A DNA stretch of 64,000 nucleotides from Bacteroidales bacterium (GTDB lineage Bacteria; Bacteroidota; Bacteroidia; Bacteroidales; GCA-2748055): the NCBI GenBank assembly GCA_021738565.1, contig JAIPBT010000010.1:1-64000 (forward strand), in the 5' to 3' direction. The notes under the pieces were generated by a model that worked only from the letters and a program-made list of their open reading frames with translations, did not search any database and was not told the origin of the DNA. Positions 1 through 64,000 of the stretch are shown here, piece after piece. The position numbers and the translations under genes were made by a program. The stretch's first letter is position 1. Every line of letters starts with the position of its first letter.

Positions 1-22
1 GACAATTTCGATATTGATACCG

Positions 23-80
23 TGGAACCCTCATGTTATATGCATTCCCTGTTGCGAACGATAGTGCATGAGGGTTTCAT
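23..80. repeat. 58-bp hairpin repeat, copy 1
   Basis: This copy matches the one at 158-215 at 57 of 58 positions; the only difference is g at 42 versus t at 177. Each copy is bounded by a 10-bp inverted repeat (AACCCTCATG at 26-35, CATGAGGGTT at 67-76), and the loop sequence is conserved as well. The 77 bp between the copies is AT-rich and not repeated. The pair lies downstream of the SusD stop, so it could act as a transcript end structure, but there is no U-tract typical of an intrinsic terminator. More copies may lie beyond the left edge of the window. Function unknown. Confidence 0.8.
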
Positions 81-157
81 TAGAAAATAATTAAGTTATA
101 CTATTAATATTCAGTCTATTATATCTTCAAAAAACAGATGTCTTAATTCTAATGCCA

Positions 158-215
158 TGGAACCCTCATGTTATATTCATTCCCTGTTGCGAACGATAGT
201 GCATGAGGGTTTCAT
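158..215. repeat. 58-bp hairpin repeat, copy 2
   Basis: Second copy of the element at 23-80, offset by 135 bp. The stem arms are at 161-170 and 202-211 with a 31-nt conserved loop. It ends 17 bp from the stop codon of the SusD-like gene, so it would form in the 3' untranslated part of the susCD transcript. Conservation of the loop as well as the stem suggests a defined element rather than a simple terminator. Confidence 0.8.
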
Positions 216-232
216 AATAATTATATTTTATG

Positions 233-1933
233 TTACCATCCGGGATTCTGTTCCAGGTTGCCACCGCTCAGATCAATTTCCTTAATAGGAATCGGTAAAA
301 ATTCATGCTTGCCCACAACGAATGGATTGACAGTATTCTGGGCATTGATTCCCCAGTCAATTTCATTCCAGTCTGTAGCCCATTGAGGATCAAAACTCCA
401 GCGCACCAGGTCAAACCACCTGTGATACTCGTAACCTAGTTCCACATCCCGCTCGTGGATGATCACATCAGGTGTCAGCACATCGACAGGTGGCATATCT
501 ACACGCCCCCTGACCTGGTTCAAAGCATTCAGACCTGTGCCATCATCACCAAGGATGTACATCACTTCTGCATACAACAGAAGGACATCGGCATAACGGA
601 TCAACCTTTTGTTGGTTGGATCATTGAAGGGCGCATTCTCCCCTTCCCAGTATACTGGAAAATAATGTTTCTTAACAGGAAGACCTTCTGTTGAGGGGGG
701 AGTGGTTAATTTTCGACCTCGGGCGATGGTCTTGTAATTCAGCCCGGGATTGATACCAGCATAATAAGGTGATTCGGGGTCAAAATCCATGGATTCCCCA
801 TCAAAATAGAATGTGGCATAGCAGCGGGGATCCCTGTCAAATGGTTCCGGAGCTCCTTCAGTTTCAAATTCCCAGTAAAATGATGGATTGGCTTCAATAT
901 TCCGGTAACTGGTTTCATGTGGTGAAAAAAACTGCATATTCAGAGAACCGGAGCCGAAATAACCCGGCAGCCAAGGATTGTTCTGCAGCATGGGTGCATC
1001 TGAAAACTGGATCTCCCAGACTGATTCCATGTTATTTTCAGACTTGTAAACATTGTTCTCAGAAGGGAGGTCTTTGAATGAGGTGTTACATAGCAGTGCA
1101 TACAGGTAATCCTTCCTCGTAAATGGAGTCAAAGGCTTGACCAGCTCATATTCATTTGAGCCAATCACCTCCGACAAAGCATCCCTGGCTTTTTCAAGGT
1201 CTGCAATATCAGCCTCAGATCCACCCTTTCCGAACCTCTCGTGATAATAATAATGTTTAAAAAGCAAAGCTTTCCCCAGCAAAGAGCCGGCAGCACCTTT
1301 GGTTATTCGTCCCACATCCTCATCCGGCAGGTCCGATTTGTACTTAAGGTTGGGGATGGCCTCCTCCAGGTCCTTTTCAATCTGATCCCAGAACATTACC
1401 TGATCAGCGTTGGTGAATTCCTTCAGGAGATCTTGCGGGATATTATCCTCATTATAGAAGAAAGGTCTGTCGAAAATGATCACAAGGTGAAAATAGTAGA
1501 GGGCTCGCAATGCTTTAGCCTGTGCTTCAATATATTTATAGTTTTCTTCTGTCATTTCCCTGATTCCATCCACACCCTTTTCGTGCAATTGTTCAAGGAC
1601 TTTTGAGGTCCGGTAAACCCCCTGGTAAAGCTCATCAAATATATCCTCAACCTCACCTTCAGATGAATTCGTGGTCAGCCTGTCCCGGCCTGTAGTTTCA
1701 AACAATGTCCTGTCATCCCATACACCAAAAAACAGTGGATAAAGCCTTCCGTGCATCCCTTTCCCCATCATGGTTACATAGCAGGAATTGATGGCCATCT
1801 GGAAATCATCCGCTGTATTATACCAGTTCTCAACAGTCAGGGAATTGCTTGTTGCATCAAGCACACTTTCGGTGCATGATGCAAAACCAAGTGAGCTTAA
1901 AATTATGATTAATAAATATAATGTTCGTTTCAT
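233..1933 (-). CDS. SusD/RagB-family outer-membrane lipoprotein
   Basis: A 566-residue surface lipoprotein of the SusD family, which caps the SusC transporter and binds the nutrient (glycan, peptide or other polymer) at the cell surface. The N-terminus has a lipoprotein signal with lipobox LGFASC (Cys about residue 20). The N-terminal TPR-like helices and a C-terminal end (GGNLEQNPGW) are typical of the family, and the length is normal. It sits 15 bp downstream of the SusC gene in one operon. No glycoside hydrolase, sulfatase, peptidase or sigma/anti-sigma pair is visible beside it, so the substrate cannot be named. The region to its left is outside the window. Confidence 0.93.
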   Translation of the reverse strand: MKRTLYLLIIILSSLGFASCTESVLDATSNSLTVENWYNTADDFQMAINSCYVTMMGKGMHGRLYPLFFGVWDDRTLFETTGRDRLTTNSSEGEVEDIFDELYQGVYRTSKVLEQLHEKGVDGIREMTEENYKYIEAQAKALRALYYFHLVIIFDRPFFYNEDNIPQDLLKEFTNADQVMFWDQIEKDLEEAIPNLKYKSDLPDEDVGRITKGAAGSLLGKALLFKHYYYHERFGKGGSEADIADLEKARDALSEVIGSNEYELVKPLTPFTRKDYLYALLCNTSFKDLPSENNVYKSENNMESVWEIQFSDAPMLQNNPWLPGYFGSGSLNMQFFSPHETSYRNIEANPSFYWEFETEGAPEPFDRDPRCYATFYFDGESMDFDPESPYYAGINPGLNYKTIARGRKLTTPPSTEGLPVKKHYFPVYWEGENAPFNDPTNKRLIRYADVLLLYAEVMYILGDDGTGLNALNQVRGRVDMPPVDVLTPDVIIHERDVELGYEYHRWFDLVRWSFDPQWATDWNEIDWGINAQNTVNPFVVGKHEFLPIPIKEIDLSGGNLEQNPGW

Positions 1934-1948
1934 CTCAATAATTTTTCA

Positions 1949-4900
1949 TTAGAAATCAAGCTGAATTCCTGCCATGATTGTACGTGGCAGCGGATAATTA
2001 TTTGCATCCACCCCGGGCAAGGTAGGTTCGTCACTGTTAAGAGGCGATTCAGGATCGTATCCGGAATAATTTGTAAACGTATAAAAATTCACTGCACTTA
2101 GATATATCCTGGCTTTTTTCATATTGAGCTTAAGGGCCATGTTTGCCGGCAATTGATAACCAAGTTGTATGTCTTTCACTCTCAAGAATGAGGCATCCTC
2201 GACCCACCATGATGATATCCTGGTATTCAGGTTTGAATCATTGGGATCAAGGCGCAGATACTCTGTGGTCTGATTGTTTTCAGAATAGTAATTATTGGCC
2301 CAGTCGGCCGACTTGTTATGATCAAGGTCTTGTTGTTCAAAAGATTCCAGATCCCTCTTCTGGGTATTGTAGATCTGGGCATTGTGTATTCCGTAGAAAA
2401 ACACGGATAAATCAAAATTCCCGTAATAAAGATCCACCCCAAAAGAATAGGAAAAATCCGGGATCGCTTTTCCGATAATGGTCCTGTCGGCATCTGTAAT
2501 CATTCCGTCGCCATTGAGATCTTTGAACCTAAGATCCCCGGGAGAAGGGATGCCTTCTGACGGCTCGGCAAACAGATAATTCCCTTCTTCATCAAAATCG
2601 GATTCCTGTACGATGCCTTCCGCAACCCAGCCGAAAAGGCAGCCAATTGAGTTTCCGATCCTGGTGATGTTGTTATCGCTGATGATCGAGGAAGGCATGT
2701 AGACCACTTCATTCTTTACAGTGGAGAGGGAGGCATAGGTCCTGTAATTAAACATCCCTTCCATGTTGCTATAGCTCACATCAAATTCAAACCCCCGGTT
2801 CTGAATTTCCGCAATATTATAGAAAGCTCCATGATCACTCCATTTTCCAAAGGCTGTGCTGATTGGCACCTCCATAAGGAGACCATCCTGGTTCTTTACA
2901 TAATATTCAGCGCTTAACTGCAACCGGTTGCGGAATGCATTGAGGTCAATGCCGATGTTAGTCATATTTGCAGACTCCCACCTGATCAGAGGATTTCCAA
3001 CAGTCCATAATTCATTCAATGCAACAGCTTCAACCTGATCAATACCGAAAACAGGGCTGAAATGAACCGGTTCTGCAAGGCTTGTCTGGTACCTGAAGCC
3101 CCCGATATTGGAATTACCTGTCATGCCCCATCCTGCCCTTATCTTCAGCATATTTATCTGGTCCACATTTCTGAGGAAGTCCTCGTTTATTTTCCATGCA
3201 GCAGAAAACGATGGGAAATTCCCCCATCTCGACCCTTCCTGGAAATTGGATGAACCATCCCTCCTGATACTTGCAGTAAAAAGGTACTTCGATTTGTAGT
3301 TGTATATCAGCCTGCCCAGGTATGAAACCTGTCCGAAGGAGAGCTCGCTGCTTCCACCGGTGGCAATTCTTCCATCGGGATTGGATTGTGAGATCACGTT
3401 GAGCTGCTCATACGGGAAACCTGTAGCATCGATGGTGACATTCGCATAGTCACCATAACGGACATGATGAACCGCTACAAAATTGATAAAATGATCACCG
3501 AAACTGTTCTCAAAATTTAGTTTGTTTTCAAGTGAATATGTATTCCCCTTACTGAACTCATTATGAAGGTTGGCGCTTTTCACACTCCTTACGCCCATGT
3601 CATATGCAGGAATCCACCTTCTGTTCTCATTATAGTAAGCGCTGATGGAAGGTGTTGAAGTAAATGAAAGATAATGTGCAGGGCGTATTTCCACGTATAC
3701 ATTCGCCAGCAAGTTGTCGGAATAATGCTGATCATCTCTCACGGCAATATATCCTTTCGGGTTGAACTTGTCATTACCACCTGTATTGCTGATGATCTCT
3801 CCATCACCATCCCCGTCGGGATCATATAAATACCCGATCTGGGAACCTTCGAACCCCTCCTTGTTATTTTCATTATTTACACGCATCAGTGGAGATGATT
3901 CAAGGGACATCCCCCATGCCGAGCCACTGGAAGTTTGCCACCTGCTTCTGGTAAAGATTACGGATTCCCCTACAGTTACATAATCCCCGAGTTTAAAATC
4001 GCTGTTCGCCCTGAAATTATAACGCCTCGCGTTGGAATTCAATAATATGCCTGTTTCATCGTAAAGCCTTGCTGATATGCTGTAATTGGCACGTTCACCT
4101 CCGTTTGATATATTGATATGGGCATTGCTCGTCCTGCTTTTTTGAATGATCTCATCCTGCCAGTCTGTTCCGGTTTCCCATCCTTCACCATAATACCACT
4201 GCCGGAATTCATCGGTATAGGCAAACTGCCTTGAATCCTGGTTTGCATCATACACTGCATTGTAGAATTCTGCATACTGTGTGGCATCCATCAGGTTGAA
4301 TTTCCTGGGCCTGAAATTCATTCCGGTATATGCCGATGCAGAAACACTGAGTCGGTCTCCCTTTCCTCGTTTTGTAGTAATCATTATCACTCCATTGGCA
4401 CCGTTTGCTCCATATATGGCAGTGGCTGAAGCGTCTTTCAGAACAGAAATCGATTCAATATCTTCCGGTGATACGGAATTCAGGTTACCACCTACCACTC
4501 CGTCAATTACAATCAATGGATCAGGATCCGAGGTGATGGACCCGATACCTCGCACCCTGATGTTCAGGTTCCCCCCCGGATCTCCACTCTGCATCACCAC
4601 AACACCTGAAGCGCGCCCCTGAATCGCTTTACCAAGGTTTGGGATCGGGCTGCGGTTCAGATCTTCATTTGTTACCACCGAAACTGCTCCCGTCAGGTCT
4701 TCCTTTTTTACTGTACCATAACCGATCACCACTACATCTTCCAGTATTTCGGAAGAGAGGTCCATTTGAACGTCAATGATGGTCCTTCCCTCAACGGGAA
4801 CCATCTTCGTTTCATAACCAACAAATGAAAAACTGAGGGCATCATTGACAAGGTCGGGAACCTCGATGCTGTAATTGCCATCCATGTTGGTAATTGACCC

Positions 4901-5068
4901 GGTGGATGTGCCGGCCACCACCACATTCACTCCTATTAAGGGATCGTTGTTTTCATCTACAACCGTCCCTGTGACCTGCTGTGAATACATGGATACAGAG
5001 CTGCCCATTAAAAGGGCAGCCATAAAAATCAGATATCCCCTGCATAAGAATTGTTTGATCTTAATCAT
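1949..5068 (-). CDS. SusC/RagA-family TonB-dependent outer-membrane transporter
   Basis: A 1039-residue TonB-dependent transporter that imports large nutrients through the outer membrane together with the SusD partner encoded immediately downstream. Visible parts are a signal peptide (about residues 1-29), a carboxypeptidase-regulatory-like domain (about 31-105, starting VTGTVVDENNDPLIGVNVVV), the linker DVVVIGYGTVKKEDLTGAV, a plug domain (about 120-235) and a long beta-barrel ending in an aromatic residue (GIQLDF). Length is normal for the family. There is no N-terminal STN domain, so it is probably not a sigma-signalling receptor. Substrate unknown. Confidence 0.94.
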   Translation of the reverse strand: MIKIKQFLCRGYLIFMAALLMGSSVSMYSQQVTGTVVDENNDPLIGVNVVVAGTSTGSITNMDGNYSIEVPDLVNDALSFSFVGYETKMVPVEGRTIIDVQMDLSSEILEDVVVIGYGTVKKEDLTGAVSVVTNEDLNRSPIPNLGKAIQGRASGVVVMQSGDPGGNLNIRVRGIGSITSDPDPLIVIDGVVGGNLNSVSPEDIESISVLKDASATAIYGANGANGVIMITTKRGKGDRLSVSASAYTGMNFRPRKFNLMDATQYAEFYNAVYDANQDSRQFAYTDEFRQWYYGEGWETGTDWQDEIIQKSRTSNAHINISNGGERANYSISARLYDETGILLNSNARRYNFRANSDFKLGDYVTVGESVIFTRSRWQTSSGSAWGMSLESSPLMRVNNENNKEGFEGSQIGYLYDPDGDGDGEIISNTGGNDKFNPKGYIAVRDDQHYSDNLLANVYVEIRPAHYLSFTSTPSISAYYNENRRWIPAYDMGVRSVKSANLHNEFSKGNTYSLENKLNFENSFGDHFINFVAVHHVRYGDYANVTIDATGFPYEQLNVISQSNPDGRIATGGSSELSFGQVSYLGRLIYNYKSKYLFTASIRRDGSSNFQEGSRWGNFPSFSAAWKINEDFLRNVDQINMLKIRAGWGMTGNSNIGGFRYQTSLAEPVHFSPVFGIDQVEAVALNELWTVGNPLIRWESANMTNIGIDLNAFRNRLQLSAEYYVKNQDGLLMEVPISTAFGKWSDHGAFYNIAEIQNRGFEFDVSYSNMEGMFNYRTYASLSTVKNEVVYMPSSIISDNNITRIGNSIGCLFGWVAEGIVQESDFDEEGNYLFAEPSEGIPSPGDLRFKDLNGDGMITDADRTIIGKAIPDFSYSFGVDLYYGNFDLSVFFYGIHNAQIYNTQKRDLESFEQQDLDHNKSADWANNYYSENNQTTEYLRLDPNDSNLNTRISSWWVEDASFLRVKDIQLGYQLPANMALKLNMKKARIYLSAVNFYTFTNYSGYDPESPLNSDEPTLPGVDANNYPLPRTIMAGIQLDF

Positions 5069-5220
5069 GTTAGTTTGGTTGTTTTACAGAACCTGTTCCT
5101 TAATGAATATGAAAGTAAACTTAATAAAATTCAACTGTTTTGGCAGCAGAATTGATTGAATAAAATGAAGCCGGTATGATATTTTATCTGAAAACCATAA
5201 TGCTGGCCTGGATAATAATT

Positions 5221-5262
5221 AGTGCTTGTCAATAAAGTCGGGTGGCTGGATCATAATGTTCG
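5221..5262. repeat. Partial copy of dispersed MITE-like repeat
   Basis: The stretch starting AGTGCTTGTCAATA at 5221 resembles the left end of the element at 57758, and 5242-5262 is identical over 21 bp to 57779-57799 (GTGGCTGGATCATAATGTTC and the following base). It lies in the 282-bp divergent region between the SusC gene and the first receptor module. The right half of the element is not recognisable here, so this is a decayed or truncated copy. No other clear signal was seen in the region; no convincing TTG/TAnnTTTG promoter pair was found for either flanking gene. Confidence 0.6.
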
Positions 5263-5350
5263 AGATCAAGGCATTTAAACTGCCGCATTTTAGTTTGGCA
5301 AAATAAAAAAAAAAGAACAAATTTGCTCTTGACTAACTGACTTACCAAAC

Positions 5351-6103
5351 ATGCATTTCAACAAATTCGGAGGATTTATTATTGTGCTGGTATTTTGTCA
5401 GTCCATGGTGTTTTCCCAGGGACCGGTCACCGGCTATTCCGGACAAGTCGTAAAAGCAAGGAAAGCATACCTTTTAAATCTTCACGATTCGCTGGCCGGT
5501 ACCGACAGGATCCTGGTGAGCGGAGAAGAGTACTTCCCCCACCAGCGCGGAGCCGCTAATCATCCTTTTTTTATGACCGAATCCTGGCTGGAAGGTGATG
5601 TGTTCATTGAAAACAATGTGTATGAGAACTGCCTGCTCAGGTATGACCTCTTCCTGGATCAGTTATTGTTCCTGCATATATCTGGCGGAGCCACGGTAAT
5701 TGCACTAAATCGAGGATATGTAAATAAGTTCAAACTGGAAAATAAGGTTTTTGAATATAAATACGAATCCTCCGGTGAATCAAAAAACATCCTGAAAGAA
5801 GGTTATTACCAGCTCATTTACAGGGGAAAGCATGAATTGCTTGTAAAATATCTAAAGAACAGGGTAATAAATGGTGGTTTCAGACAGGATGAATTTCAGC
5901 TAAGAAAAGAGTTTTACCTCTTAATTAACGGAACATATCATAAGGTAAGAAATGACCGCCAGCTAAGAAAAGCAATGAACTCTTTTGAAAAAGAATTGCG
6001 CCAATACATGAAGCAGAACAATATTCATGTGCGCACATCTGCCCCGGAACAAATCGCAACAGTGCTCATTTTTCACGAAGGATTAACCGCAGGTGAAAGA
6101 TGA
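5351..6103 (+). CDS. Secreted protein of unknown function, first gene of receptor module 1
   Basis: A 250-residue protein that I do not recognise. It has a signal peptide (about residues 1-22, ending near MVFSQG), so it should be exported. The rest is mixed alpha/beta with a C-terminal charged helix (residues about 200-225). It is a diverged paralogue of the protein at 28517-29299: both have a central stretch with the pattern L-R-(Y/F)-D-x-F-x-(D/N)-Q-L-(L/I), preceded by an acidic segment. Its stop overlaps the start of the receptor gene by 4 bp (ATGA), which implies translational coupling and a joint role with the receptor. Role unknown. Confidence 0.8.
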   Translation: MHFNKFGGFIIVLVFCQSMVFSQGPVTGYSGQVVKARKAYLLNLHDSLAGTDRILVSGEEYFPHQRGAANHPFFMTESWLEGDVFIENNVYENCLLRYDLFLDQLLFLHISGGATVIALNRGYVNKFKLENKVFEYKYESSGESKNILKEGYYQLIYRGKHELLVKYLKNRVINGGFRQDEFQLRKEFYLLINGTYHKVRNDRQLRKAMNSFEKELRQYMKQNNIHVRTSAPEQIATVLIFHEGLTAGER

Positions 6104-8853
6104 GAAAGTATTTGCTGAATATCTTCATACTGCTGTCAATGTCATTCTCCATGAAGGCTCAAGAGGAAGATCTCTGCCTTGAGTACAATTATGATGGACT
6201 TGAATTTGCTGCCTTCGCTGATTCCATTGCAAAATATGAAGGTGCCAGGATTTTCTTTAAAGAAGAATGGTTTGAAAGGGTTATCGTCATTCAGGATGAA
6301 AATGATTGCAGTCTGAAAAACCTGCTTGAAAATACCCTTTCCCCGAATGGCATATTTTATATAACTGATGCTGCCGGCAATATTATTCTTACCGGGAAGG
6401 AAGAGATATTAACTGAGCTTACACCGTCATTCTTCGGAGCAACCCAACAGACCAGTGAGGTTATTTTTGAAGATGAAATCAAGGAAGAAGATACAGGAGA
6501 AATACTGCAGACAAATCTTGCATCCAAAAGCATCGTCATTGGGAATCCGGGAAACAGGGTCTATGACAGAAAAGTAAATTTCTCCGGATCAATCAGGAAT
6601 GCAAACTCAGGAGAACCCCTGGCTGGAGTCGTAGTCTACTCTGAAAACGAAGAAGTTGGAGCCATTACAGACAACAACGGGTATTTTATCATGTCACTTC
6701 CATCGGGACAACACAACATATCCCTGCGCTGCATCGGCATGGAAAATCAGTCTGTTAACCTGACCCTGTACGAATCCGGAACTGCCAACATTGAAATGAA
6801 AGAGGAGATCACTGCATTGAGGGGTGTAATCGTAATAGCCGATAAAGGGAAAAATGTTTCCGGAATGCAAATCGGCTTGAATAAGGTCAGCATGGAACTG
6901 ATGAAGCAGATCCCCGCCATGATGGGCGAAACTGACGTTCTTAAAACTGCCATTCTTCTCCCCGGTGTACAAACAGTTGGTGAGGGAGCGGCAGGATTCA
7001 ATGTCAGGGGCGGCTCAACGGACCAGAATCTCATTCTGCTCAATTCGGCACCCGTGTTCAACTCCTCACATTTCTTTGGTTTCTTTTCTGCTTTCAATCC
7101 TGATATCATAAAGGAGTTCGAACTTTATAAAAGCGGAATACCTGCAGAATTTGGTGGCAGGGTCTCTTCAGTTTTTGAAATTACCACAAAATCAGGAAAC
7201 ACAAAAAATATATCAGGTTCAGGCGGAGTAAGCCCGGTCACAGCAAGGGTAATGCTGGAAGGTCCTACTGTAAGGGATAAAGGCTCCTTCCTCCTGGGGG
7301 CAAGAAGCACATTCTCAGATTTGCTGTTAAAACAATTCAAGGTCGCTTCGCTTCAGAGAAGCAGTGCCTCTTTTTACGATGCCAATCTTATCATCAATCA
7401 TAAGATAAATGACAAAAATGACCTTTCTCTTTCCCTTTACAGAAGCGCCGATGAATTCAGCCTGAGCTCGGATACACTTTATAGCTATAACAATATGAGC
7501 GGTTCAGCGGGATGGAAGTATAAAATCTCTGATAAACTGATCGGTGAGACAAAGTTGATTTACAGTCACTATGACTACAATGTAACTTCAACTGAGAATG
7601 AAATCAATGCCTTTACCATTGATTATGCCCTTGATTACATTGAAGGCAGGACCGACTTCAGCTATTTTCTTTCAAATGAGCACAGGCTGAAATTCGGATT
7701 GAACTCGATCTGGTATTTACTTAATCCGGGAAGCAGGACACCAAAAGGTGAGCCCAGTCTGGTTGCTCCTTTTTACCTTGAAAAGGAGCAGGCCAATGAA
7801 ATAGCAGCTTACATAAGTGATGAATACACCATCAGTAACAACCTCTCAATTTCAGCAGGTATCAGGGTCTCATTTTACCGGTTTCTTGGTCCGAAAACGG
7901 TGAATTATTATGATGAGGGCCCAAGAGAGCCTTACAATCTAATTGACAGTGTTTTGGAGAATGGAACAATTCAATCTTACGGCGGACCGGAAGCCAGACT
8001 TTCCATAAGATACAGGGTAGACAGGGTAAGTTCACTGAAGCTAAGTTACAACAGGATGCGACAGAACCTGCATATGCTGTCAAATACGACGGCAATCTCG
8101 CCTACCGATATATGGAAACTGAGCGATTCCTATGTCAGACCCCAGGTAGGAGACCAGCTTGCTATTGGCTACTACAGGGACTTCAGTTCAAATACAATCG
8201 AAACCTCCCTGGAACTCTATTACAAAAACATCAGGGATATCATAGAATACAAAGGGGGCGCATCACTCATTCTAAATCCACTTATCGAAACGGACCTGAT
8301 CAATGGAAACGGACAGGCATATGGTGTTGAACTACTGGTTAAAAAGAAATACGGAAGACTCAATGGACTGATGAGTTACACCTTTTCCAGAACGCTTATA
8401 AAAGTATCCGGGGAATACCCGGAAGAAACCATTAACCGTGGATCTTATTATCCTGCCAATTATGACAAACCTCATGACCTGACATGTGTTGCCTCATACC
8501 GGTTCAACAGGAGGTTCAGCATATCAACCAACTTGACCTACTCCACAGGACGACCCATAACCTTTCCTGTTGCAAAATACAGTTATCTTAACAATGAATA
8601 TGTACATTATTCATTCAGAAATGAGTACCATGTTCCGGACTATTTCAGGTGGGACCTGTCACTCAATTTAGAAGGAAATCTGAAAATTAAAAAATTGGCC
8701 CATAGTTCATGGTCCCTTTCGGTTTACAATGTAACAGGAAGAAACAATGTATATTCCATATTCTTTGTTAACCGTTCGGGAAAGATACAGGGATACAAAC
8801 TATCCATATTCTCAGAACCTATACCAACAATCACCTATTCATTCCGCTTTTAA
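6100..8853 (+). CDS. STN-domain TonB-dependent receptor, module 1
   Basis: A 917-residue outer-membrane receptor. In order it shows a signal peptide (1-20), an STN (secretin/TonB short N-terminal) domain (about 25-105), a linker, a carboxypeptidase-regulatory-like domain (about 155-240, starting VNFSGSIRNANSGEPLAGVV), a plug domain (about 265-370, with GGSTDQNLILLNSAPVFNSS) and a beta-barrel ending TYSFRF. The STN domain usually contacts an anti-sigma factor in FecA-type receptors, yet no FecR or ECF sigma gene lies near. It is clearly paralogous to the receptor at 25511-28294 (shared plug text: FFGFFSAFN). Overlaps both neighbours, so it belongs to a tightly coupled four-gene operon. Confidence 0.92.
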   Translation: MRKYLLNIFILLSMSFSMKAQEEDLCLEYNYDGLEFAAFADSIAKYEGARIFFKEEWFERVIVIQDENDCSLKNLLENTLSPNGIFYITDAAGNIILTGKEEILTELTPSFFGATQQTSEVIFEDEIKEEDTGEILQTNLASKSIVIGNPGNRVYDRKVNFSGSIRNANSGEPLAGVVVYSENEEVGAITDNNGYFIMSLPSGQHNISLRCIGMENQSVNLTLYESGTANIEMKEEITALRGVIVIADKGKNVSGMQIGLNKVSMELMKQIPAMMGETDVLKTAILLPGVQTVGEGAAGFNVRGGSTDQNLILLNSAPVFNSSHFFGFFSAFNPDIIKEFELYKSGIPAEFGGRVSSVFEITTKSGNTKNISGSGGVSPVTARVMLEGPTVRDKGSFLLGARSTFSDLLLKQFKVASLQRSSASFYDANLIINHKINDKNDLSLSLYRSADEFSLSSDTLYSYNNMSGSAGWKYKISDKLIGETKLIYSHYDYNVTSTENEINAFTIDYALDYIEGRTDFSYFLSNEHRLKFGLNSIWYLLNPGSRTPKGEPSLVAPFYLEKEQANEIAAYISDEYTISNNLSISAGIRVSFYRFLGPKTVNYYDEGPREPYNLIDSVLENGTIQSYGGPEARLSIRYRVDRVSSLKLSYNRMRQNLHMLSNTTAISPTDIWKLSDSYVRPQVGDQLAIGYYRDFSSNTIETSLELYYKNIRDIIEYKGGASLILNPLIETDLINGNGQAYGVELLVKKKYGRLNGLMSYTFSRTLIKVSGEYPEETINRGSYYPANYDKPHDLTCVASYRFNRRFSISTNLTYSTGRPITFPVAKYSYLNNEYVHYSFRNEYHVPDYFRWDLSLNLEGNLKIKKLAHSSWSLSVYNVTGRNNVYSIFFVNRSGKIQGYKLSIFSEPIPTITYSFRF

Positions 8854-10004
8854 TGAAGATCTCCAATACATATAGAAAATGGTGTTTTATGGTGGCATTA
8901 TTGATCCTGATCCCAGGATGCATTGAACCTTACAATCCTGACATATCAAGGTATGAGGATATCCTGGTGGTTGATGGTACATTTACCAACATTGAAGAGG
9001 ACCAATATCTTATACTTTCAAGAACTTATGGGTATTATGAGTCGGAAAACAAAATGGAGACCGGGGCGGTGGTTGTTATAAGAAATAATGAGGGGATTAC
9101 CGGAACCTATACTGAGATCGATGATGGTGTTTATTTGCTTCAAAAAGGGACATTTTCAGGCGAAACGGGCAAAAGTTACCAGATCATCATTGAAACATCT
9201 GATGGGAAGCATTACGAGTCGGGGTATGAATTGCTGAAGAAGCCTGTTGAAATTGATTCGGTATTTTATGACATTGAACTGGACAAAGAAACCCTTTCAG
9301 GTGAAAAATATGACGGACTGCAGATCTATCTCACTTCAGGGGATGAAAATAATGAAACCCATTATTATCGCTGGGATTGGGAAGAAACATGGGAATTTAT
9401 GGTGCCCTTTGTAAAACCGGGATTCCAGAACAGGATAAAATGCTGGAGAACAATTCATTCTACAAATATCACCATTGCCAGTACCTTGAACCTGAAAGAA
9501 GACCTCATTTACAAGCAAAAACTAAACTTCGTTACATCAAGAAATTCCAAATTATCACGCGTCTATTCCATTCTTGTGAGACAATATTCGCTTACGCCGG
9601 AGGCTTTTGATTTCTGGAGGAAACTGGAATTGTCGAATGAACATACAGGATCACTATTCGATCCTCCCCCAACACCGGTTACAGGAAACATTGAGAACAC
9701 TGAGGACCCTTATGAACCTGTACTGGGTTATTTCCAGGTATCCGGAGTCAGCGAAAAAAGGATATTCATAAAACGTTCAGTTCTGCCGGCTGTATTTGAT
9801 CTTACCACCGGCAATGAACACTGCAGCAGTCTTGAAGTTATGGGAGAAGGCATTGAAGAGGTACAGGACGGATGGTACCTGCTGCAGCGTTATACGTGGA
9901 TGGATACCATATGGACCTCTCTTTCCAGTCATATTGACTGTTATGACTGTACACAAAGGGGAGAAAATGTACAACCTGAATATTGGATAGATTCAGATGA
10001 ATAG
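8853..10004 (+). CDS. DUF4249-family lipoprotein, module 1
   Basis: A 383-residue lipoprotein. The N-terminus has a lipoprotein signal with Cys in LIPGCIEP (about residue 23), then a beta-rich immunoglobulin-like N-terminal part with the family feature LVVDGTFTN. This matches the DUF4249 family of Bacteroidota, whose genes are usually found beside TonB-dependent receptors; the biochemical role is not established. Its start overlaps the receptor stop by one base (TAATG) and its stop overlaps the next start by 8 bp. It is paralogous to the protein at 24352-25524. By analogy with SusD it may be a surface partner of the receptor, but that is inference. Confidence 0.8.
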   Translation: MKISNTYRKWCFMVALLILIPGCIEPYNPDISRYEDILVVDGTFTNIEEDQYLILSRTYGYYESENKMETGAVVVIRNNEGITGTYTEIDDGVYLLQKGTFSGETGKSYQIIIETSDGKHYESGYELLKKPVEIDSVFYDIELDKETLSGEKYDGLQIYLTSGDENNETHYYRWDWEETWEFMVPFVKPGFQNRIKCWRTIHSTNITIASTLNLKEDLIYKQKLNFVTSRNSKLSRVYSILVRQYSLTPEAFDFWRKLELSNEHTGSLFDPPPTPVTGNIENTEDPYEPVLGYFQVSGVSEKRIFIKRSVLPAVFDLTTGNEHCSSLEVMGEGIEEVQDGWYLLQRYTWMDTIWTSLSSHIDCYDCTQRGENVQPEYWIDSDE

Positions 10005-12282
10005 GAAGAATTATATCATCACATTATTACTGTTTGGCATTGTAACATTGCTGGAAGGCCAGGTGATGTTTCGCAATGAAATGCTTAATCAGCTTGATTT
10101 TTACAACCGGAATGGTTACAGTGAGAAAGTACTGTTGTATCCCGATAAGGACCTGTATTTTGCGGGAGATGAAATGAAGTTCGGCATCCGCCTGACCGAG
10201 GGGAAGTGCCATTTACCGGAAGCCCTTTCCTCCATTGTATATGTTGAATTACTTGATTTCAGAAATCAGCCTTTTGCACAGAAAAAGTTCCGTATAAACA
10301 ATTCATCCGGATCCGGGATCCTCAAGCTGCCATTGACACTTGCAAGCGGCAATTACATGCTCAGGGCATATACAAGCTGGATGAAGAACTTCAGCCCATT
10401 GCACTATTTTCATTTGCCATTAACAATAATCAACCCGGAAAAACCCTACCCATCGATTGCATCCTCAGAAACCAGGATTGCCCATATAGATTTTTCTCCG
10501 GAAGGCGGGAACCTGGTGCAAGGGGTTGAGAACCATCTGGCTGTCAGGTATACCAACCAGTATCACCAGAAATTCACAGATGAATGCTCCATTATCAGTC
10601 TAAATGGGGATACCGTTTGCAATGTCAGTCTTGACAAAAACGGTATTGGTATTTTCATCATCAAACCAATGCCTGGTACAACCTACGGCATATTACACCA
10701 GGACAGTCTATACCTGTTACCGGCTGCCCACGGCAACAAAATAAGTATGCATACCGAAGATGCTGGTCATGCCAGGAATATCTCCATCTTCAGTGGTTAT
10801 GACAGACCAAAGATGGAGGAAATTTATCTGCTGTTGCATCAGAACGGGGACCCCCTGATTTTTGAAAAACTTGATTTGAATGACCACCGCACCGAGTACA
10901 GCATAGAAGATAAAGAGCTGCCTCCAGGTTTTTCTGAGGTGGTTCTGTTTTCAAAAGAATTCGAATACCTTTCTTCAGCGTGCCTGTTTGGTGGCGGAAA
11001 CCAACCGGATGAACTACACGTAAGCATTTCAGATTCAATTGTCACTGCCAGATCGACCCTGTCACTGCAGATAAAAACAGAGCCGGGTGCGAGAATCTCC
11101 GCATCTGTATTCCTGCCCGCATTTACTGATTCAATTTCAAACCAGCCAACAAGCGCCTTTTATAAGCATTGGCAAGGCAATATATATCCGGATCCGGAAA
11201 AAACCAAAGCAGAAATGATCTTCAGGGGCAGAGATATGGGCAGTTACCAAACCATTACAAGAATAAAAACCATTGAATTCCCTCCGGAGATCAGGAACGA
11301 TCTCATTTCAGGAGCAGTATTGAACGGAAATAAAAACCCGGAAAATAACAGCAATCTCTATATCTCCAGGCTGGGAAGGAATTGTGATGTACAGTCTGTA
11401 GACTTTGATAAAAAAGGTTCTTTTATATATTCACCGCTCGAATCTGATTTTCCGGAGCAATTGATCTTTTCCGGTGAAAACCCCGAACAGCTCAACATAT
11501 TGATCCGCCCGGAATTTTCTGAAGATTTTGCTGGGATCAACTTTCCATCCTTCCATCCGGAAAAATACAAAAACAAAGACATAAACAAACTTTTAGTTGC
11601 GAGTCAATTAAGAAATATATACAGGCCCGGAAAAAATCATGTTGAACAATCCAACGGATCGGTGAAATTTTATGGTCGACCCGATGAATCAGTACATATC
11701 AGCGATTACATCAAGCTTCCTGTAATGGAAGAATTTTTCAGGGAACTTGTAACCTATTGTATTTTTACAAGGGAAGAAGGAAGGCTAAAGCTGAATGTAC
11801 TGGGAAAACATAACAACCGCATTATCGGTCCCGATCCAATGATACTCGTTGATGGGATCCCTGTTCAGGATACAAAGACAATTCTTGATCTTGACCCCGA
11901 GACAATCAAGAGCATACATGTAAAGGCCTGCAGGTACATTTATGGCAATACCATCATGGATGGAATTGTAGATATTGAGTCCAATGATGGCAATGCTTCG
12001 GTACTTGATCTGGAAGATCGGATAGCAAGCTTTATTTATGAACCTGCAGAGAACATCAGCAGCATTGATATTGGGGAATATAACAGTACAACTTCCCATG
12101 CCTCCCTGGCTGATCAGCGAACTGTAATATGCTGGCAGCCAAATCTTGTTGCAGATTCCCATGGAAATGTATATCTGAATTTTACCCCCTCGGATGTAGA
12201 AGGTGAATATGTGATTGTTATAAATGCCCTGACAAAGAATGGGACAGCAGAAAAATATACCGGGAAATTAATTGTAAAATAA
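9997..12282 (+). CDS. MG2-domain protein with plug-like C-terminal domain, module 1
   Basis: A 761-residue exported protein (signal peptide about 1-21). Residues about 40-145 look like an alpha-2-macroglobulin MG2 domain (LLYPDKDLYFAGDEMKFGIR; later SGNYMLRAYTSWMKN). A second beta-rich domain follows (about 160-340), then a middle region. Residues about 555-660 resemble a TonB-receptor plug (GPDPMILVDGIPVQD, then DPETIKSIHVKACRYIYGN), but there is no beta-barrel after it; the protein ends with another beta domain (VEGEYVIVINALTKNG). It is the last gene of module 1 and ends 3 bp from the convergent kynureninase gene. Paralogue: 22653-24335, which is about 200 residues shorter. Function unknown. 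Confidence 0.82.
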   Translation: MNRKNYIITLLLFGIVTLLEGQVMFRNEMLNQLDFYNRNGYSEKVLLYPDKDLYFAGDEMKFGIRLTEGKCHLPEALSSIVYVELLDFRNQPFAQKKFRINNSSGSGILKLPLTLASGNYMLRAYTSWMKNFSPLHYFHLPLTIINPEKPYPSIASSETRIAHIDFSPEGGNLVQGVENHLAVRYTNQYHQKFTDECSIISLNGDTVCNVSLDKNGIGIFIIKPMPGTTYGILHQDSLYLLPAAHGNKISMHTEDAGHARNISIFSGYDRPKMEEIYLLLHQNGDPLIFEKLDLNDHRTEYSIEDKELPPGFSEVVLFSKEFEYLSSACLFGGGNQPDELHVSISDSIVTARSTLSLQIKTEPGARISASVFLPAFTDSISNQPTSAFYKHWQGNIYPDPEKTKAEMIFRGRDMGSYQTITRIKTIEFPPEIRNDLISGAVLNGNKNPENNSNLYISRLGRNCDVQSVDFDKKGSFIYSPLESDFPEQLIFSGENPEQLNILIRPEFSEDFAGINFPSFHPEKYKNKDINKLLVASQLRNIYRPGKNHVEQSNGSVKFYGRPDESVHISDYIKLPVMEEFFRELVTYCIFTREEGRLKLNVLGKHNNRIIGPDPMILVDGIPVQDTKTILDLDPETIKSIHVKACRYIYGNTIMDGIVDIESNDGNASVLDLEDRIASFIYEPAENISSIDIGEYNSTTSHASLADQRTVICWQPNLVADSHGNVYLNFTPSDVEGEYVIVINALTKNGTAEKYTGKLIVK

Positions 12283-12285
12283 GGT

Positions 12286-13569
12286 TCAGGTAACTGTATC
12301 CTTACCATTATCAACCGAAGCATACAGCCCTTCTTTCACTATTCGCTCCATTTCCATTACGGCATCGTAAATCTCAATGTAACTGGTATACAATGGAGCG
12401 ATTCCAAGTCGTATGTTGTCCGGCTCCCTGAAATCAGGAATGATCACACGTTCCCCTATTCCGGGATTGATCATTGCCTTGCTGATCCTGAATGCTTCAT
12501 TATGCTGCAGAGAAACATGAGATCCCCTGCACCCGGGATCACGCGGGGAACCGACCCTGAAACCTAGTGAAACAAGATATTTGTCAGCCAGGTCAATGAG
12601 AAAGGAGGTCTGACGAATGCTTTTTTCCCTGATGCGGTCCATTCCAGCATCAATGAACATATCCAGCGATGTCTCCAGGGGCATCATGGACAATACAGGT
12701 GGAGTTCCCGCCAGAAATTTCCGTATCCCTCCTGCAGCCCTGTAATCAATACGAAAATCAAAGGGTTGATCATCCCCGAACCAGCCCCATACCGGTGACT
12801 GTAATTTATCCTGAAGTTCATTTCTTACATAAACGAATGCCGGAGAACCCGGTCCGCCATTGAGGTATTTGTAAGTACAACCTACAGCAAGATCGGCATT
12901 TGCGTCTTCCAGGTTAACAGGCACGGATCCAATGCTGTGGCTCAGATCCCACAGGACAAGTGTACCCTTGCTGTGCGCATAACGGGTCAGCTCCTTCATC
13001 GGGTACATGAAGGAACTTTTGAATGCCACATGTGATAATGTTAAAAGTGCGGTATTTTGATCCAGGGCATTGATAATGTCCTCAAAATTCATTGAGGAAC
13101 CGTCTACAGATCTCAGGACAACAAGTTCATAATCGCTACCCAATTCATTGACCAGCCCCTGCATTACATAAATATCAGATGGGAAATTCAGATCATCAGT
13201 AATTATCTTTTTCCGGCCTTTCTGCATCTTTATTACGGAATGGGCCAGTTTGTAGAGGTTCACTGAAGTAGAATCCGATATAACGACCTCACCCCTGCCT
13301 GCGCCTGCAAGTGTTGCAATCTTGTCACCAAGCTCTGTGTTCTTGTTATACCAGTTCTCGTTCCATGACCGTATCAGCCTTTCTCCCCATTGAAAATTCG
13401 CGGCATCTTCAAGGACCTTTACAGATCCCTTCGGAAGTCTTCCCAGTGAATTGCCGTCAAGGTATATCATATCCGGGTCCGGAATAAGAAATTCTTGCCG
13501 GTATGCCCGGAGAGGATCTTCGGCATCAAGATAAAGGGCATATTCCTCCGTGTACTTATTCATCATCAT
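12286..13569 (-). CDS. kynU: Kynureninase
   Basis: A 427-residue cytosolic pyridoxal-phosphate enzyme that hydrolyses kynurenine (or 3-hydroxykynurenine) to anthranilate (or 3-hydroxyanthranilate) and alanine. Recognisable family segments are YLDGNSLGRLPKG near residue 36, WDLSHSIGSVP with the PLP-contacting Asp, and GCTYKYLNGGPGSPAF, whose Lys forms the Schiff base. Length is usual for KynU. No other tryptophan-to-NAD gene (dioxygenase, formamidase or monooxygenase) lies in the window, so the enzyme stands alone here. It converges on module 1 with only 3 bp between stop codons. Three successive ATG codons begin the gene; the first was used. Confidence 0.93.
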   Translation of the reverse strand: MMMNKYTEEYALYLDAEDPLRAYRQEFLIPDPDMIYLDGNSLGRLPKGSVKVLEDAANFQWGERLIRSWNENWYNKNTELGDKIATLAGAGRGEVVISDSTSVNLYKLAHSVIKMQKGRKKIITDDLNFPSDIYVMQGLVNELGSDYELVVLRSVDGSSMNFEDIINALDQNTALLTLSHVAFKSSFMYPMKELTRYAHSKGTLVLWDLSHSIGSVPVNLEDANADLAVGCTYKYLNGGPGSPAFVYVRNELQDKLQSPVWGWFGDDQPFDFRIDYRAAGGIRKFLAGTPPVLSMMPLETSLDMFIDAGMDRIREKSIRQTSFLIDLADKYLVSLGFRVGSPRDPGCRGSHVSLQHNEAFRISKAMINPGIGERVIIPDFREPDNIRLGIAPLYTSYIEIYDAVMEMERIVKEGLYASVDNGKDTVT

Positions 13570-13629
13570 TTTGCAATGGGTGAATTTATAAAAACCCCGC
13601 TGATTCGATTGAAAGCCCTCTTAACCTGA

Positions 13630-14364
13630 CTATTTCAGAAACGATGCTGCCCCATGATCGAGGTACCATTCCAGCTGACCACGCCAGGGATCTACCAGGG
13701 AAGCGGGATATTCAGTGTAATTTTCTGTTCTCCTGATAACTGTCGCAGCAATCATTGCTTTACTTTCACCTGCTACTGTAAAAATAACTTTGTTTGCTGC
13801 ATTGATAAGGTGACCCGTAAAGGTTATCCTTCTTTGTTTCGAAACAGGATGCGTTGCCACAGTGCAAAGCCTTTCCTTTTTCCACAGATCAATCTGATCA
13901 GGGAATACTGAGGCAGTATGTCCATCGTCACCCATTCCCAGGAAGATAAGATCAAATACCGGGAATGAAAGTTCCGGAGAAACCTTATCAATAATTAAAT
14001 CACTGTATCTTCTTGCCTCCTTGACAGGATCGAATTCACCCATAATTCGAAAATATGAACCTGGAGGTACATTAAGCGGATCCAGTAATTCCCGCTTCGC
14101 GACACCAAAGTTACTTTCAGGATGTTCAGGTAGAACACAACGCTCATCCACCCAGAATATCCTAATCCGTTCCCAATCAAAGCCGGGCGGATTCTTTACC
14201 AGTTCACGAAAAAAGTCAACTGGGGTCCTGCCCCCTGAAAGTGCCAGGTATACCGTATCTTTTTCCCTGAGCAGCAGTTCAATGTACTTAGAGAAATCAG
14301 AAGCCAGCTTTGCAGACATTTGTTGTCTGGTGGAATAAATATTCAATATAGGCTGACTGGTCAT
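13630..14364 (-). CDS. pgl: 6-phosphogluconolactonase
   Basis: A 244-residue enzyme of the DevB/SOL type that hydrolyses 6-phosphogluconolactone to 6-phosphogluconate, the second step of the oxidative pentose phosphate pathway. Family motifs are visible: LALSGGRTPVDFF (phosphate binding), DERCVLPEHPESNFG and LGMGDDGHTASVFP. The ATG overlaps the stop of zwf by 4 bp (ATGA), so it is translationally coupled to the gene that makes its substrate. 6-phosphogluconate dehydrogenase is not in the window. Confidence 0.95.
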   Translation of the reverse strand: MTSQPILNIYSTRQQMSAKLASDFSKYIELLLREKDTVYLALSGGRTPVDFFRELVKNPPGFDWERIRIFWVDERCVLPEHPESNFGVAKRELLDPLNVPPGSYFRIMGEFDPVKEARRYSDLIIDKVSPELSFPVFDLIFLGMGDDGHTASVFPDQIDLWKKERLCTVATHPVSKQRRITFTGHLINAANKVIFTVAGESKAMIAATVIRRTENYTEYPASLVDPWRGQLEWYLDHGAASFLK

Positions 14365-15884
14365 AATTCACAGTATATACCATCATCCGCAAGGTTCTTG
14401 CTGGGATAGCTCCAGGTTAATTTTCTTCCTTCTATCAATGAATCAGCCTGTTCCGGACCCCACGTGCCACATGGGTAACCATAAAGTGGAAAATGCTGAT
14501 CATCTTCCCACCTCTGCAGGATCGGGTCAACGATCTTCCAGGCCTCTTCAACAGCATCTCCCCTTGCATACAGTGTGGAATCACCCTGAATGCAATCCAG
14601 AAGCAGTCGCTCATAAGCTTTCGGAATTTCAGCATTCATAAGGTCTTTGTAATGAAAATCCATGTTCACATCCTGAACATTGTAACCTGCTCCCTGCACC
14701 TTCATTCCAAATTTAAGCAAAATTCCCTCATTTGGCTGAATGCGGATGATCAACTGGTTTGAGGACTCATATCCTTTGCCTTCATTACAAAAAAGTGTGT
14801 GCGGTGATGGCTTGAAGTGAATGACGATCTCTGTGACTTTTGCAGGCATTCGCTTCCCCGTGCGGACATAAAAGGGAACGCCGCCCCACCTCCAGTTGTC
14901 GATATATAATTTTACCGCAACATATGTTTCGGTCCTGGATGCCGGGGGAACGCCCTGTTCATTCCGGTATGACCTTTGTAATTCTCCCCGCACATGTGCC
15001 TCCATGTATTGACCCCGGATCACGTTATCTTCAACTTCATCTTTACTGATTAGTCTGACAGACTGAAATACTTTCAGCATCTCATTCCTTATATTATCTG
15101 AACTTATTGATGAAGGGGGTTCCATGGCCACAATTGCCACCAGCTGTAAAAGATGATTCTGAAACATATCCCGCAACGCTCCCGACCTGTCATAATATCC
15201 TCCCCTGCTGCCAACCCCAAAATCCTCAGAAGAGGTTATCTCCACATGATCAATGTAATTCCTGTTCCATAAAGGCTCAAAAATACCGTTTGAAAATCTT
15301 GTTACAAAGATGTTCTGGACAGTTTCCTTGCCAAGGTAATGGTCAATCCGGTAGATCTGGTCCTCGGAAAGTACGGAAAGCAGCTGTTCGTTCAATTTCC
15401 TGGCCGACCCAAAGTCCAGTCCAAATGGTTTCTCAATAATGATCCGCTTCCAGAAACCATTCTTTTCTGATGTCATTTGAAAATCATGAAGATAGCGGGG
15501 AATCGTTTTATAAAGGGATGGAGGAGTGGCAAGGTAAAAAATATAATTACCAGGAATACCGTATGATTTTCTCAGCTCCGATAATTTCGTTTCAAGGTGC
15601 GGGTAACCTGATTCATCAGCCGGGTCCATTTCCAAATAGTGAACCCGATCCAGAAAACCTTTATTGTCATTACCTTCAGAGTTTCCGGTTCCGGAAACTG
15701 TCTCTCCGATGTAATCCCGATAACTCCCATCATTAAAGGAAGTTCTGCCAATACCAAGGATGCCAAACTGTTCAGGAAGAAGTTTACCTGAATACAACTT
15801 ATACAAAGCCGGGATGAGTTTTCTCCTGGTAAGATCTCCTGAAGCGCCAAAAATTACGAGAATATGAGGCTCTGTCCGTTGCAC
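14361..15884 (-). CDS. zwf: Glucose-6-phosphate 1-dehydrogenase
   Basis: A 507-residue enzyme oxidising glucose-6-phosphate to 6-phosphogluconolactone with NADP(+). The N-terminal Rossmann motif is GASGDLTRRKLIPALY and the substrate/catalytic motif is YRIDHYLGKETVQN, with the catalytic His following. Length is normal. The start is a GTG at 15884 that overlaps the stop of the FKBP gene by one base (TAGTG), and the end overlaps pgl by 4 bp, so the three genes form one operon. With pgl it supplies NADPH and pentose phosphates. Confidence 0.96.
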   Translation of the reverse strand: MQRTEPHILVIFGASGDLTRRKLIPALYKLYSGKLLPEQFGILGIGRTSFNDGSYRDYIGETVSGTGNSEGNDNKGFLDRVHYLEMDPADESGYPHLETKLSELRKSYGIPGNYIFYLATPPSLYKTIPRYLHDFQMTSEKNGFWKRIIIEKPFGLDFGSARKLNEQLLSVLSEDQIYRIDHYLGKETVQNIFVTRFSNGIFEPLWNRNYIDHVEITSSEDFGVGSRGGYYDRSGALRDMFQNHLLQLVAIVAMEPPSSISSDNIRNEMLKVFQSVRLISKDEVEDNVIRGQYMEAHVRGELQRSYRNEQGVPPASRTETYVAVKLYIDNWRWGGVPFYVRTGKRMPAKVTEIVIHFKPSPHTLFCNEGKGYESSNQLIIRIQPNEGILLKFGMKVQGAGYNVQDVNMDFHYKDLMNAEIPKAYERLLLDCIQGDSTLYARGDAVEEAWKIVDPILQRWEDDQHFPLYGYPCGTWGPEQADSLIEGRKLTWSYPSKNLADDGIYCEL

Positions 15885-16552
15885 TATTGCTTCATGATTT
15901 CCAACAATTCTATTTCAAACATGATGGTAGAACCTGGCTCAACATCTCCTGCATACCTGTCACCATAAGCGAGTTCCGAAGGAGAGAAAATAAGGTACCT
16001 GGATCCGACCGGCATTAACTGCAGCACTTCTGTCCAGGCAGGAATGATACTTGAAACAGTAAAGACACCGGTTTCTCCCCTGTCCTCGGAAGAATCAAAT
16101 ACGGTCCCGTCAAGAAGGAATCCTTTGTAATTCACTTTTACTTTTGAATCTGCTGTTGGGATCTCACCTGTGCCCTGCTTAAGAATTTTGTATTGCAGTC
16201 CGGATTCGGTCTCAATGATACCTTCCACTTCACTGTTCTTTTCAAGAAAAAGTTTGCCCATCTTTTTGTTTCTTTCCACCAACTCATTTTTCACCTGCGA
16301 AACAACACGTCCGATGTAATCGTTTGCTTCCCTGACACGCATATATGCTGCACTGTCAGCTGCTGACATATAGCCTTTCAATACCATTTCATGATCGAGG
16401 GTGATCCCAAACTGGGTTGTTCCATCATACATACTTACCCCCACTGCATATGAAACACTGTCTTTCCTGTTTTTCAACCTAACCTGTTCCTGTGAAAAAA
16501 CTGAATTTGCAAGAAAGATTATCAACACGGCAATAAATGCACTATTCTTCAT
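15884..16552 (-). CDS. FKBP-type peptidyl-prolyl cis-trans isomerase
   Basis: A 222-residue exported isomerase that speeds proline isomerisation in folding proteins. It has a signal peptide (about residues 1-20, ending SVFSQ), an FKBP N-terminal dimerisation-like helical region (about 25-110) and a C-terminal FKBP domain (about 120-220) with VKVNYKGFLLDGTVFDSS and FSPSELAYGDRYAG. The location is likely periplasm or membrane surface. First gene of the FKBP-zwf-pgl operon; the coupling to a cytosolic sugar pathway looks like shared transcription rather than shared function. No clear promoter was found in the 182-bp gap upstream. Confidence 0.92.
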   Translation of the reverse strand: MKNSAFIAVLIIFLANSVFSQEQVRLKNRKDSVSYAVGVSMYDGTTQFGITLDHEMVLKGYMSAADSAAYMRVREANDYIGRVVSQVKNELVERNKKMGKLFLEKNSEVEGIIETESGLQYKILKQGTGEIPTADSKVKVNYKGFLLDGTVFDSSEDRGETGVFTVSSIIPAWTEVLQLMPVGSRYLIFSPSELAYGDRYAGDVEPGSTIMFEIELLEIMKQ

Positions 16553-16734
16553 TTTCTGTTATTTTTTAATTAGCCCGAAGATATAACAAACGTGAAGAAA
16601 AAAAAATTATTTCAAAGGGCAGTCATTTAAACTCAAATTATCAATTCAATCCCATTTTCACAATTGCGGATTTTTAATTGGAAAGGTTTTAATTAAAATA
16701 TTGGTACAAGCAGCAGTTGAAGGATCCGTTGAGA

Positions 16735-17328
16735 TCAATACCATACGCTGTTGCCAAAATCAAAAGGCGTTTGGTAAAGTACATTATCAGAACGGTGGAA
16801 TGATGCACCGATCGAAAAATTGCCAAAGTCGTAGGTTGCCCCAATTGAAAGGTCGTGAAAATTGACATAGGGCCTGTCTTCTATCCATGGAGTTGTAACA
16901 ATCCCTTTCACCCCTGTACCATGGACCACCAGGCGATCGGTAAGCCTGTAGGATGCGGAAACGTAAGTTGAAAATGTTGATAGTCCGGAAGTCTCCGGAG
17001 CTTCATTTGAAAAGTAACCGGCATGTGAAACACTGTGTGACACAAAAAAACCTCCGTGCAGTCCAACCCGGTTGTTAATGCTGTAAGTGCCCCGGGGTGA
17101 AGCATAATACTGCATCATAGAGCCCATCGATGGGGCAAATCCAATTGAAGTTCCAAGCACTGTATTGTATGAGAAGGGTGACTTAGGGTTATTGAATTCG
17201 TCAGAACCAGCCTGTTGCTCTATGCTGTCAACCTGGCTCCATATCCTGTCAACCGGATCCTGGGCATCCAGATTTGCGTCAGGAACCATCAAAAAGACAA
17301 ACAGTATGGCAATCGGTATTCGGTTCAT
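16735..17328 (-). CDS. Predicted small outer-membrane beta-barrel protein
   Basis: A 197-residue protein I do not recognise. I start it at the ATG at 17328 because this gives a clean signal peptide (MNRIPIAILFVFLMVP, cleavage near DAQD); a longer in-frame start at 17499 adds 57 residues without an export signal. After a short acidic region, the chain alternates hydrophobic and polar residues in repeated beta-strand patterns (for example STYVSASYRLTDRLVVHGTG and LSIGATYDFGNFSIGASF) and ends in an aromatic residue (SVWY), as outer-membrane barrels do. It is flanked by gaps of 182 and 250 bp and is probably monocistronic. Confidence 0.65.
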   Translation of the reverse strand: MNRIPIAILFVFLMVPDANLDAQDPVDRIWSQVDSIEQQAGSDEFNNPKSPFSYNTVLGTSIGFAPSMGSMMQYYASPRGTYSINNRVGLHGGFFVSHSVSHAGYFSNEAPETSGLSTFSTYVSASYRLTDRLVVHGTGVKGIVTTPWIEDRPYVNFHDLSIGATYDFGNFSIGASFHRSDNVLYQTPFDFGNSVWY

Positions 17329-17504
17329 CAGGTTATTTTTAAATTTTTTTAGGTCAGATGTAGCTCGCCATGACAGTTTATCAAAGATATCCAACGTCAG
17401 AAGTGAAATAATCATATGCGTGTGTGTTCCTCCAACCGGCCGATCATGGCTCGGTTCATACAGTGTAAAGTTAATCAATGTAAAAAAATTCTGCAACATG
17501 TAAA

Positions 17505-17545
17505 ATAAGAAAGTGGCATGGAATTCATCAATACCATGCCACCCT
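17505..17545 (-). terminator. Intrinsic terminator of the SGLT-like symporter gene
   Basis: A perfect 9-bp inverted repeat (GTGGCATGG at 17513-17521, CCATGCCAC at 17534-17542) with a 12-nt loop. Read on the minus strand it is followed by a T-rich run (TTTCTTATTTT). It lies 36 bp past the stop of the symporter gene at 17579. Confidence 0.8.
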
Positions 17546-17578
17546 GTTCAATGTTCCTTGCAGATTCTTTTGAACCTT

Positions 17579-19264
17579 CTACCAGAAATAAATATAGAAG
17601 CCAATTACAAATGCAATAATGATCGCACTGTTAATGACATCCCATTTGTTCCAGCTCGCCCGGGTAATGGCCCTTTGTTCTGCAGAAGCAGAACCAAAAT
17701 ACAATCCTTCAATGCTCGCCGGGTCTTTTGGTGATGTAAAGGCACTTACGATAACCATCAGTACAATGATGATGGCAAAGAGTGCGATCTCATAATGCAG
17801 CCAGTTAGGTGCAACGATCAGGTCATAAATGAACCCATCTCCTGTTGCATCACCGTAATATACATTCAGTCCGAGTCTGAGCATCCCCAATATAAATCCA
17901 ACCACCAGTCCTGCAAATCCTGCTGCCGGGGTGGTACGCTTGGTAATCACCCCCAGCAGAAAAACTGCAGCTATACCGGGTGCAAGCAATGACTGAACAT
18001 CCTGCAGGTATGCATAGAGAACCTTCCCAAGTCCCTTCATCACAGGGATCCAAAGAATTCCAAGCACCACGATAACTATCGTGGCCAGTCTGCCAACCAT
18101 AACATAATGTCTTTCAGAAGCTTTAGGTTTAAAACGCTGGTAAAAATCCACCGTAAAAAGCATGGCACTGGAATTAAACAGGGAAGCCAGTGAGCTCATC
18201 AGTGCGGCCAGTATCCCTCCTACCACGATGCCGGTAAATCCTTTTGGAAGCAGCTCTTTGACAAGTGTCGAGAAAGCTGCATCATTGTTTGCAAGGTCGA
18301 GCAACGGACGCTGCGTTTCCGGATCGATCTTCTGCGTCATGGCAAACGCGATCATCCCGGGGATAAGGAAGATAAATACGGGGGTCAGTTTCAGATAGGC
18401 ACCGAATATGGTTCCCCTACGTGCCTGTCTCTGGTTCCTGCCCGAAAGTACACGCTGCACAATGAACTGGTCGGTGCACCAGTACCAGAACCCTATAATG
18501 GCCGAACCAAGGATAACCCCGGTCCATGGAAAATCCTTATCATGGGGAGATCTGACAAGATTGGTCATGTTATCCCCGAAATCATTGACTGGAACCGACC
18601 GCGTGATCTCCATCATCTCGGCCCAGCCGCCCAGCTTCACCAAACCAAGTACCAGTATGGCAATGGATCCCAGCAACAGAATGGGTGTTTGCAGAACAGA
18701 GGTGTACAACACGGCTTTCATACCGCCGAATGTGGTATACAATCCTGTCAGAACAACCAGTCCAATGGCGCTTACCCAAAAGAAGTCGATCTGCATGTTG
18801 CCAAAAGTGATGTAATCAATCCCAAATACATCCTTAAAGACCACTCCTCCGGCATATACGGTAACAGCAACCTTGGTCAGGATGTAGCTAACGATGGAGA
18901 TAACAGATAAAAATGACCGTGATTTTGAATTGTATCTTCTTTCAAGGAATTCAGGCATCGTAAACACCCCGCTTCGTGCATAAAAAGGAACGAACAGCCA
19001 TCCGAGAAGCAGTATCAGCCACCCGTGCATTTCCCAGTGTGCCATGGCCATTCCGCTGCTGGCTCCTGCCCCCGCCAGTCCGACAAGATGCTCAGAACCA
19101 ATGTTTGATGCAAAAATTGACGCCCCTATTGCAATCCAGGTAGCATCCCTTCCCGCGAGGAAATAATCAGATGTATCCTTGTCCTTTTTCCTGAGTGTCC
19201 AAAAGACAATACCGATCAGGGCAATAACAAATAGTCCCAGTACGATCCAGTCTAGTGTTGCCAT
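17579..19264 (-). CDS. Sodium/solute symporter, SGLT-like (SSS family)
   Basis: A 561-residue inner-membrane protein with about 14 hydrophobic segments, fitting the sodium:solute symporter family. The N-terminal part FLAGRDATWIAIGASIFASN followed by IGSEHLVGLAGAGA closely resembles the sodium/glucose cotransporter subgroup, so a sugar such as glucose or galactose is the likeliest substrate. A conserved W-Y-W-C-T-D-Q-F-I-V-Q-R segment near residue 260 is also typical. It is divergent from a second SSS transporter across 261 bp and lies near zwf/pgl, consistent with sugar uptake, although they are not in one operon. A terminator follows the stop. Confidence 0.9.
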   Translation of the reverse strand: MATLDWIVLGLFVIALIGIVFWTLRKKDKDTSDYFLAGRDATWIAIGASIFASNIGSEHLVGLAGAGASSGMAMAHWEMHGWLILLLGWLFVPFYARSGVFTMPEFLERRYNSKSRSFLSVISIVSYILTKVAVTVYAGGVVFKDVFGIDYITFGNMQIDFFWVSAIGLVVLTGLYTTFGGMKAVLYTSVLQTPILLLGSIAILVLGLVKLGGWAEMMEITRSVPVNDFGDNMTNLVRSPHDKDFPWTGVILGSAIIGFWYWCTDQFIVQRVLSGRNQRQARRGTIFGAYLKLTPVFIFLIPGMIAFAMTQKIDPETQRPLLDLANNDAAFSTLVKELLPKGFTGIVVGGILAALMSSLASLFNSSAMLFTVDFYQRFKPKASERHYVMVGRLATIVIVVLGILWIPVMKGLGKVLYAYLQDVQSLLAPGIAAVFLLGVITKRTTPAAGFAGLVVGFILGMLRLGLNVYYGDATGDGFIYDLIVAPNWLHYEIALFAIIIVLMVIVSAFTSPKDPASIEGLYFGSASAEQRAITRASWNKWDVINSAIIIAFVIGFYIYFW

Positions 19265-19525
19265 AATTGTTATAATTTACATTATATCAAATTGTTATGA
19301 TCTATCTTTCAATATACTAATGGTGGTACATGCCCTACATGATATAGAGAATGTCTCAACAAAACATGCCTATTCCTCAAAAAAGAGAATAATATTAATT
19401 TTTATTTGCCAAATGACAAAATACATCCCCTTAATTTGGAATAATTATAACCTGTAAAAAATGCAAAATGTAATAATTGTTTCTATTTTTGATATGACAA
19501 TAGCCAATTAAAATTCTTTTGCCAG

Positions 19526-21214
19526 ATGGAAATATTCAATTTGACCTGGATTGATTATTCGATCATGATCATATATTTTGCCTTTGTGCTTGGAATAGGC
19601 TGGGCATTGAAAAAATATATGAAAAATGCCGCTGCTTTTCTTGAGGCAGGGAGATCCCTCCCGGCCTGGGTTACAGGCCTGGCATTCATTTCTGCCAACC
19701 TGGGAGCGCTTGAAGTTATTGGGATGGCTGCCTCAGGCGCCAAATATGGCATGGCAACGGTTCATTTCTACTGGATCGGTGCAATTCCTGCAATGATCTT
19801 CCTGGCCATTTTCATGATGCCCTTCTATTACGGGTCAAAGGCCCGCTCGGTTCCTGAATATTTAAAACTCCGGTTTGATGAGAAAACCAGGGGATTCAAT
19901 GCCTTCTCTTTTGCCATCATGACGATATTTGCCAGCGGAATTTCAATGTACGCGTTGGCACTCCTGATGGAAACCCTGCTTGGATGGAATTTTCACATGA
20001 GCCTTTTCATTTCTGCATTCATTGTACTTTTATACACCTATCTCGGAGGATTAAGCTCTGCGATATACAACGAAGTGCTGCAATTCTTCCTGATCGTCAT
20101 TGGTTTTCTTCCCCTTGTTGTCGTTGGAATGGTAAAGGTTGGCGGATGGGACGGACTGGTTGAAAAACTGGCCATGAATCCTGCGACTGCAGGTATGCAC
20201 CACTCCTGGCAGGCAATATCACCCGAACATCCAATGGGAGGATGGATGGGCATCTTCTTTGGCCTGGGATTCGTACTCTCTTTTGGATACTGGTGTACCA
20301 ACTTCCTGGTTGTACAGCGGGCAATGGCAGCAGGTTCAATGAGTGATGCCAGGAAAACCCCGCTCATCGGGGCCTTCCCTAAAATGTTCATTCCCTTCCT
20401 AGTGATCTTCCCCGGGATGATTGCAATTGCGTTGATCAACATGGGTGATGAAAATTTTCAGCTTCCAATAAAGGGCAACGGATACGACTATGACCTTGTC
20501 ATTCCGATGCTCCTGCATCGTTTTATGCCAACGGGTGTGCTTGGTCTTGGGCTTACCGCCCTGATGGCGTCATTCATGAGCGGAATGGCAGGAAATGTAA
20601 CTGCATTCAACACTGTGTGGACCTACGACATATACCAGAGTTATATCGTACCGGGAAAACCCGACAGGCACTATCTTCGGGTTGGCCAGCTGACTACGAT
20701 CTTCGGCGTACTTGTAAGTATACTCACGGCATATGTTGCAAAGCAGTTCAACAATGTTATGGATTTCCTGCAATTGATCTTTGCCTTCATTAATGCACCG
20801 CTTTTTGCAGCATTCCTGGCAGGCATGTTCACCAAAAGAGCTACGGGAAACGGCGCCTTCTATGGATTGGTCTCAGGCACATTTTCTGCAGCTATGGTCC
20901 ATGGATTAACACAGCCGGAAGGAGCGCAAACCCTGATAAAAGGAGGCTGGGCAGGCGCCGTGTTGCAGACCTTTCCCAGTGAAATGGCTCAGAATTTCTG
21001 GATCGCAATCATTGCATTCTCCGTTGCACTGGTTGTGACGATCGTCGTTTCACTGTCAGGCAAAAGGACAAAATCAGATGCCGAACTTAAAGGACTTGTA
21101 TACCAGCTTACTCCCAAGACAATTGATGACAGCAAACACTGGTATCAGCGGCCTGTTTTCCTTGCCTGGGTGGTGGCAGCAATTGCTGTTGTATTAAGCA
21201 TTGTTTTCTGGTAA
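19526..21214 (+). CDS. Sodium/solute symporter (SSS family)
   Basis: A 562-residue inner-membrane transporter of the same family as the divergent gene at 17579, with matching landmarks (FLEAGRSLPAWVTGLAFISA, later FGYWCTNFLVVQRAMAA) but clearly different sequence. About 14 transmembrane segments are expected. The substrate cannot be read from the sequence; a sugar is plausible from the family and context. The next gene, a small two-helix membrane protein, starts 18 bp downstream and is probably co-transcribed. The 261-bp divergent region upstream contains no promoter pair I would trust; a weak TTTG-N22-TTAATTTG match lies about 90 bp before the start. Confidence 0.9.
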   Translation: MEIFNLTWIDYSIMIIYFAFVLGIGWALKKYMKNAAAFLEAGRSLPAWVTGLAFISANLGALEVIGMAASGAKYGMATVHFYWIGAIPAMIFLAIFMMPFYYGSKARSVPEYLKLRFDEKTRGFNAFSFAIMTIFASGISMYALALLMETLLGWNFHMSLFISAFIVLLYTYLGGLSSAIYNEVLQFFLIVIGFLPLVVVGMVKVGGWDGLVEKLAMNPATAGMHHSWQAISPEHPMGGWMGIFFGLGFVLSFGYWCTNFLVVQRAMAAGSMSDARKTPLIGAFPKMFIPFLVIFPGMIAIALINMGDENFQLPIKGNGYDYDLVIPMLLHRFMPTGVLGLGLTALMASFMSGMAGNVTAFNTVWTYDIYQSYIVPGKPDRHYLRVGQLTTIFGVLVSILTAYVAKQFNNVMDFLQLIFAFINAPLFAAFLAGMFTKRATGNGAFYGLVSGTFSAAMVHGLTQPEGAQTLIKGGWAGAVLQTFPSEMAQNFWIAIIAFSVALVVTIVVSLSGKRTKSDAELKGLVYQLTPKTIDDSKHWYQRPVFLAWVVAAIAVVLSIVFW

Positions 21215-21232
21215 TATGTAAAAAAATTAGAT

Positions 21233-21484
21233 ATGGGACTTGATATTAAAATACCTATTGGAGCTATGTTCCTGCTGTTGGGGATCATACTGACCATATT
21301 TGGACTTGCAACCCTGCATGATGAAATGTATTCCATCTCCATTGGAAAAAACATCAATCTTATTTCCGGTATCGGAATGGTGATATTCGGTTCCTTCATG
21401 CTGTTGGTTTCCGACCTTGTCAGAAAAAAGAAACTGGTGGATGAAGATGCATTGAAAGATGATGTTTTAAAAAAAGATGATTAG
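21233..21484 (+). CDS. Small two-helix membrane protein
   Basis: An 83-residue protein with two hydrophobic segments (IPIGAMFLLLGIILTIFGLAT at about 5-25, shown without its last residue as IPIGAMFLLLGIILTIFGLA; and ISGIGMVIFGSFMLLVSDL at about 45-65) and a strongly charged C-terminal tail rich in Lys and Asp. It follows the SSS symporter gene by 18 bp in the same direction. Small membrane proteins encoded beside SSS transporters can be accessory subunits, but no specific family is recognised. Function unknown. Confidence 0.7.
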   Translation: MGLDIKIPIGAMFLLLGIILTIFGLATLHDEMYSISIGKNINLISGIGMVIFGSFMLLVSDLVRKKKLVDEDALKDDVLKKDD

Positions 21485-21498
21485 AATCATTTATCTGT

Positions 21499-21539
21499 AT
21501 TAGTGATACTTACAATATGAGTTTCTTTCTGACACTAAT
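21499..21539. repeat. Short inverted repeat with MITE-end-like sequence
   Basis: A 7-bp inverted repeat (ATTAGTG at 21499-21505, CACTAAT at 21533-21539) encloses TTTCTTTCTGACAC, which resembles TTTCTTTCGGACAC at 29477-29489. It sits in the 133-bp convergent gap between the small membrane protein gene and the EamA transporter gene. It may be a remnant of the same dispersed repeat family as at 57758, or only a weak bidirectional 3'-end hairpin. Confidence 0.4.
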
Positions 21540-21617
21540 TACGTGATTCCCATTTCGTGTCCGCAGTTAGGTTCTTCCATGTGAAAGATAAGATAAGGGG
21601 CAAATTGTATCTATAGA

Positions 21618-22529
21618 TCAGGTCGCATTGCGTCTTCCTCCCGCCATAATGACCACAATGGCGCCGCTTAGCACGGTAAGAGCACCGATAATGCTCAGGG
21701 AGGAAAACGATTCATGCTCCACCCATCCGACATTCAGCCGGGTAAGGATGGCCATGGTTACAAAGGTAATGATTGGATTCAGGGTGATAATTACACTTAC
21801 TTTATTGGCTTCGGTGAATTTTATGGCCAGAGCAAGGCTCCCGTAAGCAAGCACGGTATTCAAACCAAGGAATGTAAGAAGTGCATAGTCTCCCGGCGAT
21901 AATCCGGGGAATTTAAAAAATTGAATGAACGGCAGGAATCCCAAAGCGCAAAAACTATAAATAAAAAGATTCAGCTGGTTTGTGGAATACTTGTGAACAA
22001 GGGTCTTCTGCAGCGAAGCAAACACAGCCCATGAAAGACCTCCCCCGAAAATCAATACCATTCCTTTGGTGAAATGATGATCGGTACCTGCAAGGTCTGC
22101 AATCTGCTCTGAATAGAACATCAGGATTCCCATCACAACAAGGATAAAACCGGAAATATGTCTCCAATTCACATGTTCCTTAAATATCAATATCCCGGAA
22201 AGGGCAAAAGTTATCGGGCCCACCATTATGAATACCTGCGATGATGAAGGGCTGACATATTTGATACCGGAAATAAAGCCGAGGTAATTAAATCCAAGGA
22301 ACAGTGCCGTCAACAACAACCTTAATGGAAATTTCCTGTAGATGTTAAAATCCCTTCTTCTGAAGATCAGTGTATATGATGCCAGAATCAGGAATGCAGA
22401 TGCGAAGCGATACCATACCACTGTTACCGGCGAAAGATCAGTCACAGCCATCTTAAGTGCAATGGCCAGGAATCCCCAAAGCAATGCCGTCATTGACGCG
22501 TATAACAAGCCCCTGTATTGATCGTTCAT
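21618..22529 (-). CDS. EamA/DMT-family transporter
   Basis: A 303-residue inner-membrane protein of the drug/metabolite transporter superfamily with ten expected helices in two EamA repeats (first about 8-135, second about 155-295). Opening text LLYASMTALLWGFLAIALK and the repeat-2 start KGMVLIFGGGLSWAVFAS are typical. I start at the ATG at 22529, directly before the first helix; an in-frame ATG at 22583 would add 18 residues. Substrate unknown; members export amino acids, nucleosides or metabolites. It lies downstream of, and in the same direction as, module 2, but about 120 bp separates it from that module's last stop. Confidence 0.88.
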   Translation of the reverse strand: MNDQYRGLLYASMTALLWGFLAIALKMAVTDLSPVTVVWYRFASAFLILASYTLIFRRRDFNIYRKFPLRLLLTALFLGFNYLGFISGIKYVSPSSSQVFIMVGPITFALSGILIFKEHVNWRHISGFILVVMGILMFYSEQIADLAGTDHHFTKGMVLIFGGGLSWAVFASLQKTLVHKYSTNQLNLFIYSFCALGFLPFIQFFKFPGLSPGDYALLTFLGLNTVLAYGSLALAIKFTEANKVSVIITLNPIITFVTMAILTRLNVGWVEHESFSSLSIIGALTVLSGAIVVIMAGGRRNAT

Positions 22530-22652
22530 ACCGAGATAAACCTCTTTACATGTTGTATTGCCTGAAAAGAAATAAAACGACAAATATAGTCAAAAGGATG
22601 TATGTGCGGGCAAGGTAAAATGGGGACTGTTTACCGGCACACATTTTTTATT

Positions 22653-24335
22653 CTATTCAACTGAAAAAGTCTCTGTCGATTCAATGTATTCCCCATTCTT
22701 GGTGAAACCCATAAGCATGATTTCATAGACTCCACTGACATCATTTGCCTGAAAATGGTGTGCCGAACTATCAGTAAGGACCAGGTTACCTTTCCAGTAG
22801 AGCGTATTTCTAACATCTGGAATATGTCTTGTAATACCGTTTCGGATAATCCCTGATTGTCCATTGTAAGAAAACATCTTAAATTCGAATAGGAGTCCTG
22901 ATGAAGGCAACTCAACATATCCAAAATTATCCTCTTTTGAAATGATGTTAATAATTCCTCCGAACACAACGTTCCCTCTGATGTATGGTTCTGTGATTAC
23001 CTCTACTCGAACGATATGGCGAGGCGATATTTTCAGTACCGCATCAATATCAAATATGGCTACGCCATCAATCATTACCAGCGGGTCGAAAAGATTCAAT
23101 TCAGCGTTATTCCCATGTATGACAAATTTCTTTTTATTGTTTCTTTTCCTTATAGCAACTTCCGGAATTACTTCATTAAAATAATCTTCCAGTGTGGGTA
23201 GCTTAATAAAATTTTCAATAAGAATTACTTTTGAGGGTCTGCCATAGAAATATACCCTGACACTGTCACGGTCCTTACCGGTTGAATGTATACCGTTATT
23301 TTCTTTTAAATCGGACTTGAATTGTTCAGCTATCTGGGCATTTACCGACAATTTATTATAAACATCCAGAATTGCGGAATCATCTTGTAAAACCAGATAA
23401 GGTAGGGCAATGAATTCATTCGTGAAATTCTGATCTATCCTGAGATTCAGTTCGTCGATTTCCTGGTGTTCTGCAGATCCGAAAATCTCGACTTTTCCTG
23501 TTTGATCCGGTAGTGAAAACTGAAAACCTCCCGAAGAATCAGTAATTGCACAATAAAAATTCCGGTCTGGCCCAAGCGAGGTAAAATACACTCTTGCATA
23601 GGAAACAGATGCATTATTCTTGCCCGTTACACGCCCTGAAAGTGTCATGCCATTCAACTCAGGCATGTACCTAAACTTTCCCTCTGGCATACTTCTGCCC
23701 TCATTTTCGTTGTGGTATTGACACTTCATCGCACCTTTTGGAACTACTGTCAGGCAAGCGTTATTTAGGTTCCTACTGATCTTTGGATCAATGAAAAAAC
23801 TAACCCATTCTCTCTTTTGAAAGGCATGGTCCTTCATAATTATTGCATCGGGCAGATCTTCTGCATGGGACCTCTGGGAAATTGTGGTTAGTTCTCTGTG
23901 CTTATTCTTATGGTTTAATCGCTCATTTATATAAGGATTAAGTATTGTTACCGACAGATAATTGAATCCTTCAGGACCTTGATTCATCAACCATTTTGTG
24001 TAACCGACTATGAAATAATTACCGGATGGAAGTGTCGATGGAATTTGCATTGACCCTTGCCCCCCGCTCTCCATCGACAGTTTTATCGCTGTAGATGCAA
24101 ATATATGGTGGTCGGGCGCTATTAACTGTATGTAATAAGCGGAACTAAAAAGATTGTTGACTGGATCACGATCAGAGAGATCAAATATAGAAAACCGAAT
24201 TGTTTCACCGGCAACATAAATGCTTCGATCTGTACATATGGCAAAATGTTCATCCAGGACAAAAGGTTGTCCTTTACTCGGTAAAAATGCAGAGTTTACA
24301 ATTATCCAACAGGCAATAAGTTTGATGTAGTTCAT
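22653..24335 (-). CDS. MG2-domain protein with plug-like C-terminal domain, module 2
   Basis: A 560-residue exported protein (start at ATG 24335, giving signal peptide MNYIKLIACWIIVNSAFLP; an earlier in-frame ATG at 24389 would overlap the preceding gene). An MG2-like domain follows (about 30-135; ICTDRSIYVAGETIRFSIFD and SGNYFIVGYTKWLMN). A carboxypeptidase-regulatory-like insert lies near 235-310 (MTLSGRVTGKNNASVSYARV). The plug-like domain is near 400-470 (FDPLVMIDGVAIFD, then PRHIVRVEVITEPYIRG), and the last beta domain ends VYEIMLMGFTKNGEYIEST. There is no barrel. Paralogue of 9997-12282 but lacks that protein's second beta-rich domain. Function unknown. Confidence 0.8.
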   Translation of the reverse strand: MNYIKLIACWIIVNSAFLPSKGQPFVLDEHFAICTDRSIYVAGETIRFSIFDLSDRDPVNNLFSSAYYIQLIAPDHHIFASTAIKLSMESGGQGSMQIPSTLPSGNYFIVGYTKWLMNQGPEGFNYLSVTILNPYINERLNHKNKHRELTTISQRSHAEDLPDAIIMKDHAFQKREWVSFFIDPKISRNLNNACLTVVPKGAMKCQYHNENEGRSMPEGKFRYMPELNGMTLSGRVTGKNNASVSYARVYFTSLGPDRNFYCAITDSSGGFQFSLPDQTGKVEIFGSAEHQEIDELNLRIDQNFTNEFIALPYLVLQDDSAILDVYNKLSVNAQIAEQFKSDLKENNGIHSTGKDRDSVRVYFYGRPSKVILIENFIKLPTLEDYFNEVIPEVAIRKRNNKKKFVIHGNNAELNLFDPLVMIDGVAIFDIDAVLKISPRHIVRVEVITEPYIRGNVVFGGIINIISKEDNFGYVELPSSGLLFEFKMFSYNGQSGIIRNGITRHIPDVRNTLYWKGNLVLTDSSAHHFQANDVSGVYEIMLMGFTKNGEYIESTETFSVE

Positions 24336-24351
24336 TTCCGTGGTTACGATA

Positions 24352-25524
24352 TTAATTCCTGGGCCAAAAGTCAGGCGGGTCAGGCTCACTATTTTTATAT
24401 TCCCGACAATCCAGACAATGAAGTGCTACTTCACCAAGATATACCTTTCCATCCTCTGGCCAGGTAGCCCTTGAAAGGTAACGGGGCAGAAGATCTCTTG
24501 ATATATAATACAGGGAACCCAATTCAAATTTTGGAAAGCAAAAAATCTTTTCTACGATTTCCAGTCCTTCCACATTTTCAATGAAGATTCTTTGCTGACG
24601 TGCACCAGAGATAGAAAAATACCCGATGACATATTCATCTTCATCGCTTATATTGCATATATTGGAAGGTGCCAGCACGGGCTGCTTGTCGAAAATTCCC
24701 GCAGCGTTGCTATTGTTTTTCATAGCATTCCAGTAAGTATACGCGCCTTTAGTCAAGGTATACTGCCTTACCAGGAGGCTGTATCCATGCAAGAGTTGCT
24801 GCGTTTCGTTTGATACGAAATGCAGCGGATATCGTCTGTAGACACCACCTGAGACATTCAAGGTAGATTGTGTATATATCTCCCTTATAGGATTGGTGAT
24901 CCAACATTGACGGTCGGAAAGTTCATCGGGAAGTGGTTTTAACTTTCGGTCCACATCATATATATAACCTTGGTAATTTGGATTTTGGAATTCATAGGTT
25001 TCAATGAGTTCCCACCTGTTGTAAAGACTTATTTCATGATCGAAAGAATAATCCAGGTAAAACCTGATACCGGATAAGGTATCTCCAGGCGTTGAGCTTA
25101 CCATTTTTTCCAGGTGATAATAGATCGAATCAATATCCATTGGTCGTAAGAGGGTCTCGGGATCCGAAAGATACTCATTGCCATCAGGAGTGATGATACT
25201 TAATTCATATTGCATGCCGTACACAATAAATGAGCGATCAGGCTTTGCAGAATAAATACCAGGACCAGTTTCAATAAAATCCATAAACTCCCCGTCTTCT
25301 CTTTTTACCTGAATAAAGCATCCGGATTCCGGTTTGTACTCAGCTCCCCGGAGGTTTCCTGATCTGGAAATTCTGATTTCCTGGCTTTGATCAAGGTCTG
25401 TGAGGTGCGCATGTATTACCAGATTGTCAGCGAAATCCTTTTGATTTTCTGGATAATATTCTTCAACACATGCCTTTGGCAGAAAAATCCAGAAGCAAAT
25501 AATGGTGGTTTTAATTGCTTTCAT
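24352..25524 (-). CDS. DUF4249-family lipoprotein, module 2
   Basis: A 390-residue lipoprotein paralogous to 8853-10004. The lipobox is LPKAC (Cys about residue 19), followed by LVIHAHLTDLDQSQEIRISR, matching LVVDGTFTNIEEDQYLILSR of the module 1 copy. Both share a later block with a conserved Y-x-x-L-V-R-Q-Y-(S/T)-L-T segment (about residue 255) and a C-terminal cysteine pair (CLDC here, CYDC there). The start overlaps the receptor gene by 14 bp, and the MG2 gene starts 16 bp after its stop. Role unknown; a surface partner of the receptor is inferred from context. Confidence 0.8.
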   Translation of the reverse strand: MKAIKTTIICFWIFLPKACVEEYYPENQKDFADNLVIHAHLTDLDQSQEIRISRSGNLRGAEYKPESGCFIQVKREDGEFMDFIETGPGIYSAKPDRSFIVYGMQYELSIITPDGNEYLSDPETLLRPMDIDSIYYHLEKMVSSTPGDTLSGIRFYLDYSFDHEISLYNRWELIETYEFQNPNYQGYIYDVDRKLKPLPDELSDRQCWITNPIREIYTQSTLNVSGGVYRRYPLHFVSNETQQLLHGYSLLVRQYTLTKGAYTYWNAMKNNSNAAGIFDKQPVLAPSNICNISDEDEYVIGYFSISGARQQRIFIENVEGLEIVEKIFCFPKFELGSLYYISRDLLPRYLSRATWPEDGKVYLGEVALHCLDCREYKNSEPDPPDFWPRN

Positions 25525-28294
25525 AGTTCCCCAGTTTTGCGTTCCAAGTCAGCGTTATTAATGGTACGCCGATCACCGAAAAAGAGTAACCATGGATAAA
25601 ATATTCTCCTGGCTCAAAATAAATGGATTGAGGGTTTTTTCTTCCGAGCAAATTATAAACATTTAAACTCCATGAGCTGTGAAGTGGTTTTTCAGCCTTC
25701 AAATTTCCTTCCAGGGTCAAGGACAGATCGATTCTGAAGTAATCCGGAACCCGAAATTGATTCCTGGATTGATAGTCGATATATGCAAAATCATCAACAA
25801 AATAAATAGATGATGGAAATGAAACAGGTCTTCCTTTCATATATACTAAGTTTGAGCCAAGGGATAGCCGCCTGTTAACCTTGTAATTGGCCACAAGATT
25901 AAGAACATGAGGTCTGTCATAGTTTGAGGGGTAGGGTTTTCCTTCATTGATGGACCCAAGCGAAGAGGTGCCAGATACTTCCATCATTGACCTTGAGATT
26001 GTATAGCTGATCCATCCATTTAATCTACCGCTCCCTTTCTCCGCCAATAATTCGAGACCATATGCGGCTAAATGCCCCTGTAGTATCTCTGTTTCCGTAA
26101 AGGATGTGTTAATGAAATCAGCGCCATCCTTGTAATCCACAATGTTGTCCGAACTTTTGTAGTATATCTCTATGGAAGAGGATATACCGGAAGAAGGAAA
26201 GATATGATACACTCCTCCACTATATTGGTAGCTAAGCGGTGCCTTGATATGAGCATCAGTTAATTTCCACTGGTCGGTCGGAGATATCGCAACGGTATTG
26301 CTTAGCATGAGAAGATACTGTCGCATTTGATTAAAAGCAAGTTTGAAAGAGGTGTTTTCTCCGGACTTGAAATTTACAGCAGACCTGATTTCTGGTCCTG
26401 AATAGTGTGCGATGTTTTTGAAAGAACCGTATTCTGTTATCGACAGGGCAGTATACTCTTCTTTTGGGTATCCATCCCAATATTCCCTGACCCGGTTAGG
26501 CCCAAGAAAACTGTAGTAGCTGTAACGTAATCCGGCATATAATGAGAGCCACTTAAAAATATTAATATTATCACTTATAAATATACCGGCTTCAACACCC
26601 TGTTCAGTCCCCAGATCCATTGGGGATCGCAGGGATACATCGCCATATGGCTGAACGACACCTCTGTTGAGGTGGTAATAGATGAGATTTGCACCATATT
26701 CCACCCGGTGATTCAGGGCTGGGATCCATCGATATTCATTGGATAATTCACTGTGAGTTATGTTGTAATTATGCGTATATGCCTGGGAGAGTTGCCTGGT
26801 ATCATTGAAACTGAAATTGTAATTGGAAACGGCAGCACTTAGGTTTGACGTAATAGAAGAAGACAGCTGTCTGTTCCAATTAATCGAGCCTCCTCGATTG
26901 GTATATTCGTAATTACTCAGATCACTGTACATAAACCTGTCATAACTTTGGTAGTAAAAAGCTGAAAGTGAGTTATTTTCATTTATACTCATGTTCAACG
27001 ACCCCGAAAAATCATTAAATAGTGCATCACTGTCCCGTATCAGTGGGTCTTCTATCTTCTCAAGTATCCAGTCGGAATAGGTTGACCTGGCATTGATCAA
27101 AAATGAAGCTTGCTCCCTGATAATGGGGCCCTCAGCTGTTACATTCGTTGAAATTGGGCTGATGCTTGCATTGCCAGTGAATTTCCTGTTGTTTCCTTTT
27201 CGTGTGGAAATATCAAACACAGATGCCAGCCTTCCTCCGTAATTTGCTGGGATATTGCCTTTATATATTGCATAATCCCTGATAATGGATGAATTGAACG
27301 CTGAGAAAAATCCAAATAAATGAGATGTATTATAGATCGGCACCCGGTTTATATAAAAAATATTCTGATCCACGCTGCTTCCACGTACATTAACACCGGA
27401 AGAAGCTTCGCCGGCACTTGTAATTCCCGGCAGTAATTTTGCAATTTTAATAACATCACTTTCGCCCATGAATAAAGGAATCTGCTTTACTGATTTAAGG
27501 GAAATACGCATGACTCCAATATCGGTACTATTGATTTCCCGGTAATGTCTGGCCTGTATCTGTACCTCATCAATGGCAATCATCGAAGAAGGCATCTCAA
27601 TAGTAAACTTACCATCGGAATATATAATCATTTGTTTGTTCACCTCTTCTTTGCCAATATAATTGAATTGAACAGTATAGGTGCCTGGCGATACAGCCAT
27701 AATTACCACACCTGCATTATCACTGACATATCCTTTACCAGTCTCCTTAATATACATGGTGGCACCGGTAACGGGATCTCCACTTTCAAGCTCAGTGATA
27801 TACCCCATGACCCTTGCGGGTTTGTTGAGAATTCTTTGTTCCGGTTTCCCAACGGAAATGGTCTGTATGATTTGCCTTGGCCGCGTTCCCTGGATAAAAC
27901 TTTGATTAGGCTTCATGCCCAAATCATTTACACCACTATTTATCACCACTTTGGAGGTCCTTATACTTGCAGCAATATCCTTCTCAATATGCCTTTGCGG
28001 GAGCAAAAAGATCCCCCTCCCCGGAATGATATCATAGACAAGTCCGGTGCCCTTAATAGCCTGTTCCAGCACATAGGATAAGGTTGCAGAATCTTCATCG
28101 ATGGACAGTTGATGTGCTTCTACCCACTCATCTTTATAGAAAATTCGCTGACCCGTCTGTTGTTCAATTTTCTCTACAAAAACTTCAAAAGGACTTTCGG
28201 TAAGGTGAATAGCAAGCTTATCCTGAACATGTTGTGCCCGGACATAACTGGCAGTCAGGATAAAACATGCTATTAACAGTGGTCTGCTTTCCAT
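25511..28294 (-). CDS. STN-domain TonB-dependent receptor, module 2
   Basis: A 927-residue outer-membrane receptor with signal peptide (1-20), STN domain (about 22-105), carboxypeptidase-regulatory-like domain (about 160-245, GYITELESGDPVTGATMYIK), plug (about 270-375, SSVDQNIFYINRVPIYNTSH) and a beta-barrel. It shares architecture and much plug and barrel sequence with 6100-8853, for example the block MRQ-L-x-MLSNT-AISPTD in the barrel. No sigma/anti-sigma gene is adjacent. The stop overlaps the DUF4249 gene by 14 bp. Unlike module 1, a 222-bp gap separates it from the upstream small-protein gene. Confidence 0.92.
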   Translation of the reverse strand: MESRPLLIACFILTASYVRAQHVQDKLAIHLTESPFEVFVEKIEQQTGQRIFYKDEWVEAHQLSIDEDSATLSYVLEQAIKGTGLVYDIIPGRGIFLLPQRHIEKDIAASIRTSKVVINSGVNDLGMKPNQSFIQGTRPRQIIQTISVGKPEQRILNKPARVMGYITELESGDPVTGATMYIKETGKGYVSDNAGVVIMAVSPGTYTVQFNYIGKEEVNKQMIIYSDGKFTIEMPSSMIAIDEVQIQARHYREINSTDIGVMRISLKSVKQIPLFMGESDVIKIAKLLPGITSAGEASSGVNVRGSSVDQNIFYINRVPIYNTSHLFGFFSAFNSSIIRDYAIYKGNIPANYGGRLASVFDISTRKGNNRKFTGNASISPISTNVTAEGPIIREQASFLINARSTYSDWILEKIEDPLIRDSDALFNDFSGSLNMSINENNSLSAFYYQSYDRFMYSDLSNYEYTNRGGSINWNRQLSSSITSNLSAAVSNYNFSFNDTRQLSQAYTHNYNITHSELSNEYRWIPALNHRVEYGANLIYYHLNRGVVQPYGDVSLRSPMDLGTEQGVEAGIFISDNINIFKWLSLYAGLRYSYYSFLGPNRVREYWDGYPKEEYTALSITEYGSFKNIAHYSGPEIRSAVNFKSGENTSFKLAFNQMRQYLLMLSNTVAISPTDQWKLTDAHIKAPLSYQYSGGVYHIFPSSGISSSIEIYYKSSDNIVDYKDGADFINTSFTETEILQGHLAAYGLELLAEKGSGRLNGWISYTISRSMMEVSGTSSLGSINEGKPYPSNYDRPHVLNLVANYKVNRRLSLGSNLVYMKGRPVSFPSSIYFVDDFAYIDYQSRNQFRVPDYFRIDLSLTLEGNLKAEKPLHSSWSLNVYNLLGRKNPQSIYFEPGEYFIHGYSFSVIGVPLITLTWNAKLGNYESN

Positions 28295-28516
28295 CTATTT
28301 TATGCCATTATTATCTGATTGATATTAAGATAATTACTCGGGTAAATTTCGACTTGTGCTCCGCATAAGGAAAATTTTAATAGAGTTCGACGCACCAAAC
28401 GCTGAGAACTCAGGAACATCTCTACCAACATACGCCATGAACAACCCTCACCAACAAGCCTTTCGGTACCAGCATAATTCTCTATGTCTTTCTCTCTCTA
28501 TACCTCATAAACACTT

Positions 28517-29299
28517 CTACTCAACGATATGGAATTCATTATTTACAAGAGGATTACAAACTTCCAAAAAATCAGTCATTTGGCATTCTGATGCCTTTCT
28601 GAATTTTATTTTCTCCGATTTGATAATCTTCCTTAATTCAGATCTGTACTTTTTCTCAAAGATTTTAATGAAACTCCTTTTTGTTGTAATGGAATAGTGT
28701 TTACTTCCTTTTTTTACAATAATAACACGAGAAGGGTCTGTAAAATAATAATCCCGAAGTTGGGAAGTATTTTCTAACTTCATTTCCTTCTGCCAGTGAA
28801 AATAGCACGATAAATTCTTTTCCTCATAAATAACCTGCACGTACCTCGAAATTCCGTCATCAAAACCGATACTTTTAAACAACATATGATTGATCGAAAA
28901 GTAATCAATCCATTCTCTGACCATAATGATGCTGCGACCGTGTTGTTTGTCAACAGGGTGGGTCAATATCAATTGATTATTGAAAACATCAAACCTGAGA
29001 GACTGGTTTCTATAAATTTGTCCATTCAACACCACAGTTCCGGTTTGAAGATCATCAAATAAATAGGGAGAGCCATTAACGTGCGGATAGAAATAATTAT
29101 AGAGGATCCCGTTAATAAGGTTAACATCGTGAGCTAATAATACCTCAACAATTGCATTATTGTCATCAAAATCTGAAAAAGGCTGTTTATCTTGACCACA
29201 TACACATGTAGTCATCCATATTCCGAAAATGAACATCATGAATGTACCAACAGGTCCGTGTGAGTGGGGCTGAAGTGATAATTTTTGCATCAGTGCCAT
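28517..29299 (-). CDS. Secreted protein of unknown function, module 2
   Basis: A 260-residue protein, diverged paralogue of 5351-6103. A hydrophobic segment (TFMMFIFGIWMTTCVCG, about residues 19-35) is a probable signal peptide preceded by an unusually long N-terminal stretch; the in-frame ATGs at residues 4, 21 and 22 are alternative starts. The shared block here is SLRFDVFNNQLIL and the C-terminus carries a basic helix as in the paralogue. It starts the second module but lies 222 bp before the receptor gene rather than overlapping it. No gene was found in that gap. Role unknown. Confidence 0.72.
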   Translation of the reverse strand: MALMQKLSLQPHSHGPVGTFMMFIFGIWMTTCVCGQDKQPFSDFDDNNAIVEVLLAHDVNLINGILYNYFYPHVNGSPYLFDDLQTGTVVLNGQIYRNQSLRFDVFNNQLILTHPVDKQHGRSIIMVREWIDYFSINHMLFKSIGFDDGISRYVQVIYEEKNLSCYFHWQKEMKLENTSQLRDYYFTDPSRVIIVKKGSKHYSITTKRSFIKIFEKKYRSELRKIIKSEKIKFRKASECQMTDFLEVCNPLVNNEFHIVE

Positions 29300-29412
29300 A
29301 TAAAATGCCGAAGCACGCTAATTAGTGCCTGGTTTTTGCATCTATCCAGCAACCTAAAACTACAAAAAAAAATGGTTCATTTGTAAGTAAACTTCTGTTT
29401 TTCCGCCATCAC

Positions 29413-29490
29413 ATCCCGATAGCTATCTGGATGCTCGTATTACTTTCTTATCAAGCACGACAAAATAATATTAGTTTTCTTTCGGACACT
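29413..29490. repeat. Degenerate copy of dispersed MITE-like repeat
   Basis: A near-palindrome (ATCCCGATAGCTATCTGGAT at 29413-29432, one mismatched pair) matches the internal part of the element at 57758 (CCCGATATATTATCTGGATG). About 50 bp on, TTAGTTTTCTTTCGGACACT (29471-29490) resembles an element end. It occupies the 212-bp gap between the stop of the nickel-receptor candidate and the start of module 2. The degenerate state suggests an old insertion. Confidence 0.5.
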
Positions 29491-29511
29491 TTATAGAATA
29501 GTGATAGGGGC

Positions 29512-31365
29512 TTACCTGCCGAAATCGACAGCAAATCCTCCAATCATATGAATACCCGGCATCGTATATCCATAAACCGTCTGGTAGTCCTGGTTAAGCA
29601 GATTTTTCCCTGCAATAAAAATCTCCAGGTTATCCATAAAACGGTAACTTATCCTGGAATCAGCGATCAGGTAGGATTCCCTGATGTCGTTCACCGCGTC
29701 AGTCATGTCGATCACTGTGTACAGGCCGGCAACTGATTTAATACTGGCGGAAAACCTGAAATCCCCTAACAGGTATGTGGCCCCTGTATACAACTGGTGC
29801 TCTGGTGCAAAATATAACTTTGTATCCGCATTCAGATAACTGTAGCTCATATTGAGCCGAAAATTATCAAATGGCTGGAAATTGCCTTCCAGTTCTATCC
29901 CCCAATTGGTAAATTCTCCCCCGTTTGTCCTGATCATGGGGGGCGGCCCCTCGGGATTGGGTTGCATAACGATAAGGTTGCTGCCATCGATAAGAAAAAC
30001 AGACGTATTGACGATTCCCCACAATCCCACACGCTGTCCAACTGACAGTTCATAGTTCCATAACCGCTCAGGGCCTAACTGAGCGTTGGGAGCAAAGAGG
30101 TACATCTCCATGATGGTAGGACTTCTGAATCCTTTTGATACAATGCCTTTTACTGTAGTCCCTTTAAGAGGTTGTGCTGAGATACCGAACTGCGGAACGA
30201 TCTCAGCGCCAAAATTGGTGTGGTATTCATACCTTGCTCCGGCAGAAAGATTGATAATGTCCCCGAAATGTTGCTCAGCCATTACGTAACCAGCTGTTTC
30301 GTTGACTGTTATAAATGTATCTGCATAAAAACCGAAGGATCCTTCTCCTCCATAATTTTTAATATCCATACCGGTTGTAACTGATGCCCCGTTCCAAATG
30401 TCAACAGACTGAAACAGATTCACTCCCATGTTGACATCCTGTGATACCCATCCATCTGAAAAATTGTGGTTGCCGGAATTGTAGAATGCATACAGTCCCC
30501 CGCGAGTTCTGTCATAATCATTTTTTAGAGAAAGGGTGAGCATATTCCTGGTGATGTCGCCTGAAAAAGTAATCGCATCTAAATATTCAGATCCGGGATC
30601 CATGAAAGAGTAATCGGCCCTGGTAAACCCTCCGCGAACCGTCCACGATTGATTGAACCGGTACCCTGCATAGGCATGCAAATTTGTTATTTTGAATTCA
30701 CTGCTGTCACGGTGACCGTCCGTTGAATTGTTGTTCAGACTGATTCCCGCGAAAAATTTATCGTTGCTGTAACCGGCTGACAATCCTGTTTTCAGGGTAT
30801 TAAAAGAACCGTAGGAGACATGTCCTCCTACGTTGAAACCATCACTTTTCTTATTCCTGGATATGACATTGATCACACCTCCCATGGCATTGGAACCGTA
30901 AAGCAATGATGCCGGTCCCCGTATCACCTCAACACGATCCACATTGGAGGACATGTGAAAATTGGGAAGTGGATGACCAAAAACTCCCATATACTGTGGC
31001 TGACCGTCAACCAGCATAAGCACCCTGGAATTCGGGGATCCGCCAACACCCCGGATGGTTACCTGGCCGGAAGATTCATTTCCAAGTGCATATCCTGCCA
31101 CGCCTATCTCACTCACAAAAACACCTGGTGTGATTCTGGCAACAATAGGGAGTATGTTGGTCTCTTCATGACTTTTAATTTCTTCGCTTCCCACCACCGA
31201 GATAGTCAGCGGTGCCCTTGTCCTTGCCACCTCTATCCTATTGCCGGAGATTACAACTTCTTCAATATTTATTGTATCCTCAATGGTGCCTGCATTGACT
31301 GAGCTGAAGAAAGGAGATAAAATTATAACCAGTAAAGTTTTGTGCATTTTTTGTACCATGATCAT
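29512..31365 (-). CDS. TonB-dependent receptor, probable nickel/metal-complex importer
   Basis: A 617-residue outer-membrane receptor of the BtuB/FepA-like size class, without STN or carboxypeptidase-regulatory domains. It has a signal peptide (about 1-25), a TonB-box region (IEEVVISGNRIEVARTRAP), a plug (about 50-165; VLMLVDGQPQYMG and RVEVIRGPASLLYGSNAMGG) and a C-terminal barrel ending GFAVDFGR. It starts 31 bp after the stop of nikR on the same strand, so the two are almost certainly co-transcribed. In Helicobacter, NikR controls TonB-dependent nickel receptors; by that analogy I infer import of nickel or a nickel chelate. Substrate not proven by sequence. Confidence 0.88.
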   Translation of the reverse strand: MIMVQKMHKTLLVIILSPFFSSVNAGTIEDTINIEEVVISGNRIEVARTRAPLTISVVGSEEIKSHEETNILPIVARITPGVFVSEIGVAGYALGNESSGQVTIRGVGGSPNSRVLMLVDGQPQYMGVFGHPLPNFHMSSNVDRVEVIRGPASLLYGSNAMGGVINVISRNKKSDGFNVGGHVSYGSFNTLKTGLSAGYSNDKFFAGISLNNNSTDGHRDSSEFKITNLHAYAGYRFNQSWTVRGGFTRADYSFMDPGSEYLDAITFSGDITRNMLTLSLKNDYDRTRGGLYAFYNSGNHNFSDGWVSQDVNMGVNLFQSVDIWNGASVTTGMDIKNYGGEGSFGFYADTFITVNETAGYVMAEQHFGDIINLSAGARYEYHTNFGAEIVPQFGISAQPLKGTTVKGIVSKGFRSPTIMEMYLFAPNAQLGPERLWNYELSVGQRVGLWGIVNTSVFLIDGSNLIVMQPNPEGPPPMIRTNGGEFTNWGIELEGNFQPFDNFRLNMSYSYLNADTKLYFAPEHQLYTGATYLLGDFRFSASIKSVAGLYTVIDMTDAVNDIRESYLIADSRISYRFMDNLEIFIAGKNLLNQDYQTVYGYTMPGIHMIGGFAVDFGR

Positions 31366-31396
31366 TCTGTTAATTGTGATTTATAGAATTGAGTTC

Positions 31397-31801
31397 CTAT
31401 TCATCCGTGCCGCTCATAACCAGTTCAACGTTTTTGATTCCTTTCAAACCTTTGTATTTATTAAGAAGTTTGATCAGTTTGTGTGCCTTCCCTCTCACCG
31501 TGATCACTTCAAGGCAGTTGTGCTGATCAAGATGTATATGCTGTCCCGAAAGTATCAGGCAGTTGTAATTGTGCTGCAATGCATTTACTTCCTTATGAAG
31601 TTCAAGTTTGCTGTGGTCGTACACAACTACAAGGGCTCCAACCACAACTTCATCATCGGTCCATTTGTGCTCCACAATGTTTTTCTTAACAAGGTACCCG
31701 ATCGCACGGGACCTGTTCGGGAAGTTTTCCCTTTTCACCATCTGATCCAGTTCGGACATCACATCTTCCTCCAGGCTCACACCGAAACGTTTCATTGTCA
31801 T
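31397..31801 (-). CDS. nikR: Nickel-responsive transcriptional regulator NikR
   Basis: A 134-residue ribbon-helix-helix repressor with a C-terminal ACT-like nickel domain. The DNA-binding part is at 1-45 (MKRFGVSLEEDVMSELDQM, then NRSRAIGYLV). The square-planar nickel site is complete: His77, His88, His90 and Cys96, with the same spacing as His76/His87/His89/Cys95 in E. coli NikR. I start at the ATG at 31801; an ATG two codons later and an upstream in-frame ATG at 31840 are alternatives, but the longer form would read through the putative operator. The gene precedes a TonB-dependent receptor by 31 bp, so nickel-dependent control of that receptor and of nikR itself is likely. Confidence 0.95.
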   Translation of the reverse strand: MTMKRFGVSLEEDVMSELDQMVKRENFPNRSRAIGYLVKKNIVEHKWTDDEVVVGALVVVYDHSKLELHKEVNALQHNYNCLILSGQHIHLDQHNCLEVITVRGKAHKLIKLLNKYKGLKGIKNVELVMSGTDE

Positions 31802-31806
31802 GATAA

Positions 31807-31836
31807 CACGTATTATTAAAACGTGCCACGAATATA
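31807..31836 (-). promoter_or_regulatory. Candidate NikR operator and -7 box upstream of nikR
   Basis: A perfect inverted repeat CACGT-N9-ACGTG (31807-31811 and 31821-31825) lies 5 bp upstream of the nikR ATG. Directly behind it on the minus strand is TATATTCG (31829-31836), one mismatch from the Bacteroidota -7 consensus TAnnTTTG. A dyad overlapping the expected transcription start suits a repressor site. It differs from the E. coli NikR operator (GTATGA-N16-TCATAC), so the assignment rests on position and symmetry only. Confidence 0.5.
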
Positions 31837-31965
31837 GCAATATTTAAGTTTTATAAAAATGAATTCAGGAAAGAATCACAATTGGAAATAAAATTAACAG
31901 ACAAGCAGAACTGGTAATAAGAATGTGAAAAGTTTGAAAATCAAATTTTTAACTCTTTCTTGGAA

Positions 31966-32190
31966 CCCGGCAAGAATCACGCATCAGTGATTTTATTAAG
32001 CCTTGTATTTAAACCCATTCAGAAGGTTGTTCAGCAGATCATTGATCGTGGCGGTCATACATCAGGTCTCAATCACCACTGTATTTCAGAAAGAGCGTTC
32101 TTCCTATTATAATAAGGTGGGCATCCCCGGGCATTCCATGCCATGCATTATCCAATCTGTGAAACTTACTGATTTTCCATTCTTGCCGGG
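31966..32190. repeat. 225-bp segment bounded by 12-bp perfect inverted repeats
   Basis: CCCGGCAAGAAT at 31966-31977 is the exact reverse complement of ATTCTTGCCGGG at 32179-32190. The enclosed 201 bp has no convincing gene; a 67-codon frame inside it runs into the antisense of the peptidase gene and lacks any family signal. The right arm stops 5 bp before the peptidase stop codon. Together with the nikR promoter region this is the only gene-free stretch above 300 bp in the window (31802-32195). It could be a small non-autonomous element or a structured 3' region. Confidence 0.55.
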
Positions 32191-32195
32191 AAAGA

Positions 32196-34340
32196 TTATT
32201 CGCTGATCAGCACCATTTCATCGATCAAATAGCCGGCTCCTGCAAATTTATCGATTATAAAAAGTATGTACCTGATATCAACCGCGATGTTTCTGCACAT
32301 TTCGGGATCATACATTTCATCACTCATTGTGCCGTGCCAGTTTCTGTCGAAATTGATTCCGATCAGTCTCCCGTTTGCATCAATAACAGGGCTCCCTGAA
32401 TTACCTCCGGATGTATGGTTTGAAGCAGTAAAACAAACTGGCATTGTTCCATTCATACCATATTCACCATAGTTTTTTGAGTTGAACAGGTCTTCCAGTT
32501 TTTCAGGAATAGCATAATCAAGTTTCCCTTCCCTGTTTTTCTCGATCACCCCGGCGAGTGTTGTAAAATAATCGTAGTCAATGGCATCTGCAGGTGAATA
32601 TCCATCCACTTCTCCGTATGTAAGCCGCATGGTGAAATTGGCATCGGGGTAATGCCTGACTTCAGGCTGAAATTCGAAATGTCCCTGCACCCAGATCCTG
32701 TATAATTCATTCAGGCTCTTATAGAATGTCCCCATTTGATCCCTGATCTGAGTGAGATAGATCTCATTCAATTGATCCAGGTATTGAAGGACTGGATCTT
32801 TTTCAAGTTTCCTAAGTGCCTTTCCGGGGTTTTTATCATACAATTCGATCAGATCATCCACGGAGGCTTCTAACTGAAAAAAGGTTTTAGAAAATGTTTT
32901 ATCAGCAAATGATTTAAAATCACCATCAAATTTTTTATCCACCCTGGTAAAAAATTCAGGATAATAGGTACTGTCTGCATACTCCCTGTAACTTTTCAGC
33001 ATTGCCGCAAACATATCTTTCACTATGGGTGGGTGATAGTCTTTATAAAGGCTGCTAACCCGTTCCCTGATATCTTCCGGGGGCAAGGTGTCTTTCATCA
33101 TATGCTCTGCTACAGATGCGATCCTGAATATTTCCAACGGTTTGACAGCTTCGGTCATCAGGTCATAGATTACCAGGTAATCTTCCATTTCACTGTAAAT
33201 ACTTTCAAACTGGTCAAGTACTTCACCGTACTTGAGTTTCCTTTCCCCTGATTCATTCATCCATTCCCTGAAATCCTGTTCAAATTCCAGTTTCCTGTTC
33301 ACTGCATCTAACCTTTTAAGTCCACGAATAGCTCCCTGCCATTTCTTCCAGGCGTTGCTTACCCTTCTGTATTTCGAAGCATACTGTATCCTGACGGTAT
33401 CAGAATCTTTCATATACCTGTCCATTACCTCCATGCGCCGTGTCCGAAGTTCAATCTTCAAAGGCAAACTTATCTCCGTCATATTTTTCAGCGCCATGGA
33501 ATATAAAAATTGCCGGGTGGACCCGGGGTATCCCAGTATCATAGTAAAGTCGCCTTCATTGACCCCATCCATGGAGATCTCGAGAAACTTCCCGGGCGTG
33601 TAAGGAACATTGTCGGTACTGAACGCTGCAGGTTCATTGTTCTGATCTGCATAAACGCGGAAAATAGAAAAATCACCGGTGTGGCGGGGCCACATCCAGT
33701 TGTCGTTATCTTCTCCAAAATTACCTATGGAACCGGGCGGGGCACCAACCAGTCTAACATCGCTGTATCGTTCATAAACAAAAAGAAAATATTGGTTGCC
33801 ATAGAACATCGGTCTAACGGTTGCTTCATACCTGCCTGCCTGCTCAGCTTCATCAATGATTCCGGAGATATTTGATTTAATCAACAGATCCCTTTCCCGT
33901 TTGCCCGAAGCATCTTCAACGCCTTCGAACACTTTTTGCCCGACATCCTCCATGTATCTTAAAAACCTGACTGAAAGTTCCTGGTTGGGCAACTCCTCCT
34001 CCCTGCTCATAGCCCAGAATCCATCCGTAAGATAATCGTTCTCCACCGATGAATGGGACTGTATGGCACCATAGCCACAATGGTGGTTGGTAAGGACCAA
34101 TCCATCGCCTGATATCATTTCACCGGTACATCCACCGCCGAATATAACAACAGCATCTTTCAGGCATGCCTCGTTGATGCTGTATATATCTTCGGCAGAT
34201 AATTGAAAACCTTTTGATTGCATTTCTTCGATGGTATGACCTTCCAACAATGAAAGCAGCCACATGCCTTCATCTGCTTTAAGAGAAGCGGTTGTCACCA
34301 AAAGAAGATATACAACGACCAGATGTTTTATTATTCTCAT
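32196..34340 (-). CDS. S46-family dipeptidyl-peptidase, DPP11-like
   Basis: A 714-residue periplasmic serine exopeptidase that removes dipeptides from the N-terminus of peptides. It has a signal peptide (about 1-22). The chymotrypsin-like triad is visible: His in LTNHHCGYGA, Asp in the NDNWMWPRHTGDF region and Ser in SGGNSGSPV. Eighteen residues after the Ser is an Arg (INFDRNWHG), the position that is Arg in DPP11 (Asp/Glu preference) and Gly in DPP7 (hydrophobic preference), so acidic P1 specificity is predicted. The ATG at 34340 was chosen over an upstream TTG at 34346. Supports the peptide-fermenting or proteolytic diet common in this phylum. Confidence 0.93.
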   Translation of the reverse strand: MRIIKHLVVVYLLLVTTASLKADEGMWLLSLLEGHTIEEMQSKGFQLSAEDIYSINEACLKDAVVIFGGGCTGEMISGDGLVLTNHHCGYGAIQSHSSVENDYLTDGFWAMSREEELPNQELSVRFLRYMEDVGQKVFEGVEDASGKRERDLLIKSNISGIIDEAEQAGRYEATVRPMFYGNQYFLFVYERYSDVRLVGAPPGSIGNFGEDNDNWMWPRHTGDFSIFRVYADQNNEPAAFSTDNVPYTPGKFLEISMDGVNEGDFTMILGYPGSTRQFLYSMALKNMTEISLPLKIELRTRRMEVMDRYMKDSDTVRIQYASKYRRVSNAWKKWQGAIRGLKRLDAVNRKLEFEQDFREWMNESGERKLKYGEVLDQFESIYSEMEDYLVIYDLMTEAVKPLEIFRIASVAEHMMKDTLPPEDIRERVSSLYKDYHPPIVKDMFAAMLKSYREYADSTYYPEFFTRVDKKFDGDFKSFADKTFSKTFFQLEASVDDLIELYDKNPGKALRKLEKDPVLQYLDQLNEIYLTQIRDQMGTFYKSLNELYRIWVQGHFEFQPEVRHYPDANFTMRLTYGEVDGYSPADAIDYDYFTTLAGVIEKNREGKLDYAIPEKLEDLFNSKNYGEYGMNGTMPVCFTASNHTSGGNSGSPVIDANGRLIGINFDRNWHGTMSDEMYDPEMCRNIAVDIRYILFIIDKFAGAGYLIDEMVLISE

Positions 34341-34350
34341 ATGCAAGTAT

Positions 34351-34941
34351 TTAATTTATAAATTTTTCAAGATTCCTGTACAATAATTGGACCGGCAATC
34401 CCATCACATTGAAGTAGGAGCCATTTATTTCCTCTACACCAATGTAACCGATCCATTCCTGGATCCCATATGCTCCTGCCTTATCATAAGGCTTGTAAGT
34501 TTGAATATAATAATTTATCTCCTCATCAGAAAGCATCCCGAAACGAACCTCGGTCTGTGAAACAAAACCTTTCTCTTTGATTGTGTTTCTTAAGCATACC
34601 CCTGTAAAAACATGGTGCGAACTGCCCGCAAGTTTTTGCAATATTTCAACTGCATCAGCCTCTGATTCAGGCTTATGAAGCACCTCTCCATCCTGGCAGA
34701 CTATGGTATCTGCTGTGATCAATATTTCATTCTCATTTAATTCAACCGGGTATGACAGCGACTTTTTTCTTGCAAGAAAAAGTGCTATCTCATCTCCTTT
34801 CAATCCGCTGGGATATGATTCATCAGTACTGCAGCCAGTAAAAACCTCAAATTCAATACCCAGTGAACCAAGGAGCTGCTGTCGTCTTGGCGAACCGGTG
34901 GCCAGTATGATCCTATGGTATTTCAAAGTATCAAGAAGCAT
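34351..34941 (-). CDS. maf: Maf-family nucleoside triphosphate pyrophosphatase
   Basis: A 196-residue cytosolic house-cleaning enzyme that hydrolyses non-canonical or modified nucleoside triphosphates (dTTP/UTP-type in the YhdE subgroup). Motifs are the N-terminal ILATGSPRRQQLLGSLG and the catalytic ITADTIV with its Asp; YGIQEWIGYIGVEEINGSYF is the conserved C-terminal block. The ATG follows the UbiA-type stop codon directly (TGA-ATG), so it is co-translated with that gene. Length is normal. Confidence 0.93.
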   Translation of the reverse strand: MLLDTLKYHRIILATGSPRRQQLLGSLGIEFEVFTGCSTDESYPSGLKGDEIALFLARKKSLSYPVELNENEILITADTIVCQDGEVLHKPESEADAVEILQKLAGSSHHVFTGVCLRNTIKEKGFVSQTEVRFGMLSDEEINYYIQTYKPYDKAGAYGIQEWIGYIGVEEINGSYFNVMGLPVQLLYRNLEKFIN

Positions 34942-35910
34942 TCAGATCCAGTATTTAATCAGGTAGTAAACAACACAGGAATACAATATTCCCATCAGCA
35001 TAATGAACTTGATCAGGAACGATGCACGGCGATAATCGATTTTATCTGAAGCGGTTATTACAAGTGTGGACAATATGAATAAGGGCAACACGAGTGTTGT
35101 GGAAATATAGAGCATAGAAATAAAATCAGTCTCTTCAGCAGAAAACATGATAAATTTGACCAGTGCAAACAGGAGAAGAAATATGGTCCCCAGGATCAGA
35201 ATGATCAGGATCAATTTGGTATATTTTATCCCGACAACGATCGGGAGTGTCTTCATTCCGTATGCTTTGTCACCTTCAAAATCTTCAGTATCCTTGATAA
35301 TTTCGCGGATCAGGGTTGTAAGGAAAGCAAAGATGCTGAATCCTGCCACCCAGTGAAAAATATAATTGAAATTTATATTGTAGCGCAACATGATCTCCCC
35401 GTATTCCTTATTCAACATTGGTATCTCAAACAGTACAACGATCAGCGGGATCAATGCGGTAAGCAATGCAACAATAATATTGCCCAACAGGAATTGCCTT
35501 TTGTAATTGGTGGAATAGAACCACAACAATCCTGAAGTCAGCAGAAAAACGAGACTTATTGCAGGCAATCCAATGTGTATGCTTAAATAGATACCGATGC
35601 CTATGCCAATGACATTGAAAACGGAATGCATTGTCATAGCGGTTCGTCTGTTCACGGTAACTCCTACTACTACCCGTTCAGGTTTATTAATCCGGTCTGA
35701 CCGGATGTCAAAATAGTCATTTATAATATACCCGCCGGCTGCAATGAAGATCGTTCCGATAACCAGGAGTACAAAATGAATATGATCGAACTGGAGTGAG
35801 AAACTGGCGGAAGGCAACATTGGTTCAACGATCAGGTACCGCATTGCAAATTGTGTAAATGCAATGATCAGTAAGTTTGGCAACCGAACAAGTTGAAAAA
35901 AATTTTTCAT
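34942..35910 (-). CDS. UbiA-family prenyltransferase (DGGGP synthase-like)
   Basis: A 322-residue inner-membrane prenyltransferase with about nine hydrophobic helices. The two Mg-diphosphate motifs are present: NDYFDIRSDRINKPER (about residue 65) and DTEDFEGDKAYGMKTLPI (about 185). In Bacteroidota such proteins are usually named geranylgeranylglycerol-phosphate geranylgeranyltransferase after the archaeal lipid enzyme; the real acceptor is uncertain and could be a quinone precursor. ATG at 35910 was preferred to a TTG at 35916. It lies between the KdsC-like phosphatase gene (89 bp upstream) and maf (no gap). Confidence 0.87.
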   Translation of the reverse strand: MKNFFQLVRLPNLLIIAFTQFAMRYLIVEPMLPSASFSLQFDHIHFVLLVIGTIFIAAGGYIINDYFDIRSDRINKPERVVVGVTVNRRTAMTMHSVFNVIGIGIGIYLSIHIGLPAISLVFLLTSGLLWFYSTNYKRQFLLGNIIVALLTALIPLIVVLFEIPMLNKEYGEIMLRYNINFNYIFHWVAGFSIFAFLTTLIREIIKDTEDFEGDKAYGMKTLPIVVGIKYTKLILIILILGTIFLLLFALVKFIMFSAEETDFISMLYISTTLVLPLFILSTLVITASDKIDYRRASFLIKFIMLMGILYSCVVYYLIKYWI

Positions 35911-35999
35911 TTGCAATCAGATCGGGAAACTGCAAGTTAGTAAACTTATCCTTTTGAGATATTTGCCTGCAGCATAAAATACAACAAAATTACAGGGAT

Positions 36000-36527
36000 T
36001 TACCAGGTAAAGGCTTCTCCATCCATCCATCTTCCGTGAAGGCGCAGTACCTGCTCTATGATATCACGTACACAACCTTCCCCTCCTTTTAAATGTGATA
36101 TGTATACTGAAACTGACTTTATTTCTTCAACTGCATCAGCAGGACAACAGGCCACACCTGCTTTTCTCATTACTTCATAATCCGGCAGATCGTCTCCCAT
36201 GTAAAGGACCTGATCTTGTTCGAGGTTGTACTTCCTGCAAAAATCATAGAAATCCTTCAACTTATCAGAAGCTCCCAGGTATATATCTGCTATACCAAGG
36301 TTGCTGAATCTTAAACCAACCGATTCGGTCCTTCCCCCGGTTATTATTGCTATCGGATAACCGCGTTTCACAGCGTATTGCAGTGCATACCCGTCCTTGG
36401 TGTTCATTGTTCTGAGAAGGTCTCCTTCAACCGAAAGAAAAACCCGTGGATCACTAAGTACCCCGTCCACATCAAAAGCAAAAGCCCGTATTCTCTCCAG
36501 GTCCTCTTTGTAATTTGTTTTACTCAT
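36000..36527 (-). CDS. KdsC-like HAD phosphatase
   Basis: A 175-residue HAD-superfamily phosphatase of the C0 (capless) type that resembles 3-deoxy-D-manno-octulosonate-8-phosphate phosphatase in lipopolysaccharide synthesis. Motifs are FDVDGVLSD (nucleophile Asp), IITGG (motif II), the Lys in SDKLKDF and MGDDLPDYEVM (motif IV Asp residues). Start ATG at 36527 was chosen because the extra 28 residues from 36611 have no family similarity and lie over the upstream gene; with this start the overlap with that gene is 8 bp. KdsA/KdsB are not in the window. Confidence 0.88.
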   Translation of the reverse strand: MSKTNYKEDLERIRAFAFDVDGVLSDPRVFLSVEGDLLRTMNTKDGYALQYAVKRGYPIAIITGGRTESVGLRFSNLGIADIYLGASDKLKDFYDFCRKYNLEQDQVLYMGDDLPDYEVMRKAGVACCPADAVEEIKSVSVYISHLKGGEGCVRDIIEQVLRLHGRWMDGEAFTW

Positions 36528-37317
36528 TCTGCATAAAGCTGTATTTGATAATACTTTCTGACAGCAGTCTGTACAGTTCCTGCTCCCGGGGTTTGTCGGA
36601 GAGGGCCTCAAGGTGGTTCTTTATGACTGCTTTATCCCTTCGAAGAGCAGGACCGGTTTGTGACTCAGAAGGAAGTACTGAAGTTAGTTTTTTATTTGTT
36701 TCTTCCAAAAGTGGTCTTAACAGATTGAAATCAAACCCGGCCTCTTTCAGCAAATGCTGGCTGATGTTTGCGAGATGATTGCTAAAATTACAAGCAAACA
36801 CAGCAGCAATATGGATCTGTTTGCGTGTACCGGAATCAATCAAATAGACACTGTCAGAAACGGATCCTGCAAGGTCTTTCAGTTTTCCTGTAACATTTTC
36901 TGATGATCCTTCGATCAGGAAAGGAATGTCCCGGTAATTCAATCTTATTCCCTTTGTAAAGGTCTGCAACGGATAAAAAACCCCGAAGTCTTTAAATTCA
37001 GAACTGAAGACTTCCAAACCGGTACTGCCGGATGTATGCGCAACTACAGCTGGGAAACCGTGAAAATGCCCCAGTACTTTCTCAATTGCATCATCACTGG
37101 AACATACAAGCAACAGATCAGGCATATTTTCAAACTGCTCACCCAAATTCGCCGGTATGGCATTCACCTGTTCAGCGATGGGCACTGCTCTTTCCAAACT
37201 CCTGGAAAAAACATTAATGATCTGAATACGTGCATTGTGAAGGGCCTGGGCCATGTGCCACGCAACATTGCCAGTTCCTACAATGGAAACCGAACGTATG
37301 CATTCTTTATTTGCCAT
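36520..37317 (-). CDS. Rossmann-fold protein with DUF2520 domain
   Basis: A 265-residue protein with an N-terminal NAD(P)-binding Rossmann domain (VSIVGTGNVAWHMAQAL, about 10-26) and a C-terminal helical DUF2520 domain (about 130-255), resembling the F420-dependent NADP reductase / ketopantoate reductase group. The helical domain contains HIAAVFACNFSNHLA, where such enzymes bind substrate. The reaction is unknown. Its stop overlaps the KdsC-like gene by 8 bp, so the two are translationally coupled and head the run DUF2520-kdsC-ubiA-maf. Confidence 0.88.
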   Translation of the reverse strand: MANKECIRSVSIVGTGNVAWHMAQALHNARIQIINVFSRSLERAVPIAEQVNAIPANLGEQFENMPDLLLVCSSDDAIEKVLGHFHGFPAVVAHTSGSTGLEVFSSEFKDFGVFYPLQTFTKGIRLNYRDIPFLIEGSSENVTGKLKDLAGSVSDSVYLIDSGTRKQIHIAAVFACNFSNHLANISQHLLKEAGFDFNLLRPLLEETNKKLTSVLPSESQTGPALRRDKAVIKNHLEALSDKPREQELYRLLSESIIKYSFMQNE

Positions 37318-37453
37318 TTGAGAAATAGAAAATCAAAATGAAGTATTCTTAATGCAACTTGAAATATACGAAAAATGCGGGATGTAATCAGTTCCTGAAT
37401 TGCAGATGCGGGCATGAACCGGTCAATTTTCTTTGATCTGTTGCAAAAACCGA

Positions 37454-39172
37454 TCAAACATACCTGTAAATGCCGAGGTCTTTTATTTCACTGGATGTTA
37501 TATAATCAGCCTTTTGAGCGTTTTCAGATTTCCCCTGTTTAATAAAGATTTCGGCAGATCTTTCAAACTCATCATTTTTCACACTGTCGTGCAGCAACAA
37601 ATAGCCGATAATGATATTGCCGGCCATTTCCACCATTCTGCGTGCATGAAAATCAACGAACTCATTGTCACCCTGATCTGCCACCCATCCTGAAACCTGT
37701 TCATATTCACGGGTCATTTCGATGAGATATTTTCTAAGGTATTCCAATTCAGGAGTAACCGATATTTCCTCATATTCCCTGATCCTGTTCAGGAAGGCCC
37801 CCGAGGTGACACCACGTATTGCGGCTACAACCTGCAATTGAGATGTTCCTTCATAGATCGTGGTAATCCTGGCATCCCTGTAAATTCTCTCGATAGGAAA
37901 ATCCTTCATAAAACCGGCTCCTCCATGGATCTGAAGACTGTCATATGCAATTTGGTTGCAGTATTCACTTGAAATGAGTTTCAACAAGGGTGTAAAAATA
38001 TCAGCCAAACGCTGGTAGCGCTTTGACTCTTGCCTCTCTTCCCTTTCGAGCTGTCTTTTTTCCGAAATAAAACTATAGTTCTTATATACATCAACAAACC
38101 TGGCAGTTTCATACAGCAAAGTTCGAATGGCCTGTGTCCGTACTTTCATACTGGTAAGCATTTCATAAACAGCTGGAAATTGGATGATTGCCTTTCCAAA
38201 CTGCACCCGCTCTTTGGCATATTTCAAAGCCTCCCTGTAGGCAGCTTCTGCTATTCCAACTGATTGTGCCCCAATACCCAGTCGTGCTGAATTCATCAAC
38301 GCCATAACATATTTGATCAGTCCCATTTTCCTGTCTCCTACAAGCTTTGCCGGTGCATTTGTAAATACCATCTCACATGTCGGTGATCCCTTAATGCCCA
38401 ATTTATTCTCTATTCGTCTGATCTTAACCGAAGCATCTTTTCTGTCGTACACAAACAATGACAATCCCCTTCCATCGGTTGTATCAGCCTCTGAACGGGC
38501 AAGCACGAGCGCAATGTCAGCATCACCGTTGGTGATGAATCGTTTTACACCATTTAAATAATACAAATCTTTATCAGGATCATAAGAAGCATTTATGGTC
38601 CCTTTTAGCTGCACAGCCTGCAGGTCTGATCCTGCATCAGGTTCGGTAAGGACCATTGCTGCGGTAGCACCCTGGTTGAAGCGGGGCAAAAATTCCTGTT
38701 TGATCTCCTCGCTGGCAAACTCATGGATTGTTTCAGCACAATCCTGCAATCCCCAAATATTAGCAAACCCTGCATCGGCCCTTGAAACGATCTCTGCTGC
38801 CATTACATAAGGAACGATCGGAAAATTCAGACCTTCATACTTACGCGGCAGCGACATTCCGATAAGACCAGCTTTTGTAAGGACTTCGTGGTTCTCCTGC
38901 GTTCCTTTTGCATATTTAACTTCATTATCGATCAGGCTAGGACCTTCCTTATCCACAGAATCAGCATTTGGTGCTATTACTTCACCGGAGATCTCCCCGA
39001 TGATCTCAAGCACTTTGTCGTAACTGTCCATGGCATCTTCAAAATCCATGGGTGCATAGTCAAATTCTTCAGCCTCTTTGTAATTGTCTTCTTTTAAAGC
39101 AACGATCTTTTCCATCAGCGGGTGGTTCAGATGGAATTTCAGGTCCTTGTTATCTGTATAAAAATTTTCCAT
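37454..39172 (-). CDS. Acyl-CoA dehydrogenase
   Basis: A 572-residue flavoenzyme, longer than the usual ~380 because of an extra C-terminal helical domain (about 440-560). It oxidises an acyl-CoA to the enoyl-CoA and passes electrons to ETF. Family signatures are MVLTEPDAGSDLQAVQLKG (FAD/substrate binding, about 170-188) and YRDARITTIYEGTSQLQ, whose Glu is the expected catalytic base. It follows etfA by 22 bp in the order etfB-etfA-acd, so the electron acceptor is made in the same operon. Chain-length preference cannot be read. Confidence 0.93.
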   Translation of the reverse strand: MENFYTDNKDLKFHLNHPLMEKIVALKEDNYKEAEEFDYAPMDFEDAMDSYDKVLEIIGEISGEVIAPNADSVDKEGPSLIDNEVKYAKGTQENHEVLTKAGLIGMSLPRKYEGLNFPIVPYVMAAEIVSRADAGFANIWGLQDCAETIHEFASEEIKQEFLPRFNQGATAAMVLTEPDAGSDLQAVQLKGTINASYDPDKDLYYLNGVKRFITNGDADIALVLARSEADTTDGRGLSLFVYDRKDASVKIRRIENKLGIKGSPTCEMVFTNAPAKLVGDRKMGLIKYVMALMNSARLGIGAQSVGIAEAAYREALKYAKERVQFGKAIIQFPAVYEMLTSMKVRTQAIRTLLYETARFVDVYKNYSFISEKRQLEREERQESKRYQRLADIFTPLLKLISSEYCNQIAYDSLQIHGGAGFMKDFPIERIYRDARITTIYEGTSQLQVVAAIRGVTSGAFLNRIREYEEISVTPELEYLRKYLIEMTREYEQVSGWVADQGDNEFVDFHARRMVEMAGNIIIGYLLLHDSVKNDEFERSAEIFIKQGKSENAQKADYITSSEIKDLGIYRYV

Positions 39173-39194
39173 TATTTCCGATTTTAATATTTTC

Positions 39195-40214
39195 CTACTT
39201 GGAATTCTTACGGTAATACCTGATCAATTTCGGAACCACTTCTGCAAAGTCTCCAGTTATCACATAATCAGCAATTGAATTAATGGGAGCTTTTGAATCC
39301 GTATTAATTGAAATGATCATAGAAGATTCCATCATACCGGCCCGGTGCTGAATCTGACCTGATATTCCACAGGCAATGTACAATTTGGGTCTCACTGTTA
39401 CACCGGTCTGACCGATTTGCCGGTCATGCTCAATAAACCCGGCATCAACTGCTGCCCGCGTTCCTCCAACCTCCCCACCAAGCACGTCAGCAAGCTGATA
39501 CAGGATTCCGAAATTCTCCTTTGATCCCACACCATATCCTCCTGCAACAATGATCTGTGAACCTTTGATATTCACTTTTTTATCTTCAACATGACGTTCA
39601 ATGATCTCCACCACGAATTTGTCCTTACCTACAATATCCTCAACTTTCCAGGATTTAACCTTACCTTTTACCAGGGTGGTTAATTCCTCCCTCTTCATTA
39701 CGCCTTCCCTGACTGTGGCTAGTTGTGGCCTTGTCTCCGGGTTGATGATGGTAGCCACAATATTGCCCCCAAAGGCCGGTCTTATCTGGTAAAGAAGGTT
39801 TTTGTAGGTGGTATCGGTTTTCTTCTCATAATGATCACCGATCTCAAGACTTGTACAATCGGCTGTTAATCCTGATTTTAATACTGATGCCACCCGCGGG
39901 GCAAGATCACGGCCTACCGGTGTAGCACCAAAAAGGCCAATTTGCGGTTGCTCCTTCTTCATGATCTCACAGACAATACCTGCATGAGGCAAAGTCTGGT
40001 AGAACTCAAGCCGGGGGTCCTCAGCTTTGTGAACCACATTGGCTCCGTGTGCAAACAATTGGTTCTCCAGTCCCTTCAGGTCATTGCCAACAAGAATGCC
40101 CTCAACCTTTACCTTAAGCTGAACTGCAAGATTTCTGGCTTTTGTCAGTAATTCAAGGCTGACTTCTGCAACGGAATTACCGTTGGTTTCGCAATAGACT
40201 ATTATGTTATTCAC
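39195..40214 (-). CDS. etfA: Electron transfer flavoprotein, alpha subunit
   Basis: The FAD-binding subunit of ETF, which takes electrons from acyl-CoA dehydrogenases. The C-terminal FAD domain is clear: GGTRAAVDAGFIEHDRQIGQ, PKLYIACGISGQIQHRAGM and ISINTDSKAPI. I start at a GTG (40214) because the protein then begins NNIIVYCE, as homologues do, and it clears the etfB stop by 22 bp. An ATG at 40259 would add 15 residues read from within the etfB tail. With the GTG start it has 339 residues. Confidence 0.93.
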   Translation of the reverse strand: MNNIIVYCETNGNSVAEVSLELLTKARNLAVQLKVKVEGILVGNDLKGLENQLFAHGANVVHKAEDPRLEFYQTLPHAGIVCEIMKKEQPQIGLFGATPVGRDLAPRVASVLKSGLTADCTSLEIGDHYEKKTDTTYKNLLYQIRPAFGGNIVATIINPETRPQLATVREGVMKREELTTLVKGKVKSWKVEDIVGKDKFVVEIIERHVEDKKVNIKGSQIIVAGGYGVGSKENFGILYQLADVLGGEVGGTRAAVDAGFIEHDRQIGQTGVTVRPKLYIACGISGQIQHRAGMMESSMIISINTDSKAPINSIADYVITGDFAEVVPKLIRYYRKNSK

Positions 40215-40236
40215 TTTATGATCTTTTGGGTTGAGA

Positions 40237-41109
40237 TTAACCAATGGTATGGTTCTCAATCAATTCAACAATAAGTTTTTCTATGTCCTTGTCTTCGGAT
40301 TGTACAACTTTTGCTTCCTTGGCCTTGAAAACCACACTTTCGATCTTTTTCACTTTGGTCGGCGAGCCTGACAGGCCGAGTGCCTCGACATCTGCACCGA
40401 TCTCTTCCACTCCCATTTCCCGTATCTTAAGGTAGGGACGGTCGTGGAACATCTTTGTATAATCTTCGGTTGTATCCTGCAGTTCTGTCAGCGTTCGGGC
40501 ATGCTTATATTTCATAACATTTCTGGCAATACGCGGCCTGCAATCGGATGCAGAACTGTGCACTGTAAGCAATGCCGGGAATGGAGTCTTTACATGTTCC
40601 ACACCGTTATCAAGCCTTCTCCTAATGGTAAGATAGCCTTTATCTACCTTTTCGATTTCCTCCACGTACGTAACCTGTGGAATTTGAAGCTTCTCTGCAA
40701 CCTGGGGTCCAACCTGCGCAGTATCGCCGTCAATTGCCTGCCTGCCTGCAATGATTATGTCATATTCCATTTTCTTGACAGCCATGGATATCGCATAGGA
40801 GGTCGCAAGTGTATCGGAGCCGGCAAATTTCCTGTCGGTCAGCAATATACCTCCGTCAGCCCCCCTGTATAATCCTTCCCTGATAACGTCGGCTGCTCTT
40901 CCGGGCCCCATGGTCAATAATGAAACTGTGCTGCCGGGTACCCGCTCTTTCATTCGCAGGGCCTGCTCAAGTGCATTCAGATCTTCCGGATTGAAAATAG
41001 CTTCCAGTGCAGCACGGTTCACAGTGCCATCTGCCTTCATAGCATCCTTTCCCACATTCCGCGTATCAGGAACCTGCTTTGCCAGAACAATGATTTTAAG
41101 TGGTTTCAT
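40237..41109 (-). CDS. etfB: Electron transfer flavoprotein, beta subunit
   Basis: A 290-residue subunit that binds AMP and docks with partner dehydrogenases. It opens with KIIVLAKQVPDT and carries the family segments NPEDLNALEQALRMKE, GADGGILLTDRKFAGSDTLA and DGDTAQVGPQVAE. First gene of etfB-etfA-acyl-CoA dehydrogenase. The 207-bp gap upstream holds the terminator of the rpoBC operon; no clear promoter match was found for etfB. Confidence 0.95.
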   Translation of the reverse strand: MKPLKIIVLAKQVPDTRNVGKDAMKADGTVNRAALEAIFNPEDLNALEQALRMKERVPGSTVSLLTMGPGRAADVIREGLYRGADGGILLTDRKFAGSDTLATSYAISMAVKKMEYDIIIAGRQAIDGDTAQVGPQVAEKLQIPQVTYVEEIEKVDKGYLTIRRRLDNGVEHVKTPFPALLTVHSSASDCRPRIARNVMKYKHARTLTELQDTTEDYTKMFHDRPYLKIREMGVEEIGADVEALGLSGSPTKVKKIESVVFKAKEAKVVQSEDKDIEKLIVELIENHTIG

Positions 41110-41262
41110 CTGTAAGATATTATATTTTAGTTATTGGTCAGATGCAGCCTACCATGATTATATTTTCATTAAGAAAATACAACAATGTTTCAACGACATG
41201 GTGGGCAAAATTAATAGATTTTCCCAATTGGGGCAACTTTCGTTATTCTGAAATATTCGAAG

Positions 41263-41287
41263 AAAAAACCCCTTCAATGAAGGGGTT
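41263..41287 (-). terminator. Intrinsic terminator of the rpoBC-DUF3467 operon
   Basis: A perfect 9-bp stem (AACCCCTTC at 41267-41275, GAAGGGGTT at 41279-41287) with a 3-nt loop. On the minus strand it is followed by a run of six T. It begins 30 bp after the DUF3467 stop codon. Confidence 0.9.
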
Positions 41288-41316
41288 GGTAACTATTCAT
41301 ACAAGATCGTTCTAAA

Positions 41317-41649
41317 TTAGGCCTGGGCCGCTGGTCCTCCAAAATTCATTGGCATTGCGGGATTGCCTCCAGGTTCCGGTTCCTTGATCTTTCCATGCAC
41401 ACTTTCAAATTTTTCCACATTATCCTTTAATGCATGAAGCAAGCGTTTGGCATGTTCTGGAGTCAGGATGATCCTTGATTTGACATCCGCTTTTGTAACT
41501 CCGGGCATAACCCTGACAAAATCCAGTACAAATTCTGAAGTAGAATGGGTAATGATCGCAAGGTTAGCGTATGTACCCTGTGCTACTTCCTCTCTCAGTT
41601 CAATGTTAATCTGGTTCTTCTTTTGCTTTTGCTTTTCTTCCATGATCAT
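41317..41649 (-). CDS. DUF3467 protein at the end of the rpoBC operon
   Basis: A 110-residue acidic/basic cytosolic protein. The body (INIELREEVAQGTYANLAII to LLHALKDNVEKFESVHG) fits DUF3467, a small family of unknown function often encoded directly behind rpoC in Bacteroidota. The tail is Pro/Gly/Ala-rich. The start is 6 bp past the rpoC stop; an ATG two codons in (41643) is an alternative. The position between rpoC and a strong terminator makes it the last cistron of the RNA polymerase operon. Confidence 0.85.
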   Translation of the reverse strand: MIMEEKQKQKKNQINIELREEVAQGTYANLAIITHSTSEFVLDFVRVMPGVTKADVKSRIILTPEHAKRLLHALKDNVEKFESVHGKIKEPEPGGNPAMPMNFGGPAAQA

Positions 41650-41655
41650 GTGTAA

Positions 41656-44600
41656 TTATTCTTCCGATTCCCTGGATGCCTCCTCAACTTCTGCCTCTTC
41701 AGATTCTCCCTTTGCTGTGAGTCTCTCATACTCTTCCTTGGAACCGACAACAAGGTTATTATACTTACGTATTCCTGTACCTGCGGGAATAAGGTGACCT
41801 ACAATAACATTCTCTTTCAATCCTTCCAGATCATCAACGCGTCCAAAAATAGCAGCTTCATTGAGTACCTTGGTTGTTTCCTGGAAGGAAGCTGCTGATA
41901 TGAAACTGTTGGTCTGAAGTGCGGCCTTGGTGATGCCCTGCAATTCCTGCGAGGATGTTGCAGGAACCGCATCCCTTGCCTCAATGAGTTTCATGTCCTT
42001 TCGTTTCAATATTGAATTCTCATCCCTGAGTTTTCGGGCAGTGATAATCTGTCCCGGTCGATAAGCCTGAGAGTCGCCTATATCAACAATCACTTTCTTA
42101 CCATAGATCCAATCGTTCTCATTCATGAAATCGATCTTATCGACAACCTGTTTTTCGAGGAACTTTGTATCGCCGGGGTCAATGATCTCAACTTTACGCA
42201 TCATCTGACGTACAATAATTTCAAAGTGCTTGTCATTGATCTTAACTCCCTGCATACGGTACACTTCCTGTACTTCATCTACAATATATTCCTGCACTTT
42301 TGTCGGCCCCTTAATGGCCAGAATATCCGCCGGGGTTATGGCACCGTCGGAAAGTGGTATTCCTGCCCTGACATAGTCGTTTTCCTGTACAAGTATCTGT
42401 TTGGAAAGCGGTACCAGGTATTTTTTAACTTCACCGGCCTTGGAAGTAATACTGATTTCCCTGTTACCCCGTTTGATCTTACCAAAGGTAACCTCACCGT
42501 CAATCTCTGAAACCACAGCGGGATTGGATGGGTTCCTTGCTTCAAACAGTTCGGTAACACGTGGCAAACCACCTGTAATGTCACCAGATTTGCCAACTGC
42601 TCTAGGAATTTTTACAAGGATCTGGCCCGCTGACACCTTTTCGTTTTCATTGACTGCAATATGTGAGCCAACCGGCAGGTTGTAGGTTTTTTCCCCACCT
42701 TTTGAATCCTTAATATTTATTACGGGATTCTTGCTCCTGTCGCGTGATTCAACGATTACTTTTTCCTTAAAACCGGTCTGTTCATCAGATTCTTCACGGT
42801 AGGTAATTCCCTCGATCACATTATCAAACTTCACAACACCGTTAACGTCGCTAATTATCAATGCATTATATGGGTCCCACTGACAAATAATATCTCCTTT
42901 CTTAACATCTGCCCCATCTTTTGTATAAAGCAGCGATCCATAGGGAATATTATGGGTTGTAAGTGCTATTCCTGTTTTCTTATCAACAATCCTCAATTCA
43001 GCAAGACGGCCGATAACAACATCAAACGATTTACCGGCATCAGGATCTTTCCGGACAACGGTCCTGAGCTCTTCTACCTCGATTTTTCCATCGTACTTGG
43101 CTATAACGCTCGATTCGGCTGTGATATTCGATGCTGTACCACCAACGTGGAATGTACGAAGCGTAAGCTGTGTGCCTGGCTCCCCGATAGATTGTGCGGC
43201 GATCACTCCCACAGACTCTCCGATCTGCACCATTCTTCCTGTGGCAAGGTTTCGACCATAGCACTTGGAGCAAACCCCCTTTGTAGATTCGCAGGTCAAT
43301 ACCGAACGGATTTCAACCTGTTCCAGCGGAGATTCTTCAATTATGGCTGCTATCTCTTCATTGACCTCTTCTCCAGATGCAACGATCAATTCTCCGGAAA
43401 GCGGATGGTATACATCATGAACCGTGGTCCTTCCCAGGATACGTTCATACAATGTTTCAACCACATCTTCATTCTTTTTGATGGCTGTAGCAACCAGTCC
43501 GCGCAATGTTCCGCAATCAAATTCAGTAATGATCACATCCTGGGAAACATCCACGAGTCTTCGTGTAAGGTAACCAGCATCAGCTGTTTTAAGTGCAGTA
43601 TCAGCAAGACCTTTACGGGCACCGTGTGTGGAAATAAAGTACTCCAGTACCGACAGTCCTTCCTTGAAGTTTGAAAGGATCGGGTTTTCAATAATTTCAG
43701 ATCCACTGGAACCTGATTTCTGTGGTTTTGCCATCAGACCCCTCATACCTGAAAGCTGTCGAATCTGTTCTTTGGATCCCCTTGCTCCAGAGTCGAGCAT
43801 CATGTATACAGGATTGAATCCCTGGTTGTCATTGCTCAACTGCTTCATCAGAGTCTGGGTGAGTTTTGCATTTGTATGTGTCCATACATCAATGATCTGG
43901 TTGTATCTTTCGTTATTTGTGATAACCCCCATGTTGTAGGAATCCAATACTTCATCAACCTGACTATAACCTTCATTGACAAATTCCTCTTTCTGATCAG
44001 GGACAATGACATCATCAAGATTAAATGAGAGTCCGCCTCTGAACGCCATACCGAATCCAAGGTTCTTTATATCATCCAGGAATTGAGCTGTTGCAGCTGT
44101 GCCTGATGCTTTCAATACGCGACCAATGATATCCCTTAATGATTTCTTGGTAAGCAGGTCATTAATAAATCCTATTTCTTTGGGAACAAATTCATTGAAT
44201 ATAACCCGGCCTACTGTAGTCTCGATCATATCCTCTTCGCCTTTTTCTGATCCGGCTTTCGGAATTTTCACATTTACAATCGCATGAAGGTCAACTTTCT
44301 TTTCGTTATAGGCAATGGTCACTTCTTCCGGAGAATAGAATGTCAGTCCTTCACCTTTAACAACATGGTCAGCCATAGATTTCCTTGCTTTTGTTATGTA
44401 ATAAAGTCCAAGCACCATGTCCTGTGAAGGAACGGTTATCGGAGCGCCGTTGGCAGGATTCAAAATATTATGGGAAGCCAGCATCAATATCTGTGCTTCC
44501 AGAACGGCTGCATTGCCAAGGGGAAGGTGAACAGCCATCTGGTCTCCATCAAAGTCGGCATTGAACGCCGTACACACAAGTGGATGCAACTGAATTGCCT

Positions 44601-45972
44601 TGCCTTCGATCAGTTTGGGCTGGAATGCCTGGATACCAAGCCTGTGAAGCGTAGGGGCCCTGTTAAGAAGGACGGGATGTCCTTTCAGCACATTTTCAAG
44701 TATATCCCAGACAACAGGATCTTTCCTGTCGACAATTTTCTTGGCTGATTTAACCGTCTTTACAATGCCTCTCTCGATCAGTTTTCTGATCACAAAAGGT
44801 TTGTATAGCTCAGCGGCCATGTCCTTGGGAAGTCCGCATTCATGAAGCTGCAGTTCAGGTCCGACTACAATGACAGACCTGGCAGAATAATCGACACGTT
44901 TCCCCAGAAGGTTCTGGCGGAAGCGGCCCTGCTTACCTTTAAGACTGTCGGAAAGGGATTTCAGGGGCCTGTTGGCATCGGTTTTAACTGCATTTGATTT
45001 TCTGGAATTATCAAAGAGGCTATCGACTGATTCCTGGAGCATCCGCTTCTCATTTCTTAAAATTACCTCAGGAGCTTTTATTTCAATCAGTCTTTTGAGG
45101 CGGTTATTCCTGATAATAACCCTTCTGTAAAGGTCATTCAGGTCAGATGTTGCAAACCTTCCTCCATCAAGAGGAACAAGTGGCCTGAGCTCTGGTGGTA
45201 TAACAGGAACGACCTTCACAATCATCCACTCCGGGCGGTTGACATTTTTTGATGCCCTGAAAGCTTCCACAACCTGCAAACGCTTCAACGCTTCATTCTT
45301 ACGTTGCTGCGAAGTTTCTGTATTTGCTTTGTGCCGCAGGGAATATGACAGTTCATCCAGATTCAATCTTCCAAGCAGCATATGAAGTGCTTCTGCACCC
45401 ATTCCGGCAATAAATTTGTCCGGATCATTATCTTCCAGCATCTGGTTTTCTTTGGGCAGGGTATTTAGAATATCAAGGTATTCATCTTCAGTAAGAAAAT
45501 CAAGGTATTGAATTCCATCCTCCTCTTTGATGCCAGGATTGATAACAACATAGCGTTCATAGTAAATGATGGAATCCAGCTTTTTGGTTGGCAATCCAAG
45601 CAGGTAACCGATCTTATTGGGAAGTGAACGAAAGTACCAGATATGTGCAACAGGAACCACCAGGGAAATATGCCCCATGCGTTCCCTTCTTACCTTTTTC
45701 TCTGTAACTTCCACTCCACACCTGTCACATACAATACCCTTATACCTTATCCTCTTGTATTTGCCACAGTGACATTCATAGTCTTTTACCGGGCCAAATA
45801 TCCTTTCACAGAATAGCCCGTCTCTTTCAGGTTTATAGGTCCTGTAATTAATTGTTTCGGGTTTCAACACTTCTCCACTCGATCTCTCGAGGATTTCCTC
45901 AGGGGAAGCCAAGCCGATGGTAATCTTGGTAAACGAACTGGATCTTGCCTTTGTATCTTTCCTGAATGACAT
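41656..45972 (-). CDS. rpoC: DNA-directed RNA polymerase subunit beta-prime
   Basis: The 1438-residue beta-prime subunit of RNA polymerase. The catalytic Mg motif [15 protein letters not shown] is present (about residue 470), as are the N-terminal zinc ribbon ([20 protein letters not shown]), the lid and switch segments, and the second zinc-binding cysteine set ([13 protein letters not shown], about residue 890). Length and order after rpoB are typical. 69 bp separates it from rpoB. Confidence 0.99.
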
Positions 45973-46041
45973 ATTATAATTGTTATTATGTTACAAATAA
46001 AACTGATATATCAGCTAAGCTGACAAATGGTCAATATGGTA

Positions 46042-49000
46042 TTACACCAGATTAACACTTAATCCCAGTCCCCGTAATTCATGCAAAAGAACATTAAGTG
46101 ATTCGGGAATACCCGGTGAAGGCATGGGTTCTCCTTTTACAATAGCTTCGTATGCTTTGGCCCTTCCAATTACATCGTCTGATTTTACTGTCAGGATTTC
46201 CTGAAGGATATTGGCTGCACCAAATGCTTCCAGTGCCCATACTTCCATTTCACCAAAACGCTGACCTCCAAATTGCGCCTTACCTCCCAGTGGCTGCTGG
46301 GTGATCAGGGAATACGGACCGATGGAGCGGGCATGCATCTTATCTTCCACCATATGGCCAAGTTTAAGCATATAGATCATGCCTACTGTTGCAGGCTGAT
46401 CAAAAGGTTCTCCCGTCCCGCCATCGATCAGGTGGGTTTTTCCAAATCTTGGAAGCTCTGCCTTGTCTGTCAACTCGTTGATCTCGTCAATGCTTGCACC
46501 GTCGAATATCGGGGATGCAAATGTGAGTCCCATTTTTTTACCAGCCCAACCGAGCACTGTTTCATAGATCTGTCCAAGGTTCATTCTTGAAGGCACACCA
46601 AGGGGATTCAGCACTATGTCAACAGATGTCCCATCCTCCAGGAACGGCATATCTTCCTGGCGTACAATTTTGGCAACAATACCCTTGTTACCATGTCTTC
46701 CGGCCATCTTATCACCAACTGTGACCTTGCGTTTTTTGGCGACAAAGACTTTGGCAAGCTGGACGATCCCCGTAGGCAGTTCATCTCCACTTGTAACACT
46801 ATGCTTCTTGCGCTTGTAGAGGCTATCGATTTCCTTGAACTTAATCATGTAGTTATGCAACAACGATCTGATCAGTTCATTTTTATGCTTATCCGTGGTC
46901 CACTTGTTCGGATTTACATCCTGGTAATTGATCTCCTGGAGAAGTTTCATAGTAAACTTTGTTCCTTTGGGAATCAGGTCTGCATTCAGATAATCCCTCA
47001 CACCCTGGGAGGTTTTACCATTCACCAGAGCAAACAGTTTTTCAACGAGCAAAGCTCTGAGATCTGCAACTCTCCTGTTGTATTCTTCATCGATCTTATC
47101 CAGTATCTGCTTGGTTGCAGGTTTGGATTTGCGGTCTTTCAAATTCCTGGAGAAAAGTTTCTTGTTGATAACCACTCCATAGAGCGATGGACCGGCTTTC
47201 AATGAAGCATCTTTAACATCGCCAGCCTTGTCACCAAATATGGCCCTGAGGAGTTTTTCCTCGGGAGAAGGATCAGATTCTCCTTTGGGAGTGATCTTTC
47301 CAATAAGTATATCCCCGGGCGATACTTCTGCACCGATACGGATCAGTCCATTCTCGTCAAGGTTCTTTGTAGCTTCTTCGCTAACATTGGGTATATCTGA
47401 AGTAAGCTCTTCCAACCCTCGCTTGGTATCTCTGACCTCAAGCAAATATTCATCTACATGAACAGAAGTAAAAACATCATCACGCACAAGACGTTCAGAG
47501 ATTACGATGGCATCCTCGAAGTTATATCCTTTCCATGGCATAAATGCAACCATAAGGTTACGCCCCAGGGCAAGTTCTCCTTTCTCGGTGGCATATCCCT
47601 CTGTGAGGGTCTGTCCTTTTGTAACTTTCTGTCCTTTGGTTACGATCGGACTAAGGTTGATGCATGTATTCTGATTGGTCTTTCTGAATTTTGGAAGTTT
47701 GTACCGCCTGATGTTGTCTTCAAAACTTACAAATTCCTCATCATCAGTGCGTTCATATTTGATCACTATCTCATTTGCATCTACAAATTCAACCACTCCA
47801 TCCTTTTCAGCCATGATCTGCAAACGTGAATCAGTAACTACGTTCTTTTCAATGCCCGTGCCAACAATAGGGGCTTCAGGTTTCAGCAACGGCACAGCCT
47901 GACGCATCATGTTTGAACCCATAAGGGCACGGTTGGCGTCATCATGTTCAAGAAAAGGTATTAATGAAGCAGCGATTGATGCTATCTGGTTTGGAGCAAC
48001 ATCCATTAGGTGGACATCACCATTCTCCGAGAGCGGGTAGTCGGCTTCATACCTGGATTTTACGCGTTGATTCTGGAATGCACCGTCGTCAAGCAGAGGG
48101 GCATTTGCCTGTGCAATAACCTTTCCTTCTTCCTCCTCTGCGCTCAGGTATATGATCCCTTTGTTGGTAATATCAACTTTCCCTGCTTCTGCATGTCTGT
48201 ATGGAGTTTCAATGAATCCCAGCTTGGATATCTTAGCATATACGCACAATGAAGAGATCAGTCCGATATTCGGACCTTCAGGTGTTTCAATGGGACAAAG
48301 GCGCCCGTAGTGTGTATAATGCACATCGCGCACCTCAAAACCGGCCCTTTCCCTGGATAGTCCTCCAGGACCGAGAGCTGACATCCTTCTTTTGTGGGTC
48401 ATTTCAGCCAGCGGATTGGTCTGATCCATGAATTGGGACAACTGGTTGGTTCCGAAGAAGGAATTAATGACAGAGGACAGTGTTTTGCTGTTGATCAGGT
48501 CTGTTGGTGTAAACACCTCGTTATCACGAACATTCATGCGTTCCCGAATGGTCCTGGCCATCCTTGCAAGTCCCACACTGAACTGATTCATCAATTGTTC
48601 CCCTACTGTGCGCACCCTCCTGTTGCTAAGGTGATCAATATCATCAACATCCGTTTTGGAGTTGATCAGTTCGATAAGGTGCTTGATGATCTGAATGATG
48701 TCCTCCTTGGTAAGGACACGGATATCCATATCGGTATCCAGATTCAGCTTCCGGTTCAACCGATAACGTCCAACCTCACCGAGGTCATATCTCTTATCCG
48801 AGAAGAACAATTTATCGATCACATCCCTTGCAGTAGGTTCATCCGGCGGCTCTGCATTTCGCAACTGCCTGTATATATGAAGGACGGCTTCTTTTTCAGA
48901 ATTACACGGGTCTTTTTGCAGTGTATTGTAAATGATCGCATAGTCTGAAATATTCGCGTCTTCTTTATGCAGAAGGATGGTTTTACTGCCCGAGTCTACT

Positions 49001-49854
49001 ATTTGCTCAATATGTTCATTTTCCAGAACAGTCTCCCGGTCAATGATCACTTCATTCCTTTCAATTGAGACAACTTCTCCTGTATCTTCATCAACAAAAT
49101 CCTCGATCCAGCTCTTCAGAACACGTGCTGCAAGCTTCCTGCCCACTACTTTTTTAAGACCTGTCTTGGAGACTTTGATTTCATCTGCAAGGCCAAAAAT
49201 CTCAAGGATGTCTTTATCCCCTTCATATCCGATTGCCCGCAGCAAAGTAGTGACCGGTAATTTTTTCTTCCTGTCGATATAGGCATACATGACATTGTTA
49301 ATGTCGGTAGCAAATTCAATCCAGGATCCCTTGAATGGTATAATACGCGCTGAATACAGCTTTGTCCCGTTGGCATGAACACTCTGACCAAAGAAAACGC
49401 CGGGAGACCTGTGGAGTTGTGAAACCACAACGCGTTCAGCGCCGTTGATAATAAAAGCCCCCCTGTCTGACATATAAGGTACCGTACCTAAATACACGTC
49501 CTGGATCACAGTATCAAAGTCTTCATGTTCAGGATCCGTACAGTACAATTTCAGTTTGGCCTTTAAAGGCACACTGAAGGTAAGTCCCCTTTCGATACAT
49601 TCATCAATGGAATACCTTGCCGGGTCTATGGAATAATCCAGAAACTCCAGTACAAAATTGTTTCTTGTATCGGTGATAGGGAAATTTTCCTGAAATGCCC
49701 TGTAGAGCCCCTCATTTCTACGATTTTCAGGAGTTGTTTGAAGTTGAAAGAACTCCTGAAATGATTTTAATTGCACTTCCAAAAAGTCGGGATATACCAA
49801 TTGGTTCTTCGTGGAAGCAAAACTGATTCGGTTATTTTTCTGATTTGATGACAT
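46042..49854 (-). CDS. rpoB: DNA-directed RNA polymerase subunit beta
   Basis: The 1270-residue beta subunit. Recognisable segments are the rifampicin-pocket region ([20 protein letters not shown] and [19 protein letters not shown]), [20 protein letters not shown] and the C-terminal [20 protein letters not shown]. The rifampicin cluster looks wild type at the Asp, His and Ser positions. I start at the ATG at 49854 ([12 protein letters not shown]); the frame stays open to a TTG at 49869. A hairpin lies in the 106-bp gap behind rplL. Confidence 0.99.
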
Positions 49855-49900
49855 CGCGATAAATTCCAAGGTTTAACGTAAATAATTTCATATGCATAAA

Positions 49901-49939
49901 GGTTTATACCCCACCTGTCAACAGATGGGGTTCTAAACC
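49901..49939 (-). promoter_or_regulatory. RNA hairpin in the rplL-rpoB gap (attenuator or processing site)
   Basis: A two-part stem: GGTTTA (49901-49906) pairs with TAAACC (49934-49939), and inside it CCCCACCTG (49909-49917) pairs with CAGATGGGG (49922-49930) with one mismatch and a 4-nt loop. There is no U-tract after it, so it is not a plain terminator. In E. coli the same gap holds an attenuator and an RNase III site that lower rpoBC output; a similar role is inferred. Confidence 0.6.
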
Positions 49940-49960
49940 CATTGTGGAAATGCGAGTGTC

Positions 49961-50341
49961 TTATTTAAGTTCAACTTCTGCTCCAGCTTCTTCAAGTTGC
50001 GTTTTAATAGATTCCGCTTCTTCTTTACTTACTCCTTCTTTTACGGGAGCCGGTGCAGAGTCAACAACTGCCTTTGCTTCTTTAAGCCCGAGTCCGGTAA
50101 GGTCTTTTACAAGCTTAACTATCTGTAGCTTGGCTCCTCCCGGTGCAGTAAGAACTACATCAAATTCAGTTTTCTCAGCTTCTCCTCCCCCTTCACCGGC
50201 AGCAGCAGCTGGTCCTGCAACTGCAACAGCAGCGGCAGCTGGTTCAATACCATGCTCTTCTTTAAGAATATTAAGTAACTCGTTAACTTCCTTAACAGTT
50301 AATTCTACTAACTGATCTGCGATTGCTTTTACGTCAGCCAT
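49961..50341 (-). CDS. rplL: 50S ribosomal protein L7/L12
   Basis: A 126-residue stalk protein that recruits translation factors. The N-terminal dimerisation helix ([20 protein letters not shown]), a long Ala/Gly-rich hinge (about 33-53) and the C-terminal globular domain ([20 protein letters not shown]) are present. It lies 31 bp behind rplJ, whose product L10 anchors it. Confidence 0.98.
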
Positions 50342-50372
50342 TTTTTATTGGTTTTTTTAAATGTTATTAAAC

Positions 50373-50891
50373 TTATTCTTTTTCTGATAATGTTTTGAGT
50401 GCTCCGGCCATCTTGCTACCACTGCTTGCAAGTGCTGATGCCAGGCTCGTTGCCGGCGAAGTAAGCAATGTGAGCAGATCGGCGAGCAGCTCTTCTTTAG
50501 ATTTGATCATGGAGAGACTATCCAGCTGATTGTCACCAATATAAATTGATTCTTCAACAAAAGCAGCTTTAAGGACAGGTTTATCCATGGTTTTCCTGAA
50601 TTCTTTTATGAGCTTGGCAGGCACATTGCCTGCTTCACTGAACATAATGGATGTTGAATCCTTCAGAACATCATAAAAGTCCTCAAAATTGCCATCGGAT
50701 TTCTCCATAGCTTTTTTCAGCAATGTATTTTTTACGACCATCAATCGGATTTGACTTTCAAAGCATTTTCTTCTCAAATTAGATGTTTCTTCTGCGTTAA
50801 GCTCGGAAATATCTGCCAGATAGAAATGCCTGGCATTGTTCAAATCAGTTATCAGGTCCTCAATAATTGCATTTTTTTCTTCTCTTCTCAT
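50373..50891 (-). CDS. rplJ: 50S ribosomal protein L10
   Basis: A 172-residue stalk-base protein that binds 23S rRNA and carries L7/L12 dimers on its C-terminal helix. N-terminal text RREEKNAIIEDLITDLNNAR and VVKNTLLKKAME fit the family. Only 22 bp separates it from rplA, so there is no room for an E. coli-type L10 leader directly before it. Confidence 0.97.
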   Translation of the reverse strand: MRREEKNAIIEDLITDLNNARHFYLADISELNAEETSNLRRKCFESQIRLMVVKNTLLKKAMEKSDGNFEDFYDVLKDSTSIMFSEAGNVPAKLIKEFRKTMDKPVLKAAFVEESIYIGDNQLDSLSMIKSKEELLADLLTLLTSPATSLASALASSGSKMAGALKTLSEKE

Positions 50892-50913
50892 TCTCCAGAG
50901 ATTTCTTTAGCGA

Positions 50914-51615
50914 TTATTTTTTCTCTTCGATAGCTTTAGGATCTATTCTGATTCCAGAACTCATCGTACTGGAAAGATAGATACTCCTTATATAAGTTCC
51001 TTTGGCAGCCGCAGGTTTCAATTTGATAACGTTCTGGATAAATTCCTTAGCGTTTTCAACGATCTGTGGTTCATTAAAGGAAACTTTTCCTACAGAGGTA
51101 TGAATGATACCGTATTTATCCACTTTGAAATCGATCTTTCCCTTCTTCACTTCTTCAACAGCCTTGCCGATGTCCATTGTAACGGTACCACTTTTGGGGT
51201 TGGGCATAAGACCACGCGGTCCCAGTACCCTTCCAAGCTTTCCCAGCTTCGCCATTACCGGAGGCATGGTAATGATCACATCTACATCTGTCCATCCCTT
51301 CTCAATCTTCTCAATGTAATCATCCAGTCCTACATAATCAGCTCCGGCAGCTTTTGCTTCATCCTCTTTATCAGGAGTACACAACGCCAGAACAGTTTTT
51401 TCCTTTCCTGTTCCATGCGGCAGCGTTATAACACCTCGTACCATCTGGTTCGCTTTTCTGGGATCAACACCCAGCCTGATATCCAGATCCAGTGAAGCAT
51501 CAAATTTTGTATTGGATATTTCCTTTACAATCTTAGCGGCTTCTGTAAGTGTATATTGCTTGTCCTTGTCTAACTTCTCTAAAGCTAACTTCCTGTTTTT
51601 AGTAAGTTTACCCAT
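50914..51615 (-). CDS. rplA: 50S ribosomal protein L1
   Basis: A 233-residue protein of the mobile L1 stalk, which helps release tRNA from the E site and in many bacteria represses its own operon. Signature [19 protein letters not shown] and [13 protein letters not shown] are present. It follows rplK by 11 bp. Confidence 0.98.
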
Positions 51616-51626
51616 GTTATTTCCAA

Positions 51627-52070
51627 TTAATTGTTAGACGGGAATCTACCACTAACGGTAATCCCCATACTCCTGGCAGTTCCAGCCACCATTTTCATTG
51701 CAGATTTTACAGTAAACGCATTCAGATCGGGCATCTTGTCCTCAGCGATCTTTTTTACCTGGTCCCATGTAACTGCAGCAACTTTAATCCTGTTGGATTC
51801 AGCTGATCCGCCTTTGATCCTGGCAGCCTCCAGCAGTTGAACTGCTACTGGGGGTGTTTTCACGATAAAGTCAAAAGACTTATCGGAATAAACGGTAATG
51901 ATCACTGGCAAGATTTTTCCGGGCTGTTCCTGGGTTCTGCCATTGAACTGCTTGCAGAACTCCATGATGTTTACACCCTTAGCACCTAAAGCAGGTCCTA
52001 CAGGCGGGGAAGGATTAGCAGCTCCTCCCCTGATCTGTAATTTAATTAAGCCTTCTACTTCTTTTGCCAT
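51627..52070 (-). CDS. rplK: 50S ribosomal protein L11
   Basis: A 147-residue protein of the GTPase-associated centre, with the Gly/Pro-rich motif [19 protein letters not shown] and the C-terminal rRNA-binding domain ending MGITVSG. A 99-bp leader with nested inverted repeats separates it from nusG. Confidence 0.98.
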
Positions 52071-52102
52071 TTCTACATTTATTTATACTTATAGAGTTGA
52101 TC

Positions 52103-52159
52103 GCAAACTTTTTGTCAATTGTACAGGAAGCATTTTTGGATATACAATTTCCGGTTTGC
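52103..52159 (-). promoter_or_regulatory. Structured leader of rplK-rplA (possible L1 autoregulation site)
   Basis: Nested inverted repeats in the nusG-rplK gap: outer GCAAAC (52103-52108) with GTTTGC (52154-52159), inner AATTGTA (52117-52123) with TACAATT (52143-52149) and a 19-nt loop. The position matches where L1 represses the L11 operon in other bacteria by binding the mRNA leader. The link to L1 is inference from position. Confidence 0.45.
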
Positions 52160-52169
52160 AATGCCTTTA

Positions 52170-52721
52170 TTATCCTTCTTTTTCCACCTGCATGAAACTC
52201 AGTTCAAGCGGTGTTTTTCTGCCGAAGATCTTTACCATGACCTTCAATTTCTTTTTCTCCTCGTTCACTTCTTCAATGATCCCGGTAAAACTATTGAACG
52301 GACCATCGATAACTTTTACCGATTCTCCCACGTAATAGGGTACAGTGATCTCTTCATCACTTGCTGTAAGCTCATCTACCTTTCCGAGTATTCTGTTGAC
52401 CTCGGAATCACGAAGCGGGATGGGTTTCTGATCACCCTGGGTTCCGAGAAAACCGATCACATTTGGAATATTTCTCAGTATATGAGGAATTTCTCCAGTC
52501 AGCACAGCTTCAACAAGTACATATCCGGGAAAATAGTTCCTTTCCTTACTTATCTTTTTACCATTGCGTATCTGATAAACCTTTTCAGTAGGAATCAGAA
52601 CCTGGGAAATGTAATCCTGCAGGTTCAATCTCGCAATTTCACTTTCGATATATTCTTTGGCCTTCTTCTCTTTACCCCCAATGGCTCTGAGAACATACCA
52701 TTTCTTTTCTAAATCGCCCAT
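52170..52721 (-). CDS. nusG: Transcription termination/antitermination protein NusG
   Basis: A 183-residue RNA-polymerase-binding factor with an NGN domain (about 5-115, [20 protein letters not shown]) and a C-terminal KOW domain (about 130-165, [20 protein letters not shown]). It starts 8 bp after secE, the standard order. Confidence 0.97.
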
Positions 52722-52729
52722 TTCTACAA

Positions 52730-52921
52730 TCAGACTATTTTATAAATGCCTTCGAGTATTGTTTGAAATGAGATGTCCATTACAAAGACAATCAAGGCAA
52801 AAATCAAAGACGCAATCATAACCACAAGCGCACTGTTTTGCAGTTCTTTCCAGGTAGGCCAGGTAACTTTATGCACCAACTCTGTATAGGAATCCTTGAG
52901 GTAATTGATTATTTTTCTCAT
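52730..52921 (-). CDS. secE: Preprotein translocase subunit SecE
   Basis: A 63-residue single-helix form of SecE, the clamp that stabilises SecY. It has the amphipathic segment [20 protein letters not shown] and one transmembrane helix (about 30-55). The order tRNA-Trp, secE, nusG is standard. Confidence 0.95.
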
Positions 52922-52940
52922 TTCTTTCAGATAATTTTTG

Positions 52941-53013
52941 CACGGGAGGAGCGACTCGAACGCCCGACACCTGGTTTTGGAGACCAGTGCTCTACCAACT
53001 GAGCTACACCCGT
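52941..53013 (-). tRNA. tRNA-Trp (CCA)
   Basis: A 73-nt cloverleaf on the minus strand. The anticodon loop is CTCCAAA within stem CTGGT/ACCAG, giving CCA. D arm GCTCAGTTGGTAGAGC and T loop TTCGAGT are normal. The acceptor stem ACGGGTG/CTCCCGT has one T-T mismatch at pair 6-67. No CCA is encoded. It lies between tuf and secE. Confidence 0.95.
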
Positions 53014-53029
53014 ATGTGCCTTAACAATC

Positions 53030-53072
53030 AAAAAGAGGCCGGTCCGGTTTTTCCCAGGACCGATCTCTTTTT
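53030..53072 (-). terminator. Terminator-like hairpin after tuf
   Basis: Outer stem AAAAAGAG (53030-53037) with CTCTTTTT (53065-53072), inner stem CGGTCC (53040-53045) with GGACCG (53057-53062). On the minus strand it ends in a T-run. It lies 29 bp past the tuf stop and 16 bp before tRNA-Trp, so it probably lowers read-through from tuf into secE-nusG-rpl genes. Confidence 0.75.
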
Positions 53073-53101
53073 ATCAATATAATATCTGGAGTTGATGGCT
53101 C

Positions 53102-54289
53102 TTACTCAATAATATCAATCACCTGACCTGCACCAACTGTACGACCGCCTTCACGAATAGCAAAACGAAGTCCTTTGTTAATAGCAACAGGGTATATAAG
53201 CTTCACGGTAATCGTAACATTATCACCCGGCATTACCATTTCTGTTCCTTCCGGAAGCTGGATCTCTCCAGTTACATCAAGTGTCCTGAGATAGAATTGT
53301 GGACGATAGTTGTTATGGAAAGGTGTATGACGTCCGCCTTCTTCTTTCTTCAGCACATATACCTCGGCCTTGAATTGAGTATGCGGAGTGATTGATCCAG
53401 GCTTAGCAAGTACCATCCCTCTTTTGATTTCCTTTTTGTCAACTCCCCTAAGCAACAGACCTACATTATCACCAGCTTCACCGGTATCAAGGATCTTACG
53501 AAACATCTCAACACCTGTACAAACTGTTTTCCTTCCCTCAGCTCCCAATCCGATTATTGCAAGTTCTTCACCGGTATTAACAACACCCGTTTCAATCCTC
53601 CCTGTAGCTACCGTACCACGTCCTGTAATAGAAAAAATATCCTCAACCGGCATCAGGAAAGGCTTCTCTTTTTCACGCGGGGGAATCGGAATATACTCAT
53701 CCACTATATTCATGAGCTCCATCACTTTATCTTCCCACTTTTCTTCTCCATTAAGTGCACCCAGGGCAGAACCGTGGATAACCGGTGCGTTATCACCATC
53801 AAACTCATAGAAATCCAGCAATTCACGAACTTCCATTTCAACAAGTTCCAAAAGTTCCGGATCATCTACCATATCAACTTTGTTAAGGAAAACCACGATT
53901 TTCGGAACATTCACCTGGCGCGCCAGAAGGATATGCTCTCTTGTCTGTGGCATTGGTCCATCAGTACCCGCAACAACCAGAATAGCTCCGTCCATCTGGG
54001 CAGCACCTGTTACCATGTTTTTCACATAGTCAGCGTGTCCAGGACAGTCAACATGCGCATAGTGGCGTGTTTCCGTCTGATACTCGACATGAGCTGTGTT
54101 AATAGTGATACCTCTTTCTTTTTCTTCCGGAGCATTGTCAATAGAATCGAAATCCCTGATTTCAGATAGTCCTCTCTTAGCAAGAACCATTGTAATTGCA
54201 GCGGTCAATGTGGTTTTACCGTGGTCAACGTGACCAATGGTACCAATATTGACATGCGCCTTGGACCTATCAAATTTTTCTTTAGCCAT
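53102..54289 (-). CDS. tuf: Elongation factor Tu
   Basis: A 395-residue GTPase that delivers aminoacyl-tRNA to the ribosome. G motifs are [22 protein letters not shown] and NKVDM; the C-terminal end is [10 protein letters not shown]. It stands between tRNA-Thr(GGT) and tRNA-Trp, as in the thrU-tyrU-glyT-thrT-tufB array of enterobacteria, and is probably transcribed from the promoter before tRNA-Thr(TGT). Confidence 0.99.
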
Positions 54290-54347
54290 AACTTAATTTA
54301 AATTAATATTGATACTTGTAAATAGTTACTTTAATTTTACTTCTCTG

Positions 54348-54419
54348 AGCCAATGACGGGAATTGAACCCGTGACCTCTTCCTTACCAAGGAAGCGCTCT
54401 ACCCCTGAGCTACATCGGC
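54348..54419 (-). tRNA. tRNA-Thr (GGT)
   Basis: A 72-nt cloverleaf. Anticodon loop TTGGTAA in stem CTTCC/GGAAG gives GGT. Acceptor GCCGATG pairs with CATTGGC with one G-T wobble. It precedes tuf by 58 bp. Confidence 0.95.
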
Positions 54420-54510
54420 TAAAACTCCGGGCTGCCGGACGATTCCGGTTACAGGGGGAACAATCACGAACCAAACCCTTTATTAACTTTTAAAATATTG
54501 AGAACGTTTG

Positions 54511-54583
54511 AGCGGGAAACGAGATTCGAACTCGCGACCCCAACCTTGGAAGGGTTGTGCTCTACCAACTGAGCTATTCCCGC
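54511..54583 (-). tRNA. tRNA-Gly (TCC)
   Basis: A 73-nt cloverleaf. Anticodon loop CTTCCAA in stem CAACC/GGTTG gives TCC. Acceptor GCGGGAA pairs fully with TTCCCGC. It is separated from tRNA-Tyr by an unusually long 187-nt spacer. Confidence 0.95.
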
Positions 54584-54597
54584 ATTGTGCGTCGAAA

Positions 54598-54632
54598 CTT
54601 TAGTGAAGGTGTACGTTTACACTGCACTAAAG
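54598..54632 (-). repeat. Strong hairpin in the tRNA-Gly/tRNA-Tyr spacer
   Basis: Outer arms CTTTAGTG (54598-54605) and CACTAAAG (54625-54632) are perfect, and inner arms GTGTA (54609-54613) and TACAC (54618-54622) are perfect with a 4-nt loop. Just to the right (54660-54676) is CTTCGACTACGCTCAGG, a sequence commonly seen as a dispersed intergenic repeat in Bacteroidota. The spacer 54584-54770 thus looks like inserted repeat material. Confidence 0.6.
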
Positions 54633-54697
54633 GTTCAGACGTTGCCCACCTTCGCTATCCTTCGACTACGCTCAGGAACCAGCCAGGGTGGACGCAG

Positions 54698-54731
54698 TGG
54701 GGAGAGAAGGATTGTTCGAACCTCCGGAGTC
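54698..54731 (-). pseudogene. Truncated duplicate of the tRNA-Tyr 3' end
   Basis: These 34 nt match the 3' end of tRNA-Tyr (54771-54801) with one substitution and a 3-nt insertion in the T arm. Only the acceptor 3' strand, T arm and part of the variable arm are present; the anticodon and 5' half are absent. It lies 39 nt downstream of the intact gene in the same orientation. Either a partial tandem duplication or a scar left by an element that integrated at the tRNA 3' end. Confidence 0.75.
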
Positions 54732-54770
54732 TGAAGCTCACTGGTCTCCTCACATTTCAAATAACTTTTG

Positions 54771-54853
54771 TGGGGAGAGAAGGATTCGAACCTCCGAAGT
54801 CGTGCGACAGCAGATTTACAGTCTGCCCCAGTTGGCCACTTTGGTATCTCCCC
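54771..54853 (-). tRNA. tRNA-Tyr (GTA)
   Basis: An 83-nt class II tRNA with a long variable arm. Anticodon loop CTGTAAA in stem GCAGA/TCTGC gives GTA. Acceptor GGGGAGA pairs fully with TCTCCCC, discriminator A. Confidence 0.95.
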
Positions 54854-54877
54854 AGAAGCAACAAAAACATGCCCCGG

Positions 54878-54951
54878 AGCCGATGAAGGGATTCGAACCC
54901 CCGGCCTGCTGATTACAAATCAGCTGCTCTGACCAACTGAGCTACATCGGC
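54878..54951 (-). tRNA. tRNA-Thr (TGT)
   Basis: A 74-nt cloverleaf. Anticodon loop TTTGTAA in stem GCTGA/TCAGC gives TGT. Acceptor GCCGATG pairs fully with CATCGGC. It is the first gene of the tRNA-tuf array, 41 bp behind the promoter -7 box. Confidence 0.96.
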
Positions 54952-54992
54952 ACTTTCATAACGTCAAAAAACTACCCTCCAAAATCGGTTTG

Positions 54993-55024
54993 CAAATGTA
55001 TAAAAATATAATTTAGCAGACAAA
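54993..55024 (-). promoter_or_regulatory. Promoter of the tRNA-tuf-secE-nusG-rpl-rpo array
   Basis: Read on the minus strand: TTTG (complement of 55021-55024), 20 nt, then TACATTTG (complement of 54993-55000). This is an exact match to the Bacteroidota vegetative promoter (TTTG near -33, TAnnTTTG near -7, spacing 19-21). It lies about 41 bp before tRNA-Thr(TGT). Confidence 0.85.
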
Positions 55025-55152
55025 ATATTCTTTTTATTTTTTTAAGCTCTAATATTTTTTTACTACAAATCAATTTATACGCACTGTTGATTGCTTTTAG
55101 TTATTTGTATGTGAGTTTTTTACAATAGTCTGAAAATATTTTTCGCACTCAT

Positions 55153-55182
55153 AAAAAAAGGGGCTTATTCAGGCCCCTTTTG
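55153..55182 (-). terminator. Intrinsic terminator of the rpsU-xerC-hpf operon
   Basis: Perfect 9-bp stem AAAAGGGGC (55156-55164) with GCCCCTTTT (55173-55181) and an 8-nt loop. On the minus strand it is followed by further T residues. It starts 15 bp past the hpf stop and separates this operon from the tRNA promoter. Confidence 0.9.
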
Positions 55183-55196
55183 TTGTGGTTGCGGAC

Positions 55197-55499
55197 CTAG
55201 TTTTTTCTTAATTTATTTTTATGTTTGAGAAGCTGTTTGCGCATGGCATCAACAGAAAGATCCGTGGCTTCTTCAAAAGTCTTGCATTGTTTTTTTGAAA
55301 AGAGGGGGTTTCTAGCAACATCCAGTTTAATTTCCACTACTTTGTTTTCACGCTCAGCACTGTCTTTATCCAGCCTCAGAAAAATTTCCGCACCTAAAAT
55401 TTCATCATAATACAGATAAAGCTTGTTGACCTTTTCCTCAATGAAGCTTATTAATTTCTTATCTGCATCAAATTTTACTGAATGAATCTTAACGTTCAT
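55197..55499 (-). CDS. hpf: Ribosome hibernation promoting factor, short form
   Basis: A 100-residue HPF/RaiA-type protein that binds the 30S decoding region and promotes inactive ribosomes in slow growth. It shows the beta-alpha-beta-beta-beta-alpha pattern (VKIHSVKFDADKKLISFIEE, then EIFLRLDKDS and VVEIKLDVARNPLF, then a C-terminal basic helix). It lacks the long-form C-terminal dimerisation domain. It follows the xerC-like gene by 16 bp. Confidence 0.9.
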   Translation of the reverse strand: MNVKIHSVKFDADKKLISFIEEKVNKLYLYYDEILGAEIFLRLDKDSAERENKVVEIKLDVARNPLFSKKQCKTFEEATDLSVDAMRKQLLKHKNKLRKN

Positions 55500-55515
55500 A
55501 ACAACCTCCTTGTTT

Positions 55516-56394
55516 TTAAGCCCTGGGGTGAGCCTGTTTATAAATTGATTTTAACTTTTCAAAAGTATTGTGTGTATAGATCTGGGTCGCTGAAAGATTT
55601 GCATGACCCAGCAGTTCCTTTATGGCATTCAGATCTGCGCCACTGTTAAGCATGTGGGTGGCAAACGTGTGGCGCAAAACGTGGGGACTGTTCTTTTCGA
55701 GTGTTGTGATCATGCCTATGTACCTGGTCACGGTTCTGTAAATCAGTTTGGGATATATCGGTCTTCCTGCATCTGTTAACAAAAGGGGTTCATCCGTGAC
55801 TCCGGGGAAAGATGTTTCCCTGACTTTTACATAATCATTTAGCTGCTCCTCCATTTCCTTTCCTATGGGTATGAGTCTCTCCTTGCTTCTTTTCCCGAAC
55901 ACCTTTACCATACCATTGTTCCGGACTGAATTCAAGGTCAATCCCTGCAATTCACTCCTTCTCATCCCAGTCTGATACAAAAGATTAATGATCAACCTGT
56001 TTCTTTTTCCTGAAAAGTCAGAACCGAAATCATAATTATCAAGCAACTGATTGATACTTTTTTCATCAACAAACTGAGGAATACGCTTGTTCAACCTGGG
56101 CTTCAGAACTTTCTCAACCGGGTCGGTTTCAAGTTCTCCTGATTTGATCAGGAATTTACAGTAGGATCGCAAGGAGGAGAGTTTCCGGTGGATTGTCTTA
56201 GGGGTAAAACCTTTTTCCATCATTTCAACAATCCAGTTCCTGATGGTCTTATAAAACAAATCCATACCCTCATTGCCTTGTTCAAGACAGAAAGCATGGT
56301 ATTGATCTAAGTCGGTCCTGTAAGATGTTATTGTGTGCTCTGCATAGCGCTTTTCACTTTGCAGATATGTCAAAAATTCATTTACCCCAGCCAT
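55516..56394 (-). CDS. Tyrosine recombinase, XerC/XerD type
   Basis: A 292-residue site-specific recombinase of the size used for chromosome dimer resolution. The N-terminal SAM-like DNA-binding domain is at about 3-85 and the catalytic domain at about 105-285. The active-site set is complete: Arg145 (TGMRRSEL), Lys171 (SKERLIP), His238 and Arg241 (HVLRHTFATH), His264 (LLGHANL) and Tyr273 (QIYTH). The position between rpsU and hpf is a conserved housekeeping setting, which argues against a phage or transposon integrase. XerC versus XerD cannot be decided by reading. Confidence 0.92.
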   Translation of the reverse strand: MAGVNEFLTYLQSEKRYAEHTITSYRTDLDQYHAFCLEQGNEGMDLFYKTIRNWIVEMMEKGFTPKTIHRKLSSLRSYCKFLIKSGELETDPVEKVLKPRLNKRIPQFVDEKSINQLLDNYDFGSDFSGKRNRLIINLLYQTGMRRSELQGLTLNSVRNNGMVKVFGKRSKERLIPIGKEMEEQLNDYVKVRETSFPGVTDEPLLLTDAGRPIYPKLIYRTVTRYIGMITTLEKNSPHVLRHTFATHMLNSGADLNAIKELLGHANLSATQIYTHNTFEKLKSIYKQAHPRA

Positions 56395-56429
56395 AGGCAG
56401 TTATGTTAAACTACCTAAATTCATAGCAA

Positions 56430-56621
56430 CTATTCTTCTTCCCGCTGCAGCTTTTGAATATAAACGGCTTTTAATTTTTGCTGCCTTTTTTGCACCGATG
56501 GTTTAATGTAAGCCTGTCTGTTGCGCATCTCCTTAACAACGCCGGTCTTTTCAAATTTCCTTTTGAATTTTTTCAGCGACCTTTCAATGTTTTCTCCTTC
56601 TTTTACAGGAATCACTATCAT
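56430..56621 (-). CDS. rpsU: 30S ribosomal protein S21
   Basis: A 63-residue basic protein (IVIPVKEGENIERSLKKFKR; ends KLQREEE). It lies near the platform where mRNA binds. A strong ribosome-binding sequence AAGGAG lies 8 nt before the ATG, unusual in this phylum where most starts here lack one. First gene of rpsU-xerC-hpf. Confidence 0.95.
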   Translation of the reverse strand: MIVIPVKEGENIERSLKKFKRKFEKTGVVKEMRNRQAYIKPSVQKRQQKLKAVYIQKLQREEE

Positions 56622-56650
56622 TGTATATCTCCTTGCTTTTTAATGAGCCG

Positions 56651-56681
56651 CAAATTTAGAAATTCAATTTTTTATAATCAA
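56651..56681 (-). promoter_or_regulatory. Promoter of rpsU-xerC-hpf
   Basis: Read on the minus strand: TTG (complement of 56679-56681), 20 nt, TAAATTTG (complement of 56651-56658), an exact match to the Bacteroidota -33/-7 pattern. It lies 29 bp before the rpsU ATG, leaving a short leader that includes the AAGGAG site. The rest of the gap to 56819 is AT-rich without other clear signals. Confidence 0.85.
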
Positions 56682-56819
56682 CTGTTTTTAAGGATTTTTT
56701 TTATATATCAGCCAACCAGTGCAAAGTTGCTATTATGAATTTAGACTAATTGTGACAATTCAACTATAAATATAAATTATTTTGAATCCAATATCAATAG
56801 TTTTGAAGATATATATTGA

Positions 56820-57746
56820 CTAATGGGGCGAAATATATGGCCGGATCTTTTTAAATAACTCATCATCAATAATTTGATTGTCACTTATCTCCTGAATATA
56901 ACTAATGGTATCGGCAAAATCGCGGTAATGAATCAAGGCATATGTGGAAGCCCTGTCAATATAAGGATGGGAAAGAAGATCGCGGAATGAGGCTGTATTG
57001 ATATTGATGCGTTTTAATTTGGAGGTGTCAATATGAACATAAGACACAAGCGCCCTGAAACGAATTGAATCCATTCCGTAGATCTCCCAGAACTGGTCCT
57101 TGTTGTAATATCCGCCCAGTAATTCGCGGTATTTGATGATCCGTTTTGAATAAACTGGTCCAATACCGGGTATGAACTGAAGCTTGACTGAATCGGTCGT
57201 GTTGATCTCAATTTTCGGAATGTTGTAACCATCGTCAGCGGTTCTTTTTTTTCCATACAATTCTTCTTTTTCTGAAATATGTATAAAAGGCAGAATTTGA
57301 TTGAAGATCGTGGAGTCCATTCCATATATTTTAAGAAGGTCACTGGGATTCCTGTATTTTCCACCGGCCTCCCTGTATTTTATGAGATTATTGCTTACAA
57401 TACCAGGAAGATGCATCTCTTTCAATGAATCAGCCGGTATGGTATTTGGGTCAAAAGGGAACGGGGAAAGAGCCTTTCTGGCTTTGTGGGCCATTCCTGA
57501 TTCTATCCTGATTTTATTCGACACCTTTTTTTCATCAGCATCACTGCCTTCCTCTTCAAGTTCCTTTCGAAGAGTTTGCATTGCATAAATGAATTCAGCA
57601 TCCGTTACTGCGTTCGGGGATATAACAGAGTTTTCAATCAATACGCGAATGCACAAACTGAGGGTAAGAAATGCCACTATTGCAATAAGTGCCCGCTGCT
57701 CCCCTTTCCTCAGCAAATAGAATGCCCGAAGAAATCTTTTATACAT
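56820..57746 (-). CDS. Membrane-anchored helix-hairpin-helix (ComEA-like) protein
   Basis: A 308-residue protein with one N-terminal transmembrane helix (ALIAIVAFLTLSLCIRVLI, about 19-37) and three consecutive helix-hairpin-helix-like units: FDPNTIPADSLKEMHLPG (about 100), IEINTTDSVKLQFIPGIGPV (about 180) and ININTASFRDLLSHPYI (about 250). This resembles ComEA-type proteins that bind DNA outside the membrane, but it is longer and lacks competence neighbours, so a role in DNA uptake is only a possibility. Confidence 0.82.
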   Translation of the reverse strand: MYKRFLRAFYLLRKGEQRALIAIVAFLTLSLCIRVLIENSVISPNAVTDAEFIYAMQTLRKELEEEGSDADEKKVSNKIRIESGMAHKARKALSPFPFDPNTIPADSLKEMHLPGIVSNNLIKYREAGGKYRNPSDLLKIYGMDSTIFNQILPFIHISEKEELYGKKRTADDGYNIPKIEINTTDSVKLQFIPGIGPVYSKRIIKYRELLGGYYNKDQFWEIYGMDSIRFRALVSYVHIDTSKLKRININTASFRDLLSHPYIDRASTYALIHYRDFADTISYIQEISDNQIIDDELFKKIRPYISPH

Positions 57747-57757
57747 TTTTTCTAGTT

Positions 57758-57905
57758 AGTGTCTGTCAATACAGTCCAGTGGCTGGATCATAATGTTCGT
57801 TTGCAAGGCCTGCGAAGTCCGGAAATGCGGAGTCCCGATATATTATCTGGATGAGCAATTTCCCGACGAGCGTAACGCAGCAAACGGACATTATTGACCG
57901 ACACT
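57758..57905. mobile_element. 148-bp MITE-like palindromic element
   Basis: Terminal inverted repeats AGTGTCTGTCAATA (57758-57771) and TATTGACCGACACT (57892-57905) match at 13 of 14 positions. Inside them AATGTTCGTTTGC (57791-57803) pairs with GCAAACGGACATT (57879-57891) at 12 of 13. The left arm has about 20 extra bases absent from the right arm. No coding capacity. Partial relatives are at 5221-5262 and 29413-29490. It fills most of the gap between the HHH gene and the NSS transporter gene. The size and TIRs fit a non-autonomous transposable remnant. Confidence 0.65.
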
Positions 57906-58012
57906 GGTTAATGTGCCGAAAGGAAATAATATCGTCACCTATTGCAAGGTGCCCGGTCAGAAAAGCACACGTAGAAATGTTATAAAATTATTGAACCTTT
58001 TGATAACCTGAA

Positions 58013-59404
58013 TCAACCCATCGAAGGAAATACATTTATTATTTTATTATACACTCCAATGGCAAACAGGAACACTATGGCAAGGGGAGCTACAAACCGT
58101 ACCAGGAAAAGAAAAACCGGATAGTATCCGATCTTCCTGGCACCATTGCTTGAGAGCTCTTTTTTCAGGGAATTCTTTGAAAAAAACCACCCTATGAATA
58201 CGACAATAAAAAATCCTCCAAATGGTAGCAGGATATCCGGGGAGGCGTTGAAGACAGCAAAAACATCACTTGAAACAGTGCAAATTAACCCCAGAACTGC
58301 AACCGAAACAGCAGACAAAAAAACAGCACGCTTGCGGGTCAGTTTCAATTGTTCGGTGAGATAGGCAACAATGACTTCCAGTACTGATATGGTAGAAGTT
58401 ATTGCTGCAAAACAGAGGAGGAGGAAAAACATGAGTGCCCAAATTAGTCCGCCTGCCATATTTTGAAAGATCACCGGAAGTGTGATGTAAACCAGTTCAG
58501 GTCCCTCCCCCGGGTTTATACCAAAAGCAAATACGGCCGGAAATATGGCCAATCCTGCAATGACAGCTATAAAAGTATCGGCAGCTGCTACGCTAACCGC
58601 CGTGTTGGCCAGGTTTTCCTTTTTCTGAATGTATGAACCGTAAGTAATAAGTGTCCCCATTCCAATGGAAAGTGAGAAAAATGCCTGCCCGAGTGCTTCG
58701 AGAATGACTTTCACAGGAGCATCCTTGATCTGAGAGAAATCCGGCTTAAAGAGAAATACCAGTCCCTCCTTCGCGCCTTCGAGCGTCACCGATCTAAAAA
58801 CAAGAACCAACAACAAAATCAGCAATACCGGCATAAGGATCTTGGCATATTTTTCAATGCCTCTCTTTACGCCCGATACGACTATAAAACCGGTAAAGAA
58901 GAGCATGACCAGAAACCAGATGACCGGCCTCCAGATGCCATTAGTAAACGATTCATAGTGTTCCTGGAAAAACTCCCGTGAAGCGTCCCCGGTCAATCCT
59001 GCCACACCTGAACTTTCCGGAAACAATAACCATCTTACCGATTGCAGCATGTATTCAAGTGTCCACCCGGCAACAACTGTATAAAACGCAAGGATGATGA
59101 AAGCCGTCACAACGCCAAGGGAACCGATCAAATGCCATTTCTTACCTGGAGCAATCTTTTTAAATGCTCCGACAGGATTCAGCTGTGCTGATCTTCCGAT
59201 GGTGAATTCTGACATCATAACTGGAATGCCTATTGCGGCAATAAATACAAGATAGATCAAAAGGAATGCACCACCCCCGTTTTGACCCAGCACGTAAGGG
59301 AAACGCCATATATTGCCCAATCCAATGGCAGAACCGGCTGCTGCTGCAATAACTCCAAACTTTGTTGAAAAACCGTCGCGAGAAGAGCTGTTTCCCTGTA
59401 TCAT
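58013..59404 (-). CDS. Sodium-dependent transporter, NSS/SNF family
   Basis: A 463-residue inner-membrane transporter of the LeuT/MhsT family that imports amino acids or similar compounds with sodium. The sodium-site helix 1 motif AAAAGSAIGLGNIWRFPYV is clear (about residues 19-37), followed by GGGAFLLIYL and MMSEFTIGRSAQ. The length fits the 11-helix bacterial subgroup rather than the 12-helix form. Substrate unknown. Separated from fba by a terminator, so independently transcribed. Confidence 0.92.
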   Translation of the reverse strand: MIQGNSSSRDGFSTKFGVIAAAAGSAIGLGNIWRFPYVLGQNGGGAFLLIYLVFIAAIGIPVMMSEFTIGRSAQLNPVGAFKKIAPGKKWHLIGSLGVVTAFIILAFYTVVAGWTLEYMLQSVRWLLFPESSGVAGLTGDASREFFQEHYESFTNGIWRPVIWFLVMLFFTGFIVVSGVKRGIEKYAKILMPVLLILLLVLVFRSVTLEGAKEGLVFLFKPDFSQIKDAPVKVILEALGQAFFSLSIGMGTLITYGSYIQKKENLANTAVSVAAADTFIAVIAGLAIFPAVFAFGINPGEGPELVYITLPVIFQNMAGGLIWALMFFLLLCFAAITSTISVLEVIVAYLTEQLKLTRKRAVFLSAVSVAVLGLICTVSSDVFAVFNASPDILLPFGGFFIVVFIGWFFSKNSLKKELSSNGARKIGYYPVFLFLVRFVAPLAIVFLFAIGVYNKIINVFPSMG

Positions 59405-59463
59405 AAATTTATTGAAATATGTGCTTTAATAATTGGCAATTATAATGAAAAAACAGAGGAAAA

Positions 59464-59500
59464 AATAAAGCCCCGCAGTTTTAAATTACTGCGGGGCTTA
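59464..59500 (-). terminator. Intrinsic terminator of the aldolase gene
   Basis: Perfect 12-bp stem AAGCCCCGCAGT (59468-59479) with ACTGCGGGGCTT (59488-59499) and an 8-nt loop, followed on the minus strand by a T-rich run. It begins 24 bp after the fba stop. Confidence 0.92.
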
Positions 59501-59522
59501 ATTTTAACCATTGTATATTTGA

Positions 59523-60602
59523 TCAAAGCGTATCTAAACAGTTTAAATTTTCAAACGCAACCTTCAGTCTGTCAACGATTGATTTCTCTCCTTCCCTAAG
59601 CCAGACACGGGGATCATACTTTTTCTTATTTGGTTTATCTTCTCCCTCCGGATTGCCAATCTGGGCCTGAAGGTAATCATGGTTTTCAGCCTCATATTTA
59701 CGGACTCCATCCCAGAATGCCCACTGTGTATCGGTATCAATATTCATCTTTATCACCCCGTAACCTATTGCCTCCCTGATCTCTTCAGCGGTTGATCCTG
59801 ACCCCCCGTGAAATACAAAATTCACGGGTTTCTCCCCGGTCCCATACTTGTCCTGGATGTACTTCTGGGAATTATCAAGTATTTTAGGTGTAAGTTTTAC
59901 ATTGCCCGGTTTATAGACACCATGGACGTTCCCGAAAGATGCAGCGATTGTAAATCGATTGCTTATTTTACTCAGCTCTTCGTATGCATAGGCTACTTCC
60001 TCAGGTTGTGTATACAAGGCGGAAGTGTCAATACCTGTATTGTCAACCCCATCTTCCTCTCCACCTGTTACCCCAAGCTCTATTTCCAGCGTCATGCCCA
60101 GTTTGCCCATGCGCGCAAGGTATTCCTTGCAAATCGCAATATTTTCCTCCAGCGGTTCTTCCGAAAGATCCAGCATATGCGAACTGAACAATGGTTTTCC
60201 ATACCTGCCAAAATGCTTCTCTCCATAATCGAGAAGGCCATCGATCCATGGCAACAATTTCTTTGCAGCATGGTCGGTATGCAAAACAACCGGTACCCCA
60301 TATAATTCAGACATATAATGTACATGCTTTGCTCCGGAGATTGCTCCTGCAATTGCAGCCTGGTGGTTTTCATTTGAAAGCGCTTTTCCTGCAAAGAATA
60401 CACCACCGCCATTTGAAAACTGTATCATCACAGGTGAGTTCACCACCTTTGCAGCTTCAAGTACTGCATTTACTGAATTCGTACCTACAACATTTACGGC
60501 CGGAAGTGCAAAATGATTTCTTTTCGCGATGGACAGCAATGTCTGGTAATCATCTCCGGTAACCACGCCAGGTTTAATAACATCTAAAATTTTTTCAGCC
60601 AT
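59523..60602 (-). CDS. fbaA: Class II fructose-bisphosphate aldolase
   Basis: A 359-residue zinc aldolase of the long (E. coli FbaA-like) class IIA type, cleaving fructose-1,6-bisphosphate to DHAP and glyceraldehyde-3-phosphate in glycolysis. Zinc and catalytic motifs are VVLHTDHAAKKLLPWIDG, FGNVHGVYKPGNVKL and VFHGGSGSTAEEIREAI. A -7-like box TATTTTTG lies about 45 bp upstream without a clear -33 partner. Monocistronic: a terminator follows. Confidence 0.96.
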   Translation of the reverse strand: MAEKILDVIKPGVVTGDDYQTLLSIAKRNHFALPAVNVVGTNSVNAVLEAAKVVNSPVMIQFSNGGGVFFAGKALSNENHQAAIAGAISGAKHVHYMSELYGVPVVLHTDHAAKKLLPWIDGLLDYGEKHFGRYGKPLFSSHMLDLSEEPLEENIAICKEYLARMGKLGMTLEIELGVTGGEEDGVDNTGIDTSALYTQPEEVAYAYEELSKISNRFTIAASFGNVHGVYKPGNVKLTPKILDNSQKYIQDKYGTGEKPVNFVFHGGSGSTAEEIREAIGYGVIKMNIDTDTQWAFWDGVRKYEAENHDYLQAQIGNPEGEDKPNKKKYDPRVWLREGEKSIVDRLKVAFENLNCLDTL

Positions 60603-60780
60603 GATTGAATCTATTTATTTATTTGGGTTTGTACAAACAGCGTGGCAAAAATAAAGAAATAATCCTTACGATGGAATTTATTTGCACGATAAAAACCCGG
60701 GATAAAGTTTACTCACTGATCTTCTGTATTCCCGAAAATCAATATCCTTTTTGAAAAAAAGCAGGAAGATCGGCTGCAAT

Positions 60781-63081
60781 TTAGAACGGATAACCAATTG
60801 CTATGTTTAATCCAAGGTCATTCCAGTCCAGGTTGTAATTAGTGGGGATCCATCTTTCCCCCTCAGGATAAGAAGGATCTGACAATGGCACACCAACATC
60901 CACACGGAATATAAAAAAGTTAAAATCAAACCTGAAACCAAAACCTGTTCCCAGGGCAATTTCCCTGTAGAATTTATTAAAATTAAACAGTGCTCCTTCC
61001 CTGTCATCTTCCCGGGATAATGACCAGATATTACCTGCATCAAGAAATATTGCACCCTCTAACTTCCAGATCAGATGGAACCTGTATTCGAAGTTAACTT
61101 CCAGTTTCAGATCTGCAGTTTGATTCGGGAACCTTGAAAAAGTATCACCTTCATAGGATCCCGGCCCAAGGCTCTTGACCCTCCAGGCCCGTATGCTGTT
61201 GGCTCCGCCACCAAAGAATTGTTTTTCAAAAGGAATTGCGGCAGAATTCAAATACGGGATCGCAGCGCCGATATACGCCCTGTATACAAGGCTTACTTCT
61301 TCATATATATAGTCATAATGCCGCAAATCAAGCTCCGTCCTGAAATATTGTGCATAATCAACTCCGAAAATATCCAACACAGGATTGCTATCGGTGTACC
61401 CCAGCGTCTTGAACAAACCATACATTATATTACCAGCCGATTCCACCCCAAACCTCAGGTAATTAAAATCGATGGATTTGTTTAACTTTTGTGTTGAATA
61501 GATCAGGCGGTAACGCTGATCTGCAATAAAATGCGGCAAATAACTGTAATACAGATAGGACCCTGAGAGCCAATCCTCGAAATCCTTTTCCAGGGCTGAG
61601 TTAATCAAACTGATATCAAGCGGGTACACGGCGTGTGTCAGGAAACTGTTCCCTCTCCATCGATATCCGAATGAACTCCTGAATGTTGTCCGGGTGTAAT
61701 CCGGTCGTCTTTGAAAATTATAGGCAAGATTAATGTCGGTTTCAGGATTAAATTTCCTTATGAACTGGTCTGTTTTAAATGGCAATAAGAACCGGGGGAA
61801 ACTTAATCCCGCCTCTACTCCAAGCTCCTGCATCGTACCCAATTCACTTACATTCGCGTCAGGATTTTTATAGAGGGTCTCAATGGCTCCAAGGAAAGTC
61901 AGGTTAAATTTTTCTGAACCGCCAAACAAGTTTCTGTGCTGATAGTTCAGGTTTCCGGCAGCCCCAATATTTCCGCCTGAAGTCGTACCCTCTATCCCGC
62001 CAGTAAATGCCTGACGCACTGCAGGAAGCATATCAATTCTGCAATCAAGAAGATCCTGTTCGTCTTCAACCCTCATAAAATTTATGTCCACCAGCCGCAA
62101 TGCACTTAATGAGGTAAGGTTCCTGTAGGTCTGTTGAACTTTACGTTCGTTATAAAGATCACCCGGTATTATATAATTCTTCTGAGTGACTATTCCTGAA
62201 CGGATCTTTACATCCGGTCTGTTTATAAGGTAAACACTGTCGAATTGAACCGTATCAAATGCAACTTCATTGTTCGGCTTTTTAGATTTGGCTATATTCT
62301 CATTGGTTTTCAAATAAACATTTCTGATCCTGTATACCGGATGTTTTGTTCTGATTATTCTGCCATTTTCATTAACTATTGGATAATTATTAATCCGCAT
62401 GAAAACATCCACCTTGTGATCCCCGACAGTACTGTCCACTTCATAATCAATGAAATTGCGGGAAAAATTGTAGTACCCCTTGTTCCTTAAAATCGATTCA
62501 ATTCTGAGATTTTCTTCCCTAAACTTCTCAATGTCATAATCAATCCCCGGCTGTAGAACTGCTGAAGCGGTATCCTTAACAATGTAATCGCTCAACGAAA
62601 CATCCTGGAAGAAATAATCAACATTCCTTATGGTATACCTCTCCCCCGGATAGATATTGTAATGCACTTTGGCTTTTCTTCTGATAAACTCTACACTGTC
62701 TGTGACCTCTGCATCAAAATATCCTTTGTTAAAAAGGAATAATTCAAGTTGTTGTGTGGAATTGTCGGTAAGATCAGGATTGTAAACGGCCGGCGGTTCT
62801 CCAATGCTCTTGAGCCAGCGATTGATCCATTTATCATCATTTTTGCCGGAAAGGTTATACAGATTCAACCAGAATTTATAGCCAAAAACACGCTTGTTCG
62901 GTTTTTGCTTGATGTAATTTTTATAATCTTCTCTCGGTATATCACTTTTTTTGTCTTCGATTTTATATTTGTGCAACAAATACTCATCTTCCGCCAGGTA
63001 CTTTGTCGCATTGCATGAAGTCAAAAACAACAAAACGGTAGAAATAATCAAAAGTGTTATATGGTCTATCTTCCCTGTCAA
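60781..63081 (-). CDS. tamL: TamL-type BamA/TamA-family outer-membrane lipoprotein
   Basis: A 766-residue outer-membrane protein of the BamA/TamA superfamily that starts as a lipoprotein (lipobox LLFLTSC, Cys about residue 23), the hallmark of the TamL form of Bacteroidota. POTRA-like repeats occupy about 110-340 (for example VHYNIYPGERYTIRNVDYFF) and a 16-strand-type barrel about 370-766, ending LNIAIGYPF with the C-terminal Phe used in barrel insertion. A conserved surface/lock segment is GGGANSIRAWRVKSLGPG. The only possible start is a TTG at 63081: a stop codon lies two codons upstream and no Met occurs before the lipobox. Divergent from the RNA methyltransferase gene. Confidence 0.88.
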   Translation of the reverse strand: MTGKIDHITLLIISTVLLFLTSCNATKYLAEDEYLLHKYKIEDKKSDIPREDYKNYIKQKPNKRVFGYKFWLNLYNLSGKNDDKWINRWLKSIGEPPAVYNPDLTDNSTQQLELFLFNKGYFDAEVTDSVEFIRRKAKVHYNIYPGERYTIRNVDYFFQDVSLSDYIVKDTASAVLQPGIDYDIEKFREENLRIESILRNKGYYNFSRNFIDYEVDSTVGDHKVDVFMRINNYPIVNENGRIIRTKHPVYRIRNVYLKTNENIAKSKKPNNEVAFDTVQFDSVYLINRPDVKIRSGIVTQKNYIIPGDLYNERKVQQTYRNLTSLSALRLVDINFMRVEDEQDLLDCRIDMLPAVRQAFTGGIEGTTSGGNIGAAGNLNYQHRNLFGGSEKFNLTFLGAIETLYKNPDANVSELGTMQELGVEAGLSFPRFLLPFKTDQFIRKFNPETDINLAYNFQRRPDYTRTTFRSSFGYRWRGNSFLTHAVYPLDISLINSALEKDFEDWLSGSYLYYSYLPHFIADQRYRLIYSTQKLNKSIDFNYLRFGVESAGNIMYGLFKTLGYTDSNPVLDIFGVDYAQYFRTELDLRHYDYIYEEVSLVYRAYIGAAIPYLNSAAIPFEKQFFGGGANSIRAWRVKSLGPGSYEGDTFSRFPNQTADLKLEVNFEYRFHLIWKLEGAIFLDAGNIWSLSREDDREGALFNFNKFYREIALGTGFGFRFDFNFFIFRVDVGVPLSDPSYPEGERWIPTNYNLDWNDLGLNIAIGYPF

Positions 63082-63194
63082 TGATCAGTTTTTCTTTTAT
63101 TGGATCTGAATTACTTTCAAACAGATTCAAAAATACAAAAATATGGTCAACTTAAATATGTATGGCATTATGCAGAGTTTATTATATTTATCTC

Positions 63195-63995
63195 ATGACT
63201 ATTTCATCGAATCAAAAAAAGCTGGTGCGATCTCTTTTATATAAAAAGTACCGCAATATACACCAGGCATTTGTTATTGAAGGAAACAGAATCCTTTCAG
63301 ATCTGATACAACTCGGCGACCTTCATCCGTCCAATGTAAAACTAATTGCAGCAACAGTGAACTGGTTGAATGCGAATAATGAGCTGATCAAAAAATTTCA
63401 ACACATCACTGTAACAGTTGATCTGAACGAATTAAAGAAACTTTCATCAATGATAACCCCGCCTGAAGTAATTGCCGTAGTGGATTTGCCTCAACACATC
63501 TATAAAGAGGACATGCTGAATAACGATCTCACCCTGGTTCTTGATTCATTACGTGATCCGGGAAACCTGGGCACCATCATTCGCACCGCTGATTGGCTGG
63601 GCATTAAGAACATCATTTGCAGCAATGATTGCGTGGATGTATTTAACAACAAAGTCGTGCAGGCATCCATGGGAGCTGTGATGAGGATATGTATCTACAA
63701 TGCACCCCTTATAAACGTATTTAAATCAGCATCCAAACAAAAAATTCCGGTGTATGCTGCAACAACGGATGGCGATGATGTTTACTCCGTTGAGTTGGCT
63801 GTTCCAGGCATCCTTGTATTTGGGAATGAGGCTCAGGGTATAAATGTGCGTTTCAATAATTATTTTGACAGGAAAATAGCAATCCCTGTTTACAAAAATA
63901 AAAGACAAACAGTTGAATCACTGAACGTCGCTTCTGCCGCAGCAATTATATGTTCCGAATACAGAAGAAGACAATTGCAGGGCTATTCAAAATGA
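63195..63995 (+). CDS. SpoU/TrmH-family RNA 2'-O-methyltransferase
   Basis: A 266-residue SPOUT methyltransferase that modifies a ribose in rRNA or tRNA using S-adenosylmethionine. An N-terminal substrate-binding domain (about 1-95) precedes the knotted catalytic domain with DPGNLGTIIRTADW (motif 1), VFGNEAQGI (motif 2) and ESLNVASAAAI (motif 3). I start at the ATG at 63195; an in-frame ATG at 63162 adds 11 hydrophobic residues that do not fit the family. The target RNA cannot be told. It is divergent from tamL across 113 bp and ends 5 bp before the window edge. Confidence 0.93.
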   Translation: MTISSNQKKLVRSLLYKKYRNIHQAFVIEGNRILSDLIQLGDLHPSNVKLIAATVNWLNANNELIKKFQHITVTVDLNELKKLSSMITPPEVIAVVDLPQHIYKEDMLNNDLTLVLDSLRDPGNLGTIIRTADWLGIKNIICSNDCVDVFNNKVVQASMGAVMRICIYNAPLINVFKSASKQKIPVYAATTDGDDVYSVELAVPGILVFGNEAQGINVRFNNYFDRKIAIPVYKNKRQTVESLNVASAAAIICSEYRRRQLQGYSK

Positions 63996-64000
63996 AAATT

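Follow-up and report, generated by a model that had tools for sequence, protein, structure and literature searches.

TonB-dependent outer-membrane receptors repressed by NikR and nickel have been described in Helicobacter pylori, namely FrpB4 (HP1512) and FecA3 (HP1400), as the preliminary description of the DNA studied here had noted for Helicobacter (PMC11247825). Urease and NiFe hydrogenase are given as the nickel users of Helicobacter (PMC5140060). In Caldithrix abyssi, loci composed of nikR, nikMNQO and a TonB receptor gene with a shared NikR-like motif have been predicted (PMC5317091), and for deltaproteobacteria the NikR consensus GTGTTAC-N13/14-GTAACAC was reported, with nikMNQO-type transporters and hydrogenase as targets and with no TonB receptor in the site table of that study (PMC545781). 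An earlier survey noted 10 organisms with transporters specific for nickel and without any known nickel protein (PMC2667541). In the literature searched, mostly titles and the openings of abstracts, nothing describing an operon of nikR and a TonB receptor gene was found for the Bacteroidales.

The locus analyzed here consists of nikR and a TonB-dependent receptor gene (Table 1) and lies in the window, i.e., the whole 64-kb stretch of DNA under study, which belongs to a Bacteroidales genome of 3.98 Mb and 98.5% completeness (G000). The coordinates agree with the preliminary description, which had placed nikR 31 bp ahead of the receptor gene on the same strand, and a search of this gap for a terminator-like site found none. 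The locus resembles FrpB4 and FecA3 in that a TonB receptor appears to be under NikR control, here judged from operator and gene order, but differs from them in that nikR and receptor form a gene pair (compared by description, not by sequence; PMC11247825). With C. abyssi it shares the presence of nikR, a TonB receptor and a NikR-like motif at one locus, whereas the Caldithrix loci contain nikMNQO homologs and G000 has no CbiM, again compared by description rather than sequence (PMC5317091). With the deltaproteobacterial regulon it shares the operator consensus (PMC545781). The kind of system is already known, from Helicobacter and as a prediction from Caldithrix, and is met here in a little-described group; it recurs within the order and among named Bacteroidota.

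Table 1. Features of the nikR-receptor locus (positions in the window).
Feature	Position	Strand	Remarks
-7-type promoter element TATATTCG	31829..31836	minus	TAnnTTTG with one mismatch; last base is the operator's first base
Putative NikR operator GTGGCAC-N13-GTGTTAT	31803..31829	minus	one base before the nikR ATG at 31801
nikR, nickel-responsive repressor	31397..31801	minus	ATG at 31801, 134 aa; His77/His88/His90/Cys96
nikR-receptor gap, 31 bp	31366..31396	minus	without terminator-like site
TonB-dependent outer-membrane receptor, BtuB-like fold	29512..31365	minus	617 aa

The likely start of nikR, read from the sequence, is the ATG at 31801 (MTMKRF...), and profile searches were run with 31397-31804, which is one codon longer than this ORF. 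The product passes Pfam NikR_C (85.4 bits, cut-off 22; E 3e-24) and lies above the cut-offs of NCBIfam NF003381 (124.9 bits, cut-off 105) and PRK02967 (86.9 bits, cut-off 83), but below that of the equivalog model TIGR02793 (75.5 bits, cut-off 175.45); its N-terminal part scores 19.5 bits against the ribbon-helix-helix model Pfam RHH_1, for which the cut-off is 20.5. All four ligands of the nickel site are present, as had been claimed, and are His77/His88/His90/Cys96 in the numbering from MTMKRF; the same residues become H75/H86/H88/C94 when counted from MKRF. It is the only NikR in G000.

Upstream of nikR, a palindrome can be recognized by eye across the order, and a matrix built from it surpasses the 99% level obtained with shuffles at 36 of the 61 nikR upstream regions, with 34 of these 36 sites located 0-7 bp before the assumed ATG (in the window the distance is 7, or 1 with the start at the ATG at 31801). 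Counted over 100 nikR genes the operator is found at 53, compared with 28 of 4000 random 75-mers. With a held-out matrix, which was trained on 33 sites with the window and its genus-mate excluded, the window's site ranks first on each strand of the window by a small margin, namely 14.0 against a next best of 13.2 on the plus strand, and 11.1 against 10.3, at a threshold of 10.9, on the minus strand, which is that of nikR; given this narrow margin the operator of the window counts as weak, and that of the genus-mate scores 21. The consensus of the order's nikR genes equals the deltaproteobacterial NikR signal as given in PMC545781. Across the genome the exact N13 pattern has six matches, one of which is that of nikR, against three for the reversed control, and another of the six (L095) lies about 620 bp ahead of the nearest listed ORF on the plus strand. 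The motif TAnnTTTG, which we take to be the Bacteroidetes -7 promoter element, occurs with at most one mismatch and ends on the first base of the operator in 29 of the 34 operator-bearing nikR upstream regions, against a background rate of about 1.7% of 8-mers. This overlap of operator and putative promoter would fit repression through blocked initiation.

In the order, NikR_C matches were obtained in 71 of 295 genomes, with E-values under 1e-10 in 67, and 61 of the 73 matching places, the window included, were read with wide flanks (eight good and four weak ones were left out). At 31 of these 61 loci a receptor of the window's cluster follows nikR directly on the same strand, with 25 of the 31 receptors matching that of the window at over 300 bits and the other six being distant (100 bits or less, or missed by that search); at L082 the receptor lies one gene further downstream. 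Further same-strand neighbors of nikR include a Peripla_BP_2/FecCD/ATPase transporter, CbiM/CbiQ, FmdE proteins, as well as LarC accompanied by NAD_synthase-like and AIRC proteins, the latter two presumably LarE and LarB. A further neighboring permease barely reaches the DsbD_2 cut-off (25.0 vs. 24.9) and contains HTLLGPDH; it presumably resembles UreH/NicO carriers. Some neighbors, by Pfam and NCBIfam, are unrelated to nickel (porin, tRNA synthetase, AraC, EamA and redoxin). FmdE proteins recur beside nikR and the receptor at L059:5458-6930, L080:3649-5085 (by cluster only) and L082:8122-9477, and the one at L059 is fused to a nucleoside-hydrolase-like domain.

When the nearest 80 named relatives of the receptor are taken as the starting point, a set that shares about seven contigs with the survey as judged by their length, nikR lies directly upstream in 39 and is missing in 37, and four loci are at contig edges. 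One of the 37 (L145) has DNA coding for the C-terminus of a NikR immediately ahead of its receptor gene. A rapid tree built from 98 receptors (LG+G4, with SH-aLRT as the sole support measure) places the window's receptor with L107 (99) and L105 (100), and the presence of nikR requires 17 changes on this tree vs. a shuffled mean of 31.3. The most telling case for control of the receptor by NikR appears to be L105, a sister MAG whose receptor is 57% identical to that of the window and has the same Dpp7-type peptidase neighbor. Its receptor locus lacks nikR, for which the 113 bp between the peptidase and receptor genes leave no room, and operator and promoter element stand directly before the receptor gene. 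Of the 41 relatives for which the ORF search gave no nikR, nine have an operator-matrix match near the receptor start; besides L145 these include L119 and L115, which seem well placed, and L172, L183 and L148, which seem less so. Several relatives without nikR, from Bacteroides, Parabacteroides and their kin (L152, L153, L158, L160-L162, L166, L169, L170, L174, L175 and L177), share neighbors labeled by eye as an ECF-S component, a DUF362 protein, a polyferredoxin and a phosphoribosyltransferase; no NCBIfam model matched the ECF-S-like protein, and the DUF362-like one matched below cut-off only.

The receptor itself matches Pfam Plug (2e-21) and TonB_dep_Rec_b-barrel (2e-34), and its AlphaFold2 model (pLDDT 79.2, pTM 0.81) has a barrel of 22 strands by manual count on the DSSP line. 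The closest solved fold, and by sequence also the nearest solved relative, is Escherichia coli BtuB, with a TM-score of 0.80-0.82 by query length at 20-21% identity. BtuB is likewise the best NCBIfam profile, but the scores remain far under the cut-offs of the equivalog TIGR01779 (116.9 bits, cut-off 599.7) and of PRK10641 (103.1 bits, cut-off 836), and the siderophore-receptor cut-offs among the NCBIfam matches listed are missed by far as well. No cobalamin riboswitch was detected at gathering level in the window, in which tRNAs were the only matches, nor at six own-genome paralog loci of the receptor, the best paralog being matched at 7e-17 over the N-terminal part only. Membership of the BtuB family was rejected on these grounds; the receptor is BtuB-like in fold, yet outside the family, and the grouping with cobalamin or siderophore receptors, which the preliminary description had named as part of a refutation, was not seen in these searches. 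Three residues, H131, H300 and D310, are invariant in all 98 receptors, D304 is kept in 96 and H218 in 77, and in BtuB, unlike in the receptor, the residues aligned to H131 and H300 are not His; residues 134-136 of the model, which adjoin H131, have a pLDDT under 50. The same residues are present in 16 relatives without nikR whose neighbors look by eye like ECF-S, DUF362 and polyferredoxin types, so they mark the subfamily rather than nickel.

The absence of genes for a nickel ABC transporter, a urease or a hydrogenase from the neighborhood, as stated in the preliminary description, holds for the 38 ORFs of the window that were run against Pfam. A known nickel user in G000 was rejected at the level of the whole genome, as NiFe hydrogenase, urease, LarC, HypD and CooS each gave 0 matches, which sets G000 apart from Helicobacter with its urease and NiFe hydrogenase (PMC5140060). 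An inner-membrane nickel carrier was rejected likewise for CbiM and the NikR-linked permease of lar operons (both 0); this marker set excludes SodN, LarA, glyoxalase I, NiCoT/NicO, NikABCDE and unlinked FecCD transporters. The genus-mate (G223) gave nothing for NiFe hydrogenase, LarC, HypD, the lar-linked permease or CooS. In the order, HypD or LarC is present in 56 of 67 genomes with NikR vs. 64 of 228 without (p = 4e-16, kinship ignored); G000 and G223 belong to the 11 NikR genomes with neither, as does G190 (88% complete), which has a NiFe hydrogenase match. Either the nickel user of G000 is of an untried or novel kind, or the cargo of the receptor is not nickel.

We propose, with a probability of roughly 0.7, that nikR and the receptor gene form a nickel-repressed operon for uptake across the outer membrane. 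Comparison among related loci supports the gene order, the operator, its overlap with the promoter and the intact sensor site, and control of the receptor by NikR is thus well supported; beyond this we infer nickel repression, co-transcription, nickel as the cargo and a further step into the cytoplasm. Both genes would be transcribed together from a single promoter, the -7 element of which ends on the operator. With sufficient nickel in the cytoplasm, Ni-NikR would sit on the operator across the start of transcription and silence nikR and the receptor gene alike, and when nickel is short the receptor would be made and, with TonB as the driver, would let nickel, either as such or as a chelate, enter the periplasm. 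Passage through the inner membrane would depend on genes elsewhere or on sharing another transporter. Of the "nickel-import operon" named in the preliminary description, the operon under NikR control is borne out by gene order, operator and L105, and the nickel cargo stays presumptive, none of the nickel markers searched having been found in the genome; given the sensor and its company, nickel would nevertheless be the most economical reading. The proposal also draws on the same-strand neighbors of nikR such as CbiM/CbiQ, the FecCD-type transporter and LarC, and on the co-occurrence of NikR with HypD or LarC in the order. Counting against it are the missing nickel markers, the narrow clearance of the threshold by the window's operator on the nikR strand and the occurrence of the conserved histidines in relatives that lack nikR.

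That the two genes are chance neighbors and NikR controls itself only seems highly improbable. This reading could draw on the 41 of 80 near relatives without an adjacent nikR (by ORF search, four of them at contig edges), a figure that also counts against a nickel-repressed operon, and on sigma-70-type promoter-like sites, which are no commoner than in shuffles, but it is contradicted by the same-strand adjacency at 31 of 61 loci and by NikR-type operators standing immediately ahead of receptor genes that lack an adjacent nikR, most clearly at L105. An unlikely but more serious alternative is that NikR controls the receptor and the cargo is something other than nickel, such as cobalt, a corrinoid or another metal chelate. 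BtuB being both the nearest fold and the best family profile would suit this, as would the lack of all nickel users and carriers searched for in G000 and the retention of H131 and H300 in relatives without nikR. The distance to the BtuB cut-offs, the lack of a cobalamin riboswitch in the window and at the paralog loci and of CbiM in the genome, and the company of nikR elsewhere in the order, where it adjoins CbiM, LarC and similar genes, argue against it.

The reading as a nickel-repressed operon also has to accommodate the NikR homologs that lack the nickel site, since many do so, also beside such receptors. Of 100 NikR sequences, 52 have the HHHC site, 22 are of a Q/K/R-Q-Y/F/L-C type, which is found in Parabacteroides, Coprobacter and others, and 26 have other replacements; the operator is present in 36 of the 52, none of the 22 and 17 of the 26, so that 17 of the 48 homologs without a complete site retain it. 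A de novo search for 4-mer dyads returned A/T-rich words only, the HHHC group included, and no operator for the Q-type group, and as the operator was missed even in the HHHC group, the method is unable to reveal it. Homologs with replaced ligands have probably lost nickel sensing through the classical site. The Q-type genes L035-L043, L111, L121, L126, L127, L129, L132, L134, L135, L138, L146, L155, L168 and L180 all stand before receptor genes, and of the nine Q-type NikRs that the order survey contributed, eight come from genomes in which NiFe hydrogenase is strongly matched. Two further homologs, from the window's own family (L033:8825-9226 and L034:8640-9041), head a lar operon with LarC, two further lar-type genes and a permease; their ligands are replaced (RRTS and LRTS), and the operator is retained one base before the ATG.

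As a tentative extension, which we regard as rather doubtful, the genus of the window may possess an intact nickel-sensing import unit without the users and carriers searched for, which would call for an unrecognized nickel enzyme and inner-membrane route, and the NikRs that keep the operator without the site may answer to a signal other than nickel. A different metal could play this part or, at L033 and L034 with their lar operons, perhaps a product of nickel-pincer cofactor synthesis. The nikR-receptor pair offers, for the Bacteroidota, an operator that can be tested and a family of receptors for nickel uptake across the outer membrane, and it draws attention to genomes in which nickel seems to be sensed and imported in the absence of a known nickel enzyme. 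Apart from this pair, the window contains a TonB-type receptor paired with a DUF4249 protein at two separate places, 24352-28294 and 6100-10004, on opposite strands.
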